This document shows, one piece after another, positions 1 to 64,000 of a stretch of 64,000 nucleotides of DNA (position 1 is the stretch's first letter; each line of letters opens with the position of its first letter). A program made the position numbers and the translations under genes. The stretch lies in assembly GCF_028532725.1 (NCBI RefSeq), contig NZ_JAQKGU010000009.1, positions 1 to 64,000 of the forward strand, given 5' to 3'. The notes beneath the pieces are model-generated. The model saw nothing but the letters and a program-made list of their open reading frames with translations. It had not been told where the DNA came from and did no database searches. The DNA comes from Desulfovibrio sp. Fe33 (GTDB lineage Bacteria; Desulfobacterota; Desulfovibrionia; Desulfovibrionales; Desulfovibrionaceae).

Positions 1-99
<99 letters not shown>

Positions 100-157
100 T
101 CGGAGACGCCCGCCCGCCCGCCCACCCGGCGAGGCCACCCTTTCTGAGGAGAGCATG

Positions 158-1258
158 ATGAGAGAATTTACCGTTCGTCCGGAGATATTGGATTTCGCCC
201 CGTATGTGCCGGGTCTGACCATCGAGCAGATTCAGGCCCGCTACGGATTGACCTCGGTCATCAAGCTGGCGAGCAACGAGAACCCGCTGGGCACGTCGCC
301 TCTGGTGAAAAAAGCCATCGAGCGCAACGCGGCCCGGGCTTTCCGGTATCCGGAGAACCATACGCCCCGTCTGGTCGAGGCCATTGCCGCGAACGTGGAG
401 GTGCCCGCGGAGTGCGTGCTGGTCGGCAACGGTTCCGACGAGATCATCGACATGCTTTTCCGCATGAAGGGCATCCCGGGCAAGTCGAACGTGGTCTGCT
501 ATGAGCACAGCTTCGCCATGTACCGCATGTGCGCCAAGCTGTGCGGGCTGGAGTATCGCGAGGTCCCGCGCGGCGAGGGATATGAGCTGCCCCTGGACGC
601 CATGGCCGCGGCCGCGGACGAGAATACGGCCATGGTCATCGTGACCAGCCCGGACAACCCTTCGGGACTGGCGGCCGGTGTCGAGGACCTGAGCGTGCTT
701 GCGGGCGTGCTGCCCAAGGATTGTTTGCTGGTGGTGGACGAGGCGTACATCGAATTCGCCTGGCCGCCGGAGTCCTATTCTCCGGTGCAGGCGTTCGACA
801 AGTTCGAGAATCTCGTCTGTCTGCGGACCTTTTCCAAGGCGTATGGGCTGGCGGGTATGCGGTTGGGATACGGCATCATGCCCGCGCACCTCGCCAAGCT
901 GCTCGCCAACGCGCGCATCCCGTTCACGGTCAATCTGCTGGCCGAGGAGGCCGGACTGGCCGCCCTTGAGGACGAGGTCTTTTTCAACGAGACCCTGAGC
1001 GTGGTCATGCGCGGCCGCGAGTATTTCACGAAGGAGCTGGGCAAGCTCGGCTGCAAGGTTTGGCCGAGCCAGTCCAATTTCGTCATGTTCCGTCCTCCCA
1101 TGGATGCCAAGACCATATTCCAGACGCTGTTGGAGCGGGGGATCATCGTTCGCCATCTGGGGAGTTTCGGCCTGGGCGACTGCATCCGCGTGAATGTGGG
1201 CACGGACGGGGAGAACCGGCAGTTCATCGAGGCGCTTGGAGATATCCTCAATGGGTAG
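158..1258 (+). CDS. hisC: Histidinol-phosphate aminotransferase
   Basis: PLP-dependent fold-type I aminotransferase that converts imidazole-acetol phosphate and glutamate to histidinol phosphate in cytoplasmic histidine biosynthesis. Visible motifs are SNENPLG near residue 40, SPDNPSG near 165, VVDEAY near 194, and the cofactor lysine in FSKAYGLAG near 227. Full length for HisC (366 aa). Two ATGs are adjacent (155 and 158); GAGGAG at 146-151 is 3 nt from the first and 6 nt from the second, so 158 is preferred. The stop overlaps the start of cmk, implying translational coupling. HisC paralogues can also act on aromatic amino acids, so the substrate is inferred from family. Confidence 0.93.
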   Translation: MREFTVRPEILDFAPYVPGLTIEQIQARYGLTSVIKLASNENPLGTSPLVKKAIERNAARAFRYPENHTPRLVEAIAANVEVPAECVLVGNGSDEIIDMLFRMKGIPGKSNVVCYEHSFAMYRMCAKLCGLEYREVPRGEGYELPLDAMAAAADENTAMVIVTSPDNPSGLAAGVEDLSVLAGVLPKDCLLVVDEAYIEFAWPPESYSPVQAFDKFENLVCLRTFSKAYGLAGMRLGYGIMPAHLAKLLANARIPFTVNLLAEEAGLAALEDEVFFNETLSVVMRGREYFTKELGKLGCKVWPSQSNFVMFRPPMDAKTIFQTLLERGIIVRHLGSFGLGDCIRVNVGTDGENRQFIEALGDILNG

Positions 1259-1910
1259 TCCGCTGATCGTGACCATCGACGGCCCGGCCGGGGTGGGCAA
1301 GTCCACCATGGCCAAAAGGCTGGCCCGGCTGCTTGCCATCCCCTACCTGGACACCGGGGCCATGTTTCGGTCCGTGGCCTGGAAGCTTGGGGAAGGAGCC
1401 TGGGAATGGTCCGAGGGAAGCCTTGAGGAGGCGCTCGACGGCATTGCGTACAGCCTCTCCGGTGTGGGCGAGGATTCGGTCCTGTCCCTGAACGGCAAGC
1501 CCATCGGGAACGAAATCCGCACCGAGGAAGTGGGCATGTGGGCCTCGAACATCGCCACGCTGCCGGTGGTTCGAACCTTTTTGAAAAAAGCCCAGCAGGC
1601 GTTGGGGGAGCGGTTTTCCCTGGTCGCCGAAGGGCGCGACATGGGCACCGTGGTTTTTCCCGGCGCACCGTACAAGTTTTTCCTGGACGCCTCCGTGGAG
1701 GAACGTGCCCGGCGTCGTTTCCTCCAGCTTGAGGGGATGGGCAAGCCCGCCGACCTCGACGAGTTGAAGGAGCAGATCGCCAGACGCGACGCCCAGGACC
1801 GCAATCGGCCCGTGGCCCCGCTCAAACCGGCGGAGGACGCGATCGTCATCGACACCACGGAGTTGGACCGGGACCAGGTCCTGGCCGTCTTGAAAGAAGC
1901 CGTGGCCTAG
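1251..1910 (+). CDS. cmk: Cytidylate kinase
   Basis: Cytoplasmic nucleoside monophosphate kinase that phosphorylates CMP and dCMP using ATP. The N-terminus carries the P-loop GPAGVGKS at residues 11-18, followed by LDTGAMFR, the NMP-binding segment; EGRDMGTVVFP, typical of Cmk, lies mid-protein, and the C-terminal RRDAQDRNRPVAPL segment is the usual lid/arginine region. At 219 aa it is of normal length. Start chosen at ATG 1251, which overlaps the hisC stop by 8 nt and has GGAG at 1238-1241. It sits in a hisC-cmk-serS run on the same strand. Confidence 0.95.
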   Translation: MGSPLIVTIDGPAGVGKSTMAKRLARLLAIPYLDTGAMFRSVAWKLGEGAWEWSEGSLEEALDGIAYSLSGVGEDSVLSLNGKPIGNEIRTEEVGMWASNIATLPVVRTFLKKAQQALGERFSLVAEGRDMGTVVFPGAPYKFFLDASVEERARRRFLQLEGMGKPADLDELKEQIARRDAQDRNRPVAPLKPAEDAIVIDTTELDRDQVLAVLKEAVA

Positions 1911-1951
1911 GATACATCCGATATCTAAGCCACTGAGGAGATATTATTGCC

Positions 1952-3232
1952 ATGCTTGATCTCAAACTGATGCAGAAGAACCCGGAACTGGTTCGCGAGG
2001 CCCTTGAGAGACGCCATTCCAAGATCGACGTGAGCGAGTTCACCGATCTGGACGACCGGCGGAAGCGCCTTGTCGGCGATGTGGAAGCCCTCAAGGCCGA
2101 GAAGAACGCCGTCGGCCCTGAAATCGCCAAACGGAAGAAGGCGGGCGAGGACGCTTCGGACCTGCTGGACAAGATGAGCAAGGTCGCCGAGCGCACCAAG
2201 GAGCTCGACAAGGAGCTGGCCGAGGTGGAGAAGGCCGAGTACGACTGGATGATGGCCGTGCCGAACATTCCCCACGAATCCGTGCCCGAGGGCGCGGGCG
2301 AGGAGGACAACCCCGTCCTGCGTTACTGGGGCGAGAAACCGGTCATGGACTTCAAGCCCAAGGAGCATTGGGAGATAGGCGCCGACCTCGGCGGCCTGGA
2401 CTTCGAGTGCGCGGCCAAGCTGGCCGGGGCCCGGTTCTCCATCAGCTTCGGCTGGTGCGCCCGGCTCGAACGCGCCCTGGCGCAGCTCATGCTGGATACC
2501 CAGACCGGAGAGCGCGGCTACACCGAGGTCCTGCCCCCGTTCATCGTCAACAAGAAGACCATGACCGGCACGGGCCAGTTGCCCAAGTTCGAGGAGGACC
2601 TGTTCAAACTCACCGACGAGCGCGAGTTCTACCTCATTCCCACGGCCGAAGTGCCGCTGACCAACATTTTTGCGGACGAGGTCATTCCGGAAGAGAAGCT
2701 GCCGATCAAGTTCTGCGCCCAGACCCCGTGCTTCCGCTCCGAGGCCGGTTCCTACGGCAAGGACACCAAGGGCCTCATCCGCCAGCATCAGTTCTACAAG
2801 GTGGAAATGGTCAATTTCGCCCATCCCGACCATTCCTACGAGGCGTTGGAGGATATGACTCGCTCCGCCGAGCGCATCCTTGAGCTGCTGGGGCTGCACT
2901 ACCGGACCATCGCCCTGTGCACCGGCGACATAGGCTTCAGCGCGGCCAAGACCTACGACATCGAGGTCTGGCTGCCCGGCCAGGGCAAGTACCGCGAGAT
3001 CTCCTCCTGCTCCAACTGCGAGGACTTCCAGGCGCGCCGGGCCAACATCCGGTTCCAGCCCAAGGATTCCAAGAAGAAGCTGTATCCCCACACCCTGAAT
3101 GGCTCCGGCCTGGCCGTGGGCCGCTGCCTGGTGGCCGTGCTGGAAAACTACCAGCAGGCCGACGGCTCGCTGGTCATTCCCGAGGCGTTGCGTCCGTACA
3201 TGGGCGGCCTCGAAGTGGTCAAACCCGAATAA
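1952..3232 (+). CDS. serS: Serine--tRNA ligase
   Basis: Class II aminoacyl-tRNA synthetase that charges tRNA-Ser, and also tRNA-Sec in organisms with selenocysteine. The N-terminal ~110 residues form the helical tRNA-binding arm (charged, heptad-like, [12 protein letters not shown] onward). Motif 2 ([22 protein letters not shown]) and motif 3 ([18 protein letters not shown]) are intact. Length 426 aa is standard. GAGGAG precedes the ATG. It ends convergent with pstB, with only a hairpin between them. Confidence 0.97.
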
Positions 3233-3247
3233 GACGTTTCACGCGGC

Positions 3248-3279
3248 GCGCCCGGCAACAGGAAAGGCTGTCCGGGCGC
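3248..3279. terminator. Hairpin between convergent serS and pstB
   Basis: GCGCCCGG at 3248-3255 pairs perfectly with CCGGGCGC at 3272-3279 across a 16-nt loop. It lies between two convergent stop codons, so it may terminate both transcripts, but there is no clear T run on either side. Confidence 0.4.
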
Positions 3280-3283
3280 AGCC

Positions 3284-4051
3284 TTAGAACGTCGTGGAGA
3301 GCAGCTCGTCGAAAGCTGTTTTCGCATCGAGGTCGGTTCGGCTCCACGTTCCGGCCACACTTCCCTCCCGCATGAGAATGACTCGGTCGGCCAGTATGCG
3401 CGTCTGATCCAGGCTATGGGAAACCACCAGCATGGGCAGCGTCGGGGCGAGCCGCAGGAGCAGTTGTTCAATATGCTCCACGGATTTGTAGTCCACTGAC
3501 GCCGTGGGTTCGTCGAGCAGGAGGATTTCCGGCTCCAGGGCCAAGGTTCGGGCGAGGCACAGCCGTTGTTGCTGGCCGCCGGACAGGGTGCCCGCAGGCT
3601 GTTTGAGCCGGTCTTTCACCTCGTCGAGCAGGCCGACGTCCTCCAGCACCCGTTCCATGATCTCACGCGCCTTGGGGCCTCCGACGCCGCACACCAGTTT
3701 TTGCGGCAGGAGCAGGTTCCGTTCGATGGAGATGGGCAGGACGTTGGGCGATTGGAAGACCATGCCCACGCGGCTGCGAAGCCGCTCCGGGTCGGTCCTG
3801 GGAGCATAGACGTCCAGCGTTTCCCCGCCCAGGCGGACGGATATGCCGCCGCTGGTTTCGCATCCCTCGAAACATTCGTTGAGCCTGTTCACGGCTCTGA
3901 GCAGTGTAGATTTTCCCGATCCCGAGCGGCCGACCAGCACGGTCAGTTCGTTCGGCATGACGTCGAAGCTCACCCTGGACAGGGCATTTTTATCCTTGAA
4001 TGAGACCGTGAGGTCCCGGATTGAAATGACCGTGTTCATCCCCGTTTCCAT
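3284..4051 (-). CDS. pstB: Phosphate ABC transporter ATP-binding protein (PstB-type)
   Basis: Cytoplasmic ATPase of the high-affinity phosphate importer. The sequence has a Walker A motif GRSGSGKST near residue 42, the ABC signature LSGGQQQRL, Walker B with EILLLDEPTASVD, and a switch histidine in VVSHS. Length 255 aa is normal for PstB. Two starts are possible: ATG at 4051 (GGAG 5 nt upstream) and ATG at 4039, which makes an ATGA overlap with the pstA stop. Last gene of pstS-C-A-B; no phoU follows in the window. Substrate is assigned from the adjacent PstS. Confidence 0.88.
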   Translation of the reverse strand: METGMNTVISIRDLTVSFKDKNALSRVSFDVMPNELTVLVGRSGSGKSTLLRAVNRLNECFEGCETSGGISVRLGGETLDVYAPRTDPERLRSRVGMVFQSPNVLPISIERNLLLPQKLVCGVGGPKAREIMERVLEDVGLLDEVKDRLKQPAGTLSGGQQQRLCLARTLALEPEILLLDEPTASVDYKSVEHIEQLLLRLAPTLPMLVVSHSLDQTRILADRVILMREGSVAGTWSRTDLDAKTAFDELLSTTF

Positions 4052-4911
4052 CGTTTCTCCATTGCGTGGTGCAGTCCGTGCGCGGCCAGGAACAATCCCA
4101 TGGTCAGGGCCAGCAGCACCAGCGCCGCGCCGAATCCGTGCTGCAATTCCTCCGGCGACTGGTATTCGGCGGCCACCGTGTAGATGAAGAAGGGCAGCGC
4201 CTCGTAATTGTCGAAGAGCCCTCGCGGGAGTCCGGCGTTGGCCACGGCCCCGGTGAGCATGATGACGGCGGTGTCTTCCGCCGCCCGCCCTATGGAAAGG
4301 ACAACGCCGCTCATGATCCCCCTGCCCGCGGACGGCAGCAGGATATATCGGATCGTCTGGCTTTGGGAGAAGCCGAGCCCCGCTCCCATGAGCCGAAGGT
4401 CCTCGGGCAGGCCGCCCAGTGAGGACTGGGTGGATTTTATCATGTAGGGCAGGACCAGCAGCCCCATGCAGAACCCTGAAAGCAGCAGGCCGGTGCCCGC
4501 CTCGGGAGCCAGCGTGTGGCGCAGAAAGAGGATGAGCGCGAACCCGAACAGACCCATGAGAATGGACGGCATACCCGCGAGAAGGTTGACGCAGAAATCC
4601 AGGATGCCGGAAAAGCGGCCTCGCGGGAATTCGTTCAGGTAAATGCCGCAGAACAATCCGAGCGGGATGGCCGTGAGGGCGGCCAGCGCGGTGACGGCCA
4701 GCGTCCCGAAACAGGCGGGCCAGATGCCGTCCCAGACCGGCGCGAACCGGAATATGGCGTCCAGGGGCGGGGTGTCGCCGAAAAACAGTTCGAGGCCGAG
4801 GCCTCCCCAGCCTTGCCGGAGGAGAAAGACGACGAGTCCGATCACGCCGATTGCGGGCAGCAGCGCGCAGGCCCAGCAGAAGAGGGAAAAAAGGCGGTAG
4901 CGGGTCTTCAT
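4036..4911 (-). CDS. pstA: Phosphate ABC transporter permease PstA
   Basis: Inner-membrane permease subunit, 291 aa, with about six hydrophobic segments beginning at residue 7 (FSLFCWACALLPAIG). The cytoplasmic coupling (EAA-like) region GAGLGFSQSQTIRYILLPSA is visible, followed by SIGRAAEDTAVIMLTGA, a segment typical of PstA. Start at ATG 4911 is set by the ATGA overlap with the stop of pstC (4908-4911). The reading frame stays open well upstream through pstC in another frame, but that extension has no hydrophobic or family features. Confidence 0.9.
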   Translation of the reverse strand: MKTRYRLFSLFCWACALLPAIGVIGLVVFLLRQGWGGLGLELFFGDTPPLDAIFRFAPVWDGIWPACFGTLAVTALAALTAIPLGLFCGIYLNEFPRGRFSGILDFCVNLLAGMPSILMGLFGFALILFLRHTLAPEAGTGLLLSGFCMGLLVLPYMIKSTQSSLGGLPEDLRLMGAGLGFSQSQTIRYILLPSAGRGIMSGVVLSIGRAAEDTAVIMLTGAVANAGLPRGLFDNYEALPFFIYTVAAEYQSPEELQHGFGAALVLLALTMGLFLAAHGLHHAMEKRWKRG

Positions 4912-5780
4912 CCGTTGTCCTCGCCGGACCGTTTGAGCAGTTGCAGGCCGAGATTGACCAGCGTGGTGCTCAGAAAAAGAATGAGCCCGCAGGCGAAAAG
5001 GGAGAGATAGGCCAGACTCTGGCTGTCCGTCGCGACCACCAGCGCGATGTGCGCCGTCATGGTCCGAAGGGATTCGAGAAGGGAGCCGGGGACCTGTGCC
5101 GCGTTGCCCGCGAGCATGAGCGGGATCATGGTGTCGCCCAGGGCGCGCCCGAAACCGAGCACGAGCGCTGCGGCGAAGCCCCTGCCGGAGATCGGTATGA
5201 CCAGGTGCAGAAGGCGCTGGGCCGGACTCATGCCCAGGGCCGCGGCCGTGAGCGTGACCTGCGGCTCGATGAGCATGAACTGGCTGTGCAGCATGAGCAC
5301 GATGGTCGGCAGGATGAGGACGGCCAGCCCGACCGCGGCCGCCAGCCAGCAAAAACCGCTTCCGCTGCGAAACGCCTCCCGAAGGAGCGGCACCAGGACG
5401 AACACGCCCACGAAGCCGTAGACAACGGTGGGCACGCTGGTCATGAACTTTACCAGGCGCAGCAGGTATGCGGCCGGGCCGGACGGTCCCATGCCGTGCG
5501 CGAAGCAGCAGATTCCGACGGATACGGGAAAGGCGAGCAGGAGCGCGGACAGGGAGAGCAGCAGCGAACCGGCGACCATGGGCAGGATGCCGAATCCTCC
5601 CTGGAACGGCCGCCATTCCCAGGACAGCAGCTTCGACAGCGTGTCCGCGTCGAGAAGCGGCAAGCTGAACCAGAGCAGGAAAAGAAGGATGGCCAGGACC
5701 GCCGCTCCCGTGACGGCCGCCGAGAATCGGCAGGCCGGAAGCCAGACGGAGCCGGTTCTTCTGTCTGCTGTGCGATGCAT
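4908..5780 (-). CDS. pstC: Phosphate ABC transporter permease PstC
   Basis: Inner-membrane permease subunit paired with PstA. 290 aa with about six membrane segments, the first at residues 18-40. The stretch FMTSVPTVVYGFVGVFVLVP and the coupling region ALGMSPAQRLLHLVIPISGRG are characteristic of PstC, as is GFGRALGDTMIPLMLAGN. It follows pstS by 56 nt and overlaps pstA by 4 nt. Shorter at the N-terminus than some PstC proteins, which carry a longer periplasmic loop. Confidence 0.9.
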   Translation of the reverse strand: MHRTADRRTGSVWLPACRFSAAVTGAAVLAILLFLLWFSLPLLDADTLSKLLSWEWRPFQGGFGILPMVAGSLLLSLSALLLAFPVSVGICCFAHGMGPSGPAAYLLRLVKFMTSVPTVVYGFVGVFVLVPLLREAFRSGSGFCWLAAAVGLAVLILPTIVLMLHSQFMLIEPQVTLTAAALGMSPAQRLLHLVIPISGRGFAAALVLGFGRALGDTMIPLMLAGNAAQVPGSLLESLRTMTAHIALVVATDSQSLAYLSLFACGLILFLSTTLVNLGLQLLKRSGEDNG

Positions 5781-5836
5781 GAATCAAAACGGGGCGAAGC
5801 GCTCCTGAGCTCGGATCGCTTCGCCCTTTCGGATGG

Positions 5837-6664
5837 TTAGAAGGGGATGTAGCCCGCGGCCTTGATGAACTCGACGCAGTCGGGGCCGGTGATGTATTCC
5901 ACGAAGCTCTTCACGATGCCCTGGGGCTCGCCCTTGGTGTTCATGTAGAGCTTGCGGACCACGGGGTACTGGCCGCTCTTGGCGGCTTCCTGGTTCACTT
6001 CCACGCCGTCGAGGCTGGGGGCCTTCACGCTTCCGTCGAGATGGCCGATGGACACGTAGCCGATGGCGTTGGGGTCCTTGGACACGGCCAGCTTCATGGC
6101 CCCGTTGGAGGGAACCACGTTGGCCGAGGCGACCACGGCCCCCTTGTTCAGAAGCTTCTTCCAGTAGACCTCGCGGGTGCCGCTGGATTCGTCGCGGGCA
6201 TAGACGTTGATGACGCCGTCGTTGCCGCCCACTTCCTTCCAGTTGGTGATCTGGCCGGCGAAGATTGCCCGGACCTGGTCGCCCGTCAGGGCTTGGACCG
6301 GGTTCTCGGCGTGAATCACGGTGGCGACGCCGTCAACGGCAAAGGGGAACATGACCAGGCCGTACTTGGACACTTCGGCGTCGCTGGCCTTGCGGCCGGA
6401 GTTGCCGATGTCCACGAGGCCCTCGCCCACTTTCTGGATGCCCACGCCGGAACCGCCGCCCGCGATGGTGATCCTGATGTTCGGGTTGGCGCTCATGATG
6501 GCCTTGGCGGCGTCCTTCATGACGGGAATGTGGGCCGTGCCGCCCGCGATGGAAATGCTGCCTTCCTTGCCCTTGAAGGCGTCCAGGCCGTCCGCGCAAG
6601 CGGCTTGGATGCCGAATGCGAGGCTGAACACGGTCAGACAGAGAAAAAGGGAAAGACGTTTCAT
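5837..6664 (-). CDS. pstS: Periplasmic phosphate-binding protein PstS
   Basis: Secreted phosphate receptor for the adjacent permease. A classical signal peptide covers residues 1-24 (LSLFLCLTVFSLAFG, then AACADG). The mature domain shows GGTAHIPVM, the GGGSGVGIQ anion-binding loop and ARDESSGTREVYWK, all phosphate-contact regions in PstS. Length 275 aa is on the short side, as in the family common in deltaproteobacteria. First gene of pstS-C-A-B; a 7-4-7 direct repeat about 100 bp upstream could be its PhoB site. Confidence 0.92.
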   Translation of the reverse strand: MKRLSLFLCLTVFSLAFGIQAACADGLDAFKGKEGSISIAGGTAHIPVMKDAAKAIMSANPNIRITIAGGGSGVGIQKVGEGLVDIGNSGRKASDAEVSKYGLVMFPFAVDGVATVIHAENPVQALTGDQVRAIFAGQITNWKEVGGNDGVINVYARDESSGTREVYWKKLLNKGAVVASANVVPSNGAMKLAVSKDPNAIGYVSIGHLDGSVKAPSLDGVEVNQEAAKSGQYPVVRKLYMNTKGEPQGIVKSFVEYITGPDCVEFIKAAGYIPF

Positions 6665-6765
6665 TGAATGCTCCTGCTGGCTTGATGGAAGAGGACCGGC
6701 CGACGGCCGTCCGGGACAAATGCGAGAAGCATAGCCTGGTCACACGGCCGTAACAAACTCATAAT

Positions 6766-6783
6766 GCGCATCATCGGCGCATC
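6766..6783 (-). promoter_or_regulatory. Possible PhoB-box-like direct repeat upstream of pstS
   Basis: On the minus strand GATGCGC is repeated exactly after a 4-nt spacer, the 7+4+7 geometry of known Pho boxes, although the letters differ from the E. coli consensus. It lies 102 bp upstream of the pstS start. Assignment rests on geometry and position only. Confidence 0.3.
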
Positions 6784-6830
6784 AGCCATTGGAGTTATCT
6801 ATCATTGGCGCGGCGCGCGCCGGGCCGGGC

Positions 6831-8159
6831 TTACACCAGCCCGGACAGATCGTAGGTCTCGGCCTTCTCGATCTCGACCTCGACGATGGAGCCGAGCTCC
6901 AGCGTCTCGTCCGGGGGCGCGCCCACATACGTCACGCCGTCCACGTCGGGGGCCTGGAACCACGCTCTGCCGACGTACAGGCCGGGCCATTCGTCGGATT
7001 CCCGTTCGATGACCACGGGCAGGGTCTCGCCGACGTACCCGGACATGATGTCGGCGCTGATTTCTGCCTGGATGGCCATGATCTCGTCGCGCCGGGCGAG
7101 CTTGACCTCGTCCGGAACCTGGTTGTCCATGGCCGCCGCCGGGGTGCCCTCCTCGGCCCAATAAGGGAAGACCCCGAGATGGTGGAAGCGGGTGCGGCGG
7201 ACGAAGTCCTTGAGGGTCTGGAAGTGCGCCTCGGTCTCGCCGGGATAGCCCACGATGAAGGTGGTGCGCAGGGCGGCTTCCGGAAAGAAGCGGCGGACCC
7301 GCTCGATGACCTTCTCCGGGTTGCGGGCGAAGGGGCGTCCCATGGAGCCGAGCACGTCGGGGTGGGCGTGCTGGAGCGGGATGTCGAAATACGGCAGGAA
7401 CGGCGCGCCGATGCCGCGCAGCAGGGAGAGTAGGGACTCGGTCAGCCCTGCGGGATAGAGATACATGATGCGCAGCCATTGCAGGGACGGGATGGCGGCC
7501 AGCCCCTTGACCAGGGCGGACAGGTCATTGCCCTGGCCGAGGTCCGAGCCGTAGGCCGTGGAGTCCTGGCCCACGACGATGAGCTCGGGCGCCTGGTCGG
7601 CCAGAAGCCGGGCCTCGTTCAGCAGGAAATCCACGGACCAGCTCCTGTGCGGGCCGCGAATGGACGGGATGGTGCAGAACCGGCAGTTGTGCGAGCATCC
7701 TTCCGAAACCTTGAGGTAGGCATAGGCCGGACCGGTGGAGAGGTTGCGCGGGGTGCCGCCGGGAAGGGAGGCCTGGAGGGCGCGGGAAGCCATGGCGGGC
7801 CACTGCTCGATCTCCTCGGTGTTCAGCCACAGGTCCACTTCGGGCAGTTCGTCCTTGAGGTCCTGGCCGTAGCGCGAGACAAGGCATCCCGCCACGCAGA
7901 TCAGCGGCTTGCGGCCCGTTCCTTCGAGGGCGTCCGCCGCCTCGCCGACGGCGTCCAGAATGGTGGCCACGGATTCCTCGATGGCGGGCTGGATGAAGCC
8001 GCAGGTGTTGATGAGCACGAGGTCGGCGTCGGCCACCGAATCCGCCGGGACCATGTTGGAGCCCAGCGCGCCGAGCAGCCGCTCGGTGTCCACCCTGTTC
8101 TTGGGGCAGCCCAGGCTTACGGTGTATGTTCTCACGGGAGTTCCTGCTGTTTTCGCCAT
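6831..8159 (-). CDS. rimO: Ribosomal protein S12 methylthiotransferase RimO
   Basis: Radical SAM enzyme that methylthiolates the conserved aspartate of ribosomal protein S12. The N-terminal MTTase domain has its three cluster cysteines at C18 (SLGCPKNRVDTE), C53 (INTCGF) and C92 (AGCLVSRYG). The radical SAM motif CSHNCRFC lies at residues 155-162 and a C-terminal TRAM domain ends the 442-aa protein. The start at 8159 follows AAGGAAATGAC; upstream in-frame codons lack family similarity. SLGCPKNRVDTE and PSIRGPHRS point to RimO rather than MiaB. Confidence 0.94.
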   Translation of the reverse strand: MAKTAGTPVRTYTVSLGCPKNRVDTERLLGALGSNMVPADSVADADLVLINTCGFIQPAIEESVATILDAVGEAADALEGTGRKPLICVAGCLVSRYGQDLKDELPEVDLWLNTEEIEQWPAMASRALQASLPGGTPRNLSTGPAYAYLKVSEGCSHNCRFCTIPSIRGPHRSWSVDFLLNEARLLADQAPELIVVGQDSTAYGSDLGQGNDLSALVKGLAAIPSLQWLRIMYLYPAGLTESLLSLLRGIGAPFLPYFDIPLQHAHPDVLGSMGRPFARNPEKVIERVRRFFPEAALRTTFIVGYPGETEAHFQTLKDFVRRTRFHHLGVFPYWAEEGTPAAAMDNQVPDEVKLARRDEIMAIQAEISADIMSGYVGETLPVVIERESDEWPGLYVGRAWFQAPDVDGVTYVGAPPDETLELGSIVEVEIEKAETYDLSGLV

Positions 8160-8262
8160 GTCATTTCCTTTGATAACATTTCCTGAATGGGGTAATCTTG
8201 TGTCGTGGCAAAGTCCAGTCCTGGCGCGCGCCACATGAGCACAGGAATGGGGAGGAGGTCAA

Positions 8263-9744
8263 ATGTTCGAAGGTTCCGGTCTGGACGACAAACGGTATGT
8301 CATCGGCGTGATCGGCGACATTCCGGCCCTGCTTGCCTTCTGGGAGATGTTCAAGGACCGGAGCAACGATGAAATCCTCAAGGAGATCGGTGTGGTGGCC
8401 GTGGCGCTGCCCGGCGAATCCGTGCTCCCCGAGGCGAACGACTCGGGCCGGATCATCCCCACCTACGCTGGCTACAAGGCCATGCTCGGGAGTCACCCCG
8501 AGATCAACATGGTCATCGAGGCCACGGGCCGTCCGGGCCTTGTCCACGAACTGCGCAACTTCCTGCCTCCTTCCGTCACCCTGGTGGAGCGCGGCGCGGC
8601 CCGTTTCTTCATCCGGCTGCTGACTTCGAATCAGATGTGGGTGGCCTGCAAAGTGGACCTGCTGCACACCCAGAACATGCTCAAGACCATCGTGGACCAG
8701 ATGGATCAGGAGATTCTCTTCCTGGACCGGGCCGGATTGGTGCTGGACATGAACCAGACCGTGCTGAACCGCTCCGGGCTGCCCAAGAAGGTCTTGGTGG
8801 GCAGGCATTACTGCGAGATATTCACCCGGACTGTCGAAGGGGAATGCGAGGAGTGGGAGGACCCCTTCGCCAGGACCATGAAGACCCGAACTCCGGCCGA
8901 GACCATTACCAGCCTGGTGGGCGGCGACGGCCGTGTGCAGTATTTCCGCATTTACACCAGCCCCGTGGCGGACGAGGACGGCGAGGTGAATCATGTGGTG
9001 GCCATTCGCAGGGACATCACCGTGCGGCGGTCCATGGAGAACCGCCTCCAGCAGGCCGAGCGGCTGGCCTCGGTGGGCGAGCTGTCCACCTACATGGCCC
9101 ACGAAATCCGCAATCCGCTTTTTTCCATCAGCGGCTTCGCCAATTCGCTGATGCGCGGCCGGGGAGTGGACGAGAAGGCGCGGGAGAAGCTGTCCATCAT
9201 CCTGGACGAATCCAGGCGCTTGGACGAGGTCCTGCGGAGTCTGCTCAATTTCGCCCGGCCCACCGAGGCCGAGGTGGCCGAGGTGGATTTGAACGAGATG
9301 GTCCGGACCGCCATGGACGTCATGCAACTGCCCTGCTCCAATCAGAATGTGGAGCCATACGTCACCCTGGACGAAGGCCTGGCCAAGGTCCACGCCAACC
9401 CGGACCTCATCAAGCAATGCCTCATCAACCTGGTCAAGAACGCCCTGGAGGCCATGCCCTCCGGCGGCAAGCTCTACGTGACCACCTCCATGAACCACGA
9501 CATGGCCATGCTTACCGTGGAGGACACCGGGACGGGCATCCCACTGGAAATACGCGACAAGATATTCAGCCCGTTCTTCTCCACCAAGGACAAGAACGTC
9601 GGACTCGGACTGGCCCAGATACACAAGATCGTGGGCGAGCTGGGCGGCCGGGTGGACCTGGCGTCCATGGAAGGGGTCGGCACCAAGGTGACGCTCTTCC
9701 TGCCGCCCATCCTGGCGGTTGAAGATTCGGCCGAGTCCGCGTAG
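8263..9744 (+). CDS. Cytoplasmic PAS histidine kinase with Rossmann-like N-terminal domain
   Basis: Sensor kinase without membrane segments. Residues ~11-120 look like a nucleotide-binding fold of the dehydrogenase type (YVIGVIGDIPALLAFWEMF, then VVAVALPGES, INMVIEATGRPGL and a basic/aromatic end), but the glycine-rich loop is not canonical. A PAS domain spans ~145-255, containing HYCEIF and GECEEWEDPF. HisKA carries the phospho-acceptor H280 in AHEIRNPL, followed by HATPase_c with NALEA, DTGTGIP and GLGL. Divergent from rimO, ahead of the pyrophosphatase gene; no response regulator is adjacent. The ligand of the N-terminal domain is unknown. Confidence 0.85.
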   Translation: MFEGSGLDDKRYVIGVIGDIPALLAFWEMFKDRSNDEILKEIGVVAVALPGESVLPEANDSGRIIPTYAGYKAMLGSHPEINMVIEATGRPGLVHELRNFLPPSVTLVERGAARFFIRLLTSNQMWVACKVDLLHTQNMLKTIVDQMDQEILFLDRAGLVLDMNQTVLNRSGLPKKVLVGRHYCEIFTRTVEGECEEWEDPFARTMKTRTPAETITSLVGGDGRVQYFRIYTSPVADEDGEVNHVVAIRRDITVRRSMENRLQQAERLASVGELSTYMAHEIRNPLFSISGFANSLMRGRGVDEKAREKLSIILDESRRLDEVLRSLLNFARPTEAEVAEVDLNEMVRTAMDVMQLPCSNQNVEPYVTLDEGLAKVHANPDLIKQCLINLVKNALEAMPSGGKLYVTTSMNHDMAMLTVEDTGTGIPLEIRDKIFSPFFSTKDKNVGLGLAQIHKIVGELGGRVDLASMEGVGTKVTLFLPPILAVEDSAESA

Positions 9745-9785
9745 GTTCAGCCCCCTGAAGCAAACCACCTCAGGGAGAAATCTTT

Positions 9786-10394
9786 ATGGACACCATCGTT
9801 CTGGCGACCAACAACAAGGGCAAGATCAGAGAGCTTTCCGTCATGCTCGAGCCCTTCGGGGTGGCGGTCAAGAGCCTGGCCGAGTTCCCGGAGATCGGCG
9901 ACATCCCGGAAACCGGCGAGACCTTTCTGGAGAACGCCTTCATCAAGGCGCGCGCCGTGGCCGCGATCACCGGCCTGGTGGCCGTGGCCGACGACTCCGG
10001 CATTGAGATCGACGCTCTGGACGGCCGCCCCGGCGTGTACTCCGCACGCTATGCGGGCGAGCAGCACAACGACCGTGACAACAACGAGAAAATGCTGGCC
10101 GAGATGAAGGACGTGCCCGACGAGAAACGCACGGGCCGCTACCGCTGCGTCATGGCCGCATCCGCCCCCAACGGCACTGAGATCAGCGCGGACGGGGCCT
10201 ACGAGATCGTGGTCGGACATGGTTACAAAGGCGCCGGCGGTTTCGGCTACGACGTCATCGTCATCGACCCCGAGTTCGGCTGCCATGTGGCCGAGATGGA
10301 CCCCGCGGTCAAGAACGGCCGTTCACATCGCGGCAAGGCCATGAAGAAGCTGTTGGCGCAGTGGCCCGAGTTTTGGGAGAAGGCCCGGGCCTAA
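9786..10394 (+). CDS. rdgB: dITP/XTP pyrophosphatase (RdgB/HAM1 family)
   Basis: Cytoplasmic house-cleaning enzyme that hydrolyses dITP, ITP and XTP to monophosphates. The N-terminal nucleotide-binding motif LATNNKGKIRE is intact, as are VADDSGIEIDALDGRPGVYSARYAG and the C-terminal GFGYDVIV and SHRGKAMKKL elements. Length 202 aa is standard. AGGGAG lies just before the ATG. It follows the kinase gene by 41 nt and ends at an intrinsic terminator. Confidence 0.95.
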   Translation: MDTIVLATNNKGKIRELSVMLEPFGVAVKSLAEFPEIGDIPETGETFLENAFIKARAVAAITGLVAVADDSGIEIDALDGRPGVYSARYAGEQHNDRDNNEKMLAEMKDVPDEKRTGRYRCVMAASAPNGTEISADGAYEIVVGHGYKGAGGFGYDVIVIDPEFGCHVAEMDPAVKNGRSHRGKAMKKLLAQWPEFWEKARA

Positions 10395-10417
10395 CCGGTC
10401 CTGACAGGAAATACGGA

Positions 10418-10446
10418 AGCCCCGTCGCGAAAGCGGCGGGGCTTTT
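10418..10446 (+). terminator. Intrinsic terminator after rdgB
   Basis: An 11-bp stem, AGCCCCGTCGC with GCGGCGGGGCT, closes on a GAAA-type loop and is followed by a T run. It sits between the convergent rdgB and the flavoprotein gene. Confidence 0.85.
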
Positions 10447-10462
10447 TGCTTGAGCGGCGGGA

Positions 10463-11632
10463 TCAGAGCGCTTCGCCGCAGGCCTGGCCCGACGCGAACG
10501 CCCAGTGGAGGTTGAATCCGCCCAGGTGGCCGGTCACGTCCAGGGTCTCGCCGATGACGAACAGGCCGTGCACGTCGCGGCATTCCATGGTTTTTGAGGA
10601 GATGCGGTCCGTGGCCGCGCCGCCCACGGTGACTTCGGCTTTGGCGTAGCCTTCGGTCTCGGACGGCGTGAAGGTGAAGCGGTGGATGCGCTCGCACGCC
10701 GTTTCGATCTCGGCCTTGGACAACTGGCTGACCGATGTTTCGGCCAGCGCGGCGTCCAGAAGCAGGGGCGGCAGCCGTTTGGGCAGGATGCGGGCGAGCA
10801 GGTTGCGCAACTGCTGGTTGGAGGCCCGGTGTTCCGCGATGAAGTCCTCCAGCCGTTGGCCGGGCAGGAAATCGATGCTCACGGGCTGGTGCTCGCGCCA
10901 GTAGCTGGACGCCTGGAGCGCGGCCGGGCCTGATATGCCCCGGTGGGTGAAAAGCAGGGGATCGGTGAAGCTCGCGGAGCCGGTCTCCACCGTAGCGGGC
11001 AGGGAGTTGCCCGCCATCTCGACGCATAGCGGACGGAGTCTTTTCGGGAAGACCAGGGGCACCAGACCGGGACGGGGCGGGACGAGTTCCAGTCCGTATT
11101 GTCGGGCCAGCCGGAAGCCGAGGTCCGTGGCTCCCGCCTGAGGCCAGGACGGCCCGCCCAGCGCCAGGACCAGTTTGTCCCCGATGACGGTTTGGCCGCC
11201 CACTTCCACCGCGAACGGGCCGGAGCCGGAGACCTTGCCGACGTCCTGCCCGGTCAGCATGGCCGCGCCCGTGCGCGCGCATCGGTCGAGCAGCACCCCC
11301 GCTACCCGGCCCGCGCCTTCCAGGGTGAAGAGCTGGCCGTGATCGCGTTCCTCGAAGGTAATCCCGTGCTCGCCCAGGAATCCGACCACGTCCCACGGCG
11401 AAAGCCGGGCCAGGGCGGATTTGACAAAGTGGGGATTGGCGCAAAGGTAGTGCGCGGGCGAGGCGTTCAGGTTGGTGAAGTTGCACTTGCCCCCGCCGGA
11501 AATGCGCACCTTGCGGGCGGCCTTGGTCCCGTGGTCGATCACGGCGACGTTGCGCCCGCGCGCCCCGGCGGTCATGGCGCACCACAGGCCAGAGGCCCCG
11601 GCCCCGAGAATAACAGCATCGAATCGGTTCAT
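10463..11632 (-). CDS. NAD(P)/FAD-dependent oxidoreductase, HI0933/BaiN family
   Basis: Flavoprotein of the family Pfam calls HI0933_like. The N-terminal ADP-binding loop [13 protein letters not shown] (residues 6-18) is followed by [14 protein letters not shown], the family hallmark, and the C-terminal [22 protein letters not shown] segment binds flavin. Length 389 aa is normal. The physiological substrate of most family members is unknown; BaiN acts on bile-acid intermediates but that role is not implied here. Convergent with rdgB and divergent from the DJ-1 gene. Confidence 0.85.
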
Positions 11633-11676
11633 GCGCCGGTTCTACGGCAAGGGGCGCGGATTGTCACCTGACCGTG

Positions 11677-11704
11677 TTGACAAAAAAACGGGTGGGGATA
11701 TGAT
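11677..11704 (+). promoter_or_regulatory. Sigma-70-type promoter for the DJ-1/PfpI gene
   Basis: TTGACA at 11677-11682 and TATGAT at 11699-11704 are separated by 16 bp, close to consensus. The predicted start of transcription lies about 30 nt before the ATG at 11742. Confidence 0.7.
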
Positions 11705-11741
11705 TTTTACAATCCGAAAAACTCTACCTTGGAGGAAGCAA

Positions 11742-12329
11742 ATGGCAGCCAAGAAAATACTGATGCTGGTCGGCGACTTTGTCGAAGACTACGAAGCCAT
11801 GGTTCCCTTTCAGATGCTCCTGATGGTCGGCCACCATGTCGACGCCGTGTGCCCAGGCAAGAAGGCGGGCGAGTCTGTGGCGACCGCCGTGCATGATTTC
11901 GAGGGCCATCAAACCTATTCCGAGAAACCGGGACACAATTTCGGGATCACCGCCGCCTTTGAAGAAATCAGGGCCGAGGATTACGACGCCCTAGTCCTCC
12001 CCGGCGGGCGCGCCCCGGAATACCTGCGCCTCAATCCGGATGTCATCCAGTGCGTGCGCCACTTCGCCGAGGCGGGAAAGCCCATCGCCGCCATCTGCCA
12101 CGGCCCGCAACTGCTCACCGCGGCCGACGTCATAAAGGGCAAGACCTGCACTGCCTACCCGGCGGTCAAGCCGGATATCGACGCGGCGGGAGCCTCGTGG
12201 TGCCCGGTCAACGCCACGGCCTCAAACGCCTGCGCCGACGGCAATATCGTCACCGCACCGGCCTGGCCAGCCCATCCCGAATGGATGCGCGAGTTTCTCA
12301 AGGTGCTCGGTTCCACCATCGAGCCGTAA
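11742..12329 (+). CDS. DJ-1/PfpI family protein
   Basis: Class I glutamine-amidotransferase-like fold, 195 aa. The nucleophile elbow AICHGPQLL carries the conserved cysteine near residue 122, and the acidic residue in VGDFVEDYE near residue 12 matches the family's catalytic glutamate region. Relatives include PfpI proteases, glyoxalases/deglycases and stress proteins; the sequence does not decide between them. Start set by GGAGGAAGCAA before ATG 11742 and by the strong promoter immediately upstream. Probably a monocistronic gene. Confidence 0.85.
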
Positions 12330-12356
12330 GCGGCCGCTCCCCGTCAGCGAAAACAG

Positions 12357-12384
12357 GCGGCCCGGGAAGTCGTTTCCGGGCCGC
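12357..12384 (+). terminator. Strong hairpin after the DJ-1 gene
   Basis: A 12-bp stem (GCGGCCCGGGAA with TTTCCGGGCCGC, one mismatch) begins 28 nt after the stop. Only a weak pyrimidine tract follows, so termination may be partial. Confidence 0.55.
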
Positions 12385-12457
12385 TATCCCTTTCCATCCG
12401 CCGAAGTTTTTGTTATGGGCGTATGCACAATGGTTTAAATTTGTGGAGGATGCGAAC

Positions 12458-12547
12458 ATGATGGGTTTCTTCTGGTTTTTCCTGGGACTGTTCCTGACCA
12501 TCGCCGCACTGGTCATGATCAAGATCAGCACCCCCAACGAGCAGTAG
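12458..12547 (+). CDS. Small 29-residue membrane peptide
   Basis: A very short gene encoding 29 residues, dominated by one hydrophobic helix (FFWFFLGLFLTIAALVMI) and ending in a short polar tail, KISTPNEQ. Support comes from GGAGGA at 12445-12450, 7 nt before the ATG, a second in-frame ATG right after it, and a clean intrinsic terminator directly downstream. No function is recognised. It could anchor or regulate a membrane complex, as other single-helix small proteins do, but that is speculation. Confidence 0.65.
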   Translation: MMGFFWFFLGLFLTIAALVMIKISTPNEQ

Positions 12548-12570
12548 TTTTCGCCGCAAATGCGGCATGA

Positions 12571-12606
12571 AGGGGGAATCGGCCCAGCCGGTTCCCCCTC
12601 CTTTTT
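12571..12606 (+). terminator. Intrinsic terminator after the small membrane peptide gene
   Basis: AGGGGGAA pairs with TTCCCCCT, with an inner GGC/GCC pairing in the loop, followed by CCTTTTT. Confidence 0.8.
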
Positions 12607-12619
12607 CCCAGGAGACGCG

Positions 12620-13387
12620 ATGATTATTTATTCATGGAACGTCAACGGCTACCGGGCCGTGCTCAAAAAGGACTTCCGCGACTGGCTGGACGGCTGCGGC
12701 GGGGATGTGGTCATGCTTCAGGAGACCAAGGTCCATCCCGAACAACTTTCTTCCGAAGAGCGCGAACCGGACTCCTTTTCCAACCATTATTGGAACTGGT
12801 CCAAGAAAAAGAAGGGCTATTCCGGCGTGGCCTGCTTCGCCAACCCCGAACCCCTCGCCTGGGACACGGGCCTGCCCGATGACCGCTTCCGAGACGAGGG
12901 CCGGGTGCTCCATCTCGAATATCCGGACTTCCATCTCTTCAACATCTATTTCCCCAACGGGCAGATGTCCGACGAGCGTCTGGATTTCAAGATGGGCTTC
13001 TACGACGCCTTTCTCGACCACGCCGAAAGCCTGCGCAAGACCAAGCCCATCGTGGTCGGCGGCGATTTCAACACCGCCCATAGGGAAATCGACCTCAAAA
13101 ATCCCAAGGCCAACAGCGAACGCTCCGGCTTTCTGCCCGTGGAGCGCGCCTGGATCGACAAGTTCATCGACGCCGGATACGTGGACACCTTCCGCCTCTT
13201 TGAAGACGGCCCGGACCACTACTCCTGGTGGTCCTACCGCTTCAACGCCCGCAAAAACAACGCCGGGTGGCGCATCGACTACTTCTTCGTCTCCGAAGAA
13301 CTGAAGGACCGCGTCGTCCGCGCCTGGATCGAACCCGACATCCTCGGGTCCGATCACTGCCCCATCGGCGTCGAAATCGACGTTTAG
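12620..13387 (+). CDS. xth: Exodeoxyribonuclease III / AP endonuclease
   Basis: Mg-dependent endonuclease/exonuclease/phosphatase-fold DNA repair enzyme acting at abasic sites. WNVNGYRA at the N-terminus, LQETKV with the metal-binding glutamate, GGDFNTAHREIDL, and the C-terminal GSDHCPI with catalytic Asp-His are all present. Length 255 aa matches the Xth family. Start at ATG 12620 follows AGGAG; the longer frame upstream runs through the preceding terminator and is not used. Confidence 0.93.
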   Translation: MIIYSWNVNGYRAVLKKDFRDWLDGCGGDVVMLQETKVHPEQLSSEEREPDSFSNHYWNWSKKKKGYSGVACFANPEPLAWDTGLPDDRFRDEGRVLHLEYPDFHLFNIYFPNGQMSDERLDFKMGFYDAFLDHAESLRKTKPIVVGGDFNTAHREIDLKNPKANSERSGFLPVERAWIDKFIDAGYVDTFRLFEDGPDHYSWWSYRFNARKNNAGWRIDYFFVSEELKDRVVRAWIEPDILGSDHCPIGVEIDV

Positions 13388-13389
13388 GG

Positions 13390-13491
13390 CGCCTCCGGCG
13401 GCCGGGGGAAGGGGAAGGAAAACCCTTTGAAGAGGGTTTTCCTTCCCCTTCCCCCGGACCCCCAACCCCTTCCTTTCCTAAACTTTTTGTC
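13390..13491 (+). repeat. Purine-rich palindromic repeat, copy A
   Basis: Begins GCCTCCGGCGGCC just after the xth stop, contains a near-perfect palindrome of about 52 bp centred on AACCCTTTGAAGAGGGTT, and ends TTTCCTAAACTTTTTGT. The same plan recurs in inverted orientation at 13613-13726. It probably also terminates xth. Confidence 0.8.
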
Positions 13492-13612
13492 GCCGCTTCG
13501 CGGGGTTGGCGGCGAGTTAATTCTTTTCCCGTCTAAAAAAAACAATCTAGCTCGAAAGTTGTTTCGGGCAGAGGTTTATCTTTTCGCGTACCCGCACCCG
13601 CGCGGATGCGCA

Positions 13613-13726
13613 TACAAAAAGTTTCGGAGGGAGAGAGGGGATAGGGAGTCCAGGGGGAAAGGGGAGAGAGGGAAACCCTTTTCAAAGGGTGCCCTCTCTC
13701 CCCTTTCCCCCTGGCCGCCGGAGGCA
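13613..13726 (-). repeat. Purine-rich palindromic repeat, copy B (inverted)
   Basis: The reverse complement reads GCCTCCGGCGGCCAGGGGG, a long G/A-rich palindrome around ACCCTTTGAAAAGGGT, then CCGAAACTTTTTGT, which matches copy A in order of elements. The stems differ in sequence but pair perfectly with themselves, so pairing is conserved rather than letters. It abuts the 3' end of thpR. About 120 bp separates the two copies and holds no gene. Confidence 0.8.
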
Positions 13727-13729
13727 TTC

Positions 13730-14284
13730 CTATCCCAGCGGATACCGAACCAGGGGCGTGTGGATGGCTCCGGCAGGGTCGAGGACACTTTGCCAGAGAA
13801 TGAATTCGTTTACGGGGAAGGCTGGCCAGTTCGTAGCGGCGGCATGGTCGAGGAGCGTTTTCCAATCGCCGGGGCCGGGCTTGCGCACTCTGCCGAGCGT
13901 CAGGTGCGGGCGGAAAGGCTTTTTTTCGCGGGGTACGCCGATGGCGGCCAGCGCGTCCTCGATGGATCGGGCCAGGGCCGCGCATTGTTCGCGGCCTTCG
14001 GTCAAGCCGAGCCAGAGAACCTTGGGGCGTCCGGCGTCGGGAAACGCGCCCGCGCCTCCGGCCCGCATGGTGAAGGCGGTGAAATCCACGGCGGCCAGGG
14101 CGTGCCGGATGGCCGGAATATGTGCCTCGTCCGTCTCGCCGAGAAACTTCAGGGTCAGGTGCCAAGAGGAGAGTTTGGACCAGTTCACGCTGGCATCGGT
14201 AAGTCCTGAAACGTCCTCTATGAGAGGGCTGAGTGATTGTCGATAAATGTCCGGTAATCCGATGCCGATGAACAGCCGGGGCAC
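13730..14284 (-). CDS. thpR: RNA 2',3'-cyclic phosphodiesterase (2H family)
   Basis: A 184-residue member of the 2H phosphoesterase superfamily (LigT/ThpR). Both HxTx motifs are present: WHLTLKFLGE near residue 42 and RPHLTLGRV near 127. The N-terminal RLFIGIGLP matches the family start. The enzyme opens 2',3'-cyclic phosphates of RNA or tRNA fragments. Its ATG follows 2 nt after the stop of the small upstream gene, so the two are co-transcribed. Confidence 0.88.
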   Translation of the reverse strand: MPRLFIGIGLPDIYRQSLSPLIEDVSGLTDASVNWSKLSSWHLTLKFLGETDEAHIPAIRHALAAVDFTAFTMRAGGAGAFPDAGRPKVLWLGLTEGREQCAALARSIEDALAAIGVPREKKPFRPHLTLGRVRKPGPGDWKTLLDHAAATNWPAFPVNEFILWQSVLDPAGAIHTPLVRYPLG

Positions 14285-14286
14285 GT

Positions 14287-14466
14287 TTATTTGTCCTTTT
14301 CTTCCAGGGCCAGGCCGAAAATCGTCAGGTCACCGAGCACATCGGCCATGGCCGCGCCGAGCTCTTCGGGCAGCCCGTCGGCCCGGGCAATTTCCAGCAG
14401 TCGCTCCGGATCGATGCCTTTTTTTTCGGCCAGTTCGCGCAGTTCGTCGAGGGTTGTTTCGTCCAT
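14287..14466 (-). CDS. Small helical protein upstream of thpR
   Basis: Encodes about 59 residues rich in Leu, Glu and Ala, beginning MDETTLDELRELAEKKGI; it reads as two or three soluble helices. No family recognised. Support is the 2-nt spacing to thpR and codon use like its neighbours. The start is uncertain: ATGs at 14466 and 14487 are both possible and neither has a good ribosome-binding site. Confidence 0.55.
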   Translation of the reverse strand: MDETTLDELRELAEKKGIDPERLLEIARADGLPEELGAAMADVLGDLTIFGLALEEKDK

Positions 14467-14569
14467 GGGTTCAAGCATAGACGACATAGGCCGCGCAGGC
14501 AACGCGATGGATGCGCGGCTCTTGAACGCCGCTGTTGCGGATACGTTTGCAACCTCGCGAATAAGTCCG

Positions 14570-14670
14570 TGCCGAAGGCGCACATAGGGGATGCAAGGGG
14601 GCGAGCCCTTGCCCGCCGGAGGCGAAGTCATCCGACTATCGCCGCGAAGCGGCTTTCAACACCTGATTTT
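14570..14670 (+). repeat. Four-hairpin dispersed repeat, copy 1
   Basis: About 100 bp made of four consecutive hairpins: GTGCCGAAGGCGC, GCAAGGG...CCCTTGC, CGCCGGAGGCG and GCCGCGAAGCGGC, then CAACACCTGATTT. Lies upstream of the thpR partner gene; 100 bp from copy 2 in the same orientation. Confidence 0.9.
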
Positions 14671-14770
14671 ACGCATCCAAGGAGTCAAAGGATAGTCCCC
14701 CCCAAAAAAAATGAACCTCTATATTTAACTTTCCGCTTTCGAGTTGGAACGCCGCGGAGTGGAATAAGCC

Positions 14771-14872
14771 CGCGCCGAAGGCGCACATAGGGGATGCAAG
14801 GGTGCGAGCCCTTGCCCGCCGGAGGCGAAATCATCCGACTATCGCCGCGAAGCGGCTTTCAACACCTGATTT
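14771..14872 (+). repeat. Four-hairpin dispersed repeat, copy 2
   Basis: Same element as copy 1 with GCGCCGAAGGCGC as the first hairpin; similarity continues about 14 bases upstream and weakly some 40 bases downstream. It ends about 40 bp from the malic enzyme terminator. The rest of the 14467-14964 gap holds no gene. Confidence 0.9.
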
Positions 14873-14904
14873 CCCTCTTCAGGGAGCCACCGGGATACCC
14901 TCTC

Positions 14905-14940
14905 CAAGAAAAAGCCCCGCTCCGAGTCTCGGAGCGGGGC
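14905..14940 (-). terminator. Intrinsic terminator of the malic enzyme gene
   Basis: GCCCCGCTCCGA pairs with TCGGAGCGGGGC around a 3-nt loop; read in the minus direction it is followed by TTTTTCTT. It begins 25 nt past the stop codon. Confidence 0.9.
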
Positions 14941-14964
14941 GGTTCGTTTCGATCAGGGCGGGGC

Positions 14965-16284
<1,320 letters not shown>

Positions 16285-16412
16285 AAATTCAACCTCCTGA
16301 AATTTACAGTTTGTCCAATGTCCTAAAGAGGTTTTTCGCTTTCCGTCAAGCAGTATCGGCCCGGGCGGGGTTGAACCTGGCGGAGGCGGTCCCGCTCCGG
16401 AGGGGCCGGGAG

Positions 16413-17426
16413 CTACGGCATGAGGATGGGCGGAATGTCCAGCTTGTGCTCGGACCAGAAGCGGAGCGCGCCGGGGTGCAGGGGGATGGACAGGTTGCGG
16501 ATGCCGTTTTGCAGGCTCATGTCAGCGGCCGCGCCGTGGAAGCGCCGCAGTTCTTCAAGCCGTTTGTCGCTGAAAACCGCTTTGAGGCCGTCGTATACGG
16601 CGTGCCCGTCCAGGCCGGAGCGGGCGCACCACAGGGCGGCGTCCTGGAAGGTGGCCACGGCGTCGATCTGGCCATGGTAGGTGTGCGCCGGGATGGAGGC
16701 CCGCGAGTAGAACGGATAGAGCTGGTAGAAGCCGGAGGCCATGGCGGGCTCGTGCAGGTTCAGGATGCGGACGGGCGTTTGCGCGGCAGCCTCCATGACC
16801 GAGGCGTTGGGATAGCCCGCCAGGGCCCAGAACCCATCCACCTCGCCTCGGGCGAAGCCTTCGGCGGCTTCGGCGTAGCCTGTCGGCAGGTGGTTGAAGT
16901 TGGTCCAGAGCTTGAGATGGCGGAAGAACCGCTCGGCGGACAGGGCCGCGCCCGAGCCGGGGTTGCCCACGGCGATGGTCTTGCCCCGGAGGTCCAGGAC
17001 CGAACGTATGCCGGAGTCCATGCGCACCACGAGTTGCGCCGGGGTTTCGTAGAGAAAGGAGATGGCCTGGACATCGGCGAATTTCTTGTTGGTGCAGCGC
17101 AGCTTGCCGGTGCGTCCAAGGAACGCGTCGCCCGCGTTGACCAGGGCCATGTCCGCTTTCCCCGAGCACAGGGCGAGGAGGTTTTCCACGGAGCCGCCGG
17201 ACGGTTTTGTCAGGACGCTCAGGCCGGGCGCGTCGTGGGATATGACTGTCGCCATCTTGTTGGCGAAGTGGTTGAAGGTGCCGCCGCGCGGGCCGCCGTA
17301 GAAGGTCAGGGTTCGCGTCGTTGTTTTGGGCGCTTCGGGGCCGTTTTCGGTTTCCGACATGCAGCCCGCTACAGGGGAAAAGCCCAGGCAGCAAAGAAGG
17401 AGCAGGATGTGGACGAAACGCGGCAT
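16413..17426 (-). CDS. TAXI-family TRAP transporter solute-binding lipoprotein
   Basis: Extracytoplasmic solute-binding protein of the TAXI type. Signal peptide with lipobox VAGC near residue 22, so it is probably lipid-anchored. The mature start [15 protein letters not shown] and the [16 protein letters not shown] and VGNPGSGA segments match the family. Start at 17426 follows GGAGG by 5 nt. It is a diverged paralogue of the protein at 19951-20919, and lies downstream of the fused TRAP permease beyond a terminator and a repeat. TAXI proteins bind carboxylates such as glutamate or 2-oxoglutarate; substrate unknown here. Confidence 0.85.
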
Positions 17427-17617
17427 CGGGCCTCCGGTCGGTGGGTGGGATGCGCCGCCCCATGCGGCACCAACCCGGACAGCCCGTTTTTTGCCATACC
17501 ACTGCACCGAAGACAACGCGTGTCCGCTTCGCATTCGAATATTATAATATTGCGCGTGAATTATCCCCGGTCTCCATGCCGTGTTTCGCCGCGGAACGTC
17601 GCGGAACGAAAAAGTCC

Positions 17618-17717
17618 GCGCCGAAGGCGCATACAGGGGATGCAAGGGGGCGAGCCCTTGCCCGCCGGGGGCGAAATCATCCGACAATTGCCGCGAAGCG
17701 GCTTTCATCCCTGATTT
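17618..17717 (+). repeat. Four-hairpin dispersed repeat, copy 3
   Basis: Same element, with GCGCCGAAGGCGC, GCAAGGG...CCCTTGC and GCCGCGAAGCGGC intact and the third loop changed to GGG. It lies between the fused permease gene and the lipoprotein gene; its 3' end is about 35 bp from the permease terminator. Confidence 0.9.
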
Positions 17718-17750
17718 CTTTCTTCATGGAGCAACGGTATGATTCCCCCT

Positions 17751-17778
17751 AAAAAAAGGGGCGGTTGACCGCCCCTTT
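17751..17778 (-). terminator. Intrinsic terminator of the TRAP permease gene
   Basis: AAAGGGGCGG pairs with CCGCCCCTTT around TTGA; in the minus direction it ends in a run of seven T. It would separate the permease from the lipoprotein downstream. Confidence 0.9.
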
Positions 17779-17803
17779 CGTTATGCGTTGCCTTGCCGCC
17801 GGA

Positions 17804-19732
17804 TCAGGCCGTGGCCATGCCGAGGATGCGTTTGAGGGGTTTGACCCAGATGAAGCTAAGGAACCATGCGTAGGCGAACACCATCGCTGCGATGATGGCG
17901 AACCAGATGATGATGTCGCGGGTGGGCGCGTTCAGGGAGAATGCCGGGACGTAGGCGAAGAGGAACGGGGCGAGGTAGAGGAATTTGGCGAATTTGAACG
18001 AGGTGAAGGCGGTACGCCACATGTTTGCCCCGGCGATGGTCGCTCCGGCGAAGGCTGCGATGCAGACCGGCGGGGTGATGTTGGAATCCTGGGAGAGCCA
18101 GTAGACGATCATGTGCGCGGCCACTTCATTGACTCCGAGATGGGTCAGGGCCGGGACCGCGACCACTGCCGTAATCAGGTAGGCGGCGGTGACGGGAACG
18201 CCCATGCCGAGCACCAGGGAGGCGAGGGCCACGAGCAGGATGGTCAGGATCAGGTTGCCGTGGGCCAGTTCGATGACGATGTCCGCAAACGTCAGGACGA
18301 GCCCGGAGTATGTCAGCACGCCGATGATGACGCCGATGACGCCCACCGTGGCTCCGATCTTGAGGGAGTTGATGGTCCCGTAGCGCGACGCGACGACAAA
18401 GGCCCCGAGTTCGTTTTTGAGACCTGCCACGGTCTGCCTGCGCCAGGCGTAGACCGCCGCCGCCGCGATGAGTCCGTACAGGAGCAGGATGCGGCCGGAC
18501 AGGAACGGCCTGACCGCTGCGGCCGCCTCGGGCCCCGCGGCCTTGCCGATGAGTTTGATTACCCACGGGCAGAGGACCATGAAGGTCATGATGAGGAGCA
18601 GGGTCGGGTCGATCCGCTCCCCTTCGTCTTTGAACGACAGGCCGATGCACGCGGCCAGCCCGACGATGGCGGAGTAGCCGGGGGAGTACCCTGCGAGCAT
18701 GAAGATGGTGATGAGGATGAGCGGCAGGGTGTAGAGCCATTCCTTGCGCAGGATCTCCATGGCCCCGAGCTTGTACCGCTCGCCCACGATGTTGTTTTTG
18801 CGGGCTTCGTAGTGGACCATGACGAAGACCGAGAAGAAGTACATGATGGCCGGGAAGAGGGCCACAAGCATGATGTGGGAGTAGGGCAGGCCGGTCATTT
18901 CGGCCATGATGAACCCGCCCGCGCCCATGATCGGGGGCATGAACATGCCGCCGATGGAGGCCGCAGGCTCGATGCCGCCCGCCACATGCGGCTTGAATCC
19001 GGCCTTCTTCATCATCGGGATGGTGAAGGTGCCGGTGGACACGGTGTTGGCGATGGCCGAGCCGGAGATGGACCCGAACAGGCCGGAGGCTATGACCGAG
19101 ACCTTGGCCGGGCCGCCCACCTTGTGGCCCACGGCGGCCAGGGGGAAGTCGATGAAGAACCGCTGCGCCCCGCATTTTTCCAGGAACGCTCCGAAGAGCA
19201 CGAACAGGATGATGTAGGTGGCCAGCACGTTGGCCATGATGCCGAACACCCCGTCCGAGCGGTAGAATATCGAGGTGCACAGGTCCGGGAAGCTCGCCCC
19301 GGCGTGGGCGATGAGCTCGGGCATGTGTGCGCCGTACATGCCGAAGAGGATCATGATGACGCCGATGATGACGAAGACGTTGCCGACCACACGGCGGGCC
19401 AGCTCTATGCCGAGCAGGACGCCTATCATGGCCATGGCCTTGTCCATGTCGTTTTCAATGCCGGTCCGGTAGTTGATGGCTTCGAAGTTCAATATCCAGT
19501 AGCCCACGGAGACCAGCGAGGCCACCATGAACAGGTAGTCCAGCAGCCGCATGAGGCGGCTCCTGGACTTGTAGATCAGGAAGACGAGCATGTACGTGAT
19601 GATTACGTAAATGCCCCGGTGGTACTGGGTTGCCGCCGGTTCGAAGATGGCCGACCAGGAGTAGAAGAGGACCATCGAGACCGACAGGAAGTCGAAGAGG
19701 AATCTCTCGTATCTGTTTAATTTCTCGTACAT
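17804..19732 (-). CDS. Fused TRAP transporter permease (DctQM type)
   Basis: Inner-membrane secondary transporter, 642 aa, with small (about four helices, residues ~10-130) and large (about 12 helices) subunits in one chain, as usual for TAXI-TRAP systems. Conserved segments include SGLFGSISGSAIANTVSTGTFTIP, AAGGIEPAAS-like VAGGIEPAASIGGMFMPPIMGAG, and GMGVPVTAAYL. Start at ATG 19732 begins MYEKLNRYERFLFD; the open frame upstream is basic and non-membrane, so it is excluded. The binding protein gene lies 218 nt upstream and is probably in the same operon. Confidence 0.9.
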   Translation of the reverse strand: MYEKLNRYERFLFDFLSVSMVLFYSWSAIFEPAATQYHRGIYVIITYMLVFLIYKSRSRLMRLLDYLFMVASLVSVGYWILNFEAINYRTGIENDMDKAMAMIGVLLGIELARRVVGNVFVIIGVIMILFGMYGAHMPELIAHAGASFPDLCTSIFYRSDGVFGIMANVLATYIILFVLFGAFLEKCGAQRFFIDFPLAAVGHKVGGPAKVSVIASGLFGSISGSAIANTVSTGTFTIPMMKKAGFKPHVAGGIEPAASIGGMFMPPIMGAGGFIMAEMTGLPYSHIMLVALFPAIMYFFSVFVMVHYEARKNNIVGERYKLGAMEILRKEWLYTLPLILITIFMLAGYSPGYSAIVGLAACIGLSFKDEGERIDPTLLLIMTFMVLCPWVIKLIGKAAGPEAAAAVRPFLSGRILLLYGLIAAAAVYAWRRQTVAGLKNELGAFVVASRYGTINSLKIGATVGVIGVIIGVLTYSGLVLTFADIVIELAHGNLILTILLVALASLVLGMGVPVTAAYLITAVVAVPALTHLGVNEVAAHMIVYWLSQDSNITPPVCIAAFAGATIAGANMWRTAFTSFKFAKFLYLAPFLFAYVPAFSLNAPTRDIIIWFAIIAAMVFAYAWFLSFIWVKPLKRILGMATA

Positions 19733-19950
19733 TGTAGCGCGCTCTCGGCTGCGGGGCAGCGGTTGGAGAATGTGCCGCGCCACCAGGGCCGACCGCGTGC
19801 CGGGCGCCCGTGAAGGGAGACCGGCCGTTCGGCCGGGCGGGGCGGATCGGGGCTGTGCGCGTGTTCCCGGCGGACGTGGCCCGGGCCGCCGGGAACGCGC
19901 TGCGCGGGCGGACCTTGGGCCCGCCCGCACACGTTGTCGGGAGCGGGGGC

Positions 19951-20919
19951 CTACTTCAGGACGCCCATTTCCTTCCAGAACTTCACCGCGCCCGGATGCA
20001 GGGGAGTCGCGGCCGGGTTGATGCCCTTGAGTCCGTCGGCCATGCTCATGGCCTTGAAGGTCTTCTTCTGGCCGACCATGTGCTTGAGGCCTTCCTCGGA
20101 CCAGACGGCCTTGAGGAGCGCGTACACGTCCTCGGCGGGCACGTCGGCATTGGCTACCAGCAGCGCGGAATCGAAGAAGGAGGGAGTGTCGCGATCCACC
20201 CCGCGGTATGTGCCCGCCGGGATGGTCAGCTTGCCGAAGTAGGGATAGGCCTTGAAGTAGCCGGAGTTCTCGGCGTCGGCCCCGACGTCGACCAGGTCGA
20301 TGTCGTTGGTCTGGGCGGCCATGATGACGGCCCCGGACGGGAAGGCGGTGAGAAGCCAGAAGGCGTCGAGCTGTTCGTTGCCGAAGGCCTGGGCGGCGTC
20401 GTTGTAGCCCATGGCGTTGCGCTCGATCTTGTCCCAGATGCCCAGATGGGTGAAGAACCGCTCGCAGTTGGCGAACGCGCCGGAACCGGCGTTGCCGACG
20501 CCGACCTTCTTCCCGGCCAGGTCCTTGGCCGACTTGATGCCGGAGCCTTTGCGGATGACCAACTGGGCGGGCGCGCCGTAGAGGTAGCCCACGGCCAGGA
20601 CGTTCTCATACTTGTTCGGATCGCCGGTCAGCTTGCCGTTGCGGCCGAGGTAGACTTCGCCCGCGTACACGGTGCCGAACGCACAGCGGCCGGCGTTGAC
20701 CGTGCGCAGGTTTTCGGTGGAGCCGCCGGAGGACTGGGCCTTGATGGAAAAATTGGGGTTGTCCTTGATGGGGCCGAAGACCTGGATGGCGTTGGCGACG
20801 ATCTGGAAGGTGCCGCCGGCCGGACCGCCGCCGAAGACGTAACGTTTTTTGGCGTGCGCACTGAAAGACATGCCGAAAACTACGGCAAGAGCTAAGGCCA
20901 GGATGTAAATCCGTTTCAT
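19951..20919 (-). CDS. TAXI-family TRAP transporter solute-binding protein
   Basis: Periplasmic substrate receptor for the fused permease. Classical signal peptide with SAHA cleavage near residue 23; the mature protein begins KKRYVFGGGPAGGTFQIVAN, followed by SSGGSTENLRT, YGAPAQLVIRKGSGIKSAKDL and VGNAGSGAFANCERFF, all typical of TAXI proteins. 322 aa. Start fixed by TAGGAGGAAAC before the ATG. The 327-bp gap to trmJ is AT-rich near 21100 and should contain the promoters of both divergent genes. Confidence 0.9.
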   Translation of the reverse strand: MKRIYILALALAVVFGMSFSAHAKKRYVFGGGPAGGTFQIVANAIQVFGPIKDNPNFSIKAQSSGGSTENLRTVNAGRCAFGTVYAGEVYLGRNGKLTGDPNKYENVLAVGYLYGAPAQLVIRKGSGIKSAKDLAGKKVGVGNAGSGAFANCERFFTHLGIWDKIERNAMGYNDAAQAFGNEQLDAFWLLTAFPSGAVIMAAQTNDIDLVDVGADAENSGYFKAYPYFGKLTIPAGTYRGVDRDTPSFFDSALLVANADVPAEDVYALLKAVWSEEGLKHMVGQKKTFKAMSMADGLKGINPAATPLHPGAVKFWKEMGVLK

Positions 20920-21188
20920 GTTTCCTCCTAGGGAACCACAGAAGTTAATATGGACCGCAACTTTTTCTACCTGTCCCGCATTGCACGGGCGGTAAAACAC
21001 ACCCCCGAGAGGAAGACTATTCCACTCGGTATCCGAGTTGTCGCACAGAATGGCGATTATTTCAACGCAATTCTCCGACAACATGGGTCCCACTGCCTGA
21101 ATTAATTATCTTTTATATAATCGGTTTTTATAATCGCAGAAGAGGGAATCAGGATGTGTCCCGGCGGGAAATGCGCGAAAGACGGCTT

Positions 21189-21216
21189 TTGACATCACCC
21201 GGCTGTGTGGTACATG
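21189..21216 (+). promoter_or_regulatory. Sigma-70-type promoter for trmJ
   Basis: TTGACA at 21189-21194 and TACATG at 21211-21216, 16 bp apart, with the trmJ ATG about 30 nt further on. The -10 box is weak. Confidence 0.5.
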
Positions 21217-21246
21217 CGTCGTCGTCAACGCCCAAGGAGGGTTCCC

Positions 21247-22005
21247 ATGCTCGACAATCTCGTGGTGGTTCTGTTCCGTCCCAAATATCCGGAGAACATC
21301 GGCTCCGCGGCTCGCGCCTGCCTCAATATGGGGGTGTCCGAGCTGGTGGTGGTCGATCCGTACAATTTCGACATGGACAAGGCCCTGCCCCTGGCCACGG
21401 CCCACGCCCGGCATATCCTGGAGTCCGCGCGCATCGTGGACACCCTGGCACAGGCCGTGGACGGCTGCACCGCGATTTTCGGGACCACCGCCCGCACCGG
21501 CGGATGGCGTAAGGGGATAATGAACCCGGACACGCTGGCGAACGTCGTGGACGAACGGTTGCGCGAAGGCGGCAAGGTCGCCGTCGTTTTCGGCCCCGAG
21601 GACAAGGGACTGACCAATGAGGAGACGTCCATCTGCTCCGGGCTGATGACCATTCCGACCAGCCGCGACGGCACCTCCCTGAACCTGGCCCAGGCCGTGT
21701 TGGTGGTCCTGTATGAATGCTTCAAGCGTTCACTGGATCATCCTTTCGTTCCTGGCGGCCCGCCCGAGGAGCGTCCCACCACGGTACGCGAACAGGAAGC
21801 CCTGTTCTCCAACCTCCAGGACACCCTTCTGGCCATCGACTTCCTCAAGAACGACAATCCGGACTACTGGATGCTTCCGGTGCGCCGCTTCTTCAGCAAG
21901 GTCAACCTCAAGCGCAACGAGTTCAACCTGCTCATGGGCGTCTGCCGCCAAGTGCGCTGGTTCGTGGAGAAATACGGGCCGAAGAAGGATGGCGGAGCCG
22001 AGTAG
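21247..22005 (+). CDS. trmJ: tRNA 2'-O-methyltransferase TrmJ-like (SpoU/SPOUT class)
   Basis: Knotted SPOUT methyltransferase using S-adenosylmethionine, probably modifying position 32 of tRNA. Motif 1 is RPKYPENIGSAARACLNMG (residues 9-27), motif 2 FGPEDKGLTNEE and motif 3 TSLNLAQAVLVVLYE, as in TrmJ/TrmH family 1. The C-terminal ~80 residues form a helical extension seen in TrmJ. 252 aa. The ATG at 21247 follows AAGGAGGGTTCCC; an earlier ATG at 21205 would add 14 residues without family similarity. Confidence 0.88.
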   Translation: MLDNLVVVLFRPKYPENIGSAARACLNMGVSELVVVDPYNFDMDKALPLATAHARHILESARIVDTLAQAVDGCTAIFGTTARTGGWRKGIMNPDTLANVVDERLREGGKVAVVFGPEDKGLTNEETSICSGLMTIPTSRDGTSLNLAQAVLVVLYECFKRSLDHPFVPGGPPEERPTTVREQEALFSNLQDTLLAIDFLKNDNPDYWMLPVRRFFSKVNLKRNEFNLLMGVCRQVRWFVEKYGPKKDGGAE

Positions 22006-22043
22006 AGGCCTCCATCCACGTCCCCATTCGTTTCGAAAACGCG

Positions 22044-22080
22044 AAAAAGCCCCGCACGACTATGTCGCGCGGGGCTTTTT
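22044..22080. terminator. Bidirectional intrinsic terminator
   Basis: AAAAAGCCCCGC and GCGGGGCTTTTT form a stem with A/T runs on both sides, serving trmJ (+) and the GGDEF-EAL gene (-), which ends 11 bp away. Confidence 0.88.
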
Positions 22081-22091
22081 CGCGTGCCGGA

Positions 22092-24578
22092 TCAGCCGTT
22101 CTTTTTCCGGGGGCAGGTCAGGCGCGCCGCTTGCAGCTTTTCCCTGGTCCGTTCCGCCGTATCGCCGTTGCGCAGTTTGAGAAGTTCCCTGGCCTTGGCC
22201 GCGCTCATGGGCTCATGGAAGTAGAATCCCTGGACGCGGTTGCAGTTCAGGTCGAGGAGCAGGCAGATTTGTTCCGGGCTTTCCACTCCCTCGGCAATGA
22301 CGTCGAGGTCCAGCGAGCGGCCCAGGGCGATGACCGCTTTGACGATTTCCATGTCCTCCGGGTCCTTTCTCATGCGCGCGATGAAGGTCCGGTCCACCTT
22401 GAGGGTATCCACGGGCAGTTGCTGGAGCTGAGCCAGGGAGGAATAGCCCGTGCCGAAGTCGTCGATGGAGAAGCGCACCCCGGCGTCCCTCAGCCGGTTG
22501 AGGATGCGCAGGGACGACTCCGGGTTCTTCATGATGGAGGATTCGGTGATTTCAAGCCTCAGGCAGGAGGGCGGGATTCCGTACTTGGCGAGCAGCGCGA
22601 CCACGATCTTGTCCAGTTCGATGCGGGAGAACTGCTTGCTGGACAAATTTACGGATATGAAGATGTCGTCCACGCCGTCTGTTTCGTTGCGCCATCCGGC
22701 CAGGGTCCGCAGGGCCTGCTGAAGAACCCGTTCACCCAACTGGACGATGAGCCCGGATTCCTCGGCCTTGGGAATGAACTCCGCGGGCGGGATGGCGCCC
22801 CGTTCGGGATGTTCCCATCGGGCCAGGGCCTCGAAGCCGATGACGTCCGACCCGTCCAGGTCCATGATCGGCTGGTAGACCACGTAGAATTCGTCGTCCG
22901 CCAGCCCGCGGCGCATGTCTGTTTCGAGGGTCATCTGGTCCACGGCGGTTTCGAGCATCCGCTCGGTGAAGACCTTGAAGCGGTTGCGCCCGGCCTCCTT
23001 GGCGCAGTGCATGGCGATGTTGGCGTGTTGCAGCACGTCGGCGGCCTTGCGGTCTCCGACGGGACTCAGGACGATGCCGAAGCTGGCCGAGGTCTGGACC
23101 TCGTTTCCGTTCAGACGGAACGGCTCGGACAGGCGTTGGCGCACGCGTTTGATGATGCGGATGGCCTCGGCCGGGCTGGACAGCTCGTCCAGGAGCAGGA
23201 CGAATTCGTCTCCGCCGAACCGGGAGACCGTGTCCAGGCCGCGCATCTCTCCCCCCAGCCGGCTGGCCGTTTCGCTCAGGACCATGTCGCCGAAGCTGTG
23301 GCCCAGGGAGTCGTTGATAATCTTGAATCGGTCGAGATCGAGAAATACCACGGCGAAGAAGTAGTTTTCCCGCCGTTTTGCCCGGCGCATCGCCTGCGCG
23401 AGGCGGTCCAGGCACAGGGTCCGGTTGGCCAGGTTGGTCAAAGGGTCGTGCAGGGCCTGATGCCTGAGCTGCTCCTCCATGTTCTTGCGTTCGGTGATGT
23501 CGCGGAAGCTCAGCCGCATTCCGAGCGGCTTGCCTCCGATGCCCGATACCGCGCGGCCGACCGCGCCGAGCCAGCGGTTGCTGCCGTCGGCCGTCCGGAT
23601 GCGGAAGTCCAGGGTGTCTCCCCTGTCGGAGTTGGCCTCGATCAGATAGGCGTCCCAGGCGTCACGGTCGTCCTCGATGACGATTTCTCTGACCAGGGAC
23701 GGCGCTTCGAAGAATCGTTCGGGCGGATAGCCGGTGATTCGTTGGCAGGCGGGCGAGCAATAGTGGATGGCATTATCCGTGCCGATCCACAATTCCCAGT
23801 CGTAGCCGAAGTCCGCGATGGTCCGGTAGCGTTCCTCGCTCTCCTGGAGGACGCGCACGAGCTTTTCCCGCTGGCCCTGGATCTGCGTCTTCTTCTTTTC
23901 CGTGATGCCCGATTGGCGGATGATGTACAGGGAGAGCAGTGAGATGATGAGCAGGACGGCTAGGAAGATGAGGGCGACGTCGTCGCGGTATTCGTTGATT
24001 TCGGCTCGCACGTCGTCCACGTACAGTCCGGTGCCGATAATCCAGCCCCATGGTTCGAACAGACGGATGTGGGAGAGCTTTCGGGCGATGCGCTCGGGGT
24101 GGTCCTGCCATTGCCAATGGTACTCGACAAAGGCGTCCCCGCCCTTGCGGGCGGCGCGGATGAACTCCATGAACACCCGCTTGCCCTCCTGGTCCCGGTA
24201 GTCGGTCAGGTCCAGGCCGTCCAGGTCCGGCCTGTAGGGGTGCATTATCATGCGCGGGGTCAGGTCGGTGATCCAGAAATAATCATTGGAATCGGGGCCG
24301 TAGCGGGTGTTCTTGACGATCTCCGCGCCGAGCCGCTTGGCGTAGTCCCGGGAGATCTCGCCGTGGGCGGCCATGCCGTCAAGATGCGCCAGCGCGTCGA
24401 CCAGCGTATCGGTGATCTCGACGACCTTTTCCTTTTCGGCCTCCAGCAGGGCCTTTTCCATGGAGGGGAGCAGATACAGGAAGACGGACCCCGCGATGAG
24501 CAGAAGCATGATCACCGAGGGCAACAGGATGCGGATCGGGGCGAATCTCAGGTAGTGTGGGGTCTTATCCTTCGGCAT
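22092..24578 (-). CDS. Membrane Cache-PAS-GGDEF-EAL protein (c-di-GMP turnover)
   Basis: Inner-membrane bifunctional signalling protein, 828 aa. A first membrane helix (~17-36) and a second (~200-220) flank a periplasmic single-Cache domain with DYFWITDLTPRMIMHPY and EPWGWIIGTGLY. A PAS domain follows (~250-365), then GGDEF with the intact RFGGDEF signature and an RxxD inhibitory site (RGLD) five residues before it, then EAL with FEALARW, ITESSIM and DDFGTGYSSL. Both active sites look complete. Start at ATG 24578 overlaps a possible small ORF. Upstream on the same strand is a degenerate GGDEF gene. Confidence 0.92.
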   Translation of the reverse strand: MPKDKTPHYLRFAPIRILLPSVIMLLLIAGSVFLYLLPSMEKALLEAEKEKVVEITDTLVDALAHLDGMAAHGEISRDYAKRLGAEIVKNTRYGPDSNDYFWITDLTPRMIMHPYRPDLDGLDLTDYRDQEGKRVFMEFIRAARKGGDAFVEYHWQWQDHPERIARKLSHIRLFEPWGWIIGTGLYVDDVRAEINEYRDDVALIFLAVLLIISLLSLYIIRQSGITEKKKTQIQGQREKLVRVLQESEERYRTIADFGYDWELWIGTDNAIHYCSPACQRITGYPPERFFEAPSLVREIVIEDDRDAWDAYLIEANSDRGDTLDFRIRTADGSNRWLGAVGRAVSGIGGKPLGMRLSFRDITERKNMEEQLRHQALHDPLTNLANRTLCLDRLAQAMRRAKRRENYFFAVVFLDLDRFKIINDSLGHSFGDMVLSETASRLGGEMRGLDTVSRFGGDEFVLLLDELSSPAEAIRIIKRVRQRLSEPFRLNGNEVQTSASFGIVLSPVGDRKAADVLQHANIAMHCAKEAGRNRFKVFTERMLETAVDQMTLETDMRRGLADDEFYVVYQPIMDLDGSDVIGFEALARWEHPERGAIPPAEFIPKAEESGLIVQLGERVLQQALRTLAGWRNETDGVDDIFISVNLSSKQFSRIELDKIVVALLAKYGIPPSCLRLEITESSIMKNPESSLRILNRLRDAGVRFSIDDFGTGYSSLAQLQQLPVDTLKVDRTFIARMRKDPEDMEIVKAVIALGRSLDLDVIAEGVESPEQICLLLDLNCNRVQGFYFHEPMSAAKARELLKLRNGDTAERTREKLQAARLTCPRKKNG

Positions 24579-24657
24579 CGTCGCGGTTGTCCTGTTCGAA
24601 GTGTCTGGCGATCGCATCCTTCATATAGCGCGAGAATGGGGAAAAAGGAAACGGCAT
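24565..24657 (-). CDS. Possible 30-residue ORF ahead of the GGDEF-EAL gene
   Basis: An ATG at 24657 opens a 30-codon frame (begins MPFPFSPFSRYMKDAIARHF, acidic end) that overlaps the GGDEF-EAL start by 14 nt. GGAAA lies 9-11 nt upstream. It could couple translation of the downstream gene or be chance. Not recognised. Confidence 0.22.
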   Translation of the reverse strand: MPFPFSPFSRYMKDAIARHFEQDNRDDAEG

Positions 24658-24704
24658 ACAATTATTGTTTCCAAAGTGTCGACGCGATTTTCGCGCGCGG
24701 GCGA

Positions 24705-25496
24705 TCAGCGCGCCGGAATCAAGGGCCGGGATACGGCCACCTGGTTGCGGCCGCCGTTCTTGGCCGCGGTCAGGCCCGATTGGAGGCGTTGCCGGAAGGA
24801 TTCCGCCGTGTCGTCCTCCTCGGCCTGGGCCACGCCGAGCGAGATGGACAGGCGTATTTTCCCGCCGAAGAGCTTGTGCCCCGCGAAAACATGAATTTTT
24901 TCGGCCACGACGGCCGCCTTGTCGATGTCGGTGTAAGGGCAGAGGACGATGAATTTGCCGCCGTGCCAGCGGAAGAGAAAGTCGTTGGAGCGGAGCTGGG
25001 CGTCGAGGCCGCGGGCAAGATCGGCCAGGACGCGGTCCCCGGCGCGGTCTCCATGGATCTGGTTGATCTCCCGGAGGCCGTCCACATCGAAAATGATGCC
25101 GGACAGGTCCGGGCCGTACCGTCGGACGTGGCCCAGCTCCCTGGTGGCGACCTCTTCGAACTTGGCCCGGTTGTAGGCGCGGGTCAGGGGATCGAGGACC
25201 GTCAGCCGTTCCAGTTCCGCGGCCAGTTCGTCGGCCCTGGCTGCATCCCGGCCCAGGATGGGGATGATTCGCTTCATCATGAGCAGGGCCTGGGCCGCGA
25301 GCACCAGAATCCCGGCCGCCGCGCAAAGCCCGGAGAGGAATATGAGGTTGTCGTGGGCCCCGCCCGGATCGGCGCGCATGGCGAAGACGACGCCGACATG
25401 GACGCACAGAAGCGCGGTCAGGGCCAGTGCACCCGCGAGGTAAAGGACCTTGTAGCGCGTTCTGATTCCGGGAGTGGCGTTACGGTCCATGGTCAT
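24705..25496 (-). CDS. Membrane GGDEF-domain protein with degenerate active site
   Basis: 263 aa with two membrane helices (~17-40 and ~50-72), a short coiled coil and a GGDEF domain (~98-250). The active-site signature is HGGKF (residues 178-182) in place of GGDEF, so the metal- and substrate-binding acid residues are missing and cyclase activity is unlikely. The inhibitory-site RxxD is kept (RSND, exactly five residues before the signature), and the domain otherwise aligns well (DPLTRAYNRAKFEE, IIFDVDGLREINQIHGDRAGD). It may act as a c-di-GMP receptor or a partner of the downstream GGDEF-EAL protein. Confidence 0.87.
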   Translation of the reverse strand: MTMDRNATPGIRTRYKVLYLAGALALTALLCVHVGVVFAMRADPGGAHDNLIFLSGLCAAAGILVLAAQALLMMKRIIPILGRDAARADELAAELERLTVLDPLTRAYNRAKFEEVATRELGHVRRYGPDLSGIIFDVDGLREINQIHGDRAGDRVLADLARGLDAQLRSNDFLFRWHGGKFIVLCPYTDIDKAAVVAEKIHVFAGHKLFGGKIRLSISLGVAQAEEDDTAESFRQRLQSGLTAAKNGGRNQVAVSRPLIPAR

Positions 25497-25512
25497 GCTC
25501 GGCCGGGCGCGG

Positions 25513-25971
25513 TTATTTCTGGGCGCCTTCGAAGGTGTAGTAGAGGCTGCCGGTGTCCTTGTCGTTGTCGTAATTCAATTCGATGGAGAAGTCGGGCCAC
25601 ATCCAGCCGTAGCGGAAGCCTATGCCCCGTCCGGCGCCGTAACGCTGCATGAGCATGTCCTTGAGGAAGAACTGGTTGACCCGCCCCTTGAAGGCGATGC
25701 CCACCCGGTAGAGCTTGTCGGCGTGAAAATAGTAGGCGACGGACATGATTTCGGCCTTGCCGAAGGTCTTGGCCTCGTCGCGCCTGAAATAGGTATTCTT
25801 GAAGCCCGGCTCCTGCACCGGGACGAGGTCCACGATCTCGGACAGGGGCGTTCCCCAGGCCAGTCCCCGGAAGCCGTCCGGGCGAGGAGTCTGGACGTAG
25901 TCGGAAGCGGCGGCGGGCGCGGCCGCGATCATCAGGACGATCAGCAGTGTCAGGGCGAACAGTTTGTTCAT
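25513..25971 (-). CDS. Secreted hypothetical protein upstream of the GGDEF genes
   Basis: 152 aa with a signal peptide (NKLFALTLLIVLMIAAAPAAA) and a small mature domain beginning DYVQTPRPDGFRGLAWGTPL. The segment GFRGLAWGTPLSEI resembles the start of small periplasmic domains found in many Desulfovibrio proteins, but I cannot name a family. It is 16 nt upstream of the degenerate GGDEF gene and likely leads that operon. A periplasmic input partner for the membrane GGDEF proteins is conceivable. Confidence 0.7.
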   Translation of the reverse strand: MNKLFALTLLIVLMIAAAPAAASDYVQTPRPDGFRGLAWGTPLSEIVDLVPVQEPGFKNTYFRRDEAKTFGKAEIMSVAYYFHADKLYRVGIAFKGRVNQFFLKDMLMQRYGAGRGIGFRYGWMWPDFSIELNYDNDKDTGSLYYTFEGAQK

Positions 25972-26144
25972 GGCCGGTATTCTCTCTCTGGCATAGGATA
26001 TGGAAGCATCCAGAATGGACGCATTGTACGGATTTATGGGCGAAACGCAAGACGGCGGCGGCATCGCGCACGGCCGCAGGGCCGCTTGCGCATTGTCAGC
26101 CCGATGGGGGTTGTGGTATCGCAGGGCAAGCGAAGGAGGCGCTC

Positions 26145-26555
26145 ATGAAACGATTCGCGGCACTCGCCCTTGTTTTGTTCCTGTCCGCCTGCGGCGGCCC
26201 CGGCCCGGATGCCGGTCGGCTCGACGCTTTGGAAGCCGAGGTCCGAACCCTCAAGGAGGAAGCCGGAACGCGCGACAAGGCGTTTCGCGAGGAGCTTGCC
26301 CAGGTGCGCCGGAACCTCGACGCCATTCGCGCGCTGCTTGAAAGTGGGCAGGGCGGGGATACGGACCGCGAGGGCGCAGTCCCCGGCGCGGCTCCTTCGG
26401 ACGAGGAGCTGGACGCCAAGGCCAAGTCCTTTGTGAGCGAAAATCTCGACCGGCTCATGGCGTTGACCCGCAAGCTCCTGGACAAGATGGAATCCGAATT
26501 GGACAACAAGCCTCGGGAAGCCGGGGAACCGCCCGCCAAGGGCGATGAAATCTGA
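26145..26555 (+). CDS. Coiled-coil lipoprotein
   Basis: 136 aa. Signal peptide with lipobox LSAC (cysteine near residue 16), then a heptad-patterned segment LDALEAEVRTLKEEAGTRDKAF continuing to about residue 70, and a second helical region near the C-terminus. Probably an envelope lipoprotein; family not recognised. GAAGGAGG precedes ATG 26145. The stop is 13 nt before the next lipoprotein gene, so the two form an operon. Confidence 0.75.
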   Translation: MKRFAALALVLFLSACGGPGPDAGRLDALEAEVRTLKEEAGTRDKAFREELAQVRRNLDAIRALLESGQGGDTDREGAVPGAAPSDEELDAKAKSFVSENLDRLMALTRKLLDKMESELDNKPREAGEPPAKGDEI

Positions 26556-26568
26556 CGGAGACAATTCA

Positions 26569-27132
26569 ATGAAGACATATATGAAATGGCTGCCGCTCGC
26601 GGCCCTGGCTCTGGCCCTGCTGACCGGGGGATGTGCCGCTGGCAACGCCATCAAACTGAAATACGCGCTCATCAGCACGGACTCTCCGTGTTCGGGCGAA
26701 GTGACGGTTTTCCGTTTCGAGGACAAGCGGCCTGCAACCGTGCTGGGCAAGACCGCCGACAAGGAGGCCATCACGACCCTGTCCGATGTGGCCGACTGGG
26801 TAGGCTGGGCCCTGTTCGACGAGTTGGAGAACGCCGGGTGCAAGGCCCGGTATCGGGCCACCGCGCTCACTCCAGCCGATGACCTGGTCGTTACCGGCGA
26901 GGTCCTCGACCTGGCCTTGGATCAGACCGGCATGACCACCTACAAGGGCCGCGTGTCGGTCAGAATAGTGGTGTCCCGGAGCGGCAATATCGTCCATTCG
27001 GAGAAGTACACCAGCGAGGTGGAGAACGTGGTCGTGCCCGGATATTCCACCGAGGCCGACATCCTGGCCGAGGCCCTTCGCGGGGTCATGTACGAGGCCA
27101 TTCCGGCCATTGCCGCGGCGGCGAAAAAGTAG
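26569..27132 (+). CDS. Lipoprotein, possibly YajG-like
   Basis: 187 aa with lipobox TGGC near residue 20 and a single mature domain. The pattern of a strand (GEVTVFRFEDKR), a helix with VADWVGWALFDELENAG, and later strands (DDLVVTGEVLDLAL; RVSVRIVVSRSGNIV) resembles the YajG-type envelope lipoprotein fold, but the match is by eye. ACGGAG precedes the ATG. Second gene after the coiled-coil lipoprotein; followed 53 nt later by the ferredoxin-nitroreductase. Confidence 0.7.
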   Translation: MKTYMKWLPLAALALALLTGGCAAGNAIKLKYALISTDSPCSGEVTVFRFEDKRPATVLGKTADKEAITTLSDVADWVGWALFDELENAGCKARYRATALTPADDLVVTGEVLDLALDQTGMTTYKGRVSVRIVVSRSGNIVHSEKYTSEVENVVVPGYSTEADILAEALRGVMYEAIPAIAAAAKK

Positions 27133-27185
27133 CCCGCCTTCCCTTTCCTCCCGGTTCGCCGGGCAAGCCCCTTCGAGGAGCAATC

Positions 27186-27989
27186 ATGTTTGCCGACAAG
27201 GATATCTGCAAGCGCTGCGGCGCGTGTCTGGACGAGTGTCCCTTCGACCTTATCGTCGAGGACCGCGAGGGCTTTCCCAAGCTTCGCCCCGCCGCCAAAA
27301 AAACCTGCATCAACTGCGGCCACTGCGTGGCCGTCTGTCCTGTGGGGGCCGTAACGCTGCCCGAGATGCCCGTGACCGCCGGGCTGTCCCCGGCCCAATG
27401 CGCACCGCTCGACCGTGAGCTCAAGATGACGCCCGAACAGGCGGACCAGTTCCTCAGCGGGCGTCGCTCGGTGCGTACCTATAAGGACAAGGTCGTGCCC
27501 GGGGAGGTCCTCGAGCATCTTTTTTCCGTCTCCGGGTTCGCGCCCAGCGCCAAGAACGGCCAGCCCGCGCGGTGGATCGTCACCCGCACGCCCGAGGCCA
27601 CCCGCCGCCTGGCGGGCATGACCGTGGACTACATGGCCACCAACTCGATTATGCCCGGCGTGGTCAAGAACTGGGCGCGCGGCGTGGACAAGATACTCCA
27701 CGGCGCTCCCCATGTGGCCGTGGCCCATGCGCCCGAAGACGGCTTCAACCCGGCCGAGGACTGCGCCCTGGCCGCCGCCTACCTTGAGCTGGCCGCCCAT
27801 GCCCATGGCCTGGGGGCCTGCTGGGCGGGCTTCCTGATGGAGGTGGCCGAAGGATGTTGCAACATCCGCCGCGAGCTGGGCATTCCCGAAGGGCATGGCG
27901 TATACGCCGCCCTGATGCTCGGCTATCCGAAGTACCGCTACAAACGAATTCCCACCCGCCGTCCCGTGGAGATAGGCTGGCTGGATTGA
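27186..27989 (+). CDS. Ferredoxin-nitroreductase fusion protein
   Basis: 267 aa. Two [4Fe-4S] motifs open the protein: CKRCGACLDECP (residues ~9-20) and CINCGHCVAVCP (~41-52). The rest is a nitroreductase-type FMN domain with GRRSVRTYKDKVV, FAPSAKNGQPARWIV and a C-terminal MLGYPKYRYKRIPTR. Such fusions pass electrons from ferredoxin to an FMN site; the substrate is not known. GAGGAG lies 6 nt before the ATG. Common in anaerobic deltaproteobacteria. Confidence 0.9.
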   Translation: MFADKDICKRCGACLDECPFDLIVEDREGFPKLRPAAKKTCINCGHCVAVCPVGAVTLPEMPVTAGLSPAQCAPLDRELKMTPEQADQFLSGRRSVRTYKDKVVPGEVLEHLFSVSGFAPSAKNGQPARWIVTRTPEATRRLAGMTVDYMATNSIMPGVVKNWARGVDKILHGAPHVAVAHAPEDGFNPAEDCALAAAYLELAAHAHGLGACWAGFLMEVAEGCCNIRRELGIPEGHGVYAALMLGYPKYRYKRIPTRRPVEIGWLD

Positions 27990-28041
27990 TGGGAACGTCC
28001 TCCGAAGCCCGCTTTGGGCTCGGATGACGCGAAATCCCATG

Positions 28042-28080
28042 AGAAAGGCCCCGCTCGAAGCAATCGAGCGGGGCCTTTCT
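28042..28080. terminator. Bidirectional terminator between convergent genes
   Basis: AGAAAGGCCCCGCTCGA pairs perfectly with TCGAGCGGGGCCTTTCT around AGCAA. Confidence 0.9.
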
Positions 28081-28095
28081 CTCGCGTTCCGTCGG

Positions 28096-28590
28096 CTAGA
28101 TGTCGAGGAGCGCGGCCTTGATGTTCTTCCTCCCGAACTCGCGGGCCCGGGATTCGTCCCACATGAAGATGTCGATGCGCTGGTGGTAGCGCTTGTTCAT
28201 GAGGTCGTTGATTTCGAAGATGCCGTAGCCTTCGATGCGGACCTTGCGGCCGAAGACCCATCCCTGATCGAAGAGGTCGCGCGACACCGCGATGGTGCCG
28301 GAGCGGACCTTGCGCATGGACGCCGCGATGAGCGGGTCTTCGTCGCATTGATCGGTGGAGGGGTTGTAGGCGGTCACGGTGACCGTACGCACCGGGGATC
28401 GGTTTTTGGCCTTCTGGAGGAGGCGGGCCTCCTCGACCAGTATCCTGCGCGCCTCGGCGGTCTTCTGGACCAGCTCAAGGCGGTGTGTCAGGTCGTCGAT
28501 TTTCTGTTGTTTCACGACGACGACTACCGCCAGGATCACGAGGGTCGCGCAAAGGACCGGGGTGAAGGTGTAGTTGAAGAGTATTCGCAT
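28096..28590 (-). CDS. Membrane-anchored 3D-domain protein
   Basis: 164 aa with an N-terminal helix (VLCATLVILAVVVVV), a short coiled coil, and a C-terminal double-psi barrel of the 3D type found in MltA-like and stationary-phase proteins. The segment VTVTAYNPSTDQCDEDPLIAAS and the later RIDIFMWDESRAREFGRKNI contain the conserved aspartates of the 3D motif. Likely periplasmic with a cell-wall role (inferred from family). Transcribed from a good sigma-70 promoter about 40 nt upstream. Confidence 0.82.
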   Translation of the reverse strand: MRILFNYTFTPVLCATLVILAVVVVVKQQKIDDLTHRLELVQKTAEARRILVEEARLLQKAKNRSPVRTVTVTAYNPSTDQCDEDPLIAASMRKVRSGTIAVSRDLFDQGWVFGRKVRIEGYGIFEINDLMNKRYHQRIDIFMWDESRAREFGRKNIKAALLDI

Positions 28591-28625
28591 ATAGGGAGTG
28601 CTCCGTTGTCGATTTTGGTTTGTGG

Positions 28626-28654
28626 CATATAATGACCCAAAAAAATCTTGTCAA
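28626..28654 (-). promoter_or_regulatory. Sigma-70-type promoter for the 3D-domain gene
   Basis: On the minus strand TTGACA (28649-28654) and TATATG (28626-28631) are 17 bp apart. The remainder of the AT-rich 28591-28891 gap shows one weak hairpin (GCCCG..CGGGC near 28765) with T-rich sequence, and no gene. Confidence 0.72.
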
Positions 28655-28891
28655 CGTCAAAGCTTTTTCGATGCAAGACGTAGGCCTTTTTGTCGTAACA
28701 AGCTGATATCATAGATGATAAAAAAATAACGTCTCTGTGATTGCCGGATGGCGTCAAGAAAGCGGCCCGTATTTTCGGGCGGTTAGAGCGCCGTTATTTT
28801 TTTGGGTGAAATTATTTCTTGATATAGAATATCGCTTTCAATATAGTGTTGACGAACAGAAGGCGTGGTCAGAATTTTATCAAGGATAATA

Positions 28892-30154
28892 ATGGATTTG
28901 ACGATATTCAGAATGCTCCCCGCATCCAGCGGGGATGCTTGCCTGCTGACCACCCGTCGGGGAACGTATCTTTTCGACGGCGGGACTCTGCGAGGCGATC
29001 TGTCCGGAATGTTGCGCGAGAGGCGAGTGGGCAAATTGCGTGTCGCGGTGTGCACATCCGCGTCGCCGGAGAGGCTTGGCGGCATTCTCGAACTCATGGA
29101 GAGCGGTTATCCGGTGGGTGAGTACTGGCTGCCTGACAGCCTGCGCGCCCTGGCGGAAGCGGCCCGCGGTTTCGACGGCGGGTTCCCGGACTGGTTCGTC
29201 CGGTGCGGCTGGTCCGTGCCGGTGGAGGCGTCCTTTCCCATGCCTAACACCATGTCACCGGTTCAAGGGGGACATCCGTTGAGCGCGTGCGCTGAGCTGG
29301 CGCTGCTCGGAGCGGCCGCCTGCACGGGCCGTCTGCCTGCCGAGCCGCGACCGCTCTCTCCGGCGGAGACGTTTCCGGCCGTGTCGAGAATGCTTTTGTC
29401 TTCCCGGGAAGCGGCCGGGAACGACGGCCTGGTGCGAATGTGCCTGGATGCTCTGGACCGCAAGGGGGGGCAGGACCTGTCGGCGTGCGCCGTGCTTTGC
29501 GGCAGGCTGCTGGCCGATCGCGCCGAGGGGCTGGCTCCGTCGACGCGCCGGGTGGCCAGACAGGCTGGAATGACGCTCGCTCTGGCCGTTATGGCCGAGG
29601 GGCTGCTGGCGCGCGGCGACATCCGGGTACGCTGGTTCAGGCAGACCGGGCGGTTGGAGGAACATCTGGTAGCGCGGCATCCCGTCATGTGCCTGAATGG
29701 CGTGGAAGCTCGGGAGATAAGGACGGAGCCGTTGCGGGTCTCGGCTTCGGCCATGCTTCAGGCGGCCCGGCGCATTTCCATATCCGGGAACGGGCTGGTC
29801 TTTCGATACGGAGACGCGGATTGCGGCGTCCTGGTGTGCGGCAGCTCAAGATTATCCTTTTTGGGACGGCGCGGGTTCCTCTCGCTTGCCCGGCCCACGG
29901 TCATAGCGGCTCCGCAGCAGGGAGACTCCGGGGGCGAAGGCGCTTACGGCCGGATTCGGTCCGCCGATCCGGGGGCCGACGTTTGGGTGCGAGCGAATGG
30001 CTTCCGGTCCCGGCGGGTGGCCGAGGGCTTTTTGAGGCAGCCGATCCGTTATTGTCTGCGCAACTGCCGGAATCGGACGATGCAGGAAATACTGCTCGTC
30101 TTCGATCGGGGCCGGTGGCGTCATCTGGCCGGAGGCCCTTGCACCTGCCCCTAG
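28892..30154 (+). CDS. Degenerate metallo-beta-lactamase-fold protein
   Basis: 420 aa, no signal or membrane segment. The N-terminus (LTIFRMLPASSGDACLLTT, then GTYLFDGG) follows the pattern of the ComEC/Rec2-type metallo-beta-lactamase domain. Where active members have THxDxDHxGG, this protein has CTSASPERLGG, so the histidine and aspartate metal ligands are gone. A later NGLVFRYGDADCGVLVCGSS may be a second strand pair of the fold. The C-terminus is cysteine-rich (YCLRNCRNRT; GGPCTCP). Start at 28892 follows AAGGA by 5 nt. Function unknown; a non-enzymatic scaffold or sensor is possible. Upstream sequence is unusually AT-rich. Confidence 0.6.
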   Translation: MDLTIFRMLPASSGDACLLTTRRGTYLFDGGTLRGDLSGMLRERRVGKLRVAVCTSASPERLGGILELMESGYPVGEYWLPDSLRALAEAARGFDGGFPDWFVRCGWSVPVEASFPMPNTMSPVQGGHPLSACAELALLGAAACTGRLPAEPRPLSPAETFPAVSRMLLSSREAAGNDGLVRMCLDALDRKGGQDLSACAVLCGRLLADRAEGLAPSTRRVARQAGMTLALAVMAEGLLARGDIRVRWFRQTGRLEEHLVARHPVMCLNGVEAREIRTEPLRVSASAMLQAARRISISGNGLVFRYGDADCGVLVCGSSRLSFLGRRGFLSLARPTVIAAPQQGDSGGEGAYGRIRSADPGADVWVRANGFRSRRVAEGFLRQPIRYCLRNCRNRTMQEILLVFDRGRWRHLAGGPCTCP

Positions 30155-30245
30155 CCGCGTCGGGGCGTTCTTCGTTCTGCCGTTGTGGGCCCCTCTTCCC
30201 AATTTGTATGCGGAATGGTATTAAAAGTGGCCATATAAAACGAGA

Positions 30246-30254
30246 GGGGGGGGG
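30246..30254 (+). repeat. Nine-G tract at the hpt ribosome-binding site
   Basis: Nine consecutive G residues lie 3 nt before the hpt ATG and include its Shine-Dalgarno sequence. Slippage would alter the spacing. A TATAAA at 30235-30240 lies just upstream. Confidence 0.85.
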
Positions 30255-30257
30255 ACA

Positions 30258-30602
30258 ATGAAGGATTTGTTCGATGTGGATCATTTCCTGGACAGCGTTG
30301 TCCAAGACAGGGGACTGGCCGTCGTCCTTGTCGAAGCCTTCATCGAGGATTGCCCGAAACGTGTGGCCGAGTTGACCAGGGCTCTGGCCGAGGATGACAC
30401 GGACAAGGCGGGCAAACTGGCTCATTCATTGAAAGGGATGTGCGGAGTGGTCCGCGCCGGTGCGTTAAGCAGGCTGGCCCTGGCGATGGAGTTCGCAGCG
30501 CAGGACGGCGATCTGGACAGTGTGCGGAAAAGGCTCGGGATGTTTATCGAGGAACTGGATCAGGCCATGGCGCTCATGGAGGATTTCACAAGCCGCTGTT
30601 GA
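30258..30602 (+). CDS. Histidine-containing phosphotransfer (Hpt) protein
   Basis: 114 aa, a stand-alone four-helix Hpt domain. The phospho-acceptor is in LAHSLKGMCGVV (His near residue 56), and FIEDCPKRVAELTRAL forms the preceding helix. It should relay phosphate between a hybrid kinase and a response regulator elsewhere. The start codon follows a nine-G tract. It lies 103 nt after the degenerate metallo-beta-lactamase-fold gene, which may or may not share its transcript. Confidence 0.88.
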   Translation: MKDLFDVDHFLDSVVQDRGLAVVLVEAFIEDCPKRVAELTRALAEDDTDKAGKLAHSLKGMCGVVRAGALSRLALAMEFAAQDGDLDSVRKRLGMFIEELDQAMALMEDFTSRC

Positions 30603-30613
30603 GACCTGTAAGC

Positions 30614-30715
30614 CCGCGCCGAAGGCGCATACATGGGATGCAAGGGTGCGAGCCCTTGCCCGCCGGAGGCGGAATCACCCGACAATTGCCGCGAAGCGGC
30701 TTTCACCCCTGATTT
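30614..30715 (+). repeat. Four-hairpin dispersed repeat, copy 4
   Basis: All four hairpins present (GCGCCGAAGGCGC, GCAAGGG...CCCTTGC, CGCCGGAGGCG, GCCGCGAAGCGGC). Lies 12 bp after the hpt stop and 28 bp before a bidirectional terminator. Confidence 0.9.
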
Positions 30716-30742
30716 TTTTGCAGGGAGCGAACGGAATAGTTC

Positions 30743-30781
30743 AAAAAAAAAGGCCTGTCCGCATTGGACAGGCCTTTTTTT
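30743..30781. terminator. Bidirectional intrinsic terminator
   Basis: AAGGCCTGTCC pairs perfectly with GGACAGGCCTT around GCATT, with A and T runs on either side; it serves hpt (+) and the OmpH-like gene (-). Confidence 0.92.
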
Positions 30782-30797
30782 GTCAACGGGTGGCCGG

Positions 30798-31361
30798 CTA
30801 TTTCGTGGCCTCGCCGCCCTCGGGAGCGGTCTTGGCGGGTTCCTCGGCCGGAGCCGTTGCGGCTTCCGGGGCCGGGGTTTCGGCCTGGGGCGCTTCGGGA
30901 CGGGTGAAGTCAACCTGCACCTTGTCCATGGCAGCCACGATATCCTTGGTGATGTCCACGCTTTCGCTGGACGAGATTATGGCCTGCCTGCTCAGGATCA
31001 GGGTCAGTCCCTTTTCTTTGCGGTAGTTGTCCAGGACTTCGTTGAACTTGGCGTCGACCAGGCCCACGACGCGCTGCTGTTCGGCGGTCATGGTGTTTTG
31101 CAGTTCGCCCATGGCCAACTTGTAGGCGGCCACGTTCTCTTCGGTCTGTTCGGCCTGCATGGCTTTGTAGGCGGCCTCAGCCTTTGCCTGGAGAGGCTTG
31201 CCCATTTCCTGGAGGTGGGCCATGGCCTCGGTGGCCAGCTTGTTGTCCTTGAAGGCGGCAGCCTCGTCCACGACGCCTATCTTGACCGACGGTTCCTGGT
31301 TGCAGGCGCTCAGGCCGAGTACCAGGGCCGCGACGAGGAACAGGGGAAGAATCCGTTTCAT
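30798..31361 (-). CDS. Skp/OmpH-like lipoprotein
   Basis: 187 aa. Lipobox LSAC near residue 20, then KIGVVDEAAAFKDNK, a long charged helical region (~45-115) and a C-terminal strand region VGLVDAKFNEVLDNYRKEKGLTLILSRQAI, which matches the plan of Skp/OmpH periplasmic chaperones. The tail is a low-complexity Pro/Ala/Glu stretch. Unlike E. coli Skp it appears lipid-anchored. Start at 31361 gives GGAG an 8-nt spacing. Divergent from flgE. Confidence 0.75.
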   Translation of the reverse strand: MKRILPLFLVAALVLGLSACNQEPSVKIGVVDEAAAFKDNKLATEAMAHLQEMGKPLQAKAEAAYKAMQAEQTEENVAAYKLAMGELQNTMTAEQQRVVGLVDAKFNEVLDNYRKEKGLTLILSRQAIISSSESVDITKDIVAAMDKVQVDFTRPEAPQAETPAPEAATAPAEEPAKTAPEGGEATK

Positions 31362-31553
31362 TGCCATATCTCCATTGTTTCGTTTGAAGTCGGTTGGATC
31401 TTAAAGTCGCGCAAGACTACTCGCGCCGGGGATATCTGGCAAGGGAAACATCGAATAGCCGGTTGCGGCGGCAAGGTTCGGACGAAGCTGGCGCGGCAGG
31501 AAGTTCCGCCGTTCCATTCCTCTTTTCCTCTTGAAAACATGGCGGATTCCTGC

Positions 31554-31570
31554 TGGCACACCCCTTGCTG
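31554..31570 (+). promoter_or_regulatory. Sigma-54 promoter for flgE
   Basis: TGGCAC at 31554-31559, five bases, then TTGCTG at 31565-31570: the consensus -24/-12 arrangement with the invariant GG and GC in correct register. It lies about 95 bp before the flgE ATG in a 303-bp divergent gap that otherwise shows no gene. Confidence 0.85.
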
Positions 31571-31664
31571 TATATCCCATCGAGAAGGCATCGGGAACTT
31601 CTTGCCGGGAAATGGGTATTCCGGCGGTTCCCGCGAGTTCGGCCTGCGCCGAATCGGAGGAAGT

Positions 31665-33278
31665 ATGGGTTTCAGCAGCATGTACGTGGGAGCCACCGGC
31701 GTGGTGGCCCACAGCCAGGGAATGCAGGTCCTGGCCAACAACCTGGCCAACGTCGGCACCATCGGCTACAAGCGCTCGGACATCTTGTTCGGCGATCTCA
31801 TCAGCCAGCAGGTGGCTTCGGGCGGCGCTCTGTATGAATCCGGCTCGGTCCGAACCAGCCAGTTGGGCAAGGGCGTGGGCGTGTCGTCCATCCGGGGCGA
31901 TTTTACCGAGGGCGCTTTGTCCGGGACCACCACGGCCACGGACCTGGCCATTTCTGGCGAGGGCTTCTTCGGCGTCAACGATCCTTCCGGGACCATCCGC
32001 GGGGCGTCCCATTATACGCGCGCCGGAGATTTCCGTTTCGACAACGAGGCCTATCTGGTCAATGCCCAGGGATACCGTTTGCAAGGGTTCGCCTATGACC
32101 GGGAGACCGGGCAGTTGGCGGGCGGCGTGTCCGACGTGCAACTGCCTTTCGAAGACGTGACCGTGGACGGCCAGACCGCCCGCGTGGTCAGGTCCTCGCC
32201 TTTGGCCACCTCTTCGGTTGAGGTCGTCACGCGGCTGGATCATTCGGCTTTGAGCCAGATATCCGACGAGGAAAATCCCTTTTTCGCCATGCTCGGGGCG
32301 TATTCCGCCAACAGGACCGGTTCGGACTCCCCCTTCGGCGATGCGCAGGCGCAGTATTCCACGGCCGTGAACGTGTTCGACGAGAACGGCAACAGCCACG
32401 AGATGACCGTCTATTTCGATCCGGTGCCCACGGCGGGTCTTTCCAACGCCGTGCCCGGCTACACCTATTGGGAATACCTCATCGCCATGCCGGGCGATTC
32501 GGACGGGTCGGCCGCTCAGGGCACTTCCGCGGCCGGACTGGCCGGGATGGGGGTTTTGACCTTCAACGACAGGGGCGCGCTGATCAACCAGTCGGCCTTC
32601 ACTCTGGACCGCGCGAGCGCATCGGGAGAAGGCGGCACGGACCCGGCGGCCTGGGTCCCGGCCGAATTCAGCGAGGAGGGCCTGGCGCAGTTCAACTACA
32701 CGTTCGCCAGCAACGGCGGAACCGGAAATATTTCCTACGATTTCGGGATCAACTCCGACACGGCCTCCTGGTCGGGCGGGGCCGTGACATCGGCCGCCGA
32801 CATCGGGACCAACGCGGACCTGCTTCCGGAGATGGACTCCATGAACCGCGACGCCCGCGTGACCACCAGCTACGATCTGCCGTCCTCCACCCTGTTCAGT
32901 CTCCAGAACGGCTACTCCTGGGGGTATCTCAACTACGTCAGCGTGGACGAGGAGGGTGTGCTCAGCGGCCACTTCTCCAACGGGCAGAGCGAGGAATTGT
33001 ATCAGGTGGCCGTATACAAGTTCAACAGCCCGTGGGGGCTCCAGCGGGACGGCGGCACCAATTTCGTTGCCACCGAGGCCTCGGGCGAAGCCATTCTCGG
33101 CACGGCCGGGGACCGTGGGCGGGGGCTCATTAATCAGAATACCCTGGAAGAGAGCAACGTGGACATGGCCAGGGAGTTCTCCAATATGATCGTGACCCAG
33201 CGCGGATACCAGGCCAATACCAAGGTCATCACCACTTCGGATTCGATTTTGAACACCCTCATTTCGATCAAGCGCTAG
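31665..33278 (+). CDS. flgE: Flagellar hook protein FlgE
   Basis: 537 aa structural subunit of the flagellar hook, exported by the flagellar type III system. The N-terminal rod-type motif ANNLANVGTIGYK (residues ~24-36) and the C-terminal helix ending VTQRGYQANTKVITTSDSILNTLISIKR are characteristic. The central region is the variable surface-exposed domain. Start at ATG 31665 follows GGAGGAAGT; upstream open frame is unrelated. Preceded by a consensus sigma-54 promoter and followed by its own terminator, so likely expressed alone. Longer than the 402-aa Salmonella FlgE, as is common. Confidence 0.94.
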   Translation: MGFSSMYVGATGVVAHSQGMQVLANNLANVGTIGYKRSDILFGDLISQQVASGGALYESGSVRTSQLGKGVGVSSIRGDFTEGALSGTTTATDLAISGEGFFGVNDPSGTIRGASHYTRAGDFRFDNEAYLVNAQGYRLQGFAYDRETGQLAGGVSDVQLPFEDVTVDGQTARVVRSSPLATSSVEVVTRLDHSALSQISDEENPFFAMLGAYSANRTGSDSPFGDAQAQYSTAVNVFDENGNSHEMTVYFDPVPTAGLSNAVPGYTYWEYLIAMPGDSDGSAAQGTSAAGLAGMGVLTFNDRGALINQSAFTLDRASASGEGGTDPAAWVPAEFSEEGLAQFNYTFASNGGTGNISYDFGINSDTASWSGGAVTSAADIGTNADLLPEMDSMNRDARVTTSYDLPSSTLFSLQNGYSWGYLNYVSVDEEGVLSGHFSNGQSEELYQVAVYKFNSPWGLQRDGGTNFVATEASGEAILGTAGDRGRGLINQNTLEESNVDMAREFSNMIVTQRGYQANTKVITTSDSILNTLISIKR

Positions 33279-33300
33279 TCCTTTTTTTCATCGCAACGCG

Positions 33301-33335
33301 GGGCGTCGTCCGGTCGGTCCGGGCGACGCCCTTTT
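33301..33335 (+). terminator. Intrinsic terminator after flgE
   Basis: GGGCGTCG pairs with CGACGCCC across a GC-rich loop, followed by TTTTT. Confidence 0.85.
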
Positions 33336-33405
33336 TCGCGCCCCGCCTTGAATTTCCCGGATAAAGCGGATAGTCAGAACGTGATCCGCCAACAAGGAGT
33401 TTCAC

Positions 33406-34758
33406 GTGACGGAGACAAGCGACGCCCGCAGCCGGGAGGCCGTCATGGCCCTGGTCCGGGAGGTGGAACGGGAGGCCCCGGGCGGGGCGGAATCCCTGTA
33501 CATGGCCGCCATGCTGGCCGATGCGCCCCTGCCCTACGATTTCGCCCTGTCCGTGGAGGGGACCATGCACAACCCGGCGCTGGTCAACCCCGCCGCGGCT
33601 TTTTTTGCGGCCACGGCCATGATGACCCCGCTCATCGAGCGCGGGCTGGTCGTCGCCGACCCGGACGCCCAGGTCTTCACCCTGCCGAGGGATGTGCGCG
33701 AAACCCTGCGCGAGGCCATGGACCGGGATCAGGCGGCCGAATGGGCCGGGCGGGCCATCTACGCCCTGAACTTGTCCCTGCCCGACGCCGATCCGCAGAA
33801 CCTGCCCCTTGTGGAATGGCTTCTTCCCCACGTCCTGGCCTGCCGCGACGCGGCCGCCGACCTCGGCGTGAATACCGCCGCCGCCAACCGGGTCATGCAT
33901 CAGGCCGGTTTCACACTTTATTACGGACAGCGCCATCAGGAAGCCGCCGGACTGCTGGAAGCGGCCATGACCGTGGATGTTGCCCTCAAGGGCGATCGTC
34001 ATCCGGACATCACCGCCGATCTGGAAGGGCTGGCCACGGTCTATCAGGCGGGGGGAGATTTGGCCCGCGCCGAAGCGGCCTTTTCCGCCTGTCTGGACCT
34101 GCAACGCGAAATCCTCACCGAAAACAATCCGGCCATGATCCCGGTGCTGAACGGTTTGGCCATGGTCCGGCAGGCGCGCGGCGATCTGTCCGGGGCCGAG
34201 GCCGCGCTCAACGATTGCCTGGCCGTCCTGCGGGCCTCGGGGGGAGAGCGTCATCCGGCCGCAGCCTCCTGCCTGCACAACCTGGCTCTGCTCATGGATG
34301 CGCTCGACCGTCCGCAGGACGGGCTGCGCCTCGCCCTGGAAAGCCTGGACATGACCGCCGCCCTGTACGGTGAGCATCACCCCGAGACCGCCGCGAGCCA
34401 CAATCTGGCCGGGCTGCTTTTCGAGCGTCTGGGCAAGGCTCCGGAGGCCGAGGCGCATTTCCGCAAAAGCCTGTCCATTCGCAGCCGGACTTTTGGCGAG
34501 GATCACCCCGAGACCGCCCAGGCCTTGTGCAATCTGGCCCTGTTCCTGGACGGGCAGGGAGCGGCCGAAGAGGCCTTCGACTGTTTCGAGCGCGGTTTCG
34601 CGGCCTATGAGGCGGCTCTGGGACCGGATCACCCCTACATGGAGTCCGCGCTGGACAATCTCGTCGCCTTTCTGGAGCGGACCGCGGCTTCGGATTCGCC
34701 TCTGCGGGAACGTGCCGAGGCGCGGCTCAGGCTCATCGTGGAAAAGGCCGGGCGTTGA
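33406..34758 (+). CDS. Kinesin-light-chain-type TPR protein
   Basis: 450 aa cytoplasmic protein. Residues ~1-110 resemble a winged-helix module (LPYDFALSV; MTPLIERGLVVADPDAQVFTLP; VRETLREAM) of the kind that follows NB-ARC ATPases, but no P-loop is present. From ~150 come six or so 42-residue TPRs with repeated HPxTA-like turns (GDRHPDITADL, GERHPAAAS, GEHHPETAAS, GEDHPETAQAL, GPDHPYMESAL). A protein-binding scaffold is likely. Stop overlaps the PfkB start (TGATG), so the two genes are coupled. Confidence 0.8.
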   Translation: MTETSDARSREAVMALVREVEREAPGGAESLYMAAMLADAPLPYDFALSVEGTMHNPALVNPAAAFFAATAMMTPLIERGLVVADPDAQVFTLPRDVRETLREAMDRDQAAEWAGRAIYALNLSLPDADPQNLPLVEWLLPHVLACRDAAADLGVNTAAANRVMHQAGFTLYYGQRHQEAAGLLEAAMTVDVALKGDRHPDITADLEGLATVYQAGGDLARAEAAFSACLDLQREILTENNPAMIPVLNGLAMVRQARGDLSGAEAALNDCLAVLRASGGERHPAAASCLHNLALLMDALDRPQDGLRLALESLDMTAALYGEHHPETAASHNLAGLLFERLGKAPEAEAHFRKSLSIRSRTFGEDHPETAQALCNLALFLDGQGAAEEAFDCFERGFAAYEAALGPDHPYMESALDNLVAFLERTAASDSPLRERAEARLRLIVEKAGR

Positions 34759-35636
34759 TGAAGCCGATACTTGCCGTCGGGTTGGGGGAAATCCTCTGGG
34801 ACGTATTGCCCCATGCGCGCCTGCTCGGCGGGGCTCCCGCCAATTTCGCCTACCAGGTCAACGCGCTGGGCGGGGCCGGGGTGCCCGTGTCCCGTGTGGG
34901 CAATGACGATCTGGGCCGCGAGGCTCTGTCCCTGCTGGTCCTCCGGGGGCTGAATATCGACGGGGTGTCCCTGGACCCGGAGCATCCCACCGGCACGGTG
35001 GACGCCCGCGTGGACGAGCATGGCGTCGCCGCCTATGTCTTTCCCGACGACGTGGCCTGGGATTTTCTTGCCCTGGATCATGCCGCCCTGACCCTGGCCG
35101 CCAACGCCGACGCGGTCTGTTTCGGCTCGCTGGCGCAACGCGCCGAGGTGTCGCGCCGGGCGATCCATCGGTTTTTGGCTGTCGCGGAAAAGGCGCTCAA
35201 GGTTTTCGACATAAACCTGCGCCAACATTTCTACACCCCGGAGATCCTCATCGCTTCCCTGAAAGCGGCCCATGTCCTCAAGCTCAACGACGAAGAACTC
35301 GGCATCGTGAGACGGCTGTTCTCCCTGCCCGAAGGCGAGCAACCCGCCCTGCGGGCTCTCATGGAGCGATACGGCCTCGATCTGGCGGTCCTCACCAGGG
35401 GCGGGGCCGGGAGCCTGATCGTCTCGACCGACGCCGTTTCCGACCTGCCGGGCGAGCCGGTGGATGTCGTGGACACCATCGGCGCGGGCGACGCGTTCAC
35501 CGCCGCCCTCGTGCTCGGTTATCTCAAGGGGCACCCCCTGGACGATATCAACAGGCACGCCGCGAGGGTTGCGGCCCATGTCTGCGGACAGCCGGGCGCC
35601 ATGCCCGAGATGCCCGACGAGTTGAAGGTCCTGTAG
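34758..35636 (+). CDS. PfkB-family sugar kinase, fructokinase-like
   Basis: 292 aa ribokinase-fold enzyme that phosphorylates a sugar with ATP. The N-terminal signature LLGGAPANFAYQV and the C-terminal ATP-site motif DTIGAGDAFTAALVLGY with its catalytic aspartate are intact, and FDINLRQHFY matches fructokinase-type members. The substrate is inferred. The ATG overlaps the TPR gene stop; a TTG 3 nt earlier is less likely. An intrinsic terminator follows directly. Confidence 0.87.
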   Translation: MKPILAVGLGEILWDVLPHARLLGGAPANFAYQVNALGGAGVPVSRVGNDDLGREALSLLVLRGLNIDGVSLDPEHPTGTVDARVDEHGVAAYVFPDDVAWDFLALDHAALTLAANADAVCFGSLAQRAEVSRRAIHRFLAVAEKALKVFDINLRQHFYTPEILIASLKAAHVLKLNDEELGIVRRLFSLPEGEQPALRALMERYGLDLAVLTRGGAGSLIVSTDAVSDLPGEPVDVVDTIGAGDAFTAALVLGYLKGHPLDDINRHAARVAAHVCGQPGAMPEMPDELKVL

Positions 35637-35638
35637 AA

Positions 35639-35667
35639 AAGGGCGCCCCGAAGGGCGGCCTTTTTAT
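35639..35667 (+). terminator. Intrinsic terminator after the PfkB gene
   Basis: AAGGGCGCCC pairs with GGGCGGCCTT (one mismatch) around CGAA, followed by T-rich sequence. It starts 3 nt past the stop. Confidence 0.8.
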
Positions 35668-36641
35668 TTATTGATAATGGATGGTTGCGGCTAGCTTCGC
35701 GCCGTATGTTGTGCTTGTTCGTTAAGCCGTGCGCGCCGTTGGCGCGAGAGCCAGTGAAGGGGCTTTGCCCCTTCAGCCTCCATGCCCTCCCGGCGGGGTC
35801 CATTTCTTTTGTTGGCCCAAAAGAAATAGACGAAAGAAAAGGGCCTTTTCCCAGCGCGGCCGCCCGCAGGATCATCGGCAAGAATCCGATCCGCTCGGGT
35901 CGGCTCCATCCGAGCAAAAGTATAAGCCCTTCCCCGGTGTCCGGCTTCCCACTCACGTCAGCCCTTCCTTCCGCGTCACCGGAGCCGCCGCCCCTTCGCG
36001 GTCGGCTTCTAGGCCGCTGATCCAGGGCTAGAGCTCGTAGGGGGGCGAACCCCGTGCAGTCTTCTTTAGGATGGATTTGGGTAGCGGCTTTGGGAGCGAA
36101 GAGCAGAGAATAAGGTCTATCGAGTTGGAAGAACGGACCTCGCTTGCGCGGGAGACGTTCGAAAGCCGGGGCCTAGAGCCTGTCTGAAGCGGCGAAGCGT
36201 AGGCCGACTGCGTCCGTCGCAGACGGACATCCTGTCGGGCAGCGAAAGCCGCTACAGGCTCTTGGCCACTGCTTTCGGGAGCCGAAAGGGCCGAAAAGCG
36301 CAGTTTTTGCTTCCTTTTTTCTGCGCCAGCAAAAAAGGAAGTCGCCGTGAAGGCGAAACAAAAAGTAGGGATGACGTACACGGTCTGCCGCGAAGCGCGG
36401 CACACTTCTCCGCGCCACGCCTCCCCTTTCCCCCAAAAAAAAACGAGTAAGCGCTCCCCCGACCGGACAATTCTTGCATCCCTGTGCGCACGTTGTGTGC
36501 GCACATCCTTGCGCTCTACATGAAATCGCCAATGAATTCAGTCCATCCTGTGTGGCACGGGCTATGCTCATATCTGATCGAGAGCAAGGCCGAGCGGCCT
36601 GTAACCCGAATTTGCCGTGAGGCTTTAAGGAGGATGAAATC
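35668..36641. other. Gene-free region of about 1 kb with many hairpins
   Basis: No open frame here has a ribosome-binding site, normal codon use or a recognisable product. Clear inverted repeats include GAAGGGGC/GCCCCTTC at 35756-35774, CTTCCTTTTTT/AAAAAAGGAAG at 36310-36341, TGCCGCG/CGCGGCA at 36386-36402, and TGTGCGCA/TGCGCACA at 36483-36505. The GGCCCAAAAGAAA-type block near 35810 resembles intergenic repeat modules in other proteobacteria. Probably a mosaic of dispersed non-coding repeats; the last ~100 bp should hold the promoter of the next gene. Confidence 0.7.
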
Positions 36642-37100
36642 ATGAAGAGAACCATTTGGACGACCGCCATATCCCTGGTGTTGATGCTTTCCCTGCTGGC
36701 GGGCTGCCAGACCACGCGGACGCAGAACGCTGCCGGAATCGGCACGCTGGCCGGGGCCACGCTGGGCGCGTTGACCTTCAAGAACAAGGTGTCCGGAGCG
36801 GCCATCGGCGCGGGTGTCGGCCTGCTGGCCGGGTACATCGTCGGCAACGAGATGGAAAAGGCCGACCAGGCGCGTCTGTATGACACCCTGGAAACCTCGC
36901 CTTCCGGCTACGCGACCGAGTGGGTCAACCCCGACACCCGGACCCGCTACGAAGCCATTCCCGAGCCGCCCCGCGAGTACGCCGACGGCCGCGTCGAGCG
37001 CGACGTGACCATCAACGCCCGCATGGCCGACGGTTCTACGCAGACCGTCTATGGCAAGGCCTACCGTCAGCCTGACGGCTCCTGGCAACTCGTACAGTAG
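36642..37100 (+). CDS. Glycine-zipper lipoprotein
   Basis: 152 aa. Lipobox LAGC near residue 22, then a glycine-zipper segment (GIGTLAGATLGAL; GAAIGAGVGLLAGYIVGNEMEK, ~33-72) as in outer-membrane 17-kDa-antigen and YMGG-like proteins, and a C-terminal soluble domain whose end (DGSTQTVYGKAYRQPDGSWQLVQ) matches the surface-antigen-like family. Probably outer-membrane, structural. AAGGAGGATGAAATC precedes the ATG. A clear terminator follows. Confidence 0.85.
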   Translation: MKRTIWTTAISLVLMLSLLAGCQTTRTQNAAGIGTLAGATLGALTFKNKVSGAAIGAGVGLLAGYIVGNEMEKADQARLYDTLETSPSGYATEWVNPDTRTRYEAIPEPPREYADGRVERDVTINARMADGSTQTVYGKAYRQPDGSWQLVQ

Positions 37101-37113
37101 AAAAAACGAAACG

Positions 37114-37150
37114 AAAGGGCTGGACCGCCAACGGTGGTCCCGCCCTTTTT
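37114..37150 (+). terminator. Intrinsic terminator after the glycine-zipper gene
   Basis: AAAGGGC pairs with GCCCTTT, with an inner GACC/GGTC stem, followed by six T; may also face the convergent phospholipase gene. Confidence 0.85.
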
Positions 37151-37179
37151 TCGCGTTATTGCCGTTCCCGGCCCGGTGT

Positions 37180-38745
37180 TTACAATTGCGATTCAATGGG
37201 AAACAGGCTCAGCACCGAGGTCGAGAACCGTTTCCAGAGCGAGGCGTTCGGCTCGGACCGATACGTCTTTTCCTCGCCGTTCACCACCGTGCGCCACCGC
37301 AGCCGTTCATGGCCGCTTTTTTCGGTGACGAGCTCCACCTTGTACGCTTTGGAGGACAGGGCGGAGTCCACACCGTCGCATATGGTTTCCGCCATGGAAG
37401 GGGAGTGGAATACGATTCCTATTTCGGTGTTTTCGATGGAGGAGCGTGGGTCTAAATTCATGGACCCGATGAAAACTTTTTCGCGGTCGAGTACGAATGT
37501 TTTCGAGTGGAGGCTTGCGCTCGATGAGCCGGAGAATATCCCCGTGGCGTGCGAGTCCCTGTCGTCGAAGGTTGGTTTCAGTTCGAACAGCTCCACGCCT
37601 GCCCTGAGGAGCGCCATCCTGTAGCGCGAATATCCGGCGTGAACGATGGGGACGTCGCTCGATTCGAGAGAGTTGGTCAGGATGCGGACCTTCACGCCTT
37701 TTTTCGAGAGTGCGGCCAGATATTTCACGCCCGAGCGGCCGGGGACGAAGTAGGGCGAAACCAGGAACAGCTCCCTGGTGAGTGCGTCGAATTTCGGCGT
37801 CAGTTGCGAGATGAGATGCAGATCCCGCCTGTCCCGCGTGTTGGTCAGTTTTTCGGGCAGATCGTACAGGACCGTTGCGTGTCCCCACTCGAAGGGGAGG
37901 TCGGCGATATTTTTCGTTTTCATGAGATCGGCGCTTCGGACCTTGTCGAGGTACGCCCTGTGCGTTTCATCGTTGACGGTGTCACGGAACCGCTTCAATT
38001 TCGCGTCCAGCTCCTGCTGTGTCGGTATGTGTTTGGCCAGGACCTGCGCGGGATAGGCCAGGTCGCTGTTCCAATATTCGTCGAAAGCCACGGAGACGTC
38101 GTCCACGACGCTTCCGACGCTCAGCACATCGAGGTCGTAGAAGGCCACGGCGGCCCCGGCGCTGAAATACTGGTCGCCGATGTTGCGCCCGCCGATGATG
38201 GCGAAGCGGTTGTCGGCGATGAAGCTTTTGTTATGCATCCTGCGGGTGACGTCCCCGAATCGCGTGATGATCTGGGTCAATTTGCCGAGGTTCCGTCCGA
38301 AGGGGTGGAACAGGCGGACTTCGAAATTGGGGAGGGAACCGAGGGCCGTGGCGGCGATGTCCCTGCCCACGATATCCATGTCGTCCACCAGGAGGCGGAT
38401 GCGAACGCCCCGTTTGCTGGCCTTGATGAGCGCATCGGTGAACAGTTGGCCGGTCATGTCGTCGTGCAGGAGATAATATTGGGCGTCGATGCTTTTTTGG
38501 GCGGATTCGGCGAGGAGGATTCTCGCGGCAAAGGCGTCCAGCCCGTTCGCGAGGAGGAGAAGCCCCGACTCCCCGGCATGGGGCGCGGTCAGGGTTTGCG
38601 CCGCTTTGCCGAGTTCGGTGCATCCCGTGTCGGGCAGGGCGTATGAATCCGGCCGGTCGAAATCCTTGGGCAGCGAAGCGCACCCGGCCAGGACCGCCAA
38701 CACCATGATCGCGATGAACGGAAAGCCGTTTGTCACTCTCTTCAT
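37180..38745 (-). CDS. Phospholipase D-family lipoprotein (cardiolipin synthase ClsC-like)
   Basis: 521 aa with lipobox LAGC (C22). It carries two HKD motifs: H171-x-K173 in MHNKSFIADNRFAIIGGRN and H413-x-K415 in LHSKTFVLDREKVFIGSMN, the paired active site of PLD enzymes. Overall plan matches periplasm-facing PLD lipoproteins related to ClsC/YmdC, which make cardiolipin from phosphatidylglycerol and phosphatidylethanolamine. Start at 38745 with GAGGA upstream; the longer frame adds a non-signal extension. The 207 bp upstream contain no gene. Confidence 0.85.
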   Translation of the reverse strand: MKRVTNGFPFIAIMVLAVLAGCASLPKDFDRPDSYALPDTGCTELGKAAQTLTAPHAGESGLLLLANGLDAFAARILLAESAQKSIDAQYYLLHDDMTGQLFTDALIKASKRGVRIRLLVDDMDIVGRDIAATALGSLPNFEVRLFHPFGRNLGKLTQIITRFGDVTRRMHNKSFIADNRFAIIGGRNIGDQYFSAGAAVAFYDLDVLSVGSVVDDVSVAFDEYWNSDLAYPAQVLAKHIPTQQELDAKLKRFRDTVNDETHRAYLDKVRSADLMKTKNIADLPFEWGHATVLYDLPEKLTNTRDRRDLHLISQLTPKFDALTRELFLVSPYFVPGRSGVKYLAALSKKGVKVRILTNSLESSDVPIVHAGYSRYRMALLRAGVELFELKPTFDDRDSHATGIFSGSSSASLHSKTFVLDREKVFIGSMNLDPRSSIENTEIGIVFHSPSMAETICDGVDSALSSKAYKVELVTEKSGHERLRWRTVVNGEEKTYRSEPNASLWKRFSTSVLSLFPIESQL

Positions 38746-38952
38746 GCGTCCTCGTTTCGGTTTTCCGGCGGCGGCGCGAATCCACGAACGATGATCCGTG
38801 CGTGAGAATTCCCGGCCGCTGCGTCCCGGGGGCGTCGATGTCCTGGGACGGGGCGGCCCATTGCAGACTCCCGCCCGTGTTCGGATATCCAATAGCCGTA
38901 TTTATACCGTATCGGGCGTCAGGCCAAGCCCGTTAGAAACGGCAGGGGGGCC

Positions 38953-39429
38953 TTACCGTTTTGCCTTGAAAAGCCCCGTGAGGGAGTTGGGCCGGAATCC
39001 TGCCACGCGGCGCTGGAGATAGAGCAGTCCGCAACCGGCGAGCATGAAGCCGTCCCGAACGAGGGCCAACAGGGGGCCGGAAGGAGCGTTGTCGGTGTTC
39101 TTCGGAGTGCCGAAACAGCCGCAGTCCGCGTCGAGTCCGATGTGCAGGGCGTAGACCAGGATCGCCATGAACACCAACAACTGTGCGACAATGACGGACA
39201 ACGCACCGCGAAGGTCGAAAATGAGCGCGAGCCCGGAGAGGACTTCCACTGTGGGGATGGCGTAGGACAGGAATCCGGCCATGCGCCAGGAAACCAGGCC
39301 GTAGATGTTGATGGTCACGGCGAAACCGCCGGGATTCATGAGCTTGAGCATCCCGGCGTAGACGAAGAGCAGGCCGAGAATCACGCGGATTGCTATGTAG
39401 ATCGGCTTGGACGCGAGCGGCGATTTCAT
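38953..39429 (-). CDS. MauE/DoxX-family membrane protein
   Basis: 158 aa with four membrane helices. The motif DADCGCFG between helices three and four is typical of MauE-like proteins, which assist cysteine oxidation or electron transfer to periplasmic thiol proteins; the first helix contains FVYAGMLKLMNPGGFA, as in DoxX/MauE relatives. No thioredoxin or rhodanese partner is adjacent. A role in periplasmic redox is inferred from family only. Confidence 0.82.
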   Translation of the reverse strand: MKSPLASKPIYIAIRVILGLLFVYAGMLKLMNPGGFAVTINIYGLVSWRMAGFLSYAIPTVEVLSGLALIFDLRGALSVIVAQLLVFMAILVYALHIGLDADCGCFGTPKNTDNAPSGPLLALVRDGFMLAGCGLLYLQRRVAGFRPNSLTGLFKAKR

Positions 39430-39697
39430 GGGGCTCCCTTTGGGTCTGCGTATGGCTGCCGGTCGACCATAAATGCTTCCGCGCCCGAGCGCAAACGGGA
39501 ACAGGCTGCCGGTATCCTTCCTGAAAAAGTCTAGAAAAAATCAAGAATATCGGCCGGAACAGGTTGCAGTCTGTTGTGGTTGAAAAAAATATATGTGAAA
39601 TGAGTTAGATGGAGTATGCTATCCCTTGTAGAAAGAGCGGATTTCCGGTACTTCAATAAAGAACGACAATGATCGCAATCCGCCAAGGGGGCGTGAC

Positions 39698-40306
39698 ATG
39701 ACCGGCAAGAAAGTGCTTTCCGTGGCCGAGATCGCCCGCGAACTCGACCTGCCCGAATCCACGGTGCATTACTGGAAGAACAGGTTCGCCCAGCACCTGC
39801 CCAGTGTGGGGCGCGGCCGCCAGAAGCGTTTCCGGCCCGAGGCCGTGGATGTCTTCGCCGCCATCTCCCGACTGCTCAAGGAAGGGCACACCGCCCGCGA
39901 TGTGATGGACCAACTTTCCCGGGACTACCCGTTGCAGGCGGACGCCGTGCCCGCGCCGACGGATGGCGGGCAGCCTCCTCTCCAGGCTCCGGGGGCCATG
40001 GAGCAGGTCATGGGCATGGCCTCGGCCATCGGGCTTGAGATCGCCCGGTCCGTGGGCGAGGGCATCCGCTCCGCGCTGGAATCCTCAGGCGGGGCCGCTC
40101 CCGATGTTTCCGACGTGCGCCGGGGGCTTGAGGAGGCCGCTTCGCGCATCACCGTGACCATGGAGGAGACCGAGTCCCTGCGGGCCGAAAACCGGGCGCT
40201 CCGGGAAAAGCTCGCGGTCATGGAGGCGGAGATGGTCCGTTTGCGCAAAGACCGGCGTGAAATGGAAAAATACCTGCTTGACAAGATAAAATCCGTATCT
40301 ACTTAG
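39698..40306 (+). CDS. MerR-family transcriptional regulator
   Basis: 202 aa. N-terminal winged helix-turn-helix of the MerR class (VLSVAEIARELDLPESTVHYWKNRF, residues ~6-30, with the wing RGRQKRFRPEAVDVF), a proline-rich linker, and a C-terminal coiled coil (TESLRAENRALREKLAVMEAEM). There is no metal-binding cysteine pair, so the effector is not a MerR-type metal. AAGGGGGC precedes the ATG. Its target is unknown; htpG lies directly downstream on the same strand. Confidence 0.85.
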   Translation: MTGKKVLSVAEIARELDLPESTVHYWKNRFAQHLPSVGRGRQKRFRPEAVDVFAAISRLLKEGHTARDVMDQLSRDYPLQADAVPAPTDGGQPPLQAPGAMEQVMGMASAIGLEIARSVGEGIRSALESSGGAAPDVSDVRRGLEEAASRITVTMEETESLRAENRALREKLAVMEAEMVRLRKDRREMEKYLLDKIKSVST

Positions 40307-40355
40307 TCCCTGTTCCCGGGAGGCCATTCCCGAACACACTCTCTCAGAAAAAAGT

Positions 40356-40389
40356 CCCGCCGGGTGCGTTGGTCGATGCACCCGGCGGG
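40356..40389. other. GC-rich hairpin in the htpG leader
   Basis: CCCGCCGGGTGC pairs perfectly with GCACCCGGCGGG around a 10-nt loop, 33 nt before the htpG start. No T run follows on the plus strand; an A run precedes it. It could end the MerR transcript or structure the htpG leader. Confidence 0.6.
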
Positions 40390-40422
40390 CGCGCATTACA
40401 TTCCATCCGGAGGTATTTTTTC

Positions 40423-42312
40423 ATGGGCACGAAAACCACCCACAAATTCAAGGCTGAAATCAGCCAACTCCTCGATATTCTTGTGCACTCGCTGTACACA
40501 AACAAGGAAATCTTCCTTCGGGAGTTGATCTCCAACGCGTCCGACGCCCTGGAAAAGGTCCGTTTCAGGACCCAGGCCGAGGGCAAGGCCGACGAACTCG
40601 CTCCCGAGATTCGCATCTCCTGCGACGCGGACGCCAAGACGCTGACCGTGAGCGACACGGGCATCGGCATGACCCGCGACGAACTGATGCAGAACATCGG
40701 CACCATCGCGCATTCGGGCACGGCAGAGCTGGCCCGGCTGGCCGAAGAGGGCAAGGAATCGCTCGATTCGCTCATCGGCCGGTTCGGCGTGGGCTTTTAT
40801 TCCGTGTACATGGTCGCCGACGAAGTGACCGTGACCACGAAAGCTTTCGCCCCCGAGGCCAAGGTCGTGTCCTGGACCTCCGACGGCCGCACCGACTACA
40901 AGTTGCAGGATCTGGACGAGGACCGGCCCCACGGCACCGAGATCACCCTTCGCCTGAAGGACGACGAAGCCTCGCGGTTTACCAACGAGGCCCATCTCAA
41001 GCAGATCGTCAAGAAGCACTCCAACTTCATCAATTTCCCCATCTACGTGGGCGACGAGCGGGTCAACACGATCCAGGCCCTGTGGCGCGAGCCCAAGTTC
41101 CAGATCAAGCCGGAGCAGTACGCGGAGTTCTACAAGTTCCTAACCTTCGATTCCGAGGACCCCTTCGACACCCTGCATACTTCGGTGGACGCGCCGGTGC
41201 AGTTCAACGCCCTCATGTTCATCCCCAAGGACGGCGGTGATCCGTTCGGACTGGGCCGCGAGAACCGGGGCCTGGACCTGTACGTGCGCCGGGTGCTCAT
41301 CGAGAAGCAGAACAAGGACCTGCTCCCCGAGTATCTGGGCTTCGTCAAGGGCGTCGTGGACACCGAGGACCTGCCGCTGAACATCTCGCGCGAGACCCTG
41401 CAGGACAACCTGCTCATGCGCAAGATCAGCTCCACACTGGTAAAGCAGGTGCTCGATCACCTGACCAAGATGGCCAAGGACGACGCCGACCGCTACGCCG
41501 AGTTCTGGCGCGCCCACGGAGAGCTGTTCAAGGCGGGCTACATGGACTTCCTGAACAAGGACAAGTTCGCCGGACTGGTTCGTTTCAACTCCTCGGCGCT
41601 GGACGACGACAAGGCGCTGACCTCGCTGGCCGATTACATTTCCCGGGCCAAGGAGGAGCAGAAGGAAATCTACTACGCCTACGGCCCGAGCCGCCAGGCC
41701 CTGAGCCTTTCCCCGCATCTCGAGGTGTTCCGGCGCAAGCATCTGGAGGTTATGTACCTCTATGAGCCCATCGACGAGTTCGTTATGGACGCCTTGCGCG
41801 AGTACGAGGGGTACTCCCTGGTCTCGGCCGAGCACGCCGACATGGCCAAGCTCGACAAGTTCGAGTCGGTGGAGAAGGAGGATAAGCCCGAGCCGCTGTC
41901 CGACGAGCAGAAGAGCGAGCTGGACAAGCTGCTCGCCCGCATGAAGGATGCGCTCGGCGACGCCGTGACCGAGGTCAAGGCGTCCACGAGGCTGTCTGAA
42001 TCCCCGGTCTGCCTGGCCAATCCGGACGGCAACGTGACTTCGTCCATGGACAAGATCATGCGGGTCATGAGCAAGGACACCTCCATCCCCAAGAAGATTC
42101 TGGAGGTCAACCCGGATCACCCCCTGGTGCGCAACATGCTTGCCATCATGGAGCGGGACGAGAACGACCCGTTCATCGAGCAGGCCGCCAACCAGCTCTT
42201 CGAATCGGCCCTGCTCCTCGAAGGCTACCTGACCGACCCCCACGCCCTGGTGGGTCGGGTCCAGGATTTGTTGACCAAGTCGAGCGGCTGGTATGTCGCC
42301 ACCGGCAAATAA
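40423..42312 (+). CDS. htpG: Molecular chaperone HtpG (bacterial Hsp90)
   Basis: 629 aa cytoplasmic ATP-dependent chaperone. The N-terminal GHKL ATPase shows LYTNKEIFLRELISNASDAL, DTGIGMTRDEL and FGVGFYSVYMVAD; the middle domain contains LPLNISRETLQDN, the conserved Hsp90 arginine region. The C-terminal dimerisation domain is present and there is no eukaryotic MEEVD tail. Start at ATG 40423 follows CCGGAGG. No CIRCE-type inverted repeat was found upstream, only a GC-rich hairpin. Confidence 0.97.
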   Translation: MGTKTTHKFKAEISQLLDILVHSLYTNKEIFLRELISNASDALEKVRFRTQAEGKADELAPEIRISCDADAKTLTVSDTGIGMTRDELMQNIGTIAHSGTAELARLAEEGKESLDSLIGRFGVGFYSVYMVADEVTVTTKAFAPEAKVVSWTSDGRTDYKLQDLDEDRPHGTEITLRLKDDEASRFTNEAHLKQIVKKHSNFINFPIYVGDERVNTIQALWREPKFQIKPEQYAEFYKFLTFDSEDPFDTLHTSVDAPVQFNALMFIPKDGGDPFGLGRENRGLDLYVRRVLIEKQNKDLLPEYLGFVKGVVDTEDLPLNISRETLQDNLLMRKISSTLVKQVLDHLTKMAKDDADRYAEFWRAHGELFKAGYMDFLNKDKFAGLVRFNSSALDDDKALTSLADYISRAKEEQKEIYYAYGPSRQALSLSPHLEVFRRKHLEVMYLYEPIDEFVMDALREYEGYSLVSAEHADMAKLDKFESVEKEDKPEPLSDEQKSELDKLLARMKDALGDAVTEVKASTRLSESPVCLANPDGNVTSSMDKIMRVMSKDTSIPKKILEVNPDHPLVRNMLAIMERDENDPFIEQAANQLFESALLLEGYLTDPHALVGRVQDLLTKSSGWYVATGK

Positions 42313-42337
42313 TATCGGCGGGGCAACTGCATAACGA

Positions 42338-42369
42338 AACGGCCCCGGGCGCGCCCGGGGCCGTTTTTT
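42338..42369 (+). terminator. Intrinsic terminator after htpG
   Basis: ACGGCCCCGGGC pairs with GCCCGGGGCCGT around a CG turn, followed by TTTTTT. Confidence 0.93.
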
Positions 42370-42558
42370 GCGTCTGCGGCGGAAGAAAACCGGGGCCGCG
42401 CAGATTATAACGGCGCGCAGCCTCCGGGAGTGCTAGGTTTGCGGCAATAGTCAGTTCCATACCCTGACCTCGTCCGTCCCCCCGGGGCGGGCGCGAACCT
42501 CCTTACGGGGAGCGGCCGGTTCTATCGACGCCGGACCGGCCGTTCCCGCTCCGAAAGT

Positions 42559-43893
42559 CTAGTAGCCCATTCCCAGAAGCTGGCGGCAGAGTTCCGTGGC
42601 GTAATGGTCGGTCATGCCGGAGACGTAGTCCACGATGGCCATCATGATGCGGTATTGGCAGCGCTCGTCGTCCTTGGGGATGGCGTCGACGATCTCGTCG
42701 CCGAGGATGGTCTTGATCTTCTTGTTGGCGGGCGAGAGCTTCGGATCGCAGAACCCGCCCACGTCGACCATGGCCTGGTCGAGGAGCCTGCCCAGGGCGT
42801 TCCGGGCCCCCAGTTCGAGGATGGCCTTGCGGCGCGAGAAGAATATCTTGCCCGAGATGTTGTCGTAAACGTCGTGGATATGGCGGCAGATGCCGTTTTT
42901 CGACTCCTCCATCAAACTGGAGTTCTTGTCGAAGGCGCCGGTCATGATGTCGTCGTAGTGCGCCTGGAAGATGGCGGCGGCTTCATTGGTCGCGGCGGAA
43001 ATGAGCTTGGCCCGGAGCAGGCTGTTGCGCTGCCGGAAATGAGACTCCCGCACCCAGGCGTATCGCTCTCCCGGGCCCGCTTCCAGGCCCAGGTGTTCCG
43101 CGAAGCGTTTGAACATGAACCATTCGTCCAGGATGCCCAGTTCCGTGGCGTCCTCGATGTCGATGATGCGGTAGCAGATGTCGTCCGCGGCCTCGGTCAG
43201 GTAGGCCAGGGGCGGCCTGGACCACCTGTTGCCCAAAGGGATCAGCCCGAGGGCGGCGGCCACCGTTCCCATGGCCTCGGCCTCGGTCTGGAAGTAGCTG
43301 AATTTGTCCTTTTCGGCGGCCAGGGACGACCAGGGATATTTGAGCAGGGCGCCCAGGACCGCATGGGTGGGGCTCATGCCGGTCTGGTGGAAGCCGGTGG
43401 ACAGAAGGACGCGCACCGCCATGGCGTTGCCGTCGAACCGGGTGAAGTCCGAGAGGCACTCCTCGGGGAGGTTCCCGAAATCCGCTTTTCTGGCCTTGAA
43501 CCAGTCTTTGATGGCCTCCTCGCCGCTGTGGCCGAAGGGCGGGTTGCCGATGTCGTGGGCCAGGCAGGCGGCCTGCACGGCCTCGCCCACGTCGCGGGGC
43601 TCCAGCCTGCCGGGCAGCTCGCCGCGCTCCTCGAGGAACGCGCCCGCCAGTTCGCCCAGGGTCTTGCCCACGGAAGCCACTTCCAGGCTGTGGGTCAGCC
43701 GGGAGTGGATGTGGTCGTTCTCGTTCAGGGGGTGGACCTGGGTCTTGCGGGCCAGCCGACGGAAGTGGTCGCTGAAGAGGATGCGGTCGACGTCGCGTTG
43801 AAAGGGGCTGCGGATATCCTTGCTCTCGCTTGTATAACCGTAGCGAGTGGTGTCGAGCAGCTTGTTCCAGTCCATTCTGGTTTCGGAGCCCAT
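42559..43893 (-). CDS. dgt: Deoxyguanosinetriphosphate triphosphohydrolase-like protein
   Basis: 444 aa HD-superfamily enzyme that removes triphosphate from dNTPs. The metal ligands are visible: H68 in SRLTHSLEV, H113-D114 in LAHDIGNPPFGHSGEEA, and DDICYRIIDIEDA further on. MDWNKLLDTTRYG is a typical Dgt N-terminus. The ATG at 43893 follows CCGGAGG. dNTP specificity varies among family members, and some relatives limit phage by lowering dNTP pools. No operon partner. Confidence 0.9.
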   Translation of the reverse strand: MGSETRMDWNKLLDTTRYGYTSESKDIRSPFQRDVDRILFSDHFRRLARKTQVHPLNENDHIHSRLTHSLEVASVGKTLGELAGAFLEERGELPGRLEPRDVGEAVQAACLAHDIGNPPFGHSGEEAIKDWFKARKADFGNLPEECLSDFTRFDGNAMAVRVLLSTGFHQTGMSPTHAVLGALLKYPWSSLAAEKDKFSYFQTEAEAMGTVAAALGLIPLGNRWSRPPLAYLTEAADDICYRIIDIEDATELGILDEWFMFKRFAEHLGLEAGPGERYAWVRESHFRQRNSLLRAKLISAATNEAAAIFQAHYDDIMTGAFDKNSSLMEESKNGICRHIHDVYDNISGKIFFSRRKAILELGARNALGRLLDQAMVDVGGFCDPKLSPANKKIKTILGDEIVDAIPKDDERCQYRIMMAIVDYVSGMTDHYATELCRQLLGMGY

Positions 43894-43984
43894 GGTCGTT
43901 CCTCCGGGAGGCTTGAGGCGTTTTTGACGAACGTCCCCTACTCACCAGATTATCACGGGGCGGTCAACCTCCCGGAGTCACGGC

Positions 43985-44032
43985 AAAAATGCGCGGGGCC
44001 GGGGCAGGGCGCATCCCTGCCCCGGCCCCGCG
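43985..44032 (-). terminator. Strong terminator downstream of the FlgM-like gene
   Basis: GCGGGGCCGGGGCAGGG pairs perfectly with CCCTGCCCCGGCCCCGC; in the minus direction ATTTTTGCCG follows. Confidence 0.85.
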
Positions 44033-44049
44033 AGCCGGTCGATTGAAGC

Positions 44050-44274
44050 CTAGAGCGTCGGGTCCATCGCCGAGGTCAGCAGCCTGGCGATGTCCATGAC
44101 GTCGGGCTTGTATCGGCCTGCATTCACTTCGGCCTTGAGCCGGGCGATCTTGCTGGCGCGCTCTTCGGCGGTGTCCCGGTGGCGGCCGGAGCACACTTCG
44201 CCGAAGGCGTCGAGCATGTGCTCGGTCTCGATGTCGTCCGCGGTCCGTCCGCGGCTGTCTTCATAACCCTTCAT
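44050..44274 (-). CDS. flgM: FlgM-like anti-sigma-28 factor
   Basis: 74 aa. The C-terminal half, ERASKIARLKAEVNAGRYKPD followed by VMDIARLLTSAM, matches the conserved sigma-binding region of FlgM (a helix, then GxYxxD, then a final helix). The N-terminal part is polar and probably disordered, as in FlgM, and shorter than usual. FlgM binds FliA and is secreted through the flagellum; flgE is about 11 kb away. It could instead be another small protein with a FlgM-like tail. Confidence 0.6.
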   Translation of the reverse strand: MKGYEDSRGRTADDIETEHMLDAFGEVCSGRHRDTAEERASKIARLKAEVNAGRYKPDVMDIARLLTSAMDPTL

Positions 44275-44859
44275 TAACCCCTCCCTGGGTTATTGAAGTC
44301 TGCGGGAAGGCGGTTTGAAGCCTTCCCCGATGTCTCCCTCATCCGTCGCGCCGGCCCCGGCCGCGTCCCTGCGACCGACGTTTGCGCAACCGTGCGGATG
44401 CGTTCTCCGCGCGTCCGGACCTGACCGGGCGCACGAAGTTGCTACTCTTATCGGACGCGGGGCGCGAATGCTTAGGGTGGACGGACGGATTTTCGATGTT
44501 GGCGTTGCTCCGCTGTTTCAGTCCATCGCGCTTGACGGGGAGAGAACGCCGGAGCCGCGTATCCGCAAGGACTGCGGCCATTCCCGGCGGACGCGCGATC
44601 ATGCCGGGCGCGTTTCGAGGGGGGGCGTGAAACGGTTGCGCCTTTTCCCGCGCCGCCCGATCGTCACCCGTTCGCCATGACGCCCCAGGGAGCGTCGGGC
44701 ATGTTGCTTCTAGACTTTCTCGTGAAAACTGGTCATGATTCTGATAACCGGATGCACATATAACGGAGGCTCAAAATGAAATTGATTCGCTGATTCCCGG
44801 CCATGGGTGCCAAGGCGTGAAAAGCCCAGGAATCAACTTCAACCACCGGACGGGGGATT
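44275..44859. other. 585-bp intergenic region without a convincing gene
   Basis: Frames in this stretch lack ribosome-binding sites and resemble no family. It contains a hairpin GGAAGGC/GCCTTCC at 44304-44325. Near 44765-44793 an AACGGAGGC is followed by a five-codon frame (MKLIR), and TTGATTC/GAATCAA lies inverted around the next 50 nt. This may be a leader of the PIN-PhoH gene, but no more can be supported. Confidence 0.6.
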
Positions 44860-46050
44860 ATGGCCCAGAAGCACTTTGTCCTCGATACCAACGTCCTCAT
44901 TGAAAACCCCAAAAGCATCATCGCCCTGAGAAACGGGGCGGAAAACCAGATATACATCCCCTACACCGTCCTTGATGAACTGGACGGACTGAAAAAAGAC
45001 CCGCGCATCGGCCACATCGTCTCCCAGGCGGTGCGGGCCATTCTCGAAGACGAAGCCGTCAACATCTTCCCGCCCGACTTTGCGGCCACCCTGACCGACA
45101 ACCTGATGGACGACCGAATCCTGAAGGAAATTCTTCATGTCGGGCCTGAAAACGCCACGCTCATCACCAACGACCGCATCCTCCAGATCAAGGCCAAGTG
45201 CTACGGCATTCCCTCCGAGGAGTACCGCGATTCCGACCCGTTCCGGTCCGAATCCCAGCGGTACACCGGGTTTGTGGAGGAAGGGGATGAGCCTGTGCGC
45301 AACTGCTTCCGCTGGGAGAACGGCACGCCGATCTTCTATGGCCCGGAAGGTCCCAGGGAGATCAGCTATACCCATGAGATATGGGGTGTGAAGCCGCGCA
45401 GCGTGTATCAGAACCTGGCTCTCGAACTGATGCTTTGCGACGGGATAGACCTGGTCTCCATTCAGTCCGAGGCGGGCTACGGCAAGACGTTCCTCTCCCT
45501 GGCCGCCGCCCTGTATCTGATGCTCGAACGCAAGGACAATCCCTACCGCAAGATATACCTGGTCAAGCCGGTGGTGGAGATCGGGGCCAAGATGGGCTAC
45601 CTGCCCGGCGACATCGAGGAGAAGATGCTGCCGTACATCAAGTACATCCAGGATCTGCTCATCAAGCTGCACGATATCCGGCCCTGCAACCGTATCTGGC
45701 TCGACCCGCAGGGAGACTCGTTCAAGTTCAACCCCAAGAAGCTGGAGGTTCAGCCCGTGGCCTTCCTGCGCGGCATGAACATCGAGAACGCGGTGGTCAT
45801 CGTGGACGAGATGCAGAACCTGTCGCGCGGCGAAACCCGCGCCCTGCTGACGCGCATGGGCGAAGGGGTGAAGTGCATCTGTCTGGGCGACACGCGCCAG
45901 GTGGACAACCCGTATCTCAACGAAGCCAACAACGGCCTCAACTGGACAGTCCGCAAGCTCAAGGGGTACAGAAACTATGCGCACATGGTTCTCAAGGGCG
46001 ACCGATCCAGGGGCCCCATCACGGACATTGTGCTGAAATCGAAACTGTAA
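44860..46050 (+). CDS. PIN-domain PhoH-type ATPase (PhoH2)
   Basis: 396 aa with two domains. The N-terminal PIN domain (~1-130) has acidic residues in VLDTNVLIEN (D9), LDELDGL (E40) and ITNDR (D105), as in VapC-like ribonucleases. The C-terminal PhoH ATPase has Walker A IQSEAGYGKTF (~203-210, with Ser where Gly or Ala is usual), KPVVEIGAKMGYLPG, and Walker B VVIVDEMQN. PhoH2 proteins couple RNA unwinding to RNA cleavage. No antitoxin gene precedes it. GGGGGA lies before the ATG. Confidence 0.9.
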   Translation: MAQKHFVLDTNVLIENPKSIIALRNGAENQIYIPYTVLDELDGLKKDPRIGHIVSQAVRAILEDEAVNIFPPDFAATLTDNLMDDRILKEILHVGPENATLITNDRILQIKAKCYGIPSEEYRDSDPFRSESQRYTGFVEEGDEPVRNCFRWENGTPIFYGPEGPREISYTHEIWGVKPRSVYQNLALELMLCDGIDLVSIQSEAGYGKTFLSLAAALYLMLERKDNPYRKIYLVKPVVEIGAKMGYLPGDIEEKMLPYIKYIQDLLIKLHDIRPCNRIWLDPQGDSFKFNPKKLEVQPVAFLRGMNIENAVVIVDEMQNLSRGETRALLTRMGEGVKCICLGDTRQVDNPYLNEANNGLNWTVRKLKGYRNYAHMVLKGDRSRGPITDIVLKSKL

Positions 46051-46099
46051 CCGACCGTCCGGAGCGGCTTTCCGCCCGGCGGGCTTGACGGGAGCTTTC

Positions 46100-47233
46100 A
46101 TGCCCATGAGGCGGACAGCCCTCCCGCTGCTTGCGGGAATCCTTCTTCATTGCATTGCGCTGTCCGGTCTTTCGCCGTTTACGGCCGAGGCCCGGGCGGG
46201 GGATGTGGAGATGCTTTCGCCCATGCGGAGCGCCGCCTTCCCGTCGCTGGAATCGGCCATCCGCATCAAGGGACCGCTTCGTTTCTGCGGCGAATTCGTG
46301 CCCCTGCATCTGCCGGAGGTGCGCGAGCGGCTGGAGAAGGAATTGCTGCTCATGCTCTGGGACCGCGCCCAGGTCATTCTCTGGCTCAAACGCACTGGCC
46401 GCTATTTCCCGCATATCGAGACCGTGCTCCGGGCCGGGAACATGCCCGACGACCTCAAGTTCATCGCGGTCATCGAGTCCGCGCTGAAGCCGGAGGCGGG
46501 GTCCAACCGGGGGGCGCGCGGGGTGTGGCAGTTCATCCCCTCCACGGCGGCCAACTACGGCCTGACCGTAGACCGGTTCATCGACGAGCGGCGCAACTTC
46601 TATTTCGCCACCCGGGCGGCTTCGGCCTATCTCAAGGATCTGCACGACAGGTTCGGCTCCTGGACCCTGGCCTGCGCGGCCTACAACATGGGCGAGCAGG
46701 GGCTGGAACGGCAGATCGAGAAGCAGGAGGTCGACGATTACTACCATCTCCACCTGCCCGCAGAGACCGAGCGCTACATTCTCCGGGCCATCGCGGCCAA
46801 GCTCATCCTGACCGATCCGTCCCGCTACGGCTTCGACTTGTATCCTGAGGACTACTACAGTCCCGGCAAATTCGACCGCGTCAAGCTGCGGGCCAAGTAT
46901 CCCACGCCCCTGACCCTGGTGGCCAAGGCGGCGGGGACTTACTACAAGCTCATCCGCGACCTCAATCCGCAGTTCCTGGGCGACGTCGTACCGCCCGGGC
47001 AGCATGTCCTTTTCCTGCCCGAGGGATCGGCCGGGGAATTCGCCGAGCGGTATCACCCGCTCATGGCCAAGTACCGCGAGACCCTCAAACCCGAGACCTA
47101 CGTGGTCAAGCAGGGCGACTCCCTGACCGGCATCGCCCAGGAGCACGACATGAGCCTCGCCCAGTTGTGCAAGCTCAACAAGCTCGGCAGGCGGGCGACC
47201 ATCCACCCCGGACAGGAACTGCTCGTCAGATAG
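46100..47233 (+). CDS. Membrane-bound lytic murein transglycosylase with LysM domain (MltD-like)
   Basis: 377 aa periplasmic peptidoglycan lyase. Signal peptide at the N-terminus (ALPLLAGILLHCIALSGL), then a family 1 SLT domain with the catalytic glutamate E126 in AVIESALKPEA, followed by GARGVWQFIPSTA and ACAAYNMGEQGL. A LysM domain for peptidoglycan binding ends the protein (YVVKQGDSLTGIAQEHDMSLAQLCKLN, ~333-377). Start at ATG 46100, with GGAG 5 nt upstream; a TTG 15 nt earlier is less likely. Convergent with the putative selenoprotein gene. Confidence 0.9.
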   Translation: MPMRRTALPLLAGILLHCIALSGLSPFTAEARAGDVEMLSPMRSAAFPSLESAIRIKGPLRFCGEFVPLHLPEVRERLEKELLLMLWDRAQVILWLKRTGRYFPHIETVLRAGNMPDDLKFIAVIESALKPEAGSNRGARGVWQFIPSTAANYGLTVDRFIDERRNFYFATRAASAYLKDLHDRFGSWTLACAAYNMGEQGLERQIEKQEVDDYYHLHLPAETERYILRAIAAKLILTDPSRYGFDLYPEDYYSPGKFDRVKLRAKYPTPLTLVAKAAGTYYKLIRDLNPQFLGDVVPPGQHVLFLPEGSAGEFAERYHPLMAKYRETLKPETYVVKQGDSLTGIAQEHDMSLAQLCKLNKLGRRATIHPGQELLVR

Positions 47234-47247
47234 GCCTGCATTCCTCC

Positions 47248-47595
47248 TCAGTCGTGGGCGGGCCGGGAAACCCTGTAGTTGCGCGCCAAGTATTCGATGA
47301 TCGCCCTGTGGTCGTCGATGAAGACGTGTCCGCCCGCCGTTCTCATGGGCAGGCCGTCCGCCCTGGACGGGTCGCCGACAACAAGGCAGGGACAGCCCTG
47401 GTGCTCCTCGCCCAGCAGGGCGATGATGGCGTGTCTCGGGCGTTCAAAGGGAATGGTGCGGATGTCGAGCCTTTCCCGGACCTCAGGATAATAGTGGAGC
47501 AACCCTTCCAGGATCGCGCATTCCGGTCAGTAAAGCGGGCCTCGCAGGCCGCTGGTGAAGTCGCCCACCAGGGTGAACAGGATATCTTTGGACAT
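47248..47595 (-). CDS. Putative selenoprotein, DUF3088/thioredoxin-like (in-frame TGA read as Sec)
   Basis: 115 residues if the in-frame TGA at 47527-47529 is read as selenocysteine (U23). The frame runs MSKDILFTLVGDFTSG..LYUPECAILEGLLHYYPEV..IPFERPRHAIIALLGEEHQGCPCLVVGD. As I recall the DUF3088 family, relatives have CPxC followed by a glutamate-rich helix, FP, RPR and LLGE at these positions, so TGA replaces the first Cys of CPxC. AAGGAG lies 6 nt before the ATG at 47595. Sequence on both sides of the TGA stays in one frame with family-like residues, and a SECIS-like hairpin follows. A redox role is inferred; the family is uncharacterised. A standard gene caller would report only the part after the TGA. 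Confidence 0.78.
47496..47524 (-). promoter_or_regulatory. Candidate bacterial SECIS element
   Basis: On the minus strand GCGATCC and GGGTTGC (47517-47511 and 47505-47499) form a 7-bp stem with two G-U pairs around the loop TGGAA; GGA and TCC outside it can extend the stem past a small bulge. The loop starts 16 nt after the TGA and has G in its second position, as required by the published general bacterial SECIS model as I recall it. Confidence 0.6.
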
Positions 47596-47745
47596 GGTTT
47601 CTCCTTGTTTGGGGCCCTTTTCAGGCCCGTCCTCCGTATCGCACCCTGCCCCGCAGCGGGCAAGAAAAACGTGTTTCGGCCCGCTGGCGCGGCCGCCCGT
47701 GTCGTCGTTTTTTGGGGAACTAACTCTTTAATTTTGCTGAAGGGG

Positions 47746-47849
47746 AAATCAGGGGTTGTAGGCCGCTTCGCGGCAATAGTCGGGTGATTTCGCCTCCGGC
47801 GGGCAAGGGCTCGCACCCTTGCATCCCCTGTATGCGCCTTCGGCGCGGG
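47746..47849 (-). repeat. Four-hairpin dispersed repeat, copy 5 (inverted)
   Basis: Reverse complement carries GCGCCGAAGGCGC, GCAAGGG...CCCTTGC, CGCCGGAGGCG and GCCGCGAAGCGGC in order. Lies between ald and the selenoprotein gene, about 58 bp from the ald terminator. Confidence 0.9.
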
Positions 47850-47906
47850 CTTTTTTCGCTCCGTGGCGTTTTGTTGAGGCAGCGGGGATAAAGGTATCGG
47901 TCTAGA

Positions 47907-47943
47907 AAAAAATGCCCCGGTCATCTGACCGGGGCATTTTTTA
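47907..47943 (-). terminator. Intrinsic terminator of ald
   Basis: AATGCCCCGGTCA pairs perfectly with TGACCGGGGCATT around a 2-nt turn, flanked by A and T runs so it could work both ways. Confidence 0.93.
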
Positions 47944-47960
47944 TTGCGTGATCGCAGCCG

Positions 47961-49073
47961 CTACATGCGGGCGAGGGCCTCTTCGGGGGTGATGGACTCG
48001 ATGTCCAGGGCGGCTCCGACCGCGGGGCAGGTCAGCTTGCCGTCCCAGGTGTTCAGGCCGAGGGCCAGACCGGCGTCGTCCTTGAGGGCGTCCACGCCCT
48101 TGGCGGCCAGGCGCAGGGCGTAGGGGGCGGTCTGGTTGACGAGAGCGAAGGTGGAGGTGCGGGGCACCGCGCCGGGCATGTTGGCCACGCCGTAGTGGAC
48201 CACGCCGTCGATGACGTAGGTCGGGTTGTCGTGGGTGGTGGCGTGGGTGGTCTCGATGCAGCCGCCCTGGTCCACGGCCACGTCGACGATGACCGCGCCT
48301 TCCTTCATCAGCGGCAGCATGTCGCGGGTGATGAGGTTGGGGGTCTTCGCGCCGGGCAGCAGGACCGCGCCGATGACGAGATCGGCGCGCTGGACCATCT
48401 GGCGGATGTTGGGCTCGGTGGACATCATGGTGGTGATGCGGCCCTGGAAGACGTCGTCCAGGTACTGGAGACGCTGGTGGGAAAGGTCGAGGATGGTCAC
48501 GCGCGCGCCCATGCCCATGGCGATGCGGGCGGCGTTGGTGCCGACCACGCCGCCGCCCAGGACGAGCACTTCGGCGGGGTACACGCCGGGCACGCCGCCA
48601 AGCAGGATGCCTCGGCCGCCCTGGGTCTTCTCGAGATAATGGGCGCCGACCTGGGTGGCCATGCGGCCCGCGACTTCGGACATGGGGGTGAGCAGGGGCA
48701 GGGTGCCGTCGGCGGACTTGACGGTCTCGTAGGCGATGGCGGTGGTTCCGGCGTCGAGCAGGGCCTTGGTCAGCTCTTCCGCGGCGGCCAGATGCAGGTA
48801 GGTGAAAAGAATCATGTCATTGCGCAGGTACTTGAACTCGCTTTGAAGCGGTTCCTTGACCTTGATGACCATCTTGGCGTTCCAGGCTTCCTCGGCGGAA
48901 ACCATTTTTGCGCCTGCGGCAACGTACTCCTCGTCGGACAGCCCGCTTCCCAGACCCGCGCCGGTCTCGACGAGCACTTCGTTGCCCTGGCGGACCAGGG
49001 ATTCAACCGCGCCGGGGGTCATGGCGACGCGATTTTCCAGCGTTTTGATTTCCTTGGGGATACCGATAATCAT
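47961..49073 (-). CDS. ald: Alanine dehydrogenase
   Basis: 370 aa cytoplasmic NAD-dependent enzyme interconverting L-alanine and pyruvate plus ammonia. It begins [28 protein letters not shown] holds the substrate histidine region, the Rossmann loop is [20 protein letters not shown], and [20 protein letters not shown] is a family hallmark. Full length. The Lrp-type regulator lies 45 nt upstream on the same strand, which suggests alanine-responsive control. Pyruvate from ald links to malic enzyme and energy metabolism in sulfate reducers. Confidence 0.96.
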
Positions 49074-49118
49074 CTGATGCTCCTTTGCAAACTCCCCGCC
49101 CTCTCCGGCGGATAAACG

Positions 49119-49601
49119 TTATTGAGTGAAGGTATCGACCACGGCGTCGGGCAACAGCAGCCATTTGCGCCGGGATTTCATGACCACGAAGGATTCGGAG
49201 GCGTTGATGCCGCCCACGCGCGACAGGTCCTCGTTCAGGAACGCATAGAGGTCGTCCATGCCTTCCCGGCAGATGATCTCGACGATGATGTCGTATCGCC
49301 CGGTCACCACTGCGGCCCAGTTCACGCGGGGCAGCGCGCCGATCTGGTCCAGCTTTTCGCCGAGCTGCTCGTGGCTCATCAGGCTGATGCCGACCAGGGC
49401 CACGGTCAGCCCCTTGACGCGCATGGGGTTCACGAGTCCGGCCACCTTGAGCGCGCCCATCCGCATCAGGTTTTTCAGCCTGGATCGGACCGTGGGCGCC
49501 GTCACGCCCGTGGCGGCTCCGATTTTGCCGGGCGAGAGCTGTCCGTCGCGGGTCAGTTCGGCCACCAGCCGCTTGTCTTGGGAATCCAGTGAATTTTTCA
49601 T
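49119..49601 (-). CDS. Lrp/AsnC-family transcriptional regulator
   Basis: 160 aa. N-terminal winged helix-turn-helix (LDSQDKRLVAELTRDGQLSPGKIGAATGVTAPTVRSRLKNL, residues 5-44) and a C-terminal RAM ligand-binding domain (~65-150; NWAAVVTGRYDIIVEII). Members bind amino acids and control their catabolism; adjacency to ald makes alanine a likely effector (inference). Co-transcribed with ald. An inverted repeat 66 bp upstream could be its operator. Confidence 0.9.
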   Translation of the reverse strand: MKNSLDSQDKRLVAELTRDGQLSPGKIGAATGVTAPTVRSRLKNLMRMGALKVAGLVNPMRVKGLTVALVGISLMSHEQLGEKLDQIGALPRVNWAAVVTGRYDIIVEIICREGMDDLYAFLNEDLSRVGGINASESFVVMKSRRKWLLLPDAVVDTFTQ

Positions 49602-49666
49602 TTTTGTCAGTCCATGTTTTCGTTTTGGAAAGCGTGACAGTATTGATTTACCTAAAAGTAAAAAAA

Positions 49667-49689
49667 GTTGTCAATTGTTTTTTGACAAC
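49667..49689. promoter_or_regulatory. Perfect inverted repeat upstream of the Lrp gene
   Basis: GTTGTCAA and TTGACAAC flank a 7-nt spacer in an AT-rich stretch. The inner TTGACA could be a -35 box in the minus direction, with TAAATC about 18 bp beyond it. The element lies between the divergent regulator and binding-protein genes and suits an autoregulatory operator. Confidence 0.5.
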
Positions 49690-49830
49690 GGAATATAACC
49701 CTGTCTTTGACCGGTTCGCCGGGCGGCGCAAGGGGAAAGACGCCGCCCGGACCGGACCGCGAGATGGATAACACTGCGCCGCATTCTCGGCACGCGTTGC
49801 TTTTTGTTGGAATGCATTTTAGATTGCGCA

Positions 49831-50580
49831 ATGGTCCATGGTTCAGCACATTTTCACCTGTTTCCGGTCCTGCTGCTCGCCGTGCTGTCGCTGCCCGTCC
49901 TCTCGTACCAGGCGCGGGCCGAAGGCGAGACGTTGCGCATCGCCACCATCGAGCTTGGTACGGGCGGGCGGTTTGAAGACGGGCGTCCGACCGGGTTCTG
50001 CTACGATCTCGGGAACGCCCTTGCGCGCGAGGCCGGGTTCGAGCCGGTCAATCGGCTCGTGCCCCTGGCGCGGGGGGTGGAGGAAGTCGTCCTGGGCCTG
50101 GCCGACATGATAATCGTCGCGCCGGACGAGCGGATCGACGAGGCGGCCGAGAACATCGGCCTGGTGGAGACCCTGACCATAGTGGCCTGGGGGCGGGTGG
50201 AGACCCCCTTGCGCAGCAAGCGGGACCTGGCAGGGAAAACCGTGGCCTTGGTCCGGGGGTCGCGGCTTGACCGCGGGCGGGGCGGAGAACTGCGGATCGT
50301 CCGTTTCCCCTGCCGGAATCACGAACTGGGCTTCAAAATGCTCATGGCCGGGCGAGTGGATGCCGTGATCGGTCCCATCGGGGGGCTGGCCTTCGCCGCC
50401 GAGAAGGTCGGCGTGCGAAGCCGCTTTCTGGGCGAACCGCTTGTCATCGGCGAAGCTCCCGTGCACGTCTATGTGTCCAAGCGCCTGCCGCGCGACGCGC
50501 GGAATCGACTGAGGCGCGTCCTGAAGCGATTCCACGGAGACGGAACCGTGACCCGGCTGCGCAATCGGTATCCCTTATAA
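49831..50580 (+). CDS. Periplasmic solute-binding protein (SBP_bac_3-like)
   Basis: About 249 aa with a signal peptide (FPVLLLAVLSLPVLSYQARA) and an amino-acid-binding-type fold: LRIATIELGTGGRFEDGRPTGFCYDLGNALAREAGF, then LAGKTVALVRGS and a C-terminal RRVLKRFHGDGTVTRLRNRY. No transporter genes are nearby; the next gene is a membrane sensor kinase 95 nt downstream, so it may act as a ligand receptor. Start is uncertain (ATG 49831 or TTG 49804; neither has a clear ribosome-binding site). Confidence 0.8.
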   Translation: MVHGSAHFHLFPVLLLAVLSLPVLSYQARAEGETLRIATIELGTGGRFEDGRPTGFCYDLGNALAREAGFEPVNRLVPLARGVEEVVLGLADMIIVAPDERIDEAAENIGLVETLTIVAWGRVETPLRSKRDLAGKTVALVRGSRLDRGRGGELRIVRFPCRNHELGFKMLMAGRVDAVIGPIGGLAFAAEKVGVRSRFLGEPLVIGEAPVHVYVSKRLPRDARNRLRRVLKRFHGDGTVTRLRNRYPL

Positions 50581-50675
50581 CTGAGATGACAGTGTGCGGG
50601 GAGTCGTGTAGAGGCTTTCAGGAGGATGTGAGGTCCTGGAGTCGTTCCCCCAAGTCCACGTTTCCCGGATAACAG

Positions 50676-52607
50676 ATGCTAGCAGACAAGCCCAAGAGAA
50701 AACGGCCTCTTCTGACCAGCAGGTCCATCTCTCGGGACCTGACTCTCAGTCTGGTGGTCATCGTCATGCTCATCGCCACGGCTCTTGGCGGGTTCATCTA
50801 TTGGCAGCAGTCCGAAGAGATGTGGGCCACCGCCAAGCGCAAGGGTGAGGACACCATCTCCTCGGTGGCCGAAATCCTGGCCGTGCCCATCTGGAACCTC
50901 GACTACGACAATGCCCGGCTCATCGGCTCGGTCTACACCCATGACGACATGGTCCAGGGCATCCGCATCTACGGTTCGCGTAACGAAGTGGTTTTCGCCC
51001 ACGAGAAATTTTCCGGCGAGCCGGCGGACTTCAACGCGGTTCGTCCCATCGTCTTCGAGGGCAGAACCATCGGCCGGGCCGAAATAGATTTCACTCTGGA
51101 GCGCGAGAAAAAACGGCTCGACGAGCAGATGTTTGTTTCCATCATCATCATCGTCGTCTCCATCTCCGTCATTCTGGCCATCACCGGCCTGCTCCTGCGC
51201 GTTTTCCTGAACAAGCCGCTCAAGGTCCTCCAATCCGGCATCGCCCGCGTGGCGAAGGGTGACTTTTCCTATGATTTCGGCGAGGTCTACCATGCCGAGC
51301 TGTTGGAAATCGCCAAGCGGTTCCGGCGCATGTCCAGCGAGATCGAAGGCCGCGAAAACAAGCTCCAGACCATGAACAAGACCCTCCAGGAAGCGGAGGA
51401 AAAATACAGGTCCATCTTCGAGAACGCCATCGAAGGTATTTTCCAGGCCACGCCGGACGGCGTGCTCCGCCGGGCCAACCCGGCCATGGCCCGCATCTTC
51501 GGCTACGATTCCCTGGACGAGTTCCTGTCCAACGTCCGCTCCCTGAGTTCCCGGATCATGGTCAATCCCGACCACATGCAGGGGTTCTTCGACAGGGTGC
51601 GCGACCAGGGCGAGGTCAAACGGTTCGAGGCCGAGTACTACCGCCGGGACGGCAATACCATCTGGGGTTCCCTCAACGCCCGGGCCATCTACAACGAGAA
51701 GGGAAACTACGTGTTCGTGGACGGCATCCTCGAAGACATCACGGACAGGAAAAAAGCCGAGCAGGACCTGGCCGACCTCAACCGCCACCTGGAGCAGCTC
51801 GTCCGCGAACGCACCGAGGATCTGGTCAACAAGGCCCGTGAACTCGAAGAGGCCAACCAGCGGCTTCGCGAGCTGGACGAAATGAAGTCCACCTTCCTCT
51901 CTTCGGTCTCCCACGAGCTGCGCACGCCCCTGACGTCCATCCTCGGTTTCGCCAAGCTCCTGAACAAGGAATTCACCCGCAATTTCCTGCCCCTGGTAGC
52001 CCCGGAGAGCCTTCTGGCCCGCAAGGGCAAGCGCATCCGCGAGAACCTGGCCATCATCAGCCACGAAGGGGAGCGCCTGACGCGGCTCATCAACGACGTT
52101 CTCGACCTGAACAAGATCGAGTCCGGCTCCATGGGGTGGCGCGACGAGGAACTGGACATGAACGAGGTCATCGAGGTGGCCGCCAGTTCAGTTTCCGGCA
52201 TGTTCGCACAGACCTCCCCGGAGCTGCGCACCGAAATTGCGCCCGGCCTGCCGCGCATCTTCGCCGATCGCGACCGTATGCAGCAGGTCTTCGTCAACCT
52301 GCTCAACAACGCCTCGAAGTTCACCGAAAAAGGTTTCGTCACCCTGCGCGCATTCCCGCGTTTCGGACAGTTGCGCGTGGAGGTAGTGGACACCGGCACC
52401 GGCATCCATCCCGAAGACCAGTCCCAGATATTCGAGAAGTTCCACCAGACCCACACCGACGACACCATGGTCAACAAGCCCAAGGGCACAGGTCTCGGCC
52501 TGACCATCTGCCGCGAAATCATCGAGCACTACGGCGGCCGCATCTGGGTCGAATCCGAAGTAGGCGTAGGCTCCACCTTCATCTTCACCCTGCCCGCCAT
52601 GCAGTAG
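50676..52607 (+). CDS. Membrane HAMP-PAS histidine kinase
   Basis: 643 aa. Two membrane helices (~22-43 and ~152-177) flank a periplasmic sensor of about 105 residues (VPIWNLDYDNARLIG is typical of that family). HAMP (~178-230), PAS (~240-362), a coiled coil, HisKA with H413 in SVSHELRTPLTS, and HATPase_c with NLLNNASKFTEKG, DTGTGI, FEKFHQ and GTGLGL follow. No receiver domain. The preceding periplasmic protein could feed its sensor. Cognate response regulator is not in the window. Confidence 0.9.
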   Translation: MLADKPKRKRPLLTSRSISRDLTLSLVVIVMLIATALGGFIYWQQSEEMWATAKRKGEDTISSVAEILAVPIWNLDYDNARLIGSVYTHDDMVQGIRIYGSRNEVVFAHEKFSGEPADFNAVRPIVFEGRTIGRAEIDFTLEREKKRLDEQMFVSIIIIVVSISVILAITGLLLRVFLNKPLKVLQSGIARVAKGDFSYDFGEVYHAELLEIAKRFRRMSSEIEGRENKLQTMNKTLQEAEEKYRSIFENAIEGIFQATPDGVLRRANPAMARIFGYDSLDEFLSNVRSLSSRIMVNPDHMQGFFDRVRDQGEVKRFEAEYYRRDGNTIWGSLNARAIYNEKGNYVFVDGILEDITDRKKAEQDLADLNRHLEQLVRERTEDLVNKARELEEANQRLRELDEMKSTFLSSVSHELRTPLTSILGFAKLLNKEFTRNFLPLVAPESLLARKGKRIRENLAIISHEGERLTRLINDVLDLNKIESGSMGWRDEELDMNEVIEVAASSVSGMFAQTSPELRTEIAPGLPRIFADRDRMQQVFVNLLNNASKFTEKGFVTLRAFPRFGQLRVEVVDTGTGIHPEDQSQIFEKFHQTHTDDTMVNKPKGTGLGLTICREIIEHYGGRIWVESEVGVGSTFIFTLPAMQ

Positions 52608-52691
52608 GCGGGGCGGCCGCGCCGGTTGGGCGTCTCCGACTGTTCAAGAATCTTTTGGAAAGGGAACTGCCTCGTAACTGTCGGAAGAGGG

Positions 52692-52796
52692 AAATCAGGT
52701 GTTGAAGGCCGCTTCGCGGCAATGGTCGGGAGATTTCGCCTCCGGCGGGCAAGGGTTCGCACCCTTGCATCCCCTGTATGCGCCTTCGGCGCGGGC
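52692..52796 (-). repeat. Four-hairpin dispersed repeat, copy 6 (inverted)
   Basis: Same element on the minus strand; here the second hairpin reads AAGGGT GCGA ACCCTT, so a T-A pair replaces the unpaired or wobble position of other copies. Lies between the convergent kinase and RNase E/G genes, 35 bp from the terminator. Confidence 0.9.
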
Positions 52797-52830
52797 TTCT
52801 TTCGTTTTGCGGTGGGAGAGTTTCTCGAAA

Positions 52831-52866
52831 AAAAGCCCCCGTCCTGATGATCCGGGACGGGGGCTT
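52831..52866. terminator. Intrinsic terminator of the RNase E/G gene
   Basis: AAGCCCCCGTCC pairs with GGGACGGGGGCTT across a 9-nt loop; A run on the left and TTTTATT on the right, so usable in both directions. Confidence 0.9.
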
Positions 52867-52891
52867 TTATTCTTCGTATTCGGGAGCGCGG

Positions 52892-54358
52892 CTACTCGTC
52901 GTACTCGTATTCGATGTCGATGTGCACGGACTTGCCGTAGCGCGTCTCAAGGTCGGCCAGGATGCCGCGCTTCTTGTTGAGCAGGTAGATGGCCAGTTCC
53001 TCTTCGCAGTTGTATTCGACGGGTTCTGTGCCGGGCTTGCGCAGGTCGCGGTGGATGTCCTTGAGGGACTGGAGGGCCTGCCATTCCATGTTGCGCCGGA
53101 TTCCAGTGCCCTTGCAGCAGGGGCACGGCTCGGTGGAGATGGCGATGGCGGAGGAGCCGAGCCGCTGGCGGACCAGCTCCATGAGGCCGAAGGAGGAAAT
53201 GCGCGAAACATCGGTCCGGGCGCGGTCGTTCTTCATCTCGGCGCGCATGACCTTTTCCACCTCGCGGCAGTCCTTGGGGTTCTTCATCTCGATGAAGTCG
53301 ATGACCACCTGGCCGCCGATGTCGCGCAGCCTGAGCTGGCGGGCGATCTCGCGGGCGGCTTCGACGTTGGTCTTCAGGGCCATCTTCTGGAAATTCTTTT
53401 CGCCGCCGATCTTGCCGGAGTTGATGTCCACGGCGGTCAGGGCCTCGGTGGCGTCGAAGACGAGCCGTCCGCCCGAGGGCATGGACGCTTCGCGGGAGTA
53501 GATTTCCTCCACCTGCTTGACCAGGTTGAACCGCTCAAGCAGGGAGAGCTCGTTGTCCTCGTGCAGCCGGACCAGGTTGTTCTTGCGCGGGAAGGCCAGC
53601 TTCACGAACTGGTGGACCTGCTCGTAGGTCTCCTTGTCGTCCACCCAGATTTCGGTGACGTCGGAGGTCAGGTAGTCGCGCACGGCGCGCGCGGCCAGCC
53701 CGAGTTCCTCGTAGACCACTGCGGGAGCCTTGACCTTCTGGGCGTTGGAGCGGATGTCGGTCCACAGCCTGTTCAGGTACTTGAAGTCGCGTTCCAGGGC
53801 GGCCTTGGACTGGCCGACGGCAGCGGTGCGGGCGATGAGCCCCACGCCTTCGGTGGTTTCGAATCCTTCCAGCGCGGCTTTGAGCCGGGCGCGTTCCTTT
53901 TCGTCCTCGATCTTGCGCGAAACCCCGATCTGGCTGCGGCCCACGGTGTAGACGAAGCTGCGGCCGGGCAGGGAGAGGTAGGAGGTCAGGAAAGCGCCTT
54001 TTTTGCCGGTGGGTTCCTTGACCACCTGGACCAGGACTTCCTGGCCGGGCTTGAGCACCTTCTGCATGAGCGGGAAGCGCTGGCCCTTCTTGGTGGGCAC
54101 TTCGGTGTTGTAGTATTCGGGATGGACTTCGTCGATCTGGAGGAACCCGTTCCGTTCGGCTCCGTAGTTGATGAACGCGGCCTGAAGACCGTTGTCGATG
54201 TTGTGGATGTAGCCTTTGTAGATGTTGCCCTTGGTCTTGGCCTGATGGACCATCTCAACGTAATATTCGTTGACCTTGCCTTCTTCGGCGATGACGACTT
54301 CTACCTGTTCTCCCGGCAGCACGGAGATGAACATCTTCTGCCGTTTCTTTTTGGTCAT
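52892..54358 (-). CDS. rng: Ribonuclease E/G family protein
   Basis: 488 aa, the length of RNase G or the catalytic half of RNase E. S1-like RNA-binding domain (~40-120; NIYKGYIHNIDNGLQAAFINYG), then the DNase-I-like core with DATEALTAVDINSGK and GGQVVIDFIEMKN holding the catalytic aspartates. The zinc-link cysteines appear as CPCCKGTG. It processes rRNA and mRNA; no long C-terminal scaffold is present. Upstream radical SAM gene is 48 nt away on the same strand. Confidence 0.93.
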   Translation of the reverse strand: MTKKKRQKMFISVLPGEQVEVVIAEEGKVNEYYVEMVHQAKTKGNIYKGYIHNIDNGLQAAFINYGAERNGFLQIDEVHPEYYNTEVPTKKGQRFPLMQKVLKPGQEVLVQVVKEPTGKKGAFLTSYLSLPGRSFVYTVGRSQIGVSRKIEDEKERARLKAALEGFETTEGVGLIARTAAVGQSKAALERDFKYLNRLWTDIRSNAQKVKAPAVVYEELGLAARAVRDYLTSDVTEIWVDDKETYEQVHQFVKLAFPRKNNLVRLHEDNELSLLERFNLVKQVEEIYSREASMPSGGRLVFDATEALTAVDINSGKIGGEKNFQKMALKTNVEAAREIARQLRLRDIGGQVVIDFIEMKNPKDCREVEKVMRAEMKNDRARTDVSRISSFGLMELVRQRLGSSAIAISTEPCPCCKGTGIRRNMEWQALQSLKDIHRDLRKPGTEPVEYNCEEELAIYLLNKKRGILADLETRYGKSVHIDIEYEYDE

Positions 54359-54406
54359 GGGGAACCTCTCGACGAGAAATGTGGGTGTCGGGTCCCGGCG
54401 CGCCCC

Positions 54407-55360
54407 TTAGTCTTCTATGACATGGCCCGTTCCGTGGTAGAATGTCTCCCCCCGGTCATCCCGGCGGGTGACGTCGCCCATTTTTTCCAGGGCTTCCACG
54501 GCCAGGCGGACCTTGTCGAGGTCCGCCCCAAGGGCCAGGGCCAGCTGTTCCGCGGTCTGGGGCCTGCGGCTCAGGGAGGCGGTCACGGCAGCGGTCATCC
54601 GCTCCATGCTCATCTCCTTGCCGCCTGCGGCCCGCCGCTCCTTGTCGCGGGTTTCCCCGCCTCCGAGCGCCAGGCGCCACCGGCTTAAAACCTCCCCGTC
54701 CACGGGGCGGACCCCCTTGACCGTTCCGGGACGGGTCAGCGTGACCACGTCCACCCGGTCGGGGGCAAGCCGTTGGCAGAAAATGCGTAGCCTGCCGAGG
54801 TTCTCGTCGGAATCGTTAATTCCTTCGGCAAGCAAAATTTCCAAAAATATCTTTCCGTTGAATTCCTTCCTGAAGGCGAGGAGCCCTTGGGCTACAGCCT
54901 CGGGATCAACGGATTTGTCCGGCCGGTTAACCCTGGCGAATTCTTTGCTTACCAGGGAATCCAGGCTGGGCAGGACAACGTCGGCCGCGCAGAGTTCGCG
55001 CCGGACTTCGGGGTCGGTCATCAGGCTGGCGTTGGTCAGCACGGCCACGGGAATCCCCGGAAAGAGCCGCTTGGCCCCGAGGATGATCGTTTCCATGTCC
55101 GAGTTCAGGCAAGGTTCGCCCAGGCCGCCCAGAGTAATCATGTCGGGCGGCTCCAGCCCTTCTTCCTTCCACAGGGAAAGCTCCTTGAGAATGTCGGCCG
55201 CCGGGACGTACACCCTGCGTTCGCAGGTCCGGTCCCTGGTGGCTCCCACCTCGCAGTAGACGCAGTCCATGGAACAGATTCGGTCGCCGAGCAGATCGAG
55301 TCCGAGGGAGCGGCCGAGCCGTCCGCTCATTACCGGGCCGAAGACGTATTTGTATGCCAT
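54407..55360 (-). CDS. Radical SAM protein
   Basis: 317 aa. The [4Fe-4S]/SAM motif CSMDCVYC is at residues 29-36 and LGGLGEPCLN is the GGE-type SAM-binding element. The N-terminal MAYKYVFGPVMSGRLGRSLGLDLL is typical of a family of radical SAM proteins found in anaerobes whose substrate is unknown. The last ~70 residues look like a winged helix (SLSRRPQTAEQLALALGADLDKVRLAVEAL). Start at 55360; the upstream frame is intergenic. Likely co-transcribed with the RNase E/G gene. Confidence 0.82.
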   Translation of the reverse strand: MAYKYVFGPVMSGRLGRSLGLDLLGDRICSMDCVYCEVGATRDRTCERRVYVPAADILKELSLWKEEGLEPPDMITLGGLGEPCLNSDMETIILGAKRLFPGIPVAVLTNASLMTDPEVRRELCAADVVLPSLDSLVSKEFARVNRPDKSVDPEAVAQGLLAFRKEFNGKIFLEILLAEGINDSDENLGRLRIFCQRLAPDRVDVVTLTRPGTVKGVRPVDGEVLSRWRLALGGGETRDKERRAAGGKEMSMERMTAAVTASLSRRPQTAEQLALALGADLDKVRLAVEALEKMGDVTRRDDRGETFYHGTGHVIED

Positions 55361-55533
55361 GTCGCGTCGCGTTCCTTGCAGTGGGTATTCCGTAACCCTT
55401 GCCAGCTTATTAAGTACCGTTGCGATTCTGTCAAGCGCGTCGGTGATATCCGTCCGGTTGGAATTAAATAATGGTTCCCACGGCGGGACTTGCGTAGGTT
55501 GGGGCAGATTCTCGTCGCCAGGAGGAGCCTGTC

Positions 55534-57372
55534 GTGTTTGAAGTAGTCCTTTCAACCCTGAGATTTTGCGCCATCGGCCTGGCCTTGTGGCTTTTTATCC
55601 GCGTCGACAGGAGCGTCAGCTACGGTCGGCGCGGTTTTTTGTTTATCAAACTGGGCTTTTTGGTGTTTTTGTTCGCGAACTTTCTGGAGATCGCCGAAGC
55701 GTTGAATATTCCGGCTTGGACCGAGCTCGGCGGTTCCGGCCTGCGCGTCTACCTGGTCGATATGGGCGGCAGGCTGGGCGGGGCTGTCCTGCTGCTGATC
55801 GGGCTGTGGCGCTGGCTGCCGTCCATCCGGACCATGGGCGAGGTCCAGGAGAGGCTGGACCGGGCAAAGGCCGACCTGGAAGAGCATTTCCTGGCCCGGA
55901 CCAGGGAGCTTGAGGAGGAAGTGGGACGCCGGTGCCGCGCAGAGACCGAGGGACGCATGTCGGAAGAGCGCCGCCGCATTCTGTTCGAGAACAGCCCTGT
56001 GGGCATCTCCCACGGTTTCATCGGCGGACGGTTCGTGGAGCGCAACATGGCCTTCGTCCGGATGCTCGGCTACGATTCCCCCGAGGAAATGGCCCGGGTT
56101 CAGGCGCTGGAAGGCGACACCTTTTCCCATGTGGTCGAGCCCGAGGACGTGGAGCTCATCGTGGAGCGGACGCGGACCGAAGATTTCATTCAGGGGCTGG
56201 TCGTTCGTATGCGGCGCAAGGATGGGGCCGTGCGCTGGGTTCGTCTGGACATAGCCATGGCCAGGGACCGGCATGGGAAGAACTATTATTTTTACGCGTT
56301 CGCCCTGGACGTGACCGAACGCAAGGAGCACGCCGACGGACTGGAGCGGGCCAGGCGGCGTTTGAAGAGCATCCTCGACACCCTGCCCGTGGGCGTCTTT
56401 GTGGTTGATGTCGAAACGCGAACCTTGATTAGTGCGAACCCCATGGCCCTGCGCATGAGCGGATATTCTCTCGGCGAGCTGGTCGGGAAGCCCTGCCGGG
56501 GGATTCTATGCGGCGACAATTCCCTGTGCCCCGTGTTCAATGGGGAAGGCGGCGCGTGCGTGGACGAGAATTGGCTGACGGCCAAGGACGGCGGGCGGCT
56601 GCCGGTGTTCAAAAGTATGGTCGCCACCACGGTGGACGGCAGGGAGAGCCTGGTGGTAAGCCTGCTGGACATCTCCGAGCAAAAGCGGCTGGAAGATCTG
56701 CGCGAGGACGTGAACCGCATCGTGGTTCACGATCTCAAGGCCCCTGTCATCGGTGTCGTCAACGTGTGCCGGTATCTGCTCCTGGAAGAGGAGGGCATGG
56801 ACGCCGAGTTGCGCGAGATGCTTCAGGCCATCGAGTTCCAGGCGGAAAAGGCGTTACGCATGATCGCCCTGTCCCTGGATCTCTACAAGATCGAGATCGG
56901 CACCTACGCCTACGAGCCGGAGTCCATTGATCTCATGGACGTGGTGCGGCAGGTCCGGGCCAATCTGGCCGCCACGGCTGAGGGCAGGGGACTGGCCGTG
57001 GAGGTCCTGCTCGACGGTTCGCCGGACGCCGGGGGCGAATTGTTCGTCCCGGCCAACGCGCTGCTGCTTGAGTCCATGGTCGGCAACCTCCTGCTCAACG
57101 CGCTGGAGGCGGCTCCGAGGGACGGAGCGGTCTCTGTCCACGCGGAGACGGGCGACCCCGCGGTCCTGACCATCGACAACTCCGGCGCCGTACCCGCCGA
57201 ACTGCGCGACTCGTTCTTCGACAAGTACGCCACCGGCGGCAAGAAGGGCGGGACCGGACTCGGGACCTATTCGGCCCGGCTGGCGGCCTCGGCCATGGGC
57301 GGAGACATCGGGCTTTCAGTCTCGGACGAGGAGGACAAAACCTCCGTCCGGGTGACGCTGCCGGGCGCGTGA
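55534..57372 (+). CDS. Membrane PAS histidine kinase with cysteine cluster
   Basis: 612 aa starting at GTG 55534 (CAGGAGGAGCC upstream). Three hydrophobic segments near residues 5-22, 35-52 and 78-95, then a coiled coil, PAS1 (~145-265) and PAS2 (~275-385). PAS2 carries four cysteines: C321, C326, C332 and C342 (KPCRGILCGDNSLCP), suggesting a metal or redox site. HisKA has H399 in VVHDLKAPVIG; HATPase_c ends the protein (NLLLNALEAAP, DNSGAVP, GTGLGTYSA). No receiver domain. Confidence 0.87.
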   Translation: MFEVVLSTLRFCAIGLALWLFIRVDRSVSYGRRGFLFIKLGFLVFLFANFLEIAEALNIPAWTELGGSGLRVYLVDMGGRLGGAVLLLIGLWRWLPSIRTMGEVQERLDRAKADLEEHFLARTRELEEEVGRRCRAETEGRMSEERRRILFENSPVGISHGFIGGRFVERNMAFVRMLGYDSPEEMARVQALEGDTFSHVVEPEDVELIVERTRTEDFIQGLVVRMRRKDGAVRWVRLDIAMARDRHGKNYYFYAFALDVTERKEHADGLERARRRLKSILDTLPVGVFVVDVETRTLISANPMALRMSGYSLGELVGKPCRGILCGDNSLCPVFNGEGGACVDENWLTAKDGGRLPVFKSMVATTVDGRESLVVSLLDISEQKRLEDLREDVNRIVVHDLKAPVIGVVNVCRYLLLEEEGMDAELREMLQAIEFQAEKALRMIALSLDLYKIEIGTYAYEPESIDLMDVVRQVRANLAATAEGRGLAVEVLLDGSPDAGGELFVPANALLLESMVGNLLLNALEAAPRDGAVSVHAETGDPAVLTIDNSGAVPAELRDSFFDKYATGGKKGGTGLGTYSARLAASAMGGDIGLSVSDEEDKTSVRVTLPGA

Positions 57373-57443
57373 ACCCCCTTTCCCTTGACTTCCGGCCTCG
57401 CGAACCGTACTCAGGGCCATCATTTTCAGGAGGCATATAATTT

Positions 57444-58331
57444 ATGATCGAACCGGGAAAGCTCATTCTGCTCATCAGCCACAAGGGCAAGCGCTACCTG
57501 CGCAAACTCGAGGCGGGCGGCGAGGTCCACACCCATGATGGCAAGCTGCTCATGGACGAAGTGGCCGAAGCCGGATACGGCCAGTACGTCGAGACCCACC
57601 TCGGCAAGTCCTATCTCGTGCTCAAGCCCACCCTGCATGATCTCATCAAGGGCGTGAAGCGCCAGACGCAGATCATGTACCCCAAGGAGATCGGCTACCT
57701 GATGATGAAGCTGGGCATCGGTCCCGGTTCCACGGTCATCGAGTCCGGCACCGGCTCCGGCGGCCTGACCACCGCCCTGGCCTGGTTCGTCGGCGATACC
57801 GGAAAGGTCATCACCTACGAGCGGCGCGCGGATTTCTACAAGCTGGCGGGCAAGAACCTGGAACGGGTCGGCCTGGCCGACCGCGTGGAGCAGGTCAACC
57901 GCAATATCGAAGACGGTTTCCTGCATTCCGGGGCGGACGCCCTGTTCCTGGACGTGCGCACCCCCTGGGAATATCTCCATTCCATTCCGGAAGCGGTCAT
58001 CCCCGGTGCCATGTGCGGTTTCCTGCTGCCCACGGTGAACCAGGTTTCCGATCTGCTGCGCGGCCTTGAGGACGGCCCCTTCGCCGATCTGGAAGTTCTC
58101 GAGATCCTGGTCCGCCGCTGGAAGCCCGTGGCCGACCGGCTGCGTCCGGACGATCGCATGGTGGCTCACACCGGCTTCCTGGTCTTCGCCCGGTACATGG
58201 AGCCGCCCGTTTCCCGCCCCCGGCCCGAGGCCGTGCCCGCCGAGGACGACGCCTTCGCGGAAGGTCCCGTTTCCGAGGAACTGCCCGGCGAGGCGTTCCC
58301 GGATGACGATCCCGACGCCCTCGAGGTTTAG
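57444..58331 (+). CDS. trmI: tRNA (adenine-N1)-methyltransferase TrmI-like
   Basis: 295 aa class I SAM methyltransferase that makes m1A58 in tRNA. The N-terminal small barrel (~1-75) is followed by YPKEIGYLMMKLGIGPGSTVIESGTGSGGLT, the SAM-binding motif I, then VITYERRADFYKLAGKNL. The last ~40 residues are acidic and low-complexity, an extension beyond the usual ~255-280. AGGAGG precedes the ATG by 10 nt. TrmI is widespread in archaea and some bacteria, and usual in Desulfovibrio. Confidence 0.88.
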   Translation: MIEPGKLILLISHKGKRYLRKLEAGGEVHTHDGKLLMDEVAEAGYGQYVETHLGKSYLVLKPTLHDLIKGVKRQTQIMYPKEIGYLMMKLGIGPGSTVIESGTGSGGLTTALAWFVGDTGKVITYERRADFYKLAGKNLERVGLADRVEQVNRNIEDGFLHSGADALFLDVRTPWEYLHSIPEAVIPGAMCGFLLPTVNQVSDLLRGLEDGPFADLEVLEILVRRWKPVADRLRPDDRMVAHTGFLVFARYMEPPVSRPRPEAVPAEDDAFAEGPVSEELPGEAFPDDDPDALEV

Positions 58332-58346
58332 CAAGAGTCCTATTGA

Positions 58347-58373
58347 GGCCCGCTCCCGGAGCGGGCCTTTTTT
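58347..58373 (+). terminator. Intrinsic terminator after trmI
   Basis: GGCCCGCTCC pairs with GGAGCGGGCC closely stacked, followed by TTTTTT. Confidence 0.9.
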
Positions 58374-58548
58374 GTGTTTTTGGGGCGGCGGTTATCGGGG
58401 AGAAAAGGGGAAAAAGGTGCGCCCCGCTCGACAACGGCGGGTTGAAGAAGTATGTTTTCGGCCCGCATCCGGCCTGCCGCGGCAGGCTGATGGATGATGG
58501 ATAACGACTACCGACGACGGTCCATGCCGTCCACCGAGGACAAAGCCT

Positions 58549-61104
58549 TTGACGCATCACCCCACCTCCGGCGATCTGCTCCGCAAGCGCATTCGGGCTC
58601 ATGCCGCCCGCATGAGCCGCGGCGACGATCCCGTGGAGTTCTGGGCGGCCTTCTGCGAGGCCGAACTGGCCGGGCGCTATGCGGCCGCGCACAGCGGCGA
58701 AGGATGCCTGCCGGATATCGCGGCGGCGCGGATGCGCACCCTGTTGCTCAGTATGCGCACCCCCGTATTGCTGCTCAACGCGGATTTCGAGGTGGAGGTC
58801 ATGAACCCCGCGGCAGTCGAGCTGACCGGAGCGGACGGCCTCGAAGCGTGGTGCCGCGGCGATCATGCGTCCGTGCCCCTCGCCAGGCTCGCTCCCTGGC
58901 TGGTGGGCGCGCTTGAGGCCGGGAGTTTTCGGGAGGACGAAGGCAGTTGCAGGCTCGACGTGCCCGTCGCCTGCCGGGCCGACGATCGGCATTTCAATGT
59001 GTCCGTCTCCCTGACCTCGGATTTTTCCGATCGGCATGACGGGTACGCCGTGGTTCTCGACGACATTTCCGACAGGGTTGAAGACGAGCGGAAGCTGGCG
59101 GGCGAGCGCAACCGGGTGGCCCACTACCTGGATGTCGTCGTGAGCATGGTCTTCGTCCTGGACGCCGCCGGGCGCATTTCCATGGTCAATCGGACCGGTT
59201 GCAGGGAATTGGGGTACGCCGAGGAGGAACTCCTGGGCAGGGACTGGGTCGACGCCCTGGTCCGGCCGGAAAGCAGGGACGAGATTCGGGACTGCCTCTG
59301 TCTGGTCCTTTCGGGGCAGTTGGAAGATGAGGAGGAACGCACCTTCCCGGTGATCGGCGGGGACGGGGAGTCCCGGCTGGTCCGCTGGCGGTGGCGGCCT
59401 CTGGGACATGATGGCTGCCTGCCCGTCGGACTGATTCTTTCGGGCATCGACATTACCGAGCCGAGAGCCGTCGAAGAGGCTTTGGCCGAGAAGGAGCTGT
59501 GGCTGCGCAGCACGTTCGTGGCCCTGGGCGAGGCCGTGCTCATTCTCACGCCGGACATGACCATTCTTGACGCCAATCCCGCGGCCGAGGTCATGTTCCA
59601 GAAAACCCAGCCGGAGTTGCAGGGGATGCCCGTGGGCAACCTGCACGTCAACGCATCCCATTACGAGGAATTTCAGGGCAGGATTCGGGCTGTCTTCGAG
59701 GCCGGGGAGCGCGCCTTGTTTGAACTGTCCCTGAAGCGCGGCAACGGCGAAATATTTCCGGCCGACCAATCCGTTTCGCTTATCAAAGGCGATGACGGAG
59801 CCACGCTGGGAGTGGTCCACGTCATCCGCGACATTTCCGACCGCAAGCACGCCGAGGCCGAACTCAAGCGCAGCGAAGAGAAATTCCGGCGCATATTCGA
59901 GACCATCGAGGAAGGATACATGGTCACGGATTTGGAAGGCATCGTGCTCATGGTCAACCCGGCCACGTGCAACCTGCTTCAATACGAGGAGTCCGAGCTG
60001 GTGGGCAGGAACCTCGATGTCCTGTACCGGCAGCCCTCCGAACGGGCTGTTTTTCGGAAGACCCTGTGCGAAAAGGGGGCCGTCCGGGGCGTGCAGATGA
60101 CCGCCCGGCGCAAGGACGGGAGCATAATCATCATTGAGGCCAACGCACACCAGGTCCTCAATTCCCTGAACGAGCCCGTGGGCATGGAAGGAACCTTCCG
60201 CGACATCACCCGGCGCATCGGGGCCGAAAAGGCCCTGCGCGAGAGCGAGAAGCAATACCGGGCCTTTTTCGAGAACAACCACGCCATCATGCTCCTGACC
60301 GATCCCAAGTCCGAGCGGATCATCGACGCCAACCCGGCGGCCGGGGACTTCTATGGCTATCCGCTTGACGTCATGCGGTCCATGAACATGAGCCAGATCA
60401 ACGATCTGAACCCGGATGAGATGTTCGCGGAGATGCGTCGTTCCATGGACGAGGGGCGGACCTACTTCATCGTGCGTCATCGCCTGGCGAGCGGCGAACT
60501 GCGCGATGTCGAGGTCTATTCCGGACCGATCATGGTCCAGGGGGTGCAGCGGCTGTACTCGGTCATTCACGACGTGACCAAGCGCATCGAGCTGGAGCAG
60601 GAGATGAAACTTCTGGCCACTACGGACGCTTTGACCGGGGCCAACAACCGCCATCAATTTTTTGCCCTCGGAGGGGTTGAGGTGCAGCGGGCCAAGCGTT
60701 ATGAACAGCCGCTGACAATGCTCATGTTGGACATTGACTATTTCAAGTCAATCAACGACACCTACGGCCACGCCGCCGGGGACATGGTCCTCAAGGCGAT
60801 GGCCGCCTCCGTCTCGTCCATCCTGCGCGCTTCGGACATCTTCGGGCGTTTGGGCGGGGAGGAATTCGCCGCCATACTGCCCCAGACCGATATAGAGGAT
60901 GGGGCCGAAGTGGCCGAAAGGCTGCGCCGAACCCTGGCCGGGCTCGTGGTGGAGGTGGGCGATCAGAGCGTCTCCTTCACGGTCTCCGTCGGAGTTACGC
61001 GGGTGGACGGCAAGGACAGGACGGTCGAGGAGGTCCTCAACCGGGCCGACGAAGCCCTGTACAAGGCCAAGCGCATGGGTCGCAACAGGGTTGTCCTGGG
61101 CTGA
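58549..61104 (+). CDS. Multi-PAS diguanylate cyclase
   Basis: 851 aa cytoplasmic protein. About five PAS modules in series (~65-175, 185-310, 320-440, 445-565, 570-690), the boundaries marked by DDISDR, GIDITEP, RDISDRKHAE, RDITRRIGAE and HDVTKRIELE. The GGDEF domain (~695-851) has GGEEF at 769-773 and an RxxD inhibitory site (RASD) five residues before it, so it should be an active, feedback-inhibited cyclase. Translation probably starts at TTG 58549 (GAGGA 9 nt upstream). No transmembrane segments; the signals sensed are unknown. Confidence 0.88.
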   Translation: MTHHPTSGDLLRKRIRAHAARMSRGDDPVEFWAAFCEAELAGRYAAAHSGEGCLPDIAAARMRTLLLSMRTPVLLLNADFEVEVMNPAAVELTGADGLEAWCRGDHASVPLARLAPWLVGALEAGSFREDEGSCRLDVPVACRADDRHFNVSVSLTSDFSDRHDGYAVVLDDISDRVEDERKLAGERNRVAHYLDVVVSMVFVLDAAGRISMVNRTGCRELGYAEEELLGRDWVDALVRPESRDEIRDCLCLVLSGQLEDEEERTFPVIGGDGESRLVRWRWRPLGHDGCLPVGLILSGIDITEPRAVEEALAEKELWLRSTFVALGEAVLILTPDMTILDANPAAEVMFQKTQPELQGMPVGNLHVNASHYEEFQGRIRAVFEAGERALFELSLKRGNGEIFPADQSVSLIKGDDGATLGVVHVIRDISDRKHAEAELKRSEEKFRRIFETIEEGYMVTDLEGIVLMVNPATCNLLQYEESELVGRNLDVLYRQPSERAVFRKTLCEKGAVRGVQMTARRKDGSIIIIEANAHQVLNSLNEPVGMEGTFRDITRRIGAEKALRESEKQYRAFFENNHAIMLLTDPKSERIIDANPAAGDFYGYPLDVMRSMNMSQINDLNPDEMFAEMRRSMDEGRTYFIVRHRLASGELRDVEVYSGPIMVQGVQRLYSVIHDVTKRIELEQEMKLLATTDALTGANNRHQFFALGGVEVQRAKRYEQPLTMLMLDIDYFKSINDTYGHAAGDMVLKAMAASVSSILRASDIFGRLGGEEFAAILPQTDIEDGAEVAERLRRTLAGLVVEVGDQSVSFTVSVGVTRVDGKDRTVEEVLNRADEALYKAKRMGRNRVVLG

Positions 61105-61335
61105 CGCGGGAGCTTTTCCGAAGTTTGCGGCGGGGGGCCGTCAACCTCTGAGAACCCTTTTCATTGGCCGGTTTTTCCTTGAAAAAACCTTGACGTTTTC
61201 CCATGGGTTTGGAATATGGTTCTGAGTTTTAAGTGACGATTTTCACAACTTATCAGGAGCCTTTTCGTGAAATCCCCGCCCGTCCCCTGTGGAGTCGGGC
61301 CGCAAGTGGGCCAATTCACGGATTGTTGCAGGTTG

Positions 61336-61866
61336 ATGATGACTTTTGAATCCATGTTGGCCGCAAGAAAGGCCGAGCTGTCGGAAAAGTGGGCGGAACT
61401 GGTCCTCAAGACCTACCCCAAGGAAACCCAGAAAGTGTGGTCCCGGCAGAAAGATCGATTTCAGAACCCCGTGGGGGCGGCCATCATCGAGGCCACCGGG
61501 GAGCTGATCGGTCATTTGATTGAGTGGCAGGATGCGGGGCGGATCGCCGTCAGCCTGGATAGGCTCATCCGCATCAGGGCGGTGCAGGATTTCACCCCCT
61601 CTCAGGCCATCAGCTTCGTGTTCCTGCTGAAAAAACTCCTTCGCGACGAGTTTTTCCAGCCCATGAAGAAGAATGGCACACTGGACGAGCTGCTCAAATT
61701 CGAGGCCAAGGTGGACAATCTGGCCATGATGTCTTTCGACATCTATTGCAAGAGTCGCGAAGAGGTGTTCCGGTTCCGCGTGGAGGAAGTGAAGCGCGCG
61801 CAGAGCAGTCTGCTCAGGAAGGCCGGATTGGTAGCGGACGTTACGGTCGACAAGTCGACCGATTAG
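61336..61866 (+). CDS. RsbRD_N-domain protein upstream of dsrM
   Basis: About 176 aa, helical, of the RsbRD N-terminal type (MTFESMLAARKAELSEKWAEL; FQNPVGAAIIEATGELI; RIRAVQDFTPSQAISFVFLLKKLL). Such proteins are found beside dsrMKJOP in sulfate reducers, so a role with that complex is likely but unknown. Start choice: ATG 61336/61339 begins the family-like region, but GTG 61267 has a better ribosome-binding site (AGGAG, 7 nt) and would add 23 residues including two cysteines. The end lies 197 nt before dsrM. Confidence 0.8.
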   Translation: MMTFESMLAARKAELSEKWAELVLKTYPKETQKVWSRQKDRFQNPVGAAIIEATGELIGHLIEWQDAGRIAVSLDRLIRIRAVQDFTPSQAISFVFLLKKLLRDEFFQPMKKNGTLDELLKFEAKVDNLAMMSFDIYCKSREEVFRFRVEEVKRAQSSLLRKAGLVADVTVDKSTD

Positions 61867-62019
61867 GGACGCGCCGGGTGTGGCGCACGGTGTAAAGCCG
61901 GGCGAAGTTATGACGAGGGGTGGGGGTTCCGGCCATGCGGCCGGGGTCCGTCTTCTGTGCATATCTTCAGCATCTTTACATCGGCCCCGCCGAAGGCGTC
62001 CCGAAAGTGGCAGGCCGCT

Positions 62020-62033
62020 CAGGTACGTACCTG
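62020..62033. promoter_or_regulatory. Perfect palindrome in the dsrM leader
   Basis: CAGGTACGTACCTG is a perfect 14-bp palindrome ending 30 nt before the dsrM ATG, with further partial pairing on both sides (GCAGG upstream with CCTGC). It could be an operator or an mRNA hairpin. Upstream, CCGGCC/GGCCGG near 61937 forms another hairpin. Confidence 0.55.
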
Positions 62034-62063
62034 CGGTCCAACCTTCAAGCGAGGTGACGGTAG

Positions 62064-63110
62064 ATGAATGCTCTTTACTCACTTCTGTTCGTCTTTCTCC
62101 TGGTGTTGATCCCGTTGTTCGGGGTTGATGCGGCACACATGAGGACTTTCTTCGGTGTCTGCATCCCGACGACGGCGTTCATCATCTTCATTATCGGCTT
62201 TGTATACAAAGTCGTCACCTGGGGTCGGAGCGCCGTGCCGTTCCGCATCCCTACAACCGGCGGACAGTTCAAATCCTTTGACCCCGAACTGTTCAAGCAG
62301 AACAAGCTGGACTGTCCCCAGACCGGCGCTCAGACCTTCTTCCGCATGGTGCTTGAGGTCTTCGCGTTCCGGTCTCTGTTCAGGAACACCGCCGTGTCCC
62401 TGCACGAGGGCAAGGACTACCCCGTAGTCGCCTACAAATCGAGCAAGTGGCTGTGGCTCTTCGCCATCACCTTCCACTACTCCTTTTTCATCATCGCCCT
62501 GCGGCATCTGCGCCTCTTCCTCGAACCGATCCCGTTCATTCCCGTGGGCGCGCTCGAATTCGTGGACGGCATCCTGCAGATCGGCGCTCCGGTCATGTAC
62601 CTGAGCGACCTCGGCCTGGTGGCCGGCGTGCTCCTGCTCATGGGCCGCAGGCTCGTCAACGCCAAGATCAACTACATCAGCTACGTCTCCGACTTCTTCC
62701 CGCTGTTCCTGATCCTGGCCGTCGCCCTGTCGGGCATCTACATGCGTTACTTCGCCAAGGTCGACATCATCGCGATCAAGGAGTTGACCATGGGTCTGGT
62801 GACGTTCCACTACGTCGTCCCCGAGACCGTCACCGTCTCCTTCTTCGTCCACGTCTTCCTGGTCAGCGTACTTATGGCGTACTTCCCGTTCAGCAAACTC
62901 ATGCACATGCCGGGCGTCTTCCTGTCCCCGACCCGCAACCTGCCGAACGACTCTCGCGCCAAGCACCATGTGAACCCTTGGAACGATCCGAACATCAAGG
63001 CGCACGCCTATGCCGACTACGAGAAGGAATTCGGCGTGCCCATGGCCGAGGCCGGGCTGCCCCTGGACAACCCGGAGAACGGCGTGCCCAAAGACGAGGC
63101 CGAGGCCTAG
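62064..63110 (+). CDS. dsrM: DsrM, cytochrome b-type subunit of the DsrMKJOP complex
   Basis: 348 aa inner-membrane protein with about six helices (first two at ~4-24 and ~32-52) and a NarI-like heme b core; membrane histidines are visible in ITFHYSFFIIALRHLRLF and VTFHYVVPE. In sulfate reducers the complex links menaquinone to DsrC trisulfide reduction. MNALYSLLFVFLLVLIPLFG starts the protein; GAGGTGA precedes ATG 62064. dsrK follows after 45 nt. Confidence 0.93.
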   Translation: MNALYSLLFVFLLVLIPLFGVDAAHMRTFFGVCIPTTAFIIFIIGFVYKVVTWGRSAVPFRIPTTGGQFKSFDPELFKQNKLDCPQTGAQTFFRMVLEVFAFRSLFRNTAVSLHEGKDYPVVAYKSSKWLWLFAITFHYSFFIIALRHLRLFLEPIPFIPVGALEFVDGILQIGAPVMYLSDLGLVAGVLLLMGRRLVNAKINYISYVSDFFPLFLILAVALSGIYMRYFAKVDIIAIKELTMGLVTFHYVVPETVTVSFFVHVFLVSVLMAYFPFSKLMHMPGVFLSPTRNLPNDSRAKHHVNPWNDPNIKAHAYADYEKEFGVPMAEAGLPLDNPENGVPKDEAEA

Positions 63111-63155
63111 GGTTCACCATCCGGTGATACTTTCTTCATTCGAGGAGATAAGAAT

Positions 63156-64000
63156 ATGTCCGACATTCCCAAAGCAGATGAGCTCTTCAAGAGCATAGAT
63201 TACAATCCGCCCGTGACCGGATGGATGGAAACCCCGGTAGACTTCTCGCCGGGCCATTGGTGTTACCCCGCCAAGCCCGAAAAGATCGCCTACATGGACA
63301 AGAAGCTGCCCGGCCTGTGGGGCGAGCCGCGTACATGGATGCCTTCCGACGCCGATTGGAAGCTGCCCCCCAACTGGAAGGAGACCGTGGTCAACGGTTT
63401 CCGCGAGCGGCTCAAGAAGTTCCGCTCCCTCCAGTTGTTCATGGACATCTGCGTGCGTTGCGGCGCTTGCGCCGACAAGTGTCACTACTTCATCGGCTCC
63501 GGCGATCCCAAGAACATGCCCGTGCTCCGCGCCGAGCTGATGCGCTCGGTCTACCGCGGCGAGTTCACCCTGGCAGGCAAGATCCTGTCCAAGTTCACCG
63601 GCTCCCGCGTCATGGAAGAGCATGTCCTGAAGGAGTGGTTCATCTACTTCTATCAGTGCACCCAGTGCCGCCGCTGCTCCCTGTTCTGCCCCTACGGCAT
63701 CGACACCGCGGAAATGACCATGATGGCCCGCGAGCTCATGCACCTGGTCGGCCTGAACACCAACTGGATCATGGAGCCGGTCTCCAACTGTAACATCACC
63801 GGCAACCACCTCGGCATTCAGCCCCATGCCTTCAAGGATATCGTGGACTTCATGGTCGACGACATCGAGGAAGTCACCGGCCGCCGGGTCAAGGCCCCGC
63901 TGAACGAGAAGGGCCACGAGATCCTGTTCATCACGCCGTCCGGCGACGTGTTCGCCGACCCCGGCATCTACACCTTCATGGGCTACCTGCTCCTGTTCGA
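63156..64000 (+). CDS. dsrK: DsrK, iron-sulfur subunit of the DsrMKJOP complex (partial)
   Basis: Cut by the window end after 281 codons. It is a HdrD-like protein expected to reduce the DsrC trisulfide. Two [4Fe-4S] motifs are visible, CVRCGACADKCHYF (~residues 101-114) and CTQCRRCSLFCPYG (~166-181). The catalytic CCG cysteine-rich domains would lie beyond the window. The start MSDIPKADELFKSIDYNPPV and GAGGAG before the ATG are typical; dsrJOP should follow outside the window. Confidence 0.95.
   Translation, partial: MSDIPKADELFKSIDYNPPVTGWMETPVDFSPGHWCYPAKPEKIAYMDKKLPGLWGEPRTWMPSDADWKLPPNWKETVVNGFRERLKKFRSLQLFMDICVRCGACADKCHYFIGSGDPKNMPVLRAELMRSVYRGEFTLAGKILSKFTGSRVMEEHVLKEWFIYFYQCTQCRRCSLFCPYGIDTAEMTMMARELMHLVGLNTNWIMEPVSNCNITGNHLGIQPHAFKDIVDFMVDDIEEVTGRRVKAPLNEKGHEILFITPSGDVFADPGIYTFMGYLLLF

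Follow-up and report, generated by a model that had tools for sequence, protein, structure and literature searches.

The window, a 64,000-nt stretch of the Desulfovibrio sp. Fe33 genome, contains a minus-strand frame with exactly one internal stop between ATG 47595 and the terminal TGA (47250–47248), namely the TGA at 47529–47527, which is codon 23. The read-through product, scored with this TGA as a residue, matches the Pfam profile PF11287 (DUF3088) over residues 3–110 (E = 6.3e-32, 110.2 bits, the curated cut-off being 26.4 bits); both flanks of the TGA are therefore covered by one family profile, in agreement with the earlier note, which had seen family-like sequence on both sides. No other Pfam family and no NCBIfam model matched this product at E ≤ 1; many named selenoprotein families possess NCBIfam models, judging by the accessions in the available part of PMC13188914. 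A Shine-Dalgarno-like AAGGAG precedes the start in eight of the 11 loci of the genus, being absent in L015, L016 and the decayed copy L018. Judging by its sequence, the frame 47595–47248 is one DUF3088 gene. The features of the locus are collected in Table 1.

Table 1. Coordinates of the DUF3088 gene, its signals and its upstream neighbours in the window.
Feature	Position	Strand	Remarks
Sec-containing DUF3088 gene (predicted)	47248..47595	minus	115 residues, U23, UPEC motif; start ATG 47595, final stop TGA 47250-47248
In-frame UGA, predicted Sec 23	47527..47529	minus	at the invariant Cys column of DUF3088
Codon of Cys26, second active-site cysteine of UPEC	47518..47520	minus	Cys in 95 of 103 listed homologues
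SECIS-like hairpin	47499..47517	minus	arms 47517-47510 and 47506-47499 (8 bp), loop GGA 47509-47507
Codons of Cys68-Pro69-Cys70	47386..47394	minus	homologue alignment; cis-Pro role of Pro69 inferred
Shine-Dalgarno-like AAGGAG	47601..47606	minus	5 nt 5' of ATG 47595; read from sequence
Alanine dehydrogenase gene (ald), upstream neighbour	47961..49073	minus	Pfam
Lrp/AsnC-type regulator, upstream of ald	49119..49601	minus	Pfam

Conservation at the TGA position was assessed on the best 120 of 158 homologues found. The column of the first CPxC cysteine is reached by 103 of these 120 listed proteins, all 103 have Cys there, and 90 of them continue with Pro; hence relatives indeed carry CPxC at the place where the earlier note had put it for DUF3088 members. 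Pro69, which may be the cis-Pro of the thioredoxin-like fold, is present in all 120 listed homologues, Cys68 in 64 and Cys70 in 15. The remaining 17 of the 120 start downstream of the column. Two of the latter derive from UGA genes whose gene models are truncated: P0002 is the database protein of the window's own gene, and P0016 is an 88-aa "DUF3088 family protein" of Pseudodesulfovibrio nedwellii. The others starting after the column are only candidates for UGA genes of the same kind.

A read-through search identified the gene in 11 out of 36 genomes of the genus, which is Pseudodesulfovibrio judging by protein names. Codon 23 is TGA in seven of them (the own genome, L011, L012, L013, L014, L015, and L018) and a Cys codon in four (L010, L016, L017, and L019), as expected from the replacement of the first Cys by U that the earlier note had proposed. 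Since the TGA recurs in seven of the 11 genomes with the gene, a miscalled base, which that note had named as a possible refutation, is excluded. The six other UGA copies are 55–63% identical to the window's copy, and the identity between the latter and a Cys form within the genus reaches 70%. One UGA copy, L018 (G018:C14:3688-4032), looks decayed: its first residues are in a shifted frame, the CPC region reads CHC, and two of the eight SECIS pairs are broken. Among 348 genomes of the order, the family is carried by the same 11 genomes only; in a phylum sample of 395 genomes it was found in the own genome and in G599, and in the class of G599 six of 257 genomes carry it, G599 included. These six, as well as one Desulfobacteraceae MAG, have CPDC, so that all seven loci read outside the genus have Cys and none has TGA at the column.

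The best 21-row tree (without truncated homologues and with 10 of the 103 full ones), computed after masking the Sec/Cys column, needs four Sec–Cys changes; its well-supported branches force two, most inner branches being weakly supported, and monophyly of the Sec rows is rejected (p-AU 0.0003). This comparison shows that the predicted Cys/Sec exchange at the DUF3088 active site happened inside the genus.

The genome contains the complete set of sel genes that the earlier note had suggested looking for: tRNA-Sec (selC; 79.6 bits, cut-off 47), SelB (389 bits), SelA (610 bits), and SelD (333 bits), the latter with one in-frame TGA. SelA is above the cut-off in all 36 genomes of the genus, including those with the Cys form. 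In the same genome, an in-frame TGA is also present in two formate dehydrogenase alpha genes of full length and in one partial match. A further TGA-containing frame is a HesB-like gene (L073, G000:C2:57284-57490), located near a second, uninterrupted HesB-like match; it is below the family cut-off and has no scored SECIS-like hairpin. Sec-containing HesB is a known family.

Downstream of codon 23, a hairpin starts 9 nt past the UGA, with a UGA-to-loop distance of 17 nt. The perfect 8-bp stem with the same loop and spacing is found in six of the seven UGA genes and in none of the four Cys genes, of which, at a threshold of 5 bp, only L019 has a hairpin, located elsewhere; the exception among the UGA genes is L018, with two mismatches and a shifted start. 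As a background, 23 of the 1626 TGA triplets of the window precede such a perfect stem (at least 8 bp, loop of 3–7 nt with G in the first two, 14–24 nt from the TGA). In the six distinct UGA sequences (L013 was left out, as its stem is the same as in L012), 95.8% of cells pair, both partners vary in three of the eight stem pairs, and shifting the arms lowers the pairing to 35–52%. Shuffles reach the observed pairing share in six of 500 cases and the number of both-side changes in 19 of 500, while the number of further pair types is reached in 361 of 500. The Cys genes show 62.5% pairing, not clearly more than shuffled sequences do (170 of 500). By itself, the free energy of the hairpin is not unusual (z = 0.11). 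The GGA loop fits the G in a small apical loop described for bacterial SECIS elements in the available part of PMC1088965. Within the same genome, hairpins follow the in-frame TGA of the two fdhA genes (8 bp, loops GGC and GGG) and selD (7 bp, GGA), and the third, partial fdhA-type match has a 7-bp hairpin with the loop GTC. Hence, the hairpin is a putative SECIS element, presumably bound by SelB.

Selection on the coding sequence was analyzed in nine sequences, Sec and Cys forms together, leaving out L018 and L019. In the codons 5' of the UGA, dN is lower than dS in all 16 pairs with finite dS > 0 out of 36 pairwise comparisons; of the remainder, 19 are saturated, and the last, a near-identical pair, differs by one change only, with dS of 0. 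In raw counts for these codons, nonsynonymous changes exceed synonymous ones in several pairs. In pairs with finite dS > 0, dN < dS holds on both sides of the TGA. This makes it most likely that the part 5' of the UGA is translated in the TGA's own frame.

Taken over the compared loci, the case for Sec insertion at codon 23 appears close to certain, and this UGA of the DUF3088 gene is almost surely read as selenocysteine. A competing view is that translation really ends at the TGA and that the shorter protein of the databases, starting at TTG 47502 (84 aa) or nearby, is the functional one, as the listed homologues beginning past the column, the P. nedwellii protein included, might indicate. 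Such a form would be devoid of the first strands of the structure model and of the active-site motif, and a true stop agrees poorly with purifying selection on the upstream codons in the same frame, where dS could be estimated, with the Shine-Dalgarno-like site preceding ATG 47595, with compensatory changes keeping the hairpin 3' of the TGA, and with the coincidence of the TGA with an invariant Cys; we consider it extremely unlikely. Least credible of all is a decaying pseudogene with the TGA as a nonsense mutation. It is the fate that L018, one of the seven UGA loci, seems to have met, and the patchy presence of the gene (11 of 36 genomes) would be in line with it, but the other six UGA copies are otherwise open, five of them, besides the window's own, having diverged to 55–63% identity, and wherever dS is finite and above zero, dN stays lower both before and after the TGA. 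Moreover, given the rejection of a single Sec clade, a nonsense mutation inherited from one ancestor would have had to revert to Cys repeatedly.

The UGA could also be read by another route, such as near-cognate Trp or Cys insertion or a reassigned code, or act as a selenium-sensitive switch with meaningful termination. None of the ten genes nearest to the DUF3088 gene (39698–54358) ends in TGA, which might hint at reassignment and is probably due to chance: TGA terminates nine of the 44 ORFs that codon usage singled out in the window, as well as the DUF3088 gene itself. As the hairpin specific to UGA genes, the sel machinery and the Cys/Sec exchange at the motif cysteine form the usual signature of Sec insertion, these routes are very improbable. 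The preferred reading, Sec insertion into a redox-type DUF3088 protein, is thus held with high confidence.

The structure model (structure alignment A5, 72 rows) predicts a fold of the thioredoxin/GST-N type with the order beta-alpha-beta-alpha-beta-beta-alpha, a redox motif that opens the first long helix and Sec23 at the active-site position; its closest structural matches are GSTs, DHAR, and CLIC1. Where Sec takes the place of another residue, that residue is usually the nucleophile of catalysis. The protein is most likely a UPxC oxidoreductase of the thiol/disulfide type, and single-domain chemistry of the thioredoxin/GST-N type with a U-P-E-C active site seems probable. In the proposed mechanism, SelB with Sec-tRNA(Sec) would recognize the hairpin starting 9 nt past the UGA, and codon 23 would be decoded as Sec to yield the 115-residue DUF3088 protein. 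The Sec23 selenolate would then, most likely, attack a disulfide or another oxidized or electrophilic substrate, Cys26 would resolve the Se–S intermediate, and a cellular thiol reductant would regenerate the enzyme.

Two genomic settings of the gene are observed in a neighbourhood survey that excludes L013, nearly identical to L012. In six genomes (the own genome, L010, L011, L012, L014, and L018) the gene is preceded by the Lrp/AsnC regulator and ald, the latter being a listed ORF in four of them and known by its 3' end in two. A terminator-like hairpin, seen by eye in the ald-setting genomes, lies between ald and the DUF3088 gene; in the window it is located after ald at about 47937–47906 (the hairpin scanner did not list it), and so the two genes are probably not co-transcribed. 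In the second setting, comprising L015 (Sec) and L016 and L017 (both Cys), the stretch downstream of the DUF3088 gene (L055–L057) has a radical SAM-type frame, read in its first part only for L015, which starts within approximately 20 nt and is followed by a rhodanese-YceI-type gene; L019 has the rhodanese-YceI-type gene alone. Neighbours were assigned by Pfam for ald and AsnC of the window, rhodanese-YceI of L055 and radical SAM/SPASM of L057, and by BLAST cluster or by eye elsewhere. Sec and Cys forms both occur in each of the two settings. The DUF3088, radical SAM-type and rhodanese-YceI-type genes look like an operon. A broader proposal, rather doubtful as a whole, would be that this undescribed selenoprotein family, with several Cys–Sec swaps in one genus, acts in a part of the genus from an operon with radical SAM/SPASM and rhodanese-YceI genes as a selenium-dependent electron or sulfur/selenium shuttle for the radical SAM/SPASM enzyme.

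Compared to known systems, the window's protein shares the full-length family, the motif column and Pro69 with Cys-form DUF3088 (PF11287), which has CPxC, and differs in having Sec for the first Cys and a hairpin behind the Sec codon. With Sec-containing glutaredoxins and thioredoxins (UxxC; Table 1 in the available part of PMC13188914) it has in common the thioredoxin-like fold, an N-terminal UxxC and the existence of Cys homologues, but the glutaredoxin and thioredoxin families proper (PF00462 and PF00085) are not matched at E ≤ 1. The GST-like selenoprotein (PF13409 in PMC13188914 and COG0625 in PMC1088965, in the available parts of both) is of the GST type with Sec, and GSTs are among the closest structures to the model of the window's protein, whereas DUF3088 consists of one free-standing domain of 115 residues, lacks the helical C-domain of GSTs and does not match PF13409 at E ≤ 1. 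Glutathione transferases have a helical C-terminal domain after the thioredoxin-like one, with which the DUF3088 protein ends. The fdhA and selD genes of the same genome resemble the DUF3088 gene in having an in-frame TGA followed by a 7–8 bp hairpin with a triloop starting with G, while the proteins are unrelated and the UGA-to-loop distance is 19–23 nt compared to 17 nt.

In the literature searched (preprints being outside its scope) "DUF3088" and "selenoprotein" are not mentioned together, in line with the earlier note, which knew of no DUF3088 among described selenoprotein families; "PF11287" has no mention there, and "Pseudodesulfovibrio" with "selenocysteine" yields only papers unrelated by title. 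In the available parts of the individual sources, PMC3091736 mentions DUF3088 and does not contain "selenocysteine"; PMC12828279 includes DUF3088 in its tabulated pathway predictions (electron transport chain, glutathione metabolism, Fe-S-cluster biogenesis) and says nothing of selenium; PMC13188914, a 2026 census of prokaryotic selenoprotein families, has neither "3088" nor "11287"; PMC9312934 and deep-Sep (PMC12013277) do not mention Pseudodesulfovibrio. On the comparative sequence evidence, we regard DUF3088, here a small protein of sulfate reducers, as a new selenoprotein family of a well-known kind. It adds one family to the prokaryotic selenoproteome, and Sec at this position provides a functional clue for a domain of unknown function. 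As this protein occurs naturally with Sec or with Cys in a single genus, and a Cys version shares the ald neighbourhood of Sec ones, it offers a convenient system for studying the advantage of Sec over Cys.

Database entries such as that of P. nedwellii start past the active site. Three Pseudodesulfovibrio DUF3088 entries of 88–89 aa (P0016, P0022, and P0024) begin just past the Sec column, and the gene models, as deposited, appear to lack the active site, the DNA basis for this being the genome of P0016 only. In a larger tree, built with 15 of the 17 truncated homologues and 17 of the 103 full ones, three truncated metagenomic DUF3088 proteins (P0034, P0037, and P0054) form their own supported group (99/95), its position outside the Pseudodesulfovibrio rows being weak (81/22); these are possibly Sec forms of another genus.
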